30,783 nucleotides of DNA from a virus: the IMG/VR virus record IMGVR_UViG_3300025108_000236, positions 1-30,783 of that record, one strand, 5' to 3'. A program made the translations under genes and the position numbers. The number at the start of each line of letters is the position of its first letter. The stretch's first letter is position 1. Shown here in pieces: positions 1 to 30,783 of this stretch. The notes under the pieces are model-generated. The model was not told the origin of the DNA. It did no database searches and was given only the letters and a program-made list of their open reading frames with translations.

Positions 1-45
1 CTCGGCCTCTTCACTTATCAATGGTGATGCTGTATAATCGGTCAT
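1..45 (-). CDS. Partial early gene, first 15 codons only
   Basis: The first 15 codons of a leftward gene that continues past the left edge. It begins at an ATG at 45 and reads MTDYTASPLISEEAE. An excellent Shine-Dalgarno (AGGAGG on the minus strand, about 52-57) sits just upstream, so the start is convincing. It lies directly downstream of the YqaJ-like exonuclease gene in the same operon. Phage YqaJ exonucleases are often paired with a single-strand annealing protein (RecT/Erf type), so that is one possibility. Nothing in the 15 residues visible here tests it. Confidence 0.6.
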   Translation of the reverse strand, partial: MTDYTASPLISEEAE

Positions 46-95
46 GCTGTTACCTCCTTTCGACAGCGGGGGCAGGGTTTCTACTCCCCTGTCCC

Positions 96-911
96 CTACT
101 TTTTTATGTTGATGCGTAGCGAACCACGCTTGTCTCGTTTGATACTAAGTTCATCGGTATAGACCTCGCGTTCATCTAGCCCGACCATTGCTTTCAATTC
201 TTTCCCGGCCGCTGCGTGTTCTTTCGCGGCTTCCTTTGTGCTGATGTATTCGGCTGCTCTCACTCTGAAATAGTTGTCGCTGCTTGCGTCACGCGCCACC
301 ATATCGTTGATTGCAATCCTGTCTATGCCAGCAGAGAAGTGCGGCATTGATAGTGGCGGCTCTTCTTTACGCTCAACATAACCCCAAAACTCTTTGAGAT
401 GTTCGAGCATTGTCTGAATGTATTCCTCATTCTTTGCAACCTTCACATATTCATAGCGACCATTGCCAAAGATGTTTGCGAAATACATTGCCTTCACCCC
501 AGAGATTTCTAGGTAAAGCTGTAGCTGTGGCATGTATCTTTCAAGCTGGCTATTGATGGTGGCTCTGTCATTCGTGTGCTTGCACTCCAAACCATATCGC
601 TCACCGCGCATCATAAACTCAGCGTCAAGCGTTGCTCGGCAGGGAATGCCGTCCCACTTGTAGTGATAGCGTTGTTCATGCGTGGCTGCGTTGGGGTCTT
701 TGAAGCACTCAACTTGCATGTGCTTTGAGAACCACTTGATGTTAAACTCCTCAGTCCAAACGCCAAGCTGAACAGGCAAGACATCGGACAAGTCAACGCC
801 TTTTTTGTAGCCCATCTTCTCCAGCCAAAGGTCGTGCCAATCACCGTCCATGATTCGCAAGGCACAACTGCCGCCGATAGATGCTTTTCTGATTTCGTTA
901 TCTCTACTCAT
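96..911 (-). CDS. YqaJ-like PD-(D/E)XK exonuclease (viral recombinase family)
   Basis: A predicted alkaline-exonuclease-type DNA nuclease of 271 residues that would resect double-stranded DNA ends for phage recombination or replication. The visible pattern fits the YqaJ/lambda-Exo fold: an N-terminal IGGS segment (12-15), a conserved QLGVWTEEF helix (49-57), the metal-binding aspartate in ATLDA (D96), the E109-x-K111 of the LECKHTN motif, then a downstream YMPQLQLYL helix (127-134). The ATG at 911 has a GGAAGG Shine-Dalgarno. It sits in the leftward replication operon 26 bp after the preceding gene, and the next gene follows within 51 bp. The catalytic residues are seen. The exonuclease role is known for the family, and action on phage concatemers is inferred. 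Confidence 0.85.
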   Translation of the reverse strand: MSRDNEIRKASIGGSCALRIMDGDWHDLWLEKMGYKKGVDLSDVLPVQLGVWTEEFNIKWFSKHMQVECFKDPNAATHEQRYHYKWDGIPCRATLDAEFMMRGERYGLECKHTNDRATINSQLERYMPQLQLYLEISGVKAMYFANIFGNGRYEYVKVAKNEEYIQTMLEHLKEFWGYVERKEEPPLSMPHFSAGIDRIAINDMVARDASSDNYFRVRAAEYISTKEAAKEHAAAGKELKAMVGLDEREVYTDELSIKRDKRGSLRINIKK

Positions 912-937
912 TTACCTTCCTTTCAATACAAATTAGG

Positions 938-1468
938 TCAGTTCGTATCAGTTTGTCCAGCATTTAATAGCCGTTCTTTTGCTTTTTCTGGTATGCGGCA
1001 CAGCACCTTTGCCATGTGGCTGTTGCCTAGTTCTTTCTTGGTGCGTTCAATCGCTGCATCACACTTCTCGATTGTCCAGCCCTGTCCAGCGGGGTCGGTC
1101 TTGCCTGCGCGAGGCTGCTCGTCTTGGTGTGAGCTTGTTGTTTCAAACAACCTGTTTGCTTTTGTATTGCGCTGTTGCCACTCGGCATTTACTTTAGCTG
1201 CATGTTTGCCGACCAAGTGTGGTGTAAACCAAATGCGAAAGTCGTGTGCTGATACGCATTTGTCCCACACTCTGCCAAGCAAATCGTTGAACACATCTGC
1301 ATTGGGTATGTCGCTGCTTAACCGAGAGTTGATTGCCTTTCTGATTTCCTCTCCGTAAAGTTTTTTTGATGCGTCACTCTGCTTTACATTGTTTGGTGGC
1401 AGATACATCGTTGTCATCTTGCGAACAAAGTGTTCGTGAATCAGTGCTTCTCTTTGCTCAAAGTTCAT
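938..1468 (-). CDS. Hypothetical early phage protein
   Basis: A 176-residue soluble protein I do not recognise. The N-terminal half is helical and charged, with VWDKCVSAHDFRIWF around 66-81. A low-complexity Gln/Asp/Gly linker follows near 113-129, then a helical C-terminus. The ATG at 1468 has a clear GGAGAAG Shine-Dalgarno and overlaps the end of the DnaA-domain gene by 11 bp, so the two are probably translationally coupled. Its place between a DnaA-like protein and the YqaJ exonuclease suggests a replication or recombination accessory such as a helicase loader or initiator partner. That is only context, as no motif shows it. Confidence 0.65.
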   Translation of the reverse strand: MNFEQREALIHEHFVRKMTTMYLPPNNVKQSDASKKLYGEEIRKAINSRLSSDIPNADVFNDLLGRVWDKCVSAHDFRIWFTPHLVGKHAAKVNAEWQQRNTKANRLFETTSSHQDEQPRAGKTDPAGQGWTIEKCDAAIERTKKELGNSHMAKVLCRIPEKAKERLLNAGQTDTN

Positions 1469-1874
1469 TTAACTTCTCCATTTGAAAGCGTTCAACCATC
1501 TCTTGAACCTCGGCTTTTAGTTTGTCCAAACCATCGCGCCGTTGGATTTCATATTGCAACGCAAGCAAATGCGTTTGCTCTATCTTGAAAGCATAGTTAC
1601 TGTTTTGCTCCATAAGAGATTCGCATTTCTTTAACCCGTGCAGGATAGTTGTATGGTCACGATCCAAATAATTCCCTAGCGTTGTGGTTGTGTGTGCTGT
1701 GTTGCGATAGCCCAGATAATACAAGGCATGGCGACCGGCCATTACAAAGCCCACCCGCCGCTTGCCTAGCAATAAGTTTTGCTCGATACCAAAGGTTTCG
1801 CATATCGCTCGGATTAAACTCTTGACCGAGTAGGTCTCTTGCTTTTCTGCTTCAATCGTTATTGTCATGTTCAT
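1458..1874 (-). CDS. Stand-alone DnaA domain IV (DNA-binding) protein
   Basis: A 138-residue protein carrying only the C-terminal double-stranded-DNA-binding domain of bacterial DnaA. It shows the basic loop LLLGKRR (34-40) and the DnaA signature DRDHTTILHGLKKC (71-84), close to the host consensus GRDHTTVLHA. The AAA+ ATPase domain of DnaA is absent: residues 1-20 are a short lead-in and 95-138 form a charged, probably coiled helix. Known DnaA proteins bind TTATCCACA-type boxes through this domain. The phage version could mark its own origin, compete with host DnaA or repress a promoter. The ATG at 1874 follows GGAGAAAG; an ATG two codons later (1868) is an alternative. It overlaps the Hjc-like gene by 23 bp. 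Confidence 0.85.
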   Translation of the reverse strand: MNMTITIEAEKQETYSVKSLIRAICETFGIEQNLLLGKRRVGFVMAGRHALYYLGYRNTAHTTTTLGNYLDRDHTTILHGLKKCESLMEQNSNYAFKIEQTHLLALQYEIQRRDGLDKLKAEVQEMVERFQMEKLNEL

Positions 1875-2199
1875 TTTCTTTCTCCATTAGTTCTTCTACA
1901 ATTCTATCAGGCACAATCAGCACCCATTTTGGTGAGCCTTCTTCCCCTTTGCCCAGCTTGAACAGGGCAACGTCTCGATTTTTTAAGACCGAGAACGGCG
2001 AGGGAAAGCCTTTCTCTTTGCGGTATTTGACCTCGGCAATGTAGTCCCGGCCGTTCAAGTTGATAACCAAGTCACCCGAATATTCTCCTCCAAGCGCGCC
2101 GGATAGAGGCTGGCGTTTGACTGGCAAGCCCCACTCCTTGAACAGTTTCACGAACCAGTTTTCGTGATACGTTCCTTTTGCTTTACTTTTGCTGGTCAC
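1852..2199 (-). CDS. Hjc-like Holliday junction resolvase / PD-(D/E)XK endonuclease
   Basis: A 115-residue nuclease resembling archaeal-type Hjc resolvases. It shows KGTYHENWFVKLFKEWG with E13, a basic QPLSGALGG segment (30-38), D43 in SGDLVI and the E56-x-K58 core of IAEVKYR. Hjc family enzymes cut four-way DNA junctions. Here the likely substrates are branched replication or recombination intermediates before packaging. The start is a GTG at 2199-2197, preceded by GGAG at good spacing and lying inside the 3' end of the zinc-ribbon gene. It sits two genes away from the YqaJ exonuclease, making a coherent recombination set. The fold is well supported; true junction specificity is inferred. 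Confidence 0.8.
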   Translation of the reverse strand: MTSKSKAKGTYHENWFVKLFKEWGLPVKRQPLSGALGGEYSGDLVINLNGRDYIAEVKYRKEKGFPSPFSVLKNRDVALFKLGKGEEGSPKWVLIVPDRIVEELMEKENEHDNND

Positions 2200-2359
2200 T
2201 TTGCTTCTCCGTTTGTGCTTTGGTGTAACAGGGGTCGCACCATGTTTCGTGTTCTACGGGGTCGGGATTGACTAGCAACATAACAAATTCGTGTCGAATA
2301 TCTCCACAAACGTCACACTTTGCCGGCTGCCCTTGCTTGTCTATCTTTCTTTTTTTCAT
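2183..2359 (-). CDS. Small zinc-ribbon protein (58 aa)
   Basis: A 58-residue gene. It has a basic N-terminus (MKKRKIDKQG), then CDVC at residues 15-18 and CDPC at 41-44. These two CxxC knuckles are typical of a one-zinc ribbon and could bind DNA, RNA or protein. The ATG at 2359 lies one base after the stop of the upstream gene, and its 3' end overlaps the GTG of the Hjc-like gene by 17 bp, so it fits the operon without a gap. No specific function can be assigned from the sequence. Confidence 0.7.
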   Translation of the reverse strand: MKKRKIDKQGQPAKCDVCGDIRHEFVMLLVNPDPVEHETWCDPCYTKAQTEKQSDQQK

Positions 2360-2360
2360 G

Positions 2361-2609
2361 TTAAGATAACTTGGTTACGTTATATTCATCATCTTCAATC
2401 TGGGTAGCCTTCACACTTCCCATCATTTCGTTTGTAACATGATGCTCATGGTTGCCAGACCTCCATATTTCTAATGCTTCCTCTTGACTGTCGGCATAAA
2501 TCTCATATTCCCACGCACATTCCACATCGGCCAAAATTAAAAATCTCCGTGGCTCCGGCGTTGTGTGTCCGTCCTCTTGCATAAATTCGTAAATGTCTTC
2601 CGCGTCCAT
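2361..2609 (-). CDS. Hypothetical acidic protein (82 aa)
   Basis: An 82-residue, acidic protein that I do not recognise as a named family. The segment RRFLILADVECAWEYEIYADSQEEALEIW (21-49) has a beta-strand/helix pattern like small domains with a sensory xxADSxEEAxxxx helix, which are common in phage accessory proteins of unknown role. The ATG at 2609 has GGAG upstream, overlapping the end of the preceding gene. Its stop is followed one base later by the next ATG. Confidence 0.6.
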   Translation of the reverse strand: MDAEDIYEFMQEDGHTTPEPRRFLILADVECAWEYEIYADSQEEALEIWRSGNHEHHVTNEMMGSVKATQIEDDEYNVTKLS

Positions 2610-2613
2610 TGTT

Positions 2614-2799
2614 TTATCTCCACTCGTTTGGGTAAATTACTTTGCTGGGTGTCTCATCTATCATGTCAGGATACTTGACCTCCAGCTTGTTCAAATGGTC
2701 TGCAATGACCATCAATTCACAGGCCGCAGCGTCCGCTTGCTGCTTGTTGCCTGCCTCTAGGGCTTCGATATAGACCCCGATTGTGCGTCTCCAATTCAT
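2614..2799 (-). CDS. Hypothetical helical protein (61 aa)
   Basis: A 61-residue protein with two predicted helices (about 4-18 and 20-41) and the C-terminal sequence PSKVIYPNEWR; I do not recognise it. The reading frame is open further upstream, but the ATG at 2799 has an ideal GGAGGA Shine-Dalgarno and forms an ATGA overlap with the stop of a 40-codon gene. I therefore take 2799 as the start, not the ATG at 2991. Confidence 0.6.
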   Translation of the reverse strand: MNWRRTIGVYIEALEAGNKQQADAAACELMVIADHLNKLEVKYPDMIDETPSKVIYPNEWR

Positions 2800-2918
2800 T
2801 TTATCCTCCAAAAAAGAATGGTGTTCAGTAACCGTTGCCATTTTCGCTTGCGCCATTGCCATCGGTTGAGGCTTTGGCGGTGCAGTTCGTCCCGTATCAT
2901 GTCGCGTCCTAGTTTCAT
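2796..2918 (-). CDS. Tiny Trp/Arg-rich basic protein (40 aa)
   Basis: A 40-codon gene, unusually rich in Arg/Lys (12 of 40) and Trp (4), for example RWQWRKRKWQR at residues 19-29, ending FWRIK. It is joined by ATGA overlaps at both ends: its ATG (2918-2916) overlaps the TGA of the 93-residue gene, and its own TGA (2798-2796) overlaps the next ATG. A GAGG sequence lies about 8 bases before the start. The double overlap argues for real translation. The composition suggests nucleic-acid or membrane binding. It could also be a translational-coupling relay with no important product. Confidence 0.5.
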   Translation of the reverse strand: MKLGRDMIRDELHRQSLNRWQWRKRKWQRLLNTILFWRIK

Positions 2919-3196
2919 TGTGCGGCCTCGGCTTTCTTTTGCATGATTGACGCAACCAAGCCTTGCCGTGGCGTGTCTTTGATTTGCTCAATCAATCCAT
3001 CAAGCGTTGCAATATGTTCGGCAGGAATGTTTTCCGCTTCCCAATTCTTCAAGGCGCGTTGCGTGAATGTCTCGCGGTTAAAGTTTGGGTTTGTTTCTTC
3101 CAGCTTGTCGGCTATGACCTCAATGCTGGTTGGTTTCTCTAGCAGAGGCGCGATGTCGTCTGCAATAAATTCAAAATGTTGGCGTGAAAGTTTCAT
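2915..3196 (-). CDS. Hypothetical helical protein (93 aa)
   Basis: A 93-residue, mainly helical protein beginning MKLSRQHFEFIADDIAPLL and ending with an Ala/Lys/Gln-rich tail. No family is recognised. The middle (about residues 40-60) has the pattern FTQRALKNWEAENIP, reminiscent of small phage proteins of the replication region. The ATG at 3196 follows AAAGGAG at ideal spacing. The stop overlaps the next start as ATGA. Confidence 0.6.
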   Translation of the reverse strand: MKLSRQHFEFIADDIAPLLEKPTSIEVIADKLEETNPNFNRETFTQRALKNWEAENIPAEHIATLDGLIEQIKDTPRQGLVASIMQKKAEAAQ

Positions 3197-3210
3197 CTGT
3201 TTCTACTCCT

Positions 3211-3432
3211 TTAGATTTCTACGCTATCAAATACGCGATAGCCTGATTTATATTCTTTGATTTTATACTTGCACCGCTTCCCCTCCCATGCGTGCGGCAC
3301 GATTTCATAAGCCCAGCCAGCATTTGAAAGCGTGGCGGCTTTTGTTCCGTCTTCCATCTCAATGTGAAAACGTGGGTTTCCAACCTTGCTATTTTGCAAG
3401 CGGCTGATTGATTTGATGACTGATTGTGACAT
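3211..3432 (-). CDS. Hypothetical beta-rich protein (73 aa)
   Basis: A 73-residue protein of unknown function. Its alternating hydrophobic pattern (PRFHIEMEDG, then AGWAYEIVPHAW and GYRVFDSVEI) suggests a compact beta-barrel or SH3-like fold, with a basic KRCKYKIKEYKSG patch near 52-64. The ATG at 3432 is preceded by AGGAGT. It is separated from its neighbours by 10-15 bp in the leftward operon. Confidence 0.6.
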   Translation of the reverse strand: MSQSVIKSISRLQNSKVGNPRFHIEMEDGTKAATLSNAGWAYEIVPHAWEGKRCKYKIKEYKSGYRVFDSVEI

Positions 3433-3442
3433 GATTTTACTC

Positions 3443-3919
3443 CTATATTTCCCATACTGATTTAACTATGCGGTTCGCATCGCCTGACCTGATAAGGTCA
3501 TGCTTTACATCGTGGCTGCCGCCTTGGTCGATAATGCGACCGTCTCGATATATCAGCACATGCCTCGTTATGGTGATGATGTAGTTTTTGCTCTCATCTA
3601 AATGCTGCAAGACTGTTTTTAAGCGTTGGCGGCGGGTGAGTTTGATTTCCTTAAAGTCGATATTGTGAGCCTGACAAAAGCGGCGGCGGTCTGATATGCT
3701 CGTCTGGCCTCTGTAATTATTGCTTGCCTTTCTATGTTTTTTAAACCATTCAAAGGCGTTGTTGATGTCAAAGCCGAAACCATTCGCCACGGCAAAGACA
3801 CCACAGCAGCCCATTTGTGCGGCGGCGCGTCCCTGTATTTCTGTTTGAGTGATTGCGATATAATCGGGCTTTTCCCAAGTGTCGCTCTGTGGAATGAAAT
3901 TAAAGGCCAGTTGTGTCAT
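3443..3919 (-). CDS. Possible papain-fold cysteine protein, first gene of the early operon
   Basis: A 158-residue protein, the first gene after the leftward promoter. I do not recognise its family, but its order of motifs resembles a papain-like core. A glutamine (Q35) is followed by a Gly-Cys-Cys-Gly motif (C38, C39) at the start of a hydrophobic helix (GVFAVANGFGF). About 80 residues later comes RHVLIYRDGRIIDQGG, with H120 in a beta strand followed by D126 or D131. This is the Gln/Cys...His...Asp arrangement of C39 and other papain-fold peptidases. An early protein of this type could process or deamidate a host target, but this is inference. The start at 3919 has GGAGGT; the frame is open upstream to 4033 without a comparable Shine-Dalgarno and across the promoter. 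Confidence 0.65.
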   Translation of the reverse strand: MTQLAFNFIPQSDTWEKPDYIAITQTEIQGRAAAQMGCCGVFAVANGFGFDINNAFEWFKKHRKASNNYRGQTSISDRRRFCQAHNIDFKEIKLTRRQRLKTVLQHLDESKNYIITITRHVLIYRDGRIIDQGGSHDVKHDLIRSGDANRIVKSVWEI

Positions 3920-3955
3920 GATTGCGTTACCTCCTACAGTCTCAACCATGTGTAT

Positions 3956-3984
3956 AATATAGGGGATAACTGTATCAGCGTCAA
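3956..3984 (-). promoter_or_regulatory. Strong sigma70-type leftward promoter
   Basis: On the minus strand, TTGACG (3984-3979), a 17-bp spacer and TATATT (3961-3956) form a near-consensus host sigma70 promoter. Transcription would start about 3949, giving a leader of about 30 bases with the GGAGGT Shine-Dalgarno before the ATG at 3919. It is placed to drive the whole leftward operon. A partial DnaA-box match (TTATCCCCT, 3969-3961, 7 of 9) overlaps its spacer and -10 edge. Confidence 0.7.
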
Positions 3985-4202
3985 TAATAAAGTGTGTAAT
4001 CTTATTGTTTTGTTTACCCTGTTTGCGCAACATTGTTTCGTTTCATTGAAAGATTATTGCTTTCTTGCCTTCCTCCTCTCATTCCCTCTTGCTTTCTCTT
4101 GACAAACCCTCTTAAACTCCGCTTATGCGGCGCGCTTCGTGCCGGATATAGGATTATGTGCTAGCGACAATCTAGCAGAAGGGGAGAAGGGAAATAAAAG
4201 AA
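3985..4202. other. Divergent intergenic region with pyrimidine tract and possible rightward promoter
   Basis: No gene is seen here. It separates the leftward early operon from the rightward late genes. From 4060 to 4100, 38 of 41 bases on the plus strand are pyrimidines. A perfect -35 hexamer TTGACA (4099-4104) follows and could serve the terminase operon, but the matching -10 is poor (TATGCG at 4124-4129 with 19-bp spacing). Short hairpins (CCGC-TTAT-GCGG, about 4119-4130, and CGGC/GCCG next to it) lie at the same place. A position between divergent units and beside the small terminase gene is also where an origin or packaging site could be. AAGGGGAGAAGGG just before 4203 supplies the ribosome binding site. 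Confidence 0.45.
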
Positions 4203-4589
4203 ATGGGTAATGCAGTCAAAGACCCTGTCACCGGTTTGACAGAGAAACAAACGGCGTTAGTCGAACACCTCGTAACGAATGGCGGCACCATAAAAGACGC
4301 GGCAGCGGTCGCCGGCTACGCAGAGGGTGAGACCGGAAGGGTCAGCGCTTCCAAGACCTTAGCCCTTCCACATGTGCAATCATACATGCATGAAAGAATG
4401 AGGCAGGAGTTGGGCGTTAAAGCAACCCTAGCCGCCCATCAGGTCGCACGCTTAGCAGTCAACGCAAAGTCTGAATACGTCCAGTTGGAAGCAAGCAAAG
4501 ACATCATGGACAGGGCAGGACTCAAAGCACCAGAGAAGCACATGCACTTGCACGCAGGAGACATCAAGGTAGAGATTGACCTCGGATAA
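4203..4589 (+). CDS. Terminase small subunit
   Basis: A 128-residue DNA-recognition subunit of the packaging motor. The N-terminal half has the helix-turn-helix pattern of small terminases (LTEKQTALVEHLVTNGG, then AAAVAGY at 34-40, followed by SKTLALPHVQSYMHERM). The central helices include AKSEYVQLEASKDIMDRAGLK, and the acidic tail GDIKVEIDLG would contact the large subunit. It should form a ring that binds the phage packaging site and stimulates the large subunit encoded at 7529-9049. Purine-rich sequence before the ATG provides ribosome binding. It is the first rightward gene. Separation from the large terminase by about 3 kb of other genes is unusual, as the two are commonly adjacent. Confidence 0.8.
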   Translation: MGNAVKDPVTGLTEKQTALVEHLVTNGGTIKDAAAVAGYAEGETGRVSASKTLALPHVQSYMHERMRQELGVKATLAAHQVARLAVNAKSEYVQLEASKDIMDRAGLKAPEKHMHLHAGDIKVEIDLG

Positions 4590-4779
4590 TCGTGTCGTAA
4601 ATAACGCTGGGTTGACTCTGTTGGTAGGGGGGAGGGGGAAAAACCGGACGTAGTTATATATATTATGTCCTATACAAACATTATTTCCTCTCAAGGCTCC
4701 ACAACATTCCCTCTTCTCTTTCGTTGGTAAAAAACCTATAATTAAATCCATAAATTTTTTTTAGGTCAAAAGGTTCGTT
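4590..4779. other. Intergenic region after small terminase: G-tract and AT hairpin
   Basis: No gene is seen. It holds an 18-base homopurine run (A-G6-A-G5-A5, 4626-4643), directly followed by a hairpin at 4646-4670 (arms GGACGTAGT and ATTATGTCC, 9 pairs as RNA with two G-U, loop TATATAT), and a T8 run at 4755-4762. The hairpin has no adjacent T tract, so it is not a standard terminator. AAAGG at about 4769-4773 is the ribosome binding site of the next gene. Candidate roles are a cos/pac packaging site, a phage-type promoter or an RNA processing site. Confidence 0.4.
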
Positions 4780-5892
4780 ATGGCTTTCAAGATACTCCCA
4801 GCTAACGCTGTTGCCTTTGCTAGGTTTATGCTGGGTAATAAGATCACCAATGCGTTGGGCGTTGAGGTTGCCAGCCAGACCGACATGAACCTTTCTTTGC
4901 TGGATGAGAACGCTAAAGATGTTTTGCGCGGGGCTGTTGCTAATGCTCGCAAAGCTGGCCGCAGCTATGTTGAGTATAAAGACTATCCGGCTATGGCCTC
5001 CGGGGAACGTCCTGAAAAATTTTATAGCGGTAAAAGGTCTGCAAGAGATTTGTTTGATCTTTATGTTGAGTCGGCAACTGACCCTGTCTTTGAAATGTTT
5101 AGTTCTGTTGGAGGCTTTGTTTTTGAAGACTCCCCTGATGGTGGCTTTATTATTCCAAACGACCCGTTTGACTTCGATCGCTCGAAGTCTCCAAAGGTTC
5201 GCAAAGAGAGAGACGCTTACTCAAAGGTAGTGCATCTTGCTCAAGACATTCCTCAAACCTATAAATTTTCTTTATCAGGAACCATTCCTCCAAGGGGTGG
5301 CAATCAGTTTGATACTGAATACTTAGGCAAGATGGTGACAGCAGCATATAATACTGCTTCTGATGTCTTGATGACCTATGGCAATCTTGCAAAGGATGCG
5401 TTGCCGTTAGAGTTTATTGCGACTGCGCGCGAAGCTGTTGATAGATATGCTGACTCCTTTTCTACTAAACCTACTGAGGTTGATTTGGCGGAGGTAAACT
5501 TTCCGAATATGGAGGCGTTGCCCGATTGGGTGGGAGATATGGTTGGTAAGTTTGTTCCCGATGGAATTGAACTGGCCAGTAAGTATGATGATGGCTTTAA
5601 CCTTGACTTGAAGCTGCCTCGCATTGACAGAACCTTTGGTGACATTCTTGATGTTGATATTGATATGTCAGTTCCCAGCCCTCGGCTTCCAGCTGCGTTT
5701 TTAAGTGATGAGCGTCTTACGCAAGTTAAGGATGCTGTAACACAATCTTTTAATGCAATGACTCCGCCCAAAGCAGATGAGCTTAACTTCAATCAAGCCT
5801 TTGCTAGAAACCGAGCATTGGGTCGAGAAGACTTTGAGTGGCGCGGAAACAAATACCACACACGTTACAAGGAAGAGATGAATGTCGCGTGA
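4780..5892 (+). CDS. Unknown phage protein (370 aa), probable virion or packaging-associated
   Basis: A 370-residue soluble protein with no signal peptide or membrane segment; I do not recognise its family. The N-terminus (MAFKILPANAVAFARFMLGNK) is amphipathic. Around 103-135 there is a compact Gly/Asp-rich beta motif (SVGGFVFEDSPDGGFIIPND, then PFDFDRS). The middle is acidic and helical, with several repeats of a proline-bounded leucine pattern. The C-terminal 30 residues form a small separate motif, FxxAFARxRxxGxxxFxWRGxxYxTxxKEE, which I recall seeing as a detachable tail on other phage structural proteins. It lies between the two terminase genes and overlaps the next gene by 11 bp. A virion or packaging role is inferred from position only. 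Confidence 0.65.
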   Translation: MAFKILPANAVAFARFMLGNKITNALGVEVASQTDMNLSLLDENAKDVLRGAVANARKAGRSYVEYKDYPAMASGERPEKFYSGKRSARDLFDLYVESATDPVFEMFSSVGGFVFEDSPDGGFIIPNDPFDFDRSKSPKVRKERDAYSKVVHLAQDIPQTYKFSLSGTIPPRGGNQFDTEYLGKMVTAAYNTASDVLMTYGNLAKDALPLEFIATAREAVDRYADSFSTKPTEVDLAEVNFPNMEALPDWVGDMVGKFVPDGIELASKYDDGFNLDLKLPRIDRTFGDILDVDIDMSVPSPRLPAAFLSDERLTQVKDAVTQSFNAMTPPKADELNFNQAFARNRALGREDFEWRGNKYHTRYKEEMNVA

Positions 5893-6166
5893 TCCTCGAT
5901 TAGTTCGTGCAGGAGTGAAGGGTTTTAATAAACCTCAGAGAACTCCCAACCACCCCAAGAAGTCTCATGTAGTTGTCGCCAAAGAAGGCGATAAGGTTAA
6001 GACCATTCGTTTTGGTGAGCAGGGTGCCTCTACTGCTGGCAAGCCCAAGGCCGGTGAGTCAGAGCGTATGAAAAAAAAGCGCGCAAGCTTCAAGGCGCGT
6101 CATAGAAAAAACATTGCCAAAGGCAAGATGTCTGCGGCATACTGGGCTAATAAGGTTAAATGGTGA
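5882..6166 (+). CDS. Small basic conserved phage protein (94 aa)
   Basis: A 94-residue, strongly basic protein. It begins MSRDPRLVRAGVKGFNKPQR, has a beta-like centre KSHVVVAKEGDKVKTIRFGEQG (27-48) and ends with a helical basic tail (KKKRASFKARHRKNIAKGKMSAAYWANKVKW). I recall near-identical layouts in other marine phage genomes as conserved proteins without a known function. The ATG at 5882 has GGAAGAG upstream and overlaps the preceding gene by 11 bp. It is the first of a chain of small basic genes before the large terminase. The tail would suit nucleic-acid binding. Confidence 0.7.
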   Translation: MSRDPRLVRAGVKGFNKPQRTPNHPKKSHVVVAKEGDKVKTIRFGEQGASTAGKPKAGESERMKKKRASFKARHRKNIAKGKMSAAYWANKVKW

Positions 6167-6171
6167 TTTAA

Positions 6172-6471
6172 ATGGCTGACAATCAAAAGGCTAAGTTTAC
6201 AAGTCTTATTCCTCAGGCGATTAAGCAAGCAGAGCGTAAAGTTTCTGACAGGCTTAATAAAAAAGAGCATAACTCAACGTTTCGCAATCAAGAGTTAACT
6301 GCCGCAAAAACTCTTTTGAAGAATGCTGGTGTATCTGCAACTGAGAAAGAGATAAAAGATAGGCTTTCTATGACTGCTGGCAGTGCTTGGCGCATTCTTA
6401 AAAAACGCCGTGAAGAGGCAAAAAACAAACCAACTATGTTTACTAATAATCCTAAGTTTGGGAGTAAGTAA
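6172..6471 (+). CDS. Small basic helical protein (99 aa)
   Basis: A 99-residue Lys/Arg-rich protein, predominantly helical. It is not a family I can name. The region EKEIKDRLSMTAGSAWRILKKRREEAKNKP (59-88) has a turn between two helices and could be a helix-turn-helix-like nucleic-acid-binding unit. The ATG at 6172 follows the previous stop by a few bases. The ribosome binding site is weak (AGG at about 16 bases), so translation may depend on the upstream gene. Its stop overlaps the next ATG (TAATG). Confidence 0.6.
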   Translation: MADNQKAKFTSLIPQAIKQAERKVSDRLNKKEHNSTFRNQELTAAKTLLKNAGVSATEKEIKDRLSMTAGSAWRILKKRREEAKNKPTMFTNNPKFGSK

Positions 6472-6590
6472 TGCCTAACGTAGCCGGAAAGAAATACCCA
6501 TACACCCCTGCTGGCATCAAAGCAGCTAAGAAAGCTGCCGCCAAAAAGAAAGGGAAAAAGAAATCAATGTTGAAAGGATATGGTAAATGA
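6471..6590 (+). CDS. Tiny Lys/Ala-rich protein (39 aa)
   Basis: A 39-codon gene beginning MPNVAGKKYPYTPAGIKAAK and continuing as a Lys/Ala-rich helix. I recall very similar short proteins (P-N-V-x-G-K-K-[YF]-P-Y-T-x-x-G) in many marine phages and their metagenomic relatives, so it is probably a real conserved gene. Its ATG overlaps the preceding stop (TAATG), and its TGA overlaps the next ATG (ATGA). The function is unknown; the charge suggests DNA, RNA or virion-interior binding. Confidence 0.7.
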   Translation: MPNVAGKKYPYTPAGIKAAKKAAAKKKGKKKSMLKGYGK

Positions 6591-6835
6591 GCAAGCTTTA
6601 TAAGATTGATGGTTCGGAATACATCGGTAAGGATTATTTTGTTCTTCCTGATGGTCGCCCCCACTCAGGCAAGACTTTTACTGCTGAAAGTGTTCGCCTT
6701 TTTACAGAAGAAGAACTTGCTGATCGCGGCGTAAAGGCAGTAGCCCATGTGCCAGAGAAACGAGTTCAAAAAGTAAAAACAAAAAACACCCCTACCTCCT
6801 TGCGTAAGTTGAAGGAAGAAGAGAATGGCGGTTAA
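6587..6835 (+). CDS. Hypothetical small protein (82 aa)
   Basis: An 82-residue protein with an N-terminal beta-rich half (KLYKIDGSEYIGKDYFVLPDGRPHSGKTF, then RLFTEEELADRG at 37-48) and a basic, proline-containing C-terminus ending KLKEEENGG. The N-terminal pattern resembles small DNA-mimic or head-associated phage domains, but I recognise no family. It starts with an ATGA overlap and its 3' end overlaps the next gene by 11 bp. Confidence 0.6.
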   Translation: MSKLYKIDGSEYIGKDYFVLPDGRPHSGKTFTAESVRLFTEEELADRGVKAVAHVPEKRVQKVKTKNTPTSLRKLKEEENGG

Positions 6836-6992
6836 TGAAGCTGGCAATTACACCAAGCCACGGATGCGTAAAAATCTCTTTGAGAAAATTAAACGCGGTG
6901 GCAAAGGTGGGTCTCCGGGGCAATGGTCTGCACGCAAGGCTCAGATGCTTGCGCGTGAATACAAGGCTCGGGGCGGAGGCTATACTAGCTAA
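6825..6992 (+). CDS. DUF5872-like small basic protein (55 aa)
   Basis: A 55-codon gene. It begins MAVNEAGNYTKPRMRKNLFE and continues with a glycine-rich loop (GGKGGSPGQW, 25-34) and a helix ARKAQMLAREYKARGGGYTS. The pattern N-E-A-G-N-Y-T-K-P...K-G-G-x-P-G-Q-W-S-A-R-K-A-Q-x-L-A matches what I know as DUF5872, found in phages and some bacteria with no assigned function. The ATG at 6825 follows GGAAGAAGAG. The stop overlaps the next ATG (TAATG). Confidence in the family is good; the function is unknown. Confidence 0.75.
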   Translation: MAVNEAGNYTKPRMRKNLFEKIKRGGKGGSPGQWSARKAQMLAREYKARGGGYTS

Positions 6993-7243
6993 TGAAAGCC
7001 CCGCAAAAATCTCTTCGCGCTTGGACAAAACAAAAGTGGCGGACTAAATCAGGCAAGCCCAGCACTCAAGGTTCTGAGGCTACTGGTGAACGTTACTTGC
7101 CAGAGAAGGCAATCAAAAGCTTGAGCGACGAAGAGTATGCTCGCACTACAGCAAAGAAACGTGCGGCTCGCCGTGCTGGCAAACAGTTTTCAAAGCAGCC
7201 CAAAAGTATTGCTGAAAAAACGCGGAAGCATCGTCGTGTCTAA
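6992..7243 (+). CDS. Small basic conserved protein (83 aa)
   Basis: An 83-residue, very basic protein starting MKAPQKSLRAWTKQKWRTKSGK. It has a central STQGSEATGERYLPEKAIKSLSDEEYARTT (about 24-53) and an Arg/Lys tail. I recall this combination (W-x-x-Q-K-W-R-T-K-S-G-K-P-S...G-E-R-Y-L-P) next to DUF5872 genes in other marine phages, again without a known role. It starts one base into the preceding stop and overlaps the following GTG-start gene by 8 bp. Confidence 0.7.
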   Translation: MKAPQKSLRAWTKQKWRTKSGKPSTQGSEATGERYLPEKAIKSLSDEEYARTTAKKRAARRAGKQFSKQPKSIAEKTRKHRRV

Positions 7244-7373
7244 GCAAGAAATCCGCAAGCTGCGAAAGAAGGCAATCAAGATGCAGAACAATAGTTCGCG
7301 CAAGATGTCTTTTTCCGAAGCCATGCAGGAGGTAAGGAAGGTAACAGATGAGTTTTCTACACACAATAAGTGA
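7236..7373 (+). CDS. Tiny basic protein (45 aa), GTG start
   Basis: A 45-codon gene in a third frame, starting at a GTG (7236) with GGAAG seven bases upstream. It is helical: MSKQEIRKLRKKAIKMQNNS, then MSFSEAMQEVRKVTDEF. The frame is open back to 7137, but the upstream part overlaps a better gene and has poor coding character, so I use the GTG. No function is recognised. It overlaps the next gene by 26 bp. Confidence 0.5.
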   Translation: MSKQEIRKLRKKAIKMQNNSSRKMSFSEAMQEVRKVTDEFSTHNK

Positions 7374-7542
7374 GCAAGAGCGTCGAGTCTTACGCAACAT
7401 AGTTAAGAAGGTTCACCTCAAGCACCACCCCAAAGAGTTCTGCACTGACTATGAAGCTGATAAGCTTATCTCGATTATTGCTCCCGATGTGGTTGAGCGT
7501 CTAATCAAAGTCGGCGTGGATCATAAAATTGACAAACTTTAA
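7348..7542 (+). CDS. Hypothetical small protein before large terminase (64 aa)
   Basis: A 64-residue helical protein with the core SEQERRVLRNIVKKVHLKHHPKEFCTDYEADKLISIIAP. It has no recognised family. The ATG at 7348 is well supported by a long purine Shine-Dalgarno (GGAGGTAAGGAAGGT). Its 3' end overlaps the TTG start of the large terminase by 14 bp, which may couple the two. Confidence 0.65.
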   Translation: MSFLHTISEQERRVLRNIVKKVHLKHHPKEFCTDYEADKLISIIAPDVVERLIKVGVDHKIDKL

Positions 7543-9049
7543 GTATAAGCCAGATGGCGATGTCCTAAAGGAGTTTATGAAGGACGATACCTTCTTCCGT
7601 GGTATTCGCGGCCCGGTAGGCTCTGGCAAATCTGTTGGTTGCTGTGTTGAGGTTTTCCGCCGTGCTTTAGCGCAACAAAAAAACGATGATGGGATACGCC
7701 GCTCACGCTGGGCTATCATTCGTAACACCAACCCGCAGCTGAGAACCACCACTATTAAGACTTGGCTTGACTGGTTTCCCGAAGACCAATGGGGCAAGTT
7801 CCAGTGGTCAGTCCCCTACACACATCATATCAAGCAAGGCGATTTAGACCTTGAGGTTATCTTTCTTGCTCTTGATAGACCAGAGGATGTAAAGAAACTT
7901 CTGTCATTGGAGTTGACTGGCATTTGGATTAACGAGGCGAGGGAATTGCCGAAGTCAATTATTGATGCTTGCACTATGCGTGTTGGTCGTTTCCCCTCTA
8001 TGCGAGAGGGCGGCCCGACTTGGACTGGCGTAATTGCTGATACTAACGCGCCAGAAGAAGACCACTGGTGGCCTATTATGTCCGGCGAAGTTCCTATCCC
8101 CGACCATATTTCTGCTGATGAAGCGCGTATGATGGTAAAGCCAGACAACTGGAGTTTCTACACGCAGCCTGCGGGAATGGTAGAGGAAAAAGATAAAGAG
8201 GGTTCTATCCAAGACTATGTGCCTAATAAACAGGCAGAGAACCAAAAGAACATGATGAAAAGTTATTACCCTAATCTTATCAGGGGTAAGACTAAAAGCT
8301 GGATTGATGTTTATGTAATGAATAAGCTAGGACAGATAAATGATGGAAAGCCGGTATATCAAATGTTTGCGCCAGACCTACACATTGCTAAAGAAGAAAT
8401 ACCTGTTGCCGCTGGAGTTCCGGTCTTTGTTGGTCTTGACTTTGGCCTTACTCCTGCTGCTGTGTTTGGTCAGCGTGTTCGTGGTCGTTGGTTAATACTT
8501 CAAGAGATTGTTGCTTTCGATATGGGAATTGTGCGATTTGCAGAGTTGCTTCGACAAGAAATTGCTACCCGCTATAGTGGGTGTGAAGTAAATATCATTG
8601 GAGATCCGGCTGGCGATTTCCGCGCGCAAACCGATGAAAGCACCCCATTTCAAGTGCTTCGAGGTGCTGGGCTTACTGCGCGTCCTGCACAATCTAATGA
8701 TGTTTCCTTGCGTATCGAAGCTGTGGCTGGCACACTTAACCGTTTGGTTGAAGGCAAGTCAGGTATTCTGATAGACCCTCGATGCAAAGAATTAATCAAG
8801 GGCTTTGATGGAGGCTATGGGTATAGGCGCATGCAAGTATCTGGCGAGCGTTACGATGACAAGCCAGACAAAAACAGGTTCTCTCACATACACGATGCCC
8901 TACAATATTTAATGCTTGGCGGTGGAGAAGGCCGTGAAGTTCTTGGAAATAACAAAAATGCTAAACCATTTACTATGAAGCGGGACTTTGATATATTTAC
9001 ACGGAAACCCAAGCAAGCAAAGCAAAGTTTTTGGAATAGGATGAAGTAA
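7529..9049 (+). CDS. terL: Terminase large subunit (ATPase and nuclease)
   Basis: The 506-residue packaging motor that pumps and cuts phage DNA. The N-terminal ATPase carries Walker A GPVGSGKS (28-35), an adenine/arginine-side motif RSRWAIIRNTNPQL (58-71), Walker B and catalytic glutamate GIWINEARE (131-139, E136) and a motif III-like ADTNAP (170-175). The RNase H-like nuclease shows three aspartates: D304 in VGLDFGLTP, D359 in IIGDPAG and D456 in SHIHDALQY. The best full-length start is a TTG at 7529, because it preserves the FKYKPDG leader expected before the ATPase; the first in-frame ATG (7577) has AAGGAG only three bases away. It follows the small basic genes and overlaps the next gene by one base. 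Confidence 0.95.
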   Translation: MTNFKYKPDGDVLKEFMKDDTFFRGIRGPVGSGKSVGCCVEVFRRALAQQKNDDGIRRSRWAIIRNTNPQLRTTTIKTWLDWFPEDQWGKFQWSVPYTHHIKQGDLDLEVIFLALDRPEDVKKLLSLELTGIWINEARELPKSIIDACTMRVGRFPSMREGGPTWTGVIADTNAPEEDHWWPIMSGEVPIPDHISADEARMMVKPDNWSFYTQPAGMVEEKDKEGSIQDYVPNKQAENQKNMMKSYYPNLIRGKTKSWIDVYVMNKLGQINDGKPVYQMFAPDLHIAKEEIPVAAGVPVFVGLDFGLTPAAVFGQRVRGRWLILQEIVAFDMGIVRFAELLRQEIATRYSGCEVNIIGDPAGDFRAQTDESTPFQVLRGAGLTARPAQSNDVSLRIEAVAGTLNRLVEGKSGILIDPRCKELIKGFDGGYGYRRMQVSGERYDDKPDKNRFSHIHDALQYLMLGGGEGREVLGNNKNAKPFTMKRDFDIFTRKPKQAKQSFWNRMK

Positions 9050-9696
9050 TGGGATTACCCGGTCATGTAATAGAAAGACGCCGTAAGCAACTTGCTGATC
9101 AGCGTAAGGCTAAACAACAAAGTCTCATCCAAAGCCTCAACCTAAACAAGGGCGTTGACGCAGACATTGCTGCTGCTACTGCTCGAACAATTCTGCCAGT
9201 CAGCCAACCAGCATACAAACGCTCTGCTGAAATTCAAAAAGCTGCTGAAACAAAAGCTTTTGAAACTGCTTATAAAGCTAGAACCTCTGAAATAACTAAG
9301 TTTGTTGCCGATCAACCCGTCCTAAAAGAAGCTAAAGCTGCTGGCTCAGACCCCAGAACTATTGCTGCTATTCGCAAAGAATTAATTGATACCTATGTTG
9401 AGGGTGATGTAAAAGCTGCATCCATTCAGGGCGGGAAGTCTCAGCACAGGGATGTAATTAAAAAACAAATTACAGAAGTTGAACGTCCAAAAGAGATAGA
9501 AAAAGTTACACAAAAGCTAAAAGCCGATGTAGAGGTTCAGCCTGTATTAGAACAAATTCGCAGACGCAGACGCAGAAAAGTTAAACAAACTGCCGCTTCT
9601 TTAACTCGCAGACGCGGAATGGGCAGTAGATCTTATAGTTTGCTTGCCGACGATAAGAAGAATGAAAGTTTCTTTGGCGGCTATCTTAAGGGTTAA
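9049..9696 (+). CDS. Lys/Ala-rich coiled protein between terminase and portal
   Basis: A 215-residue, highly charged, mostly helical protein with many Lys-Ala segments (about 60-180) that I cannot assign to a family. Near 168-173 it has six consecutive arginines encoded by an in-frame CGCAGA repeat. The C-terminus (TRRRGMGSRSYSLLADDKK...FFGGYLKG, 186-215) looks like a short detachable motif: RR-x-GxRSxxLL followed by FFGGYL. I recall similar endings on small head-region proteins of other podoviruses. The ATG overlaps the terL stop by one base, and the portal gene follows four bases after its end. A head-assembly or virion role is plausible from position. Confidence 0.65.
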   Translation: MGLPGHVIERRRKQLADQRKAKQQSLIQSLNLNKGVDADIAAATARTILPVSQPAYKRSAEIQKAAETKAFETAYKARTSEITKFVADQPVLKEAKAAGSDPRTIAAIRKELIDTYVEGDVKAASIQGGKSQHRDVIKKQITEVERPKEIEKVTQKLKADVEVQPVLEQIRRRRRRKVKQTAASLTRRRGMGSRSYSLLADDKKNESFFGGYLKG

Positions 9697-9700
9697 GTAA

Positions 9701-11233
9701 ATGCACGAGACTGCAAAACATTATATTAAAAAATACGAAACTGCGCGGACTCAACGCACACCTTTCGAGGATTTGTTTCAAGAGTGTTATGACTATGCCC
9801 TGCCGCAACGCGAGGGTTTTTACTTTAATGCTCCGGGTCAACGTCGCGATGATCGCATCTTTGACGAGACCGCAGTGGTTGGTGTTCAAGAGTTTGCATC
9901 TCGTTTGCAGTCTGGTCTTGTTCCAAACTTTGCGCGCTGGTCTGATCTAGTTGCTGGCTCAGAAGTTCCGGCAGAAGAAGAAGACGAAGTAAACAATAGT
10001 CTTGATGAAGTTACCGAGTATATCTTTGAGGTTCTTGCAAATAGTAACTTTGCTCAAGAGGTGCATGAATCATTTATGGACTTAGCCGTTGGCACTGGCT
10101 GCTTGCTGGTTGAAGAAGGTGATGCGGTAAACCCAATTCGCTTTAGTGCCATCCCTCTTCCTAAGGTTGTCCTTGAGAATGGCCCCGATGATCGTATTGA
10201 CCATGTGTATCGTGAGCGTGAAGTGCGTCACTCTGATATTAAAATCGTTTATCCGAAGGCAAAGCTTTCCCCCAAGATGCAAGATATGATTAATCGCAAG
10301 GGTGATGAAAAGTGCAAGGTTCTTGAGGTTGTATGTCGCCTCTATGATAAACCCAATCGAGAGCGTTACGGTTACTATGCTATTGATAAGACTCATGGCG
10401 AATTAATTTATGAAGAAATCTTTGAGGGCGTAGGGAGCAATCCATTTGTTTGTTTCCGTTGGTCTAAAGCCGCTGGCGAAATATATGGTCGCGGCCCATT
10501 GGTAAATGCGCTGTCTGCAATTAAGACAACCAACCTTACGATTCAACTTGTATTAGAAAATGCACAAATGGCAATCTCTGGTATTTACCAGATGGATGAT
10601 GATGGGATTATCAATGTTGACACGATCAATCTTGTTCCGGGAACTGTTATCCCTAAAGCACCAGGTTCAGGCGGTTTGCAGCCGATTGCTGCCGCCGGAA
10701 GTTTTGATGTTGCCAATCTTGTTCTTAACGACATGCGCTTGAATATTAAGCGCGCTTTATATAATGATATGCTCGGTGATCCAAACCGAACACCCGCTAC
10801 CGCTACTGAGATTGCAGAACGCATGGCTGACTTGAGCCGCCGTATTGGTTCTGCTTTTGGTCGCTTGCAAGCAGAGATGGTTCAGCCTATTTTGCAGCGT
10901 GTAGTTTATATCCTGCGTAAGCAGGGTCGCATTGATCTCCCAACAGTTAACGGTCGCGAAGTAAAAATCCGGAGTGTATCTCCTTTGGCGCAAGCCCAAT
11001 CTAATCAGGACATCACAACTGTTGCGAGATTCCTTGAGGTTGTCGGTGCTAATTTCGGGCCGGATATGGTCAACTTGCTTATCGACTCAGAAGAAACTGC
11101 GGTTTACTTAGCCAAGAAGTTTGGCGTTCCTGATAATTTAATTAGAGACGAAGCCGAGCGTGAACAGATTCAACAGATGCAACAACTTATGGCGCAGATG
11201 CAAGCGCAGCAACAAGGCGGTGGTGTGGTATAA
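9701..11233 (+). CDS. Portal (head-tail connector) protein, T7 gp8-like
   Basis: A 510-residue portal forming the dodecameric ring through which DNA is packaged and ejected. It begins with helices HETAKHYIKKYETARTQRTPFEDLFQECYDYALPQRE, typical of the T7-like head-tail connector family. It continues with the conserved TAVVGVQEFASRLQSGLVP (57-75), GTGCLLVEEGD near 131-141, a stem/clip region with FRWSKAAGEIYGRGP (253-267), and a C-terminal Gln/Met-rich tail (QQMQQLMAQMQAQQQGGG) expected near the internal core. The length agrees with the family. It lies upstream of the scaffold and capsid genes, as in T7. Confidence 0.93.
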   Translation: MHETAKHYIKKYETARTQRTPFEDLFQECYDYALPQREGFYFNAPGQRRDDRIFDETAVVGVQEFASRLQSGLVPNFARWSDLVAGSEVPAEEEDEVNNSLDEVTEYIFEVLANSNFAQEVHESFMDLAVGTGCLLVEEGDAVNPIRFSAIPLPKVVLENGPDDRIDHVYREREVRHSDIKIVYPKAKLSPKMQDMINRKGDEKCKVLEVVCRLYDKPNRERYGYYAIDKTHGELIYEEIFEGVGSNPFVCFRWSKAAGEIYGRGPLVNALSAIKTTNLTIQLVLENAQMAISGIYQMDDDGIINVDTINLVPGTVIPKAPGSGGLQPIAAAGSFDVANLVLNDMRLNIKRALYNDMLGDPNRTPATATEIAERMADLSRRIGSAFGRLQAEMVQPILQRVVYILRKQGRIDLPTVNGREVKIRSVSPLAQAQSNQDITTVARFLEVVGANFGPDMVNLLIDSEETAVYLAKKFGVPDNLIRDEAEREQIQQMQQLMAQMQAQQQGGGVV

Positions 11234-11485
11234 ATGTCACATATTGGAGTAGATGGTTTTCCTCGACCACAAAAAGAGGACGAAAAGATTTCTATGGATA
11301 TTAAAGCCTTGCTGGGAACTCCGGCGGGCAAAGAGGTTCTTCGCTATCTCCGCTCTATTACATTGGATGCGGTAGCTGGTGGAGGCATTAGCGATGCCGA
11401 ACTCCGTCATTTGGAGGGGCAACGTTTTATAGTTGCGCTGATTGAGCGGCGCATTAAACACGCAGAAAAGGTAGAAAGCAAATGA
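11234..11485 (+). CDS. Small conserved protein between portal and scaffold (83 aa)
   Basis: An 83-residue protein starting directly after the portal stop. The conserved-looking core is DIKALLGTPAGKEVLRYLRSITLDA (22-46), followed by GISDAELRHLEGQRFIVALIERRIKHAE. The TPxGKxVLxxL...G.R..V..I...I pattern resembles Bbp19-type small phage proteins found beside portals, an assignment I hold tentatively. No catalytic motif is visible. It overlaps the scaffold start by 4 bp (ATGA), consistent with a head-assembly role. Confidence 0.7.
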   Translation: MSHIGVDGFPRPQKEDEKISMDIKALLGTPAGKEVLRYLRSITLDAVAGGGISDAELRHLEGQRFIVALIERRIKHAEKVESK

Positions 11486-12183
11486 GTGAAGCAACAGATA
11501 ATGTGGAAGCACAAGCTGAAGCACCTGAAGCCGTAACGACTGAGGTAGCAGATAGCCGCCCTGAGTGGCTTCCCGAAAAATTTAAGTCGCCAGAAGACTT
11601 GGTAACTTCTTACACCTCCCTAGAAAGCAAGCTAGGCAAGGGGCAAGATGAGTTGCGCGAGTCTATTATGGGTGAGATTGAGCAAGAAGCTTTTGCTAAT
11701 CGCCCAGAATCTTCTGGTGATTACACTCTCCCAGAGGGGGCGGATGAACTAGCAGATGATCCCAATGTAGATTGGTGGGCAAACTTTGCTTGGGAAAATG
11801 GTTTCTCGCAAGATGAGTTTGAAGAGGGTTTGGCTCGCATGATGCCCGACCAACCAGACCTTGAGGCTGAGTCAGCCAAGTTAGGTGACAACGCCGAGGC
11901 TCGCATCGAAGCCGTTGCATTGTGGTCGCAGAAAAATGTTCCCACCGAACTTGGTGATGAGATTATGCGTCTTGGCGAAACTGCCAAGGGTATCGAACTC
12001 CTTGAGCATTTTATGGGTGCGTTGTCTGACACATCTGTTAGCGGCGAAGTTACCGCTCCGACAGTATTGGACAAGGATGAGTTGGAGTCTATGATGAAAG
12101 ACCCGCGCTACTGGGATAACACTCGGCGCGATGCAGCTTTTGTTAAACAAGTTGACGAAGGCTTCGCTAAACTTTACAAATAA
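11482..12183 (+). CDS. Capsid assembly scaffolding protein
   Basis: A 233-residue, very acidic protein with a disordered Glu/Ala/Thr N-terminus, then RPEWLPEKFKSPEDLVTSYTSLESKLGKGQDEL (26-58). That is the standard opening of phage scaffolds of the T7 gp9 type. A DYTLPEGADELADDPNVDWWANFAWENGFSQDEFEEGL segment and a helical C-terminus (KDPRYWDNTRRDAAFVKQVDEGFAKLYK) complete the pattern; the C-terminus is expected to bind the capsid protein. It would direct procapsid formation and then leave the head. It sits between portal and capsid genes and is followed at once by a strong terminator. Confidence 0.88.
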   Translation: MSEATDNVEAQAEAPEAVTTEVADSRPEWLPEKFKSPEDLVTSYTSLESKLGKGQDELRESIMGEIEQEAFANRPESSGDYTLPEGADELADDPNVDWWANFAWENGFSQDEFEEGLARMMPDQPDLEAESAKLGDNAEARIEAVALWSQKNVPTELGDEIMRLGETAKGIELLEHFMGALSDTSVSGEVTAPTVLDKDELESMMKDPRYWDNTRRDAAFVKQVDEGFAKLYK

Positions 12184-12206
12184 GTAATACACGAGACCCC
12201 CTCCTG

Positions 12207-12243
12207 AACACCGTCCCTCTTTCGATTGGGGCGGTGTTTTTTT
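12207..12243 (+). terminator. Intrinsic terminator after scaffold gene
   Basis: AACACCGTCCC (12207-12217) and GGGGCGGTGTT (12228-12238) form an 11-bp stem (one G-U pair) with a 10-base loop, directly followed by a run of T (12237-12243). This is a textbook rho-independent terminator. It separates the terminase-portal-scaffold unit from the capsid gene. Confidence 0.9.
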
Positions 12244-12246
12244 ATA

Positions 12247-12294
12247 TTGCTAAAATACATTGTTTCGGGCATTATTCTCTTGTTAGAGGCCCGA
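12247..12294 (+). promoter_or_regulatory. Candidate capsid-gene promoter overlapping a structured leader
   Basis: Two readings of the same stretch are possible. As a promoter, TTGCTA (12247-12252), 17 bp and CATTAT (12270-12275) each match the sigma70 consensus at 4 of 6. As RNA, TCGGGC (12265-12270) pairs with GCCCGA (12289-12294), and CTCT (12277-12280) pairs with AGAG (12285-12288) around a TGTT loop, leaving a six-base ATTATT bulge. It lies just after the terminator and about 100 bases before the capsid ATG, so new initiation or mRNA processing here would set capsid expression apart. Confidence 0.45.
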
Positions 12295-12392
12295 TGATAC
12301 GCGGATAGCCCGGAGACGGATAACTAGATGATGCAACGCACGGACAACCATTCCTGACATTGTAACTGAAACTTCACAACTGGAGAATGAAA

Positions 12393-13205
12393 ATGGCTAA
12401 TACTATTGATCAAGCCTTCATCACGCAGTTTGAATCTGATGTTCATTTGGCGTATCAGCGTATGGGGTCTAAACTCCGTAACACTGTCCGTCAGGTTAAT
12501 GGCGTAACGGGTTCTACTGTTAAATTTCAAAAAATCGGCAAAGGTGCTGCTAATACCAAGACTCGTAACGGCGACGTTACTGGCATGGAAGTCGCACACA
12601 CCAACGTCACTGCAACACTGACTGATCACTATGCACCTGAGTATATTGATAAGCTGGACGAACTGAAAACCAACATTGACGAACGTCAAGCTGTTGCTCA
12701 GTCGGCTGCTTATGCTCTTGGTCGTAAGACTGATGAGTTGATTGTTGCTGCTCTTGACGCTGGCGCAAACAGCACTCAAATCGCAGACACCGGCGGCGCG
12801 CTTGTAAAAGCCGACCTTCTGACTCTGTTCGAAACAATGGGTTCTGCTGACGTTCCGGAAGATGGCAACCGCTACATCGCGATGTCTCCTGCTGGTTATG
12901 CTGACCTGTTCAGCATCACTGAGTTTGCATCTAGCGATTTCGTTGGCGACCAAAATCTGCCTTTCGCTGGCGGCATGACAATGAAAGAGTTCTTGGGCTT
13001 CAAGATCTTCTCAACGTCTGCTGTTGCTGGTGGTAAGAACTTTGCCTACCATAGCTCTGCTATTGGTCTGGGTGTTGGTTCTGACGTTCAAACTGAAGTG
13101 AACTATGTGCCGCAGAAAGTGGCTCACTTGGTCACTGCTCACATGAGCATGGGTTCTGTTGGCATTGATGACAACGGCATCTATGAGGTTCTGGACAACA
13201 ACTAA
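12393..13205 (+). CDS. Major capsid protein
   Basis: A 270-residue shell protein, probably HK97-fold. The N-terminal sequence IDQAFITQFESDVHLAYQRMGSKLRNTVRQ, then FQKIGKGAANTKTRNGDVT and the helix DKLDELKTNIDERQAVAQSAAYALGRKTDELIV, match a capsid family of podoviruses (Phage_capsid_2 type), rather than the longer T7 gp10. The downstream MSPAGYADLFSI and GGMTMKEFLGFKIFSTSAV segments also fit. I choose the ATG at 12393, because GGAG (12382-12385) is seven bases away; an ATG two codons earlier (12387) is only one base from it. It is isolated between a terminator and a downstream hairpin, consistent with high separate expression. Confidence 0.9.
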   Translation: MANTIDQAFITQFESDVHLAYQRMGSKLRNTVRQVNGVTGSTVKFQKIGKGAANTKTRNGDVTGMEVAHTNVTATLTDHYAPEYIDKLDELKTNIDERQAVAQSAAYALGRKTDELIVAALDAGANSTQIADTGGALVKADLLTLFETMGSADVPEDGNRYIAMSPAGYADLFSITEFASSDFVGDQNLPFAGGMTMKEFLGFKIFSTSAVAGGKNFAYHSSAIGLGVGSDVQTEVNYVPQKVAHLVTAHMSMGSVGIDDNGIYEVLDNN

Positions 13206-13213
13206 GTCTGGTA

Positions 13214-13248
13214 GGGGAGTAGTGGGAAACTGCTGCTCCCCCCTTTCT
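13214..13248 (+). terminator. 12-bp GAAA-loop hairpin after capsid gene
   Basis: GGGGAGTAGTGG (13214-13225) pairs with CTGCTGCTCCCC (13230-13241) across a GAAA tetraloop (13226-13229). All twelve positions pair, three of them as G-U. It is followed by CCTTTCTT rather than a pure T run, so it may be a leaky terminator or a 3' stabiliser of capsid mRNA. It sits 9 bp after the capsid stop. Confidence 0.7.
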
Positions 13249-13260
13249 TAAGAGGTAAGC

Positions 13261-13848
13261 ATGTCTTCTACTGCTGCAACTACTGCTATTGATATCTGCT
13301 CACGGGCATTGATTCTGATTGGCGCAGATCCAATCACTTCATTTACCGAAGATACGACTGAGGCTCTAGTGGCCTCAAACTTGTATGAGGATGTTGCGCG
13401 ATCTCAGTTGTGCCGGACACGCTGGCGGTTCGCTACCGAGCAAGCGCAACTAGCTGCACATTCCTCTGCTCCTACTGGCCGCTTTGATATTGCACATCAG
13501 CTGCCAACCAATCTTTTAATGATTAATGCTATTACCATTAGCGACCAACCTATTAAATACACAGTGTATGGCGACATGGTTTACAGCAATAGTTCTTCTG
13601 CTGACACTTTGGTATGCGATTACATTTATCGCGCCGATGAAGCAGAGTGGGCTTCATATTTTATTATTGCGCTTGAGCATCATCTTGCGGGAATCTTTGC
13701 TACATCTATTGCGCGTGATGCTGCACTTGCTGGTTTGTTTGAGGCAAAAGCAGACGACCTTATGCGTAAGGCTAAGAGTATTGATAGCCAGCAACATACA
13801 ACGCGTAAACTTACAACTTCGAGGTTCTTGACTGAAAGGCACTCATAA
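13261..13848 (+). CDS. Tail tubular protein A (T7 gp11-like adaptor)
   Basis: A 195-residue head-to-tail adaptor that would form a ring below the portal. It has the family opening ATTAIDICSRALILIGADPITSFTEDTTEA (6-35), then ARSQLCRTRWRFATEQAQLA (46-65), PTNLLMINAI and a C-terminal helix with the AKADDLMRKAKSID pattern. The length is close to T7 gp11. AAGAGGTAAGC before the ATG is the ribosome binding site. The stop overlaps the tail tubular B start by one base. Confidence 0.9.
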   Translation: MSSTAATTAIDICSRALILIGADPITSFTEDTTEALVASNLYEDVARSQLCRTRWRFATEQAQLAAHSSAPTGRFDIAHQLPTNLLMINAITISDQPIKYTVYGDMVYSNSSSADTLVCDYIYRADEAEWASYFIIALEHHLAGIFATSIARDAALAGLFEAKADDLMRKAKSIDSQQHTTRKLTTSRFLTERHS

Positions 13849-16106
13849 TGGCTAAAGTCAAGATTTCGTTTAATAGCTTTCAGTTTGGCGAGTTAAGTCC
13901 GTCATTTTTGTCTAGGGTTGATACGCAACTCTATCAAGCTGGCGCGCAAAAAGTTAGAAACTTCTTGATATTAAACGAGGGTGGTATAAAGAAAAGGCCA
14001 GGGACTGAGTATATTTATCAGTTCGGCACAACAAGAAATGCCGCCAACGAAATGGAGATTAGAATTGAACCGTTTGTCTTTTCTGATGACGAGCGTTACA
14101 TTTTTGCTTTCAGCAATAACAAGCTGGAAGTATTCGGCGTTACTGCTGCTGGCGTAGTTGATACCAGCCCAGCCGTTACACTTACAAATGGTGCATCAAG
14201 TAACGTCTGTCCGTGGACAACTGCCAAGCTAAAGCAGATTACTATTGCTACATCTGCTGACATAATGATTGTATCGCACACATCATTTAATCCAGTAATC
14301 ATTCGCAGAACCGGTTCCGACGCATTTGAAGCACGCAACTTTACGTTTGATGTGGATGTGTTGGACAGCAATGTATCTGCCCCTAAACAACCATACTATG
14401 ACTTTCAGGCACAAGCTGTTACCATTACACCCAGTGTATTTACGGCTGGAGTAGGCCGAACACTAACAACAAGTAGCGATTATTTTACAGTAGGTAATGG
14501 TGAAAACTGGGTTGGAAAATTTATTCTTGTGGGCAGCGTCCCGTGTGAAATTACTGCTAGAAACAGTAACACAGAAGTTGTCGTGGATATCCCTACGGGT
14601 GGGATTTATCGAGAGTTGCCGCCAGATAGTATTGAAGTCTTTGGTGGTATTGATGATGTTCGTGTTACTATGGCTCTTCATAATCTATCAGTTGGCGATA
14701 GTTTTGATATCACTAGGGTTGGCCCTTTGGGAGGCATCTCAGCCTCGAACATAGAAGGCACATTTACTGTAACTCAAATCCTTGATGAAAATACATTTGA
14801 GTATGCAACAAACCATAATGCTAACACCTCCTCCATTGGCGGCGGTAGTGTTCGAGTTGCAACAACGTCTGCCACTACAGAGTGGTATGAGCAATCATAT
14901 TCAGATATCCGCGGCTTTCCCGGTGCTGTTGTATTCCACGAAGGTCGCTTGTGGTTTGGGGGAACAACTTCACAGCCTGATCATATCTGGGCAAGTAAAT
15001 CAAATGACATCTTTAACTTTAATATAGGCACGGGGGCTGACAACGATGCGATTGATGCTGCTTCTAACTTTGGTGAGTTTAGTCAAATTAGGCATCTTGT
15101 ATCTAATCGTGACCTCCAAATATTTAGCGCATCTAACGAGTCTTATATTCCAGCTTTTACCGAAAAGCCTATAACCCCCTCAAACGTCCAAATTAAGCGT
15201 CAGACACCGTTTGGTAGTTCCTTTGCACGACCACAAGCCTTTGATGGTGCAACGCTCTATACGCAAGCCTCTGGCAAGATGCTGGGGTCTTATGTGTATA
15301 GTGAGGTTGAGCAAGCATATAACACCCAAAATGTTAGTCAGACTGCTGGACACTTAATGATTGACCCAGTTCAGGCAGCATCTATTAAAGGTGCGTTTGA
15401 TCGCGCTGAATCATATCTTTTCTTAATTAATCCAGATGGCACACTGTCTGTATTCTATTCTTCTCGTGGTGATCAAAAAGCAGGGTGGATGCTTTGGGAT
15501 ACACCGGGCGAGTTCCATAGCATTTGCACACTTGATAGGCAGTTATTTTGTGTATCTGTTCGGGATGAAGGTGATGGAACTAACGGGTATTACTTAGAAG
15601 AGTTTAAGGAATCTATGCCTATGGATTTCTGTAAAAGCTATTCTGGGACTGCTGGTGTATTTGATGTAAGTTCTGTGTTTGCTAATGGTGCTAATGTTAA
15701 GGTTGCTAGCGGCACTGATTATCTTGGCACATATACTGTTGCCTCTGGTAATGTAGATACTTCTGCTGTGCAGCAAGCTACAACAGCTTTTATTGGCTAT
15801 CAGTTCAATCCGATTCTTAAAACCCTTCCTATTGATCAGCTTGTTCAGGGTGATTCAATGACTGGTCGCCCTCGTAAAATTGATATGGTAACGCTTGATT
15901 TGTTGGAAACTTTGTCTGTTGCTGTTAATAATAAGAATATGATTTTGCGAAATGTAAATGACGACTTCTCTTTAGGCCGGGCATCCTTTACTGGTTATAA
16001 AGAGTTTCGTTTAATTGGTATTAGTCGTAGTCCAACTGTTGAGATTACGCAGTCCGTTCCGTTTGATTTACAACTGAACGGCATGGTTGTAGAGGTGAGT
16101 TTCTAA
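13848..16106 (+). CDS. Tail tubular protein B (T7 gp12-like nozzle)
   Basis: A 752-residue beta-rich tail nozzle protein, near the size of T7 gp12. The N-terminus is characteristic: FNSFQFGELSPSFLSRVDTQLYQAGAQKVRNFLILNEGGIKKRPGTEYI (8-56). The conserved middle includes FPGAVVFHEGRLWFGGT (about 358-374), and the C-terminus has RPRKIDMVTLDL and GYKEFRLIGISRSPTVEITQSVPFDLQLNGM. It forms the distal tail tube to which fibres attach. It is joined by one-base overlaps to the adaptor gene before it and the core-protein gene after it. Confidence 0.93.
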   Translation: MAKVKISFNSFQFGELSPSFLSRVDTQLYQAGAQKVRNFLILNEGGIKKRPGTEYIYQFGTTRNAANEMEIRIEPFVFSDDERYIFAFSNNKLEVFGVTAAGVVDTSPAVTLTNGASSNVCPWTTAKLKQITIATSADIMIVSHTSFNPVIIRRTGSDAFEARNFTFDVDVLDSNVSAPKQPYYDFQAQAVTITPSVFTAGVGRTLTTSSDYFTVGNGENWVGKFILVGSVPCEITARNSNTEVVVDIPTGGIYRELPPDSIEVFGGIDDVRVTMALHNLSVGDSFDITRVGPLGGISASNIEGTFTVTQILDENTFEYATNHNANTSSIGGGSVRVATTSATTEWYEQSYSDIRGFPGAVVFHEGRLWFGGTTSQPDHIWASKSNDIFNFNIGTGADNDAIDAASNFGEFSQIRHLVSNRDLQIFSASNESYIPAFTEKPITPSNVQIKRQTPFGSSFARPQAFDGATLYTQASGKMLGSYVYSEVEQAYNTQNVSQTAGHLMIDPVQAASIKGAFDRAESYLFLINPDGTLSVFYSSRGDQKAGWMLWDTPGEFHSICTLDRQLFCVSVRDEGDGTNGYYLEEFKESMPMDFCKSYSGTAGVFDVSSVFANGANVKVASGTDYLGTYTVASGNVDTSAVQQATTAFIGYQFNPILKTLPIDQLVQGDSMTGRPRKIDMVTLDLLETLSVAVNNKNMILRNVNDDFSLGRASFTGYKEFRLIGISRSPTVEITQSVPFDLQLNGMVVEVSF

Positions 16107-16657
16107 TGGCTTGGGCAGTAGCAGCGGCATTTCAAGTAGCTGGTGGTTTAGGATCGGCTAGAGCAAAACGTAAGGCTTCGCGAGCGGCTAGGCGTGAAGC
16201 GGAAGCACAAGCGGCTGAGTTTCGTCGCCAAACTTTTGAAGTAGCACAGCTTGCAACAGAACAACACGAGCAACGTTTAGAACAGTTTGCAGAATTAGTT
16301 GCACAAAATGAAGCTATGGCAGCTTTTATGGGACGCACGGGTCGAAGCATTTCTGCGTTGCGTAAAGAAGAAGAACGTAGATATGGCCGTGATGTAAGTA
16401 GACTTCGCGCGCAAGAAGAACGCGAAAAACAAAAGTTAGAAAAACAAGCAAAGACAACTATTGCTCGCGGCAGAGCCACTTCTGATATTTACAAGACGCA
16501 AGCTAAGGCATCTTTGTTTAGCACCGCTGTTGCTGCTGCAAGTCTTTATCAACCACCCGCAACAGCTGCAACAATAGGCGGAACAAGTGCAGGAGGAGGC
16601 ACTGGTGTTAATGTGCAATCTTCTAAAACGGGAATGTCTCCTAAAGTAGTTTATTAA
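16106..16657 (+). CDS. Internal virion protein, T7 gp14-like
   Basis: A 183-residue protein, first of three internal core proteins by order. A hydrophobic glycine-rich start (WAVAAAFQVAGGLGSARAK) is followed by a long Arg/Glu/Gln coiled coil (about 20-130), then a small-residue C-terminus (FSTAVAAASLYQPPATAATIGGTSAGGG). In T7, gp14 is carried in the head and inserted into the host outer membrane during DNA ejection. The N- and C-terminal hydrophobic parts would suit that, but sequence identity to T7 is not evident to me, so the call rests on position and architecture. Confidence 0.7.
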   Translation: MAWAVAAAFQVAGGLGSARAKRKASRAARREAEAQAAEFRRQTFEVAQLATEQHEQRLEQFAELVAQNEAMAAFMGRTGRSISALRKEEERRYGRDVSRLRAQEEREKQKLEKQAKTTIARGRATSDIYKTQAKASLFSTAVAAASLYQPPATAATIGGTSAGGGTGVNVQSSKTGMSPKVVY

Positions 16658-16667
16658 GAGAAGTATA

Positions 16668-18683
16668 ATGGCTGAAATAAAAAGATCACGTGCAGGACAA
16701 TCGTTTCTTACAAAGCCCATTGGCGTTGTTGATGTAACTACCGGAGCAGATAGAGCTTATGACGCTAAAGCAAAACTTGCTAGTTCTGTTTCTGATGCGA
16801 TGTTTGGTTTAGCAAAAACTCTTCAAGTAAAAGAGGGGCAAGACTTTGCTGATAAAGTTCGTGTTCGAAAAGAAGACGGAAGTATTAATTACATAACTCC
16901 CCCAAGCAGACTTGGCCGGGGAGGCGTAGAGCAAGCGCAAAAAGAATTAGATAAAAAATATAATGTTGCTCTTAAACAAGACGCGTTAAATACTGCTGCT
17001 GAGTTTAGGCAAGTTTACCGTGATGAAAAATCATTTAACAATGCCTACCAAGAATATATAAAAACAACCTCAGCAGAGTTAACAAGAACTACTGATGAAA
17101 AGTTTGCTGCTATGTTTGCAAGCAATGCTGAGGCTGTTCGCTTTGAACATTCTTTGGATATAAAAAACAAAGCATTTCAGGCAGAGCAAATTCAGTCTCG
17201 CTCTCAATATGAAACAGACATGAGAAATACAATCGCTCAGGCTGCTATTGCTATGTCAAATGGCGATGTTGGAGAAGCTGAGTATACAGCACAACTAGTA
17301 ATGGAAAGCCTGGATGAGGATGCTATTTCTGTATTTGGTTTGTCTGGCGAAAAACAAAGGGACTTAAAAAATGCTCTTTCAGATTCAATAAGAAATGCAA
17401 GAATACAAAACGCTGCAAAAAATTATACGCTGCAAGATTTAGTTAAACTTGAAAACGCTGTAAAGTTTAGAGACTTTTCTGACAAAAAATTAAAGGCTGA
17501 CATGCCGTGGTTAGAAGATTTGATTAATCAATCTTCTTCTACTACACAGCGCGCAAACACTTTGAATGTTTTTGTTAGCGGCTTGAAAACAGCAAGGTCT
17601 AGCGAGTTGGCTGTAAGCAAGCAAACTAATCATGCGGCTGCACTTTTAGATTATAGAAATAGTGGTCAAGTTTTTGAAAACAACAAGTCCGCAAGAACTG
17701 CTTTAGATTCCGCTTTGGCGCAAACTGGGGTTGATACAAGAAATATTTTTGATCCGGAAGCTTCTCCTATTGTTTTACCCTTTATTGTTTCTGCTCCCTT
17801 TGCATCTGATGTTGTTAATAGAAGTTTTTCTAACCTTGCTGGCAGTGGTGTTTACAATCCCGATCAAATACAAGGCGCATTGGCAGTTTATAATAATATT
17901 TTAAACCCAATGGACTACGGACTTTCCGATAAAAACATTGAGTTTATGGAAAGACTATCTTCTACACTTACTAACTTTGGTGATGATCCCCTTACTGCTC
18001 TAAACCTTGCTCGCGTTGTTAGAAACAATGAGCCAGAACACGTAGCTGTTGTTCAGTCTTTTTACAAATCAGCATTTCCAAAAGCAAAAGAGGCTGGTGT
18101 TGATATAGACCAAATGGCTTCTGCTTGGATCAAAGAGACCATGCCGGGCATACGCCCTAATCATGTGCCTGAAATGGCTACCCTTGCTGCGTCTATAATG
18201 GTTAGTGACCCTGCTTCTGTTGAAACAGTTTTAGAGCGAACTTACGATTATAAGTTTGTTGATTCTGACTATTTGTTGCCAAGCAGTTATGAAAGAAGTC
18301 AGGGGCTAAAAGCAAAAAGTAGATTTGCTCCGGAAGTGTTTATGAATAAAGATCAGCTTCCAAAGTTTGATGAAATTATTAACAACCAACTAGGACGTTT
18401 TAGCGATCCCAATTTGGTTTTTGGTGAAAATGTTTTTCTAGATGTTGTTATCGGCGGCGGCAATACGGCTGAATATAGATTTGTAAATAAAATTGGCACA
18501 CCCTTGCAAGACGCCCTGGGCGTTCAGCCAATGTTTGGCTCTCGCGCAATTAAAGAGTTTTTATCTAATAACGCTGCAAAGCAACTGCGCGATGCGGAGT
18601 TTGAGCGTTCACTTTTATCTAGCCCAGTTGGAGGTCTTGAAGTTAAAGCAAGGCGTGGCAAACAAATTTTAGGCGGCAGATAA
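16668..18683 (+). CDS. Internal virion protein, T7 gp15-like by position
   Basis: A 671-residue, mainly helical soluble protein with many Lys/Asn/Ala codons and no membrane segment, placed between the gp14-like and the very large core protein. It starts MAEIKRSRAGQSFLTKPIGVV, and a long helical region follows with YRDEKSFNNAYQEYIKTTSAELTRTTDEKFAAMF (108-141). In T7-like phages this position belongs to the core stack protein that lines the ejection channel. There is no catalytic motif I can point to. The next ATG follows its stop within two bases. Confidence 0.7.
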   Translation: MAEIKRSRAGQSFLTKPIGVVDVTTGADRAYDAKAKLASSVSDAMFGLAKTLQVKEGQDFADKVRVRKEDGSINYITPPSRLGRGGVEQAQKELDKKYNVALKQDALNTAAEFRQVYRDEKSFNNAYQEYIKTTSAELTRTTDEKFAAMFASNAEAVRFEHSLDIKNKAFQAEQIQSRSQYETDMRNTIAQAAIAMSNGDVGEAEYTAQLVMESLDEDAISVFGLSGEKQRDLKNALSDSIRNARIQNAAKNYTLQDLVKLENAVKFRDFSDKKLKADMPWLEDLINQSSSTTQRANTLNVFVSGLKTARSSELAVSKQTNHAAALLDYRNSGQVFENNKSARTALDSALAQTGVDTRNIFDPEASPIVLPFIVSAPFASDVVNRSFSNLAGSGVYNPDQIQGALAVYNNILNPMDYGLSDKNIEFMERLSSTLTNFGDDPLTALNLARVVRNNEPEHVAVVQSFYKSAFPKAKEAGVDIDQMASAWIKETMPGIRPNHVPEMATLAASIMVSDPASVETVLERTYDYKFVDSDYLLPSSYERSQGLKAKSRFAPEVFMNKDQLPKFDEIINNQLGRFSDPNLVFGENVFLDVVIGGGNTAEYRFVNKIGTPLQDALGVQPMFGSRAIKEFLSNNAAKQLRDAEFERSLLSSPVGGLEVKARRGKQILGGR

Positions 18684-18684
18684 T

Positions 18685-21600
18685 ATGCAACGTCCTGTTT
18701 ACACATATGAGTCTGGAAATGTTTTAGATGAATACGGTGCTGTCTCTTTTGGTGAAACACTTGGGGCAACACTTAAATATCAATACTCTCCACTGTATGA
18801 CACTATTTTTAATGCGTTTGATGGCGACGCAACGCTTGACCCAGACTTTGATTTTGCAAGTGCAGTTAAGGGTCGCGAGGGTATGGCGCGTTATTTGATT
18901 GGCGCAAAAAACCAACAGCATTTTGATTACCTTCTTGGCAATGTAGAAAAAAATATGGAGAACAGGCAGGTTCTTCAACGCTCTACTATACTGCAATCTT
19001 TGGGTGCTGGCTTGCTTGACCCAATGAACATTGCTTTTCCCATTCCTATCCTTCGTAGTGTTGGCGGTTTAGTAAAAGGCACGATGACTGCCGGGCAAGC
19101 TTTTAAGGCTGGTGCTGTTGGTGGTGCTACTGTTGGAATTGCCAGTGAGGCAATGCGCGCGCCGTTTGACCCGCTTGCCACCAAAGAAGAAGTTGCTGCA
19201 AACATTGCAATGAACACAGTAGGTGGTGGTGTTTTAGGCACGATTCCTTCTGTTGTCCGCTCGATTGGTCGGAATGTGCAAGCTTCTGCAAAGGTTGCCG
19301 ATAGAAACCTAGAGGTAATGATGACGCGCGGAACTGCGCTTCGCGACGAGGTTGATGGCGTTAAACTTGACTATGATATTGAATTAGATGAACGCAGTAT
19401 TGGTGTTGAGTTTAAGAAAGATACAGTATTTATTGATAAGTCATTGGTAAAAGAACAGTTTTACAAAAAGCCTTGGACTAAGCCGGAGGTTGAGGGTGCA
19501 AAACCATTGGCTCAAGGCGATATTCCTAGCGAAGTAGAGTATGCAAGTTTTCTTATTCACAGAGAGATTGCACGCAAGGGTGGCGCGCCTACAGATAAAA
19601 AGAAACTGGTTGCTTGGATTGATGGGACAAACAAGGAAGCTTTGCAGAAAATGACTTCTGGGTATGGTGAGGTCAAAACGCTTGTGACCGACAATCCCTT
19701 ATACAATATGATAGGCAGTCCACTTAAAAGAACTAGAAACTCTGACAAAATACCTGAGTTTTACAAAATGCGTCACGCCCGGATTGCAGAAAATAATGCT
19801 GTAACTCTTGAGCGTCATGTTGAAGGCTTGGGTGTGGAGTCTATGGAAACAAGTCTTAATCAATATAAAAACCAAGCCAACCAGCTTGTTATTGATTTGG
19901 AAGATTTACAGGTAATGGAAGCCACTGGCGATAGTCAAGCCCCAGATATTTTTGGCACAAGGGATGATCTTATAACTCGTGCTGTAGCTGGCACCCGGTC
20001 TTCAAATGAAGAGTTTGAAGCTATATTAAAGCTGCGCGCTGAAATAGCCAACCCAGCGTTTAATAGAACATTAACTGACTATGAAAAAAAATATGTCGGA
20101 CGCATAAATAGTTATTATGATGATATGCTTGCAAAGGCAAAAGAGGCTGACCTTTTAACAGATATTATTAATATCCCGTCAGAAATTAAAAATACAAAAG
20201 AATTTATAAATAAGTTTGAAAAAGCACTTGCCGATGGAAGTCTTGATCCTAATGGTCGCGCCGGAACTCTTGCTCAAGCAAGGATAAATATAAAGAAAAA
20301 AGATTTGGCTTTTTATGAGGGCTTGCCAGAGTTTAAGCAGAAACAAAATTATTTGAATCGTGTGCCGCGTTCACAAGAGTTGGCAAATGATGACGCTTTG
20401 TATGAGCGATTTGTTCAAGTAATTATGAAGTATCAAAGGGGAGAAAAAACTGTTTGGGATGATGCTGTTGGCAAATGGGTTGAGGTATCTCCGCGAGAAC
20501 GCGCAGAGCAAATTGCAGATGCTTATGCTCACCCGCAAGATTTTGATCCATCAACTATGGGTCGCGCAGCCGGGTCTAGGTATTTTCAAGAAAGAACTCT
20601 TGGAGACATACCAGATTATGAGTTGATTGATTTTATTCACACCGATCCTTCTGTTGTGCATGACTATGCGCGAAAGGTTGGGCTGGCTATTGAGTATCGA
20701 AAGTCTTTTGGAACTCAAACATTTGATGAGTTTCTTGAAGAGTTTGAGATTGATGCTGTTCAACGTGGGTTAAGCGATGATGACATTTCTGCTTACAAAC
20801 GGGATATAACCGCAGACTTTGACGCTTTGCGTGGGCTGTCTATTAGCGATCCCGCTAAATTAACCACTCGGGTTGCTAATTTTTTACGAAATGTTGCTCA
20901 AATGACTTACTTGGGTAAGGCTGCTGAAGCTACTTTTGGTGACTTGCATGGGGTTATTGGGCAACACGGGGTAGGGGGGTTGTTTACTGCTTTTGGAAAC
21001 CCGGCAAGTAGAGCAACTAAAAACTTAATTAAAGAAGAAAACAGGGAACTTGTTGAGGCTTTGAACCTTATTAAGAATGATACAGCTAATAAGGTTGTTA
21101 TTGAAAACACGCGCATGGGTGAAGTTTACCGAGAAGAAAAAATTATGAACGCATTGGTGCAGCGTTTTCATAATTTGCCTGTGTTTGGTAGTTTCCTCGG
21201 CCCGATGACAAAACTTTGGCGCGGCTTGGATGGGGTTCTCCGCCATCATAGAATAATCAAACATGCTATCGAAATGCGCGATGGAATTATTGACCCAAAG
21301 GATAAAATTTTTCTGGGACGCATGGGTATTACCGAAGAGATTGCCAAAGATATTGCGAACATTAAAATGGCAAATGGCGAAAGCCCGTTTCAAGGTAAAG
21401 CAACTGGCGATGGCTCATTGTATTTTGCAAACATTGCTGAGTGGCCTACGCACAACAGAAAGTCGCGTGAGTTAAAGCGCGCATTTGTAAATGCTTTGGA
21501 GACAGGCATACACAATACCGTTGTTATTGCCAGCCTTGCAGATAAACCAATTATTGTTCGTGGCGCAGCCTACGTGCCTTATAAACCCTTTATGGGTAAA

Positions 21601-22200
21601 TTAGGCTTTGAGCCAGATGCTCGCGTATCGTTTGGCGGCAAAAAAGTAGTTAAGATTTCTGATGGAACTCTTACTGCACCATTTGTGTTTATGAGTTTTG
21701 GCTTGGGTGCATTGCCTCGGATTACTGCTCGTCTTGCTGATCCATTTCAGAAGCATCGTATGACTCAGGTGTTGTCTGCTGCAATGCTTGGCTTCCTTGT
21801 TCTTCGTATTCGTAAGTCAGACTGGTGGTTTGAAAATAATGACATGCAAGACATTGTTGCCCGGTCATTTGATTATGCTGGTATTGCTGGAATTTACGGC
21901 GATATTTTTTACACAAGCCTTGAAATGCTTGCTGGTGCTGGCGTTTTGGACGAAGAAACAATGTTAATTAAACCAAAGTATTACAATATTGATGGCTCTG
22001 ATGCTTTGACAGCCCCGCTTGGCGCGCCAGCTGGGATGGTTCATGGCTGGATTAAGGCAGCAAATAAGTTTGTAAACGGCGAAACGGACGAAGCAACCAG
22101 AGAGTTTGCCAGAAACTTTATAAAAATACTTAACACTCCGGTTCAATATGACTTTGCCGACCTTGCAGAAGATGTCGGATTAATTGAAGAGTATAGATAA
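18685..22200 (+). CDS. Giant internal virion (ejection) protein, T7 gp16-like
   Basis: An 1171-residue protein, the largest in the window, in the place of T7 gp16. An N-terminal soluble part is followed by a small-residue hydrophobic segment (SVGGLVKGTMTAGQAFKAGAVGGATVGIASEAM, about 117-149) and a second one near 172-185. There is a long helical middle, then a C-terminal amphipathic region around SAAMLGFLVLRIRKSDWWFENND (1031-1053). Such proteins are ejected to form a trans-envelope channel. T7 gp16 carries an N-terminal lytic transglycosylase; I do not see its catalytic pattern here. Its role in ejection is inferred from size, order and the amphipathic segments. The following fibre gene has its own short leader (22201-22228). 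Confidence 0.75.
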   Translation: MQRPVYTYESGNVLDEYGAVSFGETLGATLKYQYSPLYDTIFNAFDGDATLDPDFDFASAVKGREGMARYLIGAKNQQHFDYLLGNVEKNMENRQVLQRSTILQSLGAGLLDPMNIAFPIPILRSVGGLVKGTMTAGQAFKAGAVGGATVGIASEAMRAPFDPLATKEEVAANIAMNTVGGGVLGTIPSVVRSIGRNVQASAKVADRNLEVMMTRGTALRDEVDGVKLDYDIELDERSIGVEFKKDTVFIDKSLVKEQFYKKPWTKPEVEGAKPLAQGDIPSEVEYASFLIHREIARKGGAPTDKKKLVAWIDGTNKEALQKMTSGYGEVKTLVTDNPLYNMIGSPLKRTRNSDKIPEFYKMRHARIAENNAVTLERHVEGLGVESMETSLNQYKNQANQLVIDLEDLQVMEATGDSQAPDIFGTRDDLITRAVAGTRSSNEEFEAILKLRAEIANPAFNRTLTDYEKKYVGRINSYYDDMLAKAKEADLLTDIINIPSEIKNTKEFINKFEKALADGSLDPNGRAGTLAQARINIKKKDLAFYEGLPEFKQKQNYLNRVPRSQELANDDALYERFVQVIMKYQRGEKTVWDDAVGKWVEVSPRERAEQIADAYAHPQDFDPSTMGRAAGSRYFQERTLGDIPDYELIDFIHTDPSVVHDYARKVGLAIEYRKSFGTQTFDEFLEEFEIDAVQRGLSDDDISAYKRDITADFDALRGLSISDPAKLTTRVANFLRNVAQMTYLGKAAEATFGDLHGVIGQHGVGGLFTAFGNPASRATKNLIKEENRELVEALNLIKNDTANKVVIENTRMGEVYREEKIMNALVQRFHNLPVFGSFLGPMTKLWRGLDGVLRHHRIIKHAIEMRDGIIDPKDKIFLGRMGITEEIAKDIANIKMANGESPFQGKATGDGSLYFANIAEWPTHNRKSRELKRAFVNALETGIHNTVVIASLADKPIIVRGAAYVPYKPFMGKLGFEPDARVSFGGKKVVKISDGTLTAPFVFMSFGLGALPRITARLADPFQKHRMTQVLSAAMLGFLVLRIRKSDWWFENNDMQDIVARSFDYAGIAGIYGDIFYTSLEMLAGAGVLDEETMLIKPKYYNIDGSDALTAPLGAPAGMVHGWIKAANKFVNGETDEATREFARNFIKILNTPVQYDFADLAEDVGLIEEYR

Positions 22201-22228
22201 AAAATAAAGCTTGTGATAGGATTCGCGT

Positions 22229-23467
22229 ATGACAATAGTAATTGCAGATAACAGTCCACGTAAGACTTACACAGCCACGGCGGGTCAGACAGACTTTCCG
22301 ACTGACTTTGCGTTTTTCTCAAAGCCAGATGTTAATGTGTATGTAGATAACGTCCTTAAAACACTGGACTCTGACTATTCTATTCCTACTACCGGGCCGA
22401 GTGCTTGGACTAGCGGTAATGATGGCACTATTGTTTTTTCTACTGGGCTTACTGTTGGCCAGACGGTTGTTCTTACACGCGATGTAGAACTGGAAAGAAC
22501 TACTGACTTTCCTACCTCCGGCCCGTTCCAAGTATCTTCTTTGAATGTAGAGCTTGATAAACTTGTTGCTATGGTAGCTGACATGAAAGACTTGGCCGAT
22601 CGTGGCCTTCGTCTTTCTGACTCCGATATATCTGCTGCACTTGTTCTTGCCGATAAAGATGCGCGTAAGGGAACTGTTCTTGCGTTTAACGCCACAACTG
22701 GCGCAGTTGAGGTCGGCCCGACGATTGCTGATACTAATACTATCGCTCAAATTAAGGCTGATGTTGCTACTGTTGCTGGTATTTCTGGCAACGTAACTAC
22801 TGTTGCTGGCATCTCTAGCAATGTAACTACTGTTGCGTCTAACAATGCAAATGTAACTACTGTTGCTGGACAGACAGCTAACATGCAAAGCGTTGTAGAC
22901 AATCTGACTGACATTCAAAATGCTGTAACTAGCGCAACAAACGCTGCTGCCAGTGCTACTGCTGCGGCTACCTCTGCAACTAATGCCTCCACTTCAGAAA
23001 CCAATGCAGCTACATCAGAAAGCAATGCGTCTACTTCGGCTACCAATGCCTCCGCTTCTGCAAGTGCAGCCTCTACAAGTGCTTCTGCGGCCTCTACAAG
23101 TGCCACTGCTGCTGCTGCAAGTGAAACGGCTGCCGGCACAAGCGAAACCAATGCGGCTACGTCGGCTACAAATGCTTCTAATTCCGCCTCTGCGGCTGCA
23201 ACATCTGCTTCTTCTGCATCTACATCTGCCAGCAATTCAGCCACATCTGCTAGCAATGCCGCTACGTCGGCAACAAACGCTGCGGCATCAGCTACTGCCG
23301 CCGCCACCTCGGAAAGTAATGCAGCTGCAAGTGAAACAGCGGCTCAAAATAGCGCGGCATCTGTTACATCTTACATAGATACTTTTGCAAATCTTGAATA
23401 CTTGGCTGATTTTGGATTGATTACCAACACAGCCGGAACAATTAATGATTACGGGAGCCTTGTCTAA
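22229..23467 (+). CDS. Tail fibre, T7 gp17-type N-terminus with heptad-repeat shaft
   Basis: A 412-residue trimeric fibre or adaptor. Residues 1-150 match the T7 fibre N-terminal attachment domain: YTATAGQTDFPTDFAFFSKPDVNVYVDN, the DYSI strand, GTIVFSTGLTVGQTVVLTRDVELERTTDF, and SLNVELDKLVAMVADMKDLADR. Then come four decads (TVAGIS-N-VT), and about 21 Ala/Ser/Thr/Asn heptads form a likely trimeric coiled shaft. The C-terminal 30 residues (YIDTFANLEYLADFGLITNTAGTINDYGSLV) are a short knob. There is no receptor-binding head of usual size, so it probably carries or supports the second fibre gene that overlaps it by one base. Confidence 0.85.
   Translation: MTIVIADNSPRKTYTATAGQTDFPTDFAFFSKPDVNVYVDNVLKTLDSDYSIPTTGPSAWTSGNDGTIVFSTGLTVGQTVVLTRDVELERTTDFPTSGPFQVSSLNVELDKLVAMVADMKDLADRGLRLSDSDISAALVLADKDARKGTVLAFNATTGAVEVGPTIADTNTIAQIKADVATVAGISGNVTTVAGISSNVTTVASNNANVTTVAGQTANMQSVVDNLTDIQNAVTSATNAAASATAAATSATNASTSETNAATSESNASTSATNASASASAASTSASAASTSATAAAASETAAGTSETNAATSATNASNSASAAATSASSASTSASNSATSASNAATSATNAAASATAAATSESNAAASETAAQNSAASVTSYIDTFANLEYLADFGLITNTAGTINDYGSLV
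22769..22888 (+). repeat. Four 30-bp repeats encoding TVAGxSxNVT decads
   Basis: Four consecutive in-frame 30-bp units (22769, 22799, 22829, 22859) encode TVAGISGNVT, TVAGISSNVT, TVASNNANVT and TVAGQTANMQ. The repeated decads are common in phage fibre stalks. Conservation falls toward the end of the array, as expected for repeats that grow by slippage or unequal exchange. Confidence 0.75.
22925..23365 (+). repeat. About 21 in-frame 21-bp repeats encoding Ala/Ser/Thr/Asn heptads
   Basis: From the codon for VTSATNA to that for QNSAASV the protein reads as about 21 uninterrupted heptads. Typical units are ATSATNA, STSETNA, ATSESNA, STSASAA and AASETAA, that is x-x-S-[AE]-x-[NA]-A. Serine at the third and alanine at the seventh place are nearly fixed. 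This is an alanine/serine zipper expected to form a trimeric rod. The antisense strand has a long open frame only because of this composition. Confidence 0.85.
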
Positions 23468-25335
23468 TGACTACTGCAATTAAACGTCGCCGGGGAACTA
23501 CCTCTCAGCACTCTACATTTACTGGGCTAGAGGGCGAGATCACTATTGATACCACTAAAGATACTGTTGTGGTGCATGACGGTTCTACTGCCGGCGGGTT
23601 TCCATTAGCTAAAGAAAACAATCCAACATTTACTGGCACTGTAACAATTCCGACTGCTGACATTAACGGCGGCGCAATTGACGGTGCGGTCATCGGCGGT
23701 GCATCTGCTGCGGCTGGCACGTTTACGACTGGTCAGTTCAACACGAGCTTAAACGTAGATGGCACGGTCACGGCTGATGGGCTGACTGTGGATGGGGATA
23801 GTCAATTCGGCAACAGTGGGTTTATAACTTTTAATAACTCAAATCCAGACATCACATTAAAAAGTGTTGGTGGAAATTCAAGTTACGGAAATGTAATTCT
23901 TGATGCGAATGGTAGATATGGCTCTATTCAATTTCGCACAGGTTATGATGGTTCTGCCATTGATAACGAACAAAGAATGAAAATAGACACCAACGGCGAC
24001 ATCTCCTTCTACGAAGACACAGGCACGACTGCCAAGCTGTTCTGGGATGCGAGTGCAGAGTCTTTAGGCATCGGCACGAGTTCGCCATCTAATCCCTTAA
24101 CAATTAACAGTGCAGATGAAGACCACATTCTTTTGGAGAATGGTTCTGAAAGCGCAAATATCCAACTGCGTGATAGTGGTAATATGGAAATTATTTACAA
24201 AGGCTCTGGTAACAAGCTGAAGTTTATGCACGACAGCACGGAGCGTATGCGCATCGATGATTCGGGCAACGTAGGCATCGGCACGAGTTCGCCAGCAAGC
24301 AGAACGTCAATCGTTGCATCAGGCGTAAACGGACTGCACTTAGGGCAACAAACAGACAATAATGCCAACAGTGCTAGGCTTTTTTACGATAACTCAACTA
24401 ACATTTGGACGACATATAGCACGGCTGGCAGTTTTAAAATTGCATCGGGTGCAACGATAGGTGCAACTTCTGGCACTGACCGTTTAGTCATCGACAGCAG
24501 CGGGAATGTGCTGGTGGGGAAGACCACTACTGCTTTTGGAACGGCTGGTAGTCGGTTTATGCCCAATGGTCAAATCCAAGCAACTGCTTCAGGACAAGAA
24601 CCTTATTTTGCAAACAGATTGAGTAGTGATGGAGTTCTTTTTGACTTCCGCAAAGACGGCACAACTGTCGGGTCGATTGGGGTGGACAACCTTGACAATC
24701 TCTACATACAAGGAACATCTATTGCAGCTGGTTTACAGTTTGGGGATGGTGGCGGTGGCGGAAATGTTCTGCCGCATAAAAATGGTGCAGATGTTGACAA
24801 CACAATTGATTTGGGTAGCTCATCACGCCGTTTCGACGACATCTACGCCACCAACACAACCATTATTGGCACATCGGATGCAAACGAAAAGCAGCAGATT
24901 GCCAGCCTAACGGATGCAGAGGTTACTGCCGCCAAAGCACTAAGCAAACTGTTCAAGACATTTAAGTGGAACAGCGCAGTAGAAAGCAAAGGCGATAACG
25001 CAAGAACCCACACTGGTCACATTGCACAAGACATTCAGCAAGCTATGACTGATGCTGGCTTGGACGCTGGTGACTATGCCTTCTTCATCTCTACGACTTG
25101 GTGGGAAACACAGACCGAAGTGCCAGCGGTTGAAGCTGACGAAGAAAATGGCATTGAGGCTGTTGACGCATACACCCGCACAGACACCTATGAGACAGCC
25201 GAAGAAGCACCAGAAGGTGCAACTGAACGCACCCGACTTGGTGTTCGATATGCTGAACTTCTAGCTTTTATTGGCGCGGCTACTGAACAACGCCTAACTA
25301 ACATTGAAGCAAGATTGACCGCACTGGAGAATTAA
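23467..25335 (+). CDS. Receptor-binding tail fibre with Mtd-type N-terminus and S74 chaperone
   Basis: A 622-residue fibre. The N-terminus (IKRRRGTTSQHSTFTGLEGEITIDTTKDTVVVHDGSTAGG, 5-44) matches the N-terminal domain of the major tropism determinant family. The body is beta-rich with repeated GIGTSSP and SGNVLVGKT turns. The C-terminus is an intramolecular chaperone of peptidase family S74: TSDANEKQQ (S470 and K475 the likely catalytic pair), FKTFKWNSAV, HTGHIAQDIQQAM and a coiled tail (IGAATEQRLTNIEARLTALEN). S74 domains fold the trimer and then cleave themselves off. It overlaps the shaft gene by one base; the two together probably make the host-recognition fibre. Confidence 0.9.
   Translation: MTTAIKRRRGTTSQHSTFTGLEGEITIDTTKDTVVVHDGSTAGGFPLAKENNPTFTGTVTIPTADINGGAIDGAVIGGASAAAGTFTTGQFNTSLNVDGTVTADGLTVDGDSQFGNSGFITFNNSNPDITLKSVGGNSSYGNVILDANGRYGSIQFRTGYDGSAIDNEQRMKIDTNGDISFYEDTGTTAKLFWDASAESLGIGTSSPSNPLTINSADEDHILLENGSESANIQLRDSGNMEIIYKGSGNKLKFMHDSTERMRIDDSGNVGIGTSSPASRTSIVASGVNGLHLGQQTDNNANSARLFYDNSTNIWTTYSTAGSFKIASGATIGATSGTDRLVIDSSGNVLVGKTTTAFGTAGSRFMPNGQIQATASGQEPYFANRLSSDGVLFDFRKDGTTVGSIGVDNLDNLYIQGTSIAAGLQFGDGGGGGNVLPHKNGADVDNTIDLGSSSRRFDDIYATNTTIIGTSDANEKQQIASLTDAEVTAAKALSKLFKTFKWNSAVESKGDNARTHTGHIAQDIQQAMTDAGLDAGDYAFFISTTWWETQTEVPAVEADEENGIEAVDAYTRTDTYETAEEAPEGATERTRLGVRYAELLAFIGAATEQRLTNIEARLTALEN
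24065..24294 (+). repeat. Pair of 23-bp direct repeats in fibre gene
   Basis: The same 23 bases occur at 24065-24087 and 24272-24294, in the same frame, encoding the GIGTSSP turn. The offset is 207 bp, or 69 codons. Exact identity at the DNA level, including third positions, suggests recent duplication or domain exchange in the receptor-binding gene. Confidence 0.8.
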
Positions 25336-25336
25336 A

Positions 25337-25654
25337 ATGGCAACTTGGACTATTGCAAACTTAGAACGTAATGTCGCTGATGGCGGCGTTATTGTAGCGC
25401 ATTGGCGTGTAACTGAAACGGAAGTGGTTGGGGAAGGCGATGATGCCGTAACCTATTCTGCTTCCTCTTATGGCACTGTCGGCTTTACGCCTGACGCAAG
25501 TGCTGACGGCTTTATTGCTTTTGATAGCCTGACCGAAGCTAATGTGCTTGGCTGGGTTCACGAAAGCGTTGATAAAGACGAAACCGAAGCTGCTCTGGCT
25601 GCTGATATTGCTGGGCAGAAAACCCCTGTTACTACTGACGGAGTGCCGTGGTAA
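25337..25654 (+). CDS. Small fibre-adjacent conserved phage protein (105 aa)
   Basis: A 105-residue acidic beta-rich protein starting MATWTIANLERNVADGGVIVAHWRVTE. It continues with SASSYGTVGFTPDASADGFIAFDSLTEANVLGWVHESVD and ends GQKTPVTTDGVPW. I recall this layout (...HWRVT...YSASSYGTxGF...LTEExVLxWV...QKxPVxxxGxPW) as a frequent uncharacterised protein next to tail fibre genes in marine phages (a DUF7936-type family, from memory). It may be a fibre cap or assembly partner. It starts two bases after the fibre stop. Confidence 0.75.
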   Translation: MATWTIANLERNVADGGVIVAHWRVTETEVVGEGDDAVTYSASSYGTVGFTPDASADGFIAFDSLTEANVLGWVHESVDKDETEAALAADIAGQKTPVTTDGVPW

Positions 25655-25675
25655 CGTAAACCAAAGGAGAGACTA

Positions 25676-25885
25676 ATGACCGAGAAAAAACCAAACGTCA
25701 TTACGATTAACGACAAAGAATACACTGAAGAGCAACTCACAGAAGACCAGAAGGTTTTGATTAACCATATCACTGACCTTGACCGCAAGATTGGCTCTAC
25801 CCAGTTTAACCTAGACCAGCTTCAGGTCGGACGTAAGGCATTTATGTCACTGCTTGAAGCCTCACTAGAAGAAGAGACAGAATAA
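25676..25885 (+). CDS. Small coiled-coil protein (69 aa), DUF6447-like
   Basis: A 69-residue acidic protein. A beta-hairpin start NVITINDKEYTEEQLTEDQK (7-26) is followed by an amphipathic helix (LINHITDLDRKIGSTQFNLDQLQVGRKAFMSLL). The x-I-x-G/D-KEY-xxExLxxxxK-xxIxxxxxxDxxIxxxxxxLxxLxxxR pattern is what I recall for DUF6447 proteins of marine phages, whose function is unknown. AAAGGAGAG before the ATG is a good ribosome binding site. Its stop overlaps the next ATG (TAATG). Confidence 0.7.
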   Translation: MTEKKPNVITINDKEYTEEQLTEDQKVLINHITDLDRKIGSTQFNLDQLQVGRKAFMSLLEASLEEETE

Positions 25886-26034
25886 TGGAAACTCTTATCA
25901 CTTGGATTACAGCTATTGTAGCAGCCGCTTCGGTGATTGCTAACGTAACTCCGTCTATGCGCGACAATGAGATTCTCGCAAAGATTGATGACTTCATTCA
26001 GAAGTTAGCTCTAAATCTTCGCAAGGAGAAATAA
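25885..26034 (+). CDS. Small membrane protein, holin-like (49 aa)
   Basis: A 49-codon gene. It has one membrane-spanning stretch (TLITWITAIVAAASVIANVTP, about 3-23) and a soluble tail SMRDNEILAKIDDFIQKLALNLRKEK. Short single-span proteins with this tail occur in phage lysis regions and may be holins or antiholins. A second candidate follows immediately. Its start is coupled by TAATG to the preceding gene. Confidence 0.65.
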   Translation: METLITWITAIVAAASVIANVTPSMRDNEILAKIDDFIQKLALNLRKEK

Positions 26035-26035
26035 T

Positions 26036-26209
26036 ATGTCTCGCATCACCGTTCACGAAGTTAAGTCACAGATTGACACGCATGAAGCTGTATGCGCTGA
26101 ACGGTGGTTGGAGACTATCAACCGCGTCAAGCGACTTGAGATTATTATAATGACGAGTGCAGGGGCAATAATCACATTGCTCCTGTCTCTGCTTTCCCAG
26201 AAGATTTAA
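26036..26209 (+). CDS. Small C-terminal-anchored membrane protein, XhlA-like (57 aa)
   Basis: A 57-codon gene with the reverse topology to its neighbour. A soluble charged helix comes first (SRITVHEVKSQIDTHEAVCAERWLETINRVKRLE, 2-35), then one membrane span (IIIMTSAGAIITLLLSLLSQKI). The arrangement is like XhlA-type lysis proteins of phages, which work together with a holin, and I assign it on topology only. The ATG follows AAGGAG (26023-26028). No other feature is recognised. Confidence 0.65.
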   Translation: MSRITVHEVKSQIDTHEAVCAERWLETINRVKRLEIIIMTSAGAIITLLLSLLSQKI

Positions 26210-26215
26210 GATGAG

Positions 26216-26848
26216 ATGCGCCGTGTACTGCTAGTTTCTTTGCTGTGTTTAACCGCAGCATACGCCCAGAATGAGCAGACTGGCGACCTGAACACGAGCA
26301 ACATCAACAGCACTGTCAGCTCAAACAACCCCTCAGAATCTACCACAAACAATTACAACGGCGCTGGTGCTGCATCTAATGTAACGCCGCCGCCTACGGC
26401 TGTTAGCCCTAGCACACCGTCTGGTGGCTCCGAAAGCTGCTTAATCGGACGCGGTATGGGAGTGCAAGTCAACGTGCTTGGCCTGTCTCTTGGCGGTTAC
26501 AAGCAAGATGAAGAGTGCAACAGGCGGCGTGATAGCAAAGCTTTGAAAGATCAAGGCATGTCTATTGCTGCTGTCGCTCGGCTTTGTCAATCTTTAGATA
26601 CTTGGAAAGCAATGTTTGATTCCGGGACTCCGTGTCCTATGGCAATCAATGGACGGTTAGTAGTAGGGCGAGCAGCAACTGTTCTTATGAAAAGAGACCC
26701 GGTTACATTCATACCTGATTACAAAGATAGAAAAGTGTATTACGATAAGATACTACAAATTGGTAAGGAAGAGGCCGATGAAGAAAACAGCGATAGTAAT
26801 CTCAGCATTTCTGAGCGTTTCCGCAGCACAAGCCGAGACGACGATTGA
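26216..26848 (+). CDS. Conserved secreted phage protein with signal peptide (210 aa)
   Basis: A 210-residue exported protein. The signal peptide is clear (MRRVLLVSLLCLTAAYA, cleavage before QNEQ). A low-complexity Asn/Ser/Thr/Pro linker (about 20-72) is followed by a conserved Cys-containing domain: SESCLIGRGMGVQVNVLGLSLGGYKQDEECNRRRDSKALKDQGMSIAAVARLCQSLDTWKAMFDSGTPCPM (73-143). Four cysteines sit at ESC, EEC, RLC and TPC, so disulfides in the periplasm are possible. I recall similar proteins in marine cyanophages and relatives without a known function. Placement in the lysis region suggests action at the envelope. The last 71 bp overlap the next gene. Confidence 0.75.
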   Translation: MRRVLLVSLLCLTAAYAQNEQTGDLNTSNINSTVSSNNPSESTTNNYNGAGAASNVTPPPTAVSPSTPSGGSESCLIGRGMGVQVNVLGLSLGGYKQDEECNRRRDSKALKDQGMSIAAVARLCQSLDTWKAMFDSGTPCPMAINGRLVVGRAATVLMKRDPVTFIPDYKDRKVYYDKILQIGKEEADEENSDSNLSISERFRSTSRDDD

Positions 26849-27569
26849 TAACCTAGTCAATGCCAGCCGCACGATTGCAGCCAAGCTGGAGCAAGGCCGC
26901 TATGCAGTGTATGGCGCAGAACACTACGCCTCGGTTGGAGGCATTGTCGATTACAATGCTGTAGATGATGAGCAATACATCATCAATGAGGCTGACCTTA
27001 CTGCATATAAAAATGCTCTTGCGGGAGTGCAGACCGCTTTGTATTTCACAACCCAAATGGCACTGGAAGAAAAAGCCGCTGAGTCTATGGTCAAAGTTAG
27101 CGAGGCTGTAGACAGCTTTATTGTGGCTTCGGTGCAGTTAAGCGTTGTCGAAGAAGTTGCTGAAAGAGCAGAGGTAGCGCAAGAAACTAACTCAGTTGAA
27201 GATCAAATTGCCGTGCAAGAATATATTGAAGTTAATGACGTTGAGATAAAGCAAGAAACTGTTGTTGAATATAACCAATCGCTTGAAGACATTGCAGTCA
27301 ATGCGCGTGACGCTGGTGCTTTCTTGGCCGCGTCTAAGAGCGAAAGCCTGACAAGCATCTCAGACCAACACGCCCAGGATTATGGTCAGTCAATGGCTGA
27401 TGCTTCTATCTCCTACTCTGCTACCAGTGATGCGTTAAGCATTGAATGGGCTACCAACATTGGCAGCATCTCCTTTCATCAATTCCTGACTGGCAATTAT
27501 GTTAGCGCGGAAGATGTGTTGGGTCAGGGTCAAATCATTTATGAAGACCAGCAAGCGTATATGCAATGA
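26778..27569 (+). CDS. Secreted acidic protein with signal peptide (263 aa)
   Basis: A 263-residue protein with a cleavable signal peptide (MKKTAIVISAFLSVSAAQA, cleavage before ET) and an acidic helical mature part. The frame is open six codons upstream, but the ATG at 26778 has the proper signal-peptide start and GGAAGAGG upstream. It overlaps the preceding secreted-protein gene by 71 bp in another frame and the next gene by ATGA. Unusual Glu/Val/Gln-rich repeats fill 120-185. I do not recognise a domain. Export to the periplasm is the only role the sequence shows. Confidence 0.7.
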   Translation: MKKTAIVISAFLSVSAAQAETTIDNLVNASRTIAAKLEQGRYAVYGAEHYASVGGIVDYNAVDDEQYIINEADLTAYKNALAGVQTALYFTTQMALEEKAAESMVKVSEAVDSFIVASVQLSVVEEVAERAEVAQETNSVEDQIAVQEYIEVNDVEIKQETVVEYNQSLEDIAVNARDAGAFLAASKSESLTSISDQHAQDYGQSMADASISYSATSDALSIEWATNIGSISFHQFLTGNYVSAEDVLGQGQIIYEDQQAYMQ

Positions 27570-27973
27570 GCCTAGAAGATACCGAACTTACAATCGGCGG
27601 CACTAAGCTGCGCGGCGTATGGATAGCCATTGTGCTGTCCATCGCCACGACTATGGCTGGTGGTATTTGGGCGGTGGCAGAGTTCTATGGACGCATCGAA
27701 GCCGTGGAGTCGGCTGTCTCTGGCAATGGTGACACAGCAGAAAAGCTGACAGTGCTTGGCACCAATCTCGAGACGATTATGGAAAACCAAAAGCAGTTGC
27801 TTGATTTGCGTGACCGGATTGCAGAGGTAGAGAAGACGACTGTAGAAAATGACCTGTTAGTTAAACAGTTTGACGAGAAGGTCAAATCAATCGACGGTAG
27901 ATTTAAGAAACTTAATAGAGAGGTCGATGATTTGTGGAAGGGCTTAGACGCCGCCAGCAATCCATTGAAGTAA
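27566..27973 (+). CDS. Membrane-anchored coiled-coil protein (135 aa)
   Basis: A 135-residue protein with a short cytoplasmic N-terminus, one membrane helix (VWIAIVLSIATTMAGGIWAVAEF, about 18-40) and a long charged coiled coil (45-135). This is the topology of inner-membrane spanins and of some phage membrane accessories. No outer-membrane lipoprotein partner is visible beside it, so spanin identity is open. It starts with an ATGA overlap, and the next ATG follows one base after its stop. Confidence 0.65.
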   Translation: MSLEDTELTIGGTKLRGVWIAIVLSIATTMAGGIWAVAEFYGRIEAVESAVSGNGDTAEKLTVLGTNLETIMENQKQLLDLRDRIAEVEKTTVENDLLVKQFDEKVKSIDGRFKKLNREVDDLWKGLDAASNPLK

Positions 27974-27974
27974 T

Positions 27975-28394
27975 ATGGGCTATCAAGTTGTTCGCAACGC
28001 ACATCAACTAGGCCGGGTCGGTGAGTTAATTGCTGAAGCTGTGTTTGAAGAGAACGGCCTAAAATCCTGTCGGGTAAATCATGAGGGTTTTGATTTAATA
28101 ATTTTTGACGATAACAATGAAAGCTATCGGGTAGAGGTCAAGGCCGCTAGCGTTAGTCAGTCCGGTGGTTTGCGCTATAAATTTATGACCAGCAAGGGAA
28201 GTAAATCAAAGCGCGTTATTAATAGCGAAGACGCAGACTTGGTTTGTTTCGTAGCCTTGCCAATAAGAAAGTGCGTGATAAAGTGTATTACATCTGTAGA
28301 AAAGAAACGAACTACGGTTCGTGCTACAGAGTTTGACGAACCCGAAGCTACGCAAATACGCAAAGCGTTGGATAAAGTTAGGAAGCGAAGATGA
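27975..28394 (+). CDS. PD-(D/E)XK nuclease in lysis region
   Basis: A 139-residue nuclease-fold protein. It shows GRVGELIAEAVFEENGL with E17, then NHEGFDLIIFD with D40, then the E54-x-K56 of YRVEVKAAS. This is the complete PD-(D/E)XK core, close to Hjc/VSR-like small nucleases. A basic segment (SKGSKSKRVIN) and four-strand end follow. It may act on host or phage DNA late in infection. Its place between a membrane protein and the holin, with an ATGA overlap to the holin start, is unexpected for a nuclease. Strand and coupling show it belongs to the late operon. Confidence 0.75.
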   Translation: MGYQVVRNAHQLGRVGELIAEAVFEENGLKSCRVNHEGFDLIIFDDNNESYRVEVKAASVSQSGGLRYKFMTSKGSKSKRVINSEDADLVCFVALPIRKCVIKCITSVEKKRTTVRATEFDEPEATQIRKALDKVRKRR

Positions 28395-28780
28395 TTAATA
28401 TCTTAGGTGCGGTTGCTGGTATTGCCGGGAACTGGGTGGACGGCAAGGTTCAGGAAACCAAAGCCAAAGCAGAAGTCAAAGTCGAAAAGGCAAAGGCTGA
28501 CGCCGCCGTTCAAAAAAAGATTGCAACAGGCAAGATTGATTGGGAAGCCAACATGGCTGATGCAACTAAAGACTCATGGAAAGATGAGTTTGCTCTTGTT
28601 GTTTTAATGCTGCCTGCAATTCTAGTTTTTATTCCATCGCTGACCCAGCACGTGCGGGAGGGGTTCGCGGTGTTGGACACGCTCCCGTCTTGGTATCAAT
28701 ATCTCCTGTTTATAGCAGTGAGCAGTTCTTTTGGAATCAAGGGTGCGGACAAGCTGATGAGTATGCGCGGAAAAAAGTAG
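28391..28780 (+). CDS. Holin, 3TM gene-transfer-agent type
   Basis: A 129-residue holin. The N-terminal INILGAVAGIAGNWVDGKVQETKAKAEVKVEKAKADAAV is a soluble Lys/Ala helix. SWKDEFALVVLMLPAILVFIP (about 62-82) and WYQYLLFIAVSSSFGIKGADKLM (101-123) form membrane segments, with FAVLDTLPSW between. The DSWKDE...LP...FIP...LP-W-Y-xYLL...FGI pattern matches what I know as GTA_holin_3TM. It should release the endolysin encoded directly after it. ATGA couples it to the nuclease gene; its TAG overlaps the GTG of the endolysin gene. Confidence 0.85.
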   Translation: MINILGAVAGIAGNWVDGKVQETKAKAEVKVEKAKADAAVQKKIATGKIDWEANMADATKDSWKDEFALVVLMLPAILVFIPSLTQHVREGFAVLDTLPSWYQYLLFIAVSSSFGIKGADKLMSMRGKK

Positions 28781-29268
28781 TGGCTCCTGCAGGTAAACCT
28801 ACCCCAAAGAAAGGGCGGATTAGTTCGAACTTTACTTTGCAGGAGATGACTAAAAGTCAAACGGCAGCCCGGCTAGGCATTGACAATACCCCAACAGAGG
28901 AACACATCTCCTCTCTTCAAGCGTTGTGTGAGAATGTTCTTGAGCCTACGCGTGGTCACTTCGATGCTCCTGTGATTGTTTCAAGCGGTTATCGTAGCGC
29001 GTTTCTTTGCGAAGAAATTGGCAGCAAGCCAACAAGTCAGCATTGTAAAGGGGAGGCTGTTGACTTTGAAATTATCGGAGTCGATAACCACAAGGTCGCT
29101 TCTTGGATTGATTCTAATTTAGATTATGACCAGCTTATCTTAGAGTTTTATGAGTCCGGGAAACCTAATAGCGGCTGGGTGCATGTGTCGTATAAGAGTG
29201 ATGGACAGAACCGCAAACAAGCCCTAACGTTCAATGGTCGCAGTTACCAGCAAGGTCTAGTTAAATGA
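28780..29268 (+). CDS. Endolysin, M15-family D-Ala-D-Ala carboxypeptidase-like
   Basis: A 162-residue peptidoglycan peptidase. The domain starts with NFTLQEMTKSQTAARLGIDNTPTEEH (17-42), the common opening of phage M15_3 enzymes. VSSGYRSAFLCEEIG (68-81) and SQHCKGEAVDFEI hold the zinc ligands H88 and D95, and GWVHVSY gives the third, H135. The most sensible start is GTG at 28780, overlapping the holin stop (TAGTG). The open frame goes back to an ATG at 28690, which would overlap the holin by 91 bp and add an unrelated N-terminus. No signal peptide is present, consistent with holin-dependent release. Confidence 0.9.
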   Translation: MAPAGKPTPKKGRISSNFTLQEMTKSQTAARLGIDNTPTEEHISSLQALCENVLEPTRGHFDAPVIVSSGYRSAFLCEEIGSKPTSQHCKGEAVDFEIIGVDNHKVASWIDSNLDYDQLILEFYESGKPNSGWVHVSYKSDGQNRKQALTFNGRSYQQGLVK

Positions 29269-29429
29269 ACCAGTATGATTTCAAGATGACTATCGTAGAG
29301 GGTGACGATGGTTTTCCCGTATTGGTGCTAGAGTTTTCTGGGCTTGTTGATATGGAAGAGGCAGAAGAATTATCAGAAGAATTGTTTGCCATCATGTCCG
29401 GCGAAGAACCGCAATCATACCTACACTAA
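29265..29429 (+). CDS. Last late-operon gene, hypothetical acidic protein (54 aa)
   Basis: A 54-codon acidic protein: MNQYDFKMTIVEGDDGFPVL, then a Glu-rich helix ending SGEEPQSYLH. It starts with an ATGA overlap to the endolysin stop. Its TAA (29427-29429) overlaps the TAG of the opposing gene, so the two units meet with no spacer. No function is recognised. Confidence 0.65.
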   Translation: MNQYDFKMTIVEGDDGFPVLVLEFSGLVDMEEAEELSEELFAIMSGEEPQSYLH

Positions 29430-29938
29430 AAGCTGATTGACTCCATTAGCTGCCTTGAGTCAAGCAACTCATCTTGTGTAGCGCAATAACACTTTTTTGA
29501 TAGACCGCTATGGATGCCGTATCTTGATGGAAGGTAAAGGTCAGACGACCACATACCACCAGCAACGTCATACTCCCCATCCTGTCCCGTCATTAACACG
29601 AACATATTAATAGCAGGGTTTTTTCTGAAAGATATTAGTCTTCCTGTTTTGTGGATGGTTGTCTTTACATCAATGACCAGGCCATTGAATGTGAGGTCGC
29701 CCGGATCTTCACCATCGAGGGAGGAGCGGTGATAGATCTCGAAGATTTCTTTTGGGTAAACGCCTAGCTGTTTGGAGAAAGCCAGTTCACCCATTGCACC
29801 CTCGTAATCAACGAAGATAGGGTCTTTGGGAGATACCCTGAGTGCATCTTCTGGAGCGACCTCACGAGCAGCAGCGTTGCGGGAACGCGCTACAAAAAGG
29901 CAGAGTCTTTTCTCTGCTTCATTCAGTGTGATGTGCAT
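29426..29938 (-). CDS. Predicted PD-(D/E)XK nuclease-like protein (170 aa)
   Basis: A 170-residue protein with an N-terminal helix (NEAEKRLCLFVARSRNAAAREV) and a nuclease-like core. EGAMGELAFSKQLG holds E51, and GEDPGDLTFNGLVIDVKTT holds D81 with D90-x-K92. The tail RLISFRKN...MFVLMTGQDGEYDVAGGMWSSDL resembles the restriction-like fold in which sensing strands follow the active site. It is probably an early gene acting on DNA; the exact substrate is unknown. It is the last gene of its unit and meets the late operon head-on. The ribosome binding site is weak (AGGAAAAG 14 bases upstream). Confidence 0.7.
   Translation of the reverse strand: MHITLNEAEKRLCLFVARSRNAAAREVAPEDALRVSPKDPIFVDYEGAMGELAFSKQLGVYPKEIFEIYHRSSLDGEDPGDLTFNGLVIDVKTTIHKTGRLISFRKNPAINMFVLMTGQDGEYDVAGGMWSSDLYLPSRYGIHSGLSKKCYCATQDELLDSRQLMESISF
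29437..29463. terminator. Possible hairpin at convergent gene junction
   Basis: TTGACTC (29437-29443) and GAGTCAA (29457-29463) form a perfect 7-bp inverted repeat with a 13-base loop just past the end of the rightward unit. There is no T tract on either side, and it lies in the last codons of the leftward gene, so terminator function is uncertain. It is the only candidate at this junction. Confidence 0.3.
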
Positions 29939-30260
29939 TATTAAAAAACTTTTCCTGTGACATCAGACTTACTCCAATTCGCACCATATTGTATAAGGCG
30001 CGAGGGGTCATACCCCATACATTGTAAGAGGGGTCAACTGTATCATCTCGGACACATAGCTGCGCCGGATACTGGGAATCATTTGATTGCCGGATATAGA
30101 TAAGAATGTTTTCTGGCACATCCATTTCCTCAAGGGCTTTCATTGCTGTCGCTGCCCTCATTTGTTTCCATCCAACTGAGTCGTTAGGTATGGATGCAAT
30201 TTCACGCAGTTTATTTTCTGCCTGGATTGCTCTTTGCTGCCATGCTGTTAGTTCATCCAT
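29919..30260 (-). CDS. Hypothetical protein (113 aa)
   Basis: A 113-residue protein with an N-terminal helix (ELTAWQQRAIQAENKLREIASIPN) and a mixed alpha/beta core. I recognise no domain. Its N-terminal coiled segment is of the kind found in small phage replication accessories. The ATG at 30260 overlaps the preceding HTH gene by 8 bp, and its 3' end overlaps the nuclease-like gene by 20 bp. The Shine-Dalgarno is weak, so translation is probably coupled. Confidence 0.6.
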   Translation of the reverse strand: MDELTAWQQRAIQAENKLREIASIPNDSVGWKQMRAATAMKALEEMDVPENILIYIRQSNDSQYPAQLCVRDDTVDPSYNVWGMTPRALYNMVRIGVSLMSQEKFFNNAHHTE

Positions 30261-30441
30261 AATATGTTGTCATCTTTCCGACCAGTTCTTCATAATCTTT
30301 CGGGGTCATTCTAATCTTGTGGCCTACCTTGACCACTGCCACACTATGTTTGCGGCATAGCTTCTTCACATCTTGAGGGGGGACGGACAATGCCGCCCCC
30401 ACCTCTTCGATGGTCAGTAGCTTAGAAGGGGATGTTGTCAT
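30253..30441 (-). CDS. Small helix-turn-helix protein, excisionase/AlpA-like (62 aa)
   Basis: A 62-residue DNA-binding protein candidate. LLTIEEVGAALSVPPQDVKKLCRKHSVAVVKVGHKIRMTPKDYEELVGKM (8-57) matches the winged helix-turn-helix of excisionase/MerR-like proteins: a first helix, a tight turn, a recognition helix and a beta wing. It could be a transcription regulator or an excisionase-like factor. A start at 30468 (nine codons longer) has a better Shine-Dalgarno (AAGGTGGT), so the N-terminus is undecided. It overlaps the DUF736-like gene end by 20 bp. Confidence 0.6.
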   Translation of the reverse strand: MTTSPSKLLTIEEVGAALSVPPQDVKKLCRKHSVAVVKVGHKIRMTPKDYEELVGKMTTYYG

Positions 30442-30783
30442 CCACTGGCTTGCTACGTGCTTCTGCATTGTTACCACCTTGCTGTTTGTCGCTGAATGAA
30501 AGAGACATATATGCCATGTCGTCTTTGGTCTTACGCCATGCGGCGATACGGCGACTACCCATCGGCCCGGTGTAATCCGGCGAGTTTGGGTTTTCACCTT
30601 TCTTCTCGTTCTCGAAAAGAGTTCCGACCTTTTCATAGACATCCATAATCTTGCGGCCATCAGGCAGCGTTGACATGGTTACTACCATCTGAGAGTCACG
30701 ACCATCGTTGTTGGCCTTGCCTGTCAGAATCATCTTGTGGTTATCACGCGGGGGGAATACTGCTCCGCTATCAGTTTTGTCGT
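30422..30783 (-). CDS. DUF736-like protein, N-terminus beyond window
   Basis: At least 119 residues of a soluble beta-rich protein. The frame is open to the right edge with coding-like sequence (DKTDSGAVFPPRDNHKMILT), so the internal ATG at 30733 is probably not the start and the gene is partial. SRRIAAWRKTKDDMAYMSLSFSDK (75-98 of the part from 30733) resembles the WKKTSxDGxxYLSVKL core of DUF736, a small family near mobile-element and phage DNA-processing genes. The C-terminus is disordered and ends DDNIPF, an acidic/Pro/Phe tail of the kind through which single-strand DNA-binding proteins recruit partners. A DNA-binding role is inferred, not shown. Confidence 0.65.
   Translation of the reverse strand, partial: DKTDSGAVFPPRDNHKMILTGKANNDGRDSQMVVTMSTLPDGRKIMDVYEKVGTLFENEKKGENPNSPDYTGPMGSRRIAAWRKTKDDMAYMSLSFSDKQQGGNNAEARSKPVDDNIPF

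Follow-up and report, generated by a model that had tools for sequence, protein, structure and literature searches.

Two small adjacent genes in the late region of a marine phage, S55 and S83, are a widespread conserved unit, that is, a single protein divided once over two genes that marine phages with differing DNA-packaging enzymes have kept together. By sequence comparison, we show that S55 and S83 correspond to the N- and C-terminal halves of one DUF5872 protein; this protein, split in two genes, would be the conserved core of the segment that surrounds it. The window, that is, the whole stretch of DNA that we analyzed, is the 30,783 nucleotides of IMG/VR virus record IMGVR_UViG_3300025108_000236.

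Eight small genes between P370 and TerL

The window phage is of the podovirus type, with genes for a portal/head-tail adaptor (phrog_332), a major head protein (phrog_3437) and internal virion proteins (phrog_342 and phrog_805). It is a marine phage whose portal and internal virion protein families are T7-like, and the segment makes up the packaging end of its late genes. All genes of the segment are on the + strand. The gene for the small terminase subunit, TerS (4203..4589; Pfam Terminase_2, 7e-7; phrog_51, 2.4e-10; phrog_2538, 8.7e-10) is followed by the gene for P370 (4780..5892), an acidic protein located between TerS and the chain of small genes that is found by profile in 67 loci among the matches listed. 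P370 has no match in Pfam, PHROG or NCBIfam and a single weak partial match in cultured phages; a relationship to the HMO-2011 gp65 virion protein was considered and ruled out, since the similarity is absent.

A preliminary description of this DNA, made from its letters and open reading frames, had placed eight short genes (39–99 codons) between the 370-residue protein and TerL, connected by ATGA, TAATG or overlapping ends; all eight are present at 5882–7542, and the joints are as described with the addition of one 5-nt gap. In order, the genes are S94 (94 aa; 5882..6166), S99 (99 aa; 6172..6471), S39 (a 39-residue Lys-rich peptide; 6471..6590), S82 (82 aa; 6587..6835), S55 (55 aa; 6825..6992), S83 (83 aa; 6992..7243), S44 (45 residues, with a GTG start at 7236; 7236..7373) and S64 (64 aa; 7348..7542); the successive joints are a 5-nt gap, TAATG, ATGA, an 11-nt overlap, TAATG, an 8-nt overlap and a 26-nt overlap. 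S64 then overlaps the TTG start of the gene for the large terminase subunit, TerL (7529..9049), by 14 nt. The closest cultured match of the window TerL is an unannotated protein of Pelagibacter phage Hodr (65% identity), and its identity to the TerL of BcepC6B is 42%.

Lys plus Arg makes up 19–33% of the residues encoded by the chain, against an average of 11.6% over 15 other genes of the window, and the net charges from S94 to S64 are +21, +13, +13, +3, +10, +18, +7 and +2; the strongly basic character that had been ascribed to most of the chain therefore describes six of the eight open frames, with S82 and S64 as the exceptions. In comparisons with relatives, seven of the eight have a dN much lower than dS (e.g., S55, 0.017/0.486; S83, 0.016/0.437; S44, 0.051/0.366), so those seven are genes and are under strong purifying selection; S99 is too rare for the test. 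Promoter and terminator scans of the window gave little above chance, and the PADLOC profiles for anti-phage defence matched none of the seven window proteins and the one single-chain homologue (L215) that were searched.

How far the chain is conserved

Viral-contig loci were gathered with S55, S83, S94 and TerL as separate queries, the best 80 being kept for each query, and all open frames of the gathered loci were searched with iterated profiles. After removal of duplicates, 38 loci (45 before) have a relative of the window TerL and at least 3.5 kb of upstream sequence. S64 (37/38), S55 (36/38) and S83 (36/38) are near-universal in this set; P370 (23/38), S82 (13/38), S39 (9/38), S94 (8/38) and S44 (2/38) are less frequent, and all of these counts are lower bounds because profile sensitivity is limited for fast-evolving short proteins. 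S99, a lineage-specific basic protein with no family match in the PHROG search, is confined to the window and its close relatives (five loci among the matches listed). Thus, the eight-gene chain is not a conserved unit; only S55, S83 and S64 approach universality in the TerL relatives. S64 is tied to the window TerL type and is located directly 5′ of TerL in 107 of 107 loci among the matches listed, with a median overlap of 11 nt; the remaining small genes would be lineage-specific additions.

Of these, the basic S44 is found by profile in 10 loci and the weakly basic, patchy S82 in 61, in both cases among the matches listed. The S39 peptide is recognized by its conserved start, MPxVxxKK(Y/F)xYTxxG, and its profile identifies 51 loci among the matches listed; HTVC035P and MEP402 also carry it. 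At least four genes (5882, 6471, 6825 and 6992) had been likened to marine phage families: PHROG bears this out for 5882, 6825 and 6992; S39, at 6471, has no good PHROG match, yet the 51 loci share its signature.

The fixed gene order that had been proposed holds for the whole chain in near relatives and not beyond. Relatives that lack most of the genes, which the preliminary description took as counting against it, occur in part, that is, five of the genes are patchy in the 38 TerL relatives, and this patchy occurrence speaks against a joint function of all eight. What survives of the proposed shared function is S55 with S83, as halves of one protein, and plausibly S94, because it is often beside the pair, is fused to S83 in one locus (L226) and forms the tail of virion-type proteins that are followed by S55 and S83.

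S55 and S83 as the parts of a split DUF5872 protein

S83 is found in 241 distinct phage loci among the matches listed, and 231 of these also have S55. In all 231, again among the matches listed, S83 is downstream of S55 on the same strand; the spacing is at most 60 nt in 152 and at most 1500 nt in 227, and in HMO-2011 other genes are inserted between the two. Among the listed S83 loci with at least 2 kb of upstream sequence, just one (L219) is without S55. Both halves are encoded in one frame in at least 13 phage loci (12 that include L002, the cultured Pelagibacter phage Hodr, together with S-CRES1), and single-chain phage forms are under-sampled in this count because retrieval was by similarity to the window proteins with the best 80 kept per query.

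One single-chain form (L234) matches DUF5872 (PF19197) nearly end to end in a Pfam scan; its identity is 53% to the window S55 and 64% to the window S83. A second (L215) scores 27.9 bits against the curated DUF5872 cut-off of 27.5, which several bacterial members also pass; the other fused phage forms score 13.9–25.2 bits, below the cut-off. Taken singly, the window S55 and S83 have no DUF5872 match in Pfam; together, they align across the whole domain. In the window, as in most of the phages found here, they are two genes (adjacent and overlapping) instead of one chain, so we call them a split version of DUF5872 and not an ordinary member. Both are clear members of PHROG families, with matches covering most of their length (S55, phrog_17747, 6e-32; S83, phrog_14910, 4e-32); however, PHROG files them as separate families, whereas here they are assigned as halves of one protein.

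In the structure predicted for the fused form (pTM just 0.62), the cut is at the linker between two predicted helical parts of the DUF5872 protein. Foldseek found no match for this model in the PDB, and there was no PDB match by sequence profile either; a VIA-align re-check of the Foldseek list returned one row, with Z 2.9.

A single split event and the bacterial homologues

A genome scan identified 452 relatives, of which the best 80 were kept. Both halves are in one frame in all 82 bacterial loci examined (these 80 and two plasmid loci), and the bacterial gene is free-standing; no conserved neighborhood that might serve as a clue to function was found in the 80 loci. DUF5872 is also named in an Azospirillum record and, in the available text of PMC12085832, in Chrysochromulina parva virus BQ1. 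The bacterial members differ from the phage form in having an additional Rho_N-type tail, detected on two scanned members (strong in Phaeobacter, 7.7e-12; weak in Azospirillum, 0.011). The Phaeobacter member is acidic, which rules out basic charge as a defining property of the domain; the fold thus does not depend on being strongly basic, an observation that counts against the virion-assembly proposal made below.

In a tree of the joined halves, all of the split forms are on one side of a branch with support of 100/99, although the bootstrap is not settled and the alignment has few columns; judged from this tree, the split is one event. Because the bacterial side has the single chain, splitting is probably secondary. 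The window-type and HMO-type TerLs require at least two changes on this tree, an indication that the two split genes have travelled jointly from phage to phage. One split event, followed by association of the pair with at least two terminase types, accounts for the halves never occurring in reverse order and hardly ever being separated.

S94 and the tails of large virion-type proteins

S94 matches phrog_7595 over its full length (4e-43; residues 4–94 against 6–96 of 96). It is also weakly similar to DUF5754 (PF19058), the Tlr6F family of eukaryotic DNA viruses: the window S94 scores 14.0 bits (0.052) against a cut-off of 27.4, and S94 with nine others of a 26-protein set gives weak matches, the best with 22.6 bits (1.1e-4; positions 5–49 of 49). 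The cut-off was reached by none of the 18 records tested, and the match does not extend to the C-terminal helices of S94; the relationship of S94 to DUF5754/Tlr6F is suggestive only. PMC4642659 notes that Tlr6F, to which no function has been assigned, is conserved among some phages as well as among polinton-like viruses, virophages and large DNA viruses, and PMC12220804 names DUF5754 in eukaryotic giant or polinton-like viruses. A further match, to phrog_220 (DNA pilot; 2.5e-5), is partial and Lys-rich.

The AlphaFold2 model of S94 is a beta hairpin followed by two helices (pLDDT 85.3, pTM 0.74); searches of the PDB gave no Foldseek match, nothing at Z ≥2 with VIA-align and no match by sequence. 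Of 140 distinct S94 sequences, 11 carry a pair of Cys residues at the positions that correspond to F15 and K34 of the window protein, and seven carry such a pair at those of K76 and N90; by eye, one S94 (L104) apparently has all four. The paired Cys residues suggest an S94 ancestor that may have been stabilized by metal or by disulfides.

Two loci (L044 and L077) have S94 as the C-terminal end of a long open frame. With the region that precedes this tail as the query, a scan identified nine loci (L077 and L399–L406); with L044 these make ten, and the S94 tail is present in nine (all except L406). These nine are in eight contigs, since L044 and L399 share one, and fewer than eight of the contigs are independent, since L400 has the same 1500-residue frame and C-terminus as L399 and L402–L404 are identical over the stretch compared. 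S55 and S83 follow downstream in all nine. The L044 protein matches a virion structural protein family (phrog_22602, 7e-25); the shorter frame in L077 has only the phrog_7595 match in a PHROG scan. The body of the L044 protein is homologous to gp123 of Cellulophaga phage phi18:3, the record of which is annotated from MS/MS proteomics; the body alone matches, however, and the 50 phage records in which S94 has a match do not include phi18:3. The L399–L405 proteins are putative virion proteins on the basis of their 49–100% similarity to the L044 region before the tail. These comparisons show S94 as a separate small domain that is often beside the pair and sometimes the C-terminal tail of a large virion-type protein.

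Genome position of the pair

Among the matches listed, S83 is 5′ of TerL in 97 of 99 window-type contigs (median 202 nt) and in all 32 HMO-type contigs (median about 2 kb). In cultured phages, the pair is upstream of TerL or TerS/TerL in Hodr, HMO-2011, CRP-603 and MEP402; in HTVC103P it is among long same-strand genes that are unnamed in the record, and in HTVC035P, HTVC033P and S-CRES1 it is near the end of the late block, beside lysis-type genes. The position beside the packaging motor that had been put forward is therefore that of the window type, the HMO-2011/CRP types and MEP402, and not that of HTVC103P, HTVC035P, HTVC033P and S-CRES1. S94 is between the genes for head morphogenesis and the major head protein in MED4-184 and KBS-S-2A, and in SIO1 and P12053L it comes close to the end of a long run of genes on one strand; S-EIV1 is an exception in that its S55 match is far from S94. 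In most of the cultured phages examined, placement is in packaging, head or late regions. The lysis-side location in HTVC035P, HTVC033P and S-CRES1 and the separation in S-EIV1 also fit a late role unrelated to packaging.

Discussion

We propose, with a probability of about one half, that S55+S83 and S94 are made late and serve virion assembly as nucleic-acid-binding accessory proteins, with S94 probably in the particle. They would coat or organize the genome during or after packaging, and S94 would be carried in the particle. Nucleic-acid binding is inferred from the Rho_N-type tails in bacteria and the basic domains in phages; the virion role of S94 is suggested by its occurrence as a tail on large proteins, with L044 related to a virion protein detected by MS/MS. 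The literature searched, to the extent that its text was available, contained no virion proteomics, expression or binding data for free S55, S83 or S94.

A possible but rather doubtful alternative is that the DUF5872 protein and S94 are late host-directed proteins, with nucleic acid of the host, its transcription or the timing of lysis as their target. In its favor are the free-standing bacterial DUF5872 genes, with their Rho_N tails and no conserved neighbors, and the lysozyme, amidase or peptidase genes that adjoin the pair in several phages; against it are S94 as the tail of large virion-type proteins and the placement in the head/packaging region in MED4-184, KBS-S-2A, HMO-2011, MEP402 and the window type. 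It is improbable that the eight small proteins are terminase or procapsid accessories, that is, regulatory subunits of the window packaging motor, given that five of the eight genes are patchy, that several cultured phages have the pair at a distance from TerL and that cellular bacteria carry DUF5872; the features that such accessories would explain are the overlap of S64 with TerL and the retention of S55 and S83 5′ of TerL in two TerL types and MEP402.

Finally, the segment might be a loose collection of small late genes without a common function that are together because phage genes move as blocks. S94, S39, S82, S44 and S99 do come and go in the TerL relatives, and insertions between S55 and S83 occur, as in HMO-2011; nevertheless, we regard this as very unlikely because it fails to explain a pair that is never reversed and has single-chain homologues, or the fusion of S83 to S94 in L226. 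A bolder reading is improbable: S55, S83 and S94 might be one genome-organizing system common to marine phages, bacterial cells and the large DNA viruses of eukaryotes. In this reading, phages would have split DUF5872 and tethered S94 to an ejected virion protein for delivery into the host with the DNA.

On the evidence of their sequences, two widespread 'unknown' families of marine phages are the parts of a single split protein that also has homologues in cells, and a third family (S94) can be attached to a large virion-type protein; the names DUF5872 and DUF5754 also occur for giant or polinton-like viruses of eukaryotes (PMC12085832 and PMC12220804). Three uninformative annotations thus become a hypothesis, open to testing, on the handling of packaged DNA by phages, and the conserved split pair provides a clear handle for working out what this protein does.

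The gene encoding TerL, the large terminase subunit, lies immediately 3' of the small protein gene S64 (window positions 7348–7542) in 107 of 107 loci among the matches listed, and across these loci the two genes overlap by a median of 11 nt.

S55 (6825–6992) and S83 (6992–7243) encode the N- and C-terminal halves of a split DUF5872 protein. In HMO-2011, their homologues are not adjacent: a gene for methanesulfonate monooxygenase intervenes, along with two small genes; this interrupted region spans positions 8665–11026 of locus L003, that is, 46664–49025 of HMO-2011. Among the matches listed whose upstream sequence reaches 2 kb or more, L219 is the sole one in which S83 is present and S55 was not detected. 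The DUF5872 protein of a Phaeobacter plasmid (L311, 3983–4636) is acidic and contains two Rho_N stretches.

In relatives of the S94 protein (5882–6166; phrog_7595), the two cysteines of a pair either co-occur or are jointly missing, at the columns of residues 15/34 and 76/90 of the window protein. Where S94 forms the C-terminal tail of a large protein (L044, L077, and L399–L405), the linker that joins it to the conserved body is modular: in L044 and L077 it includes a stretch resembling DUF6973, whose place is taken by a different insert in L401 and L405 and by no insert in L402–L404. The L406 large protein has another C-terminus, without S94.

Elsewhere in the window, positions 22229–23467 encode a long repeat protein that is rich in Ala, Ser, Thr, and Asn; judged by eye from its sequence, it is putatively tail-fibre-like.
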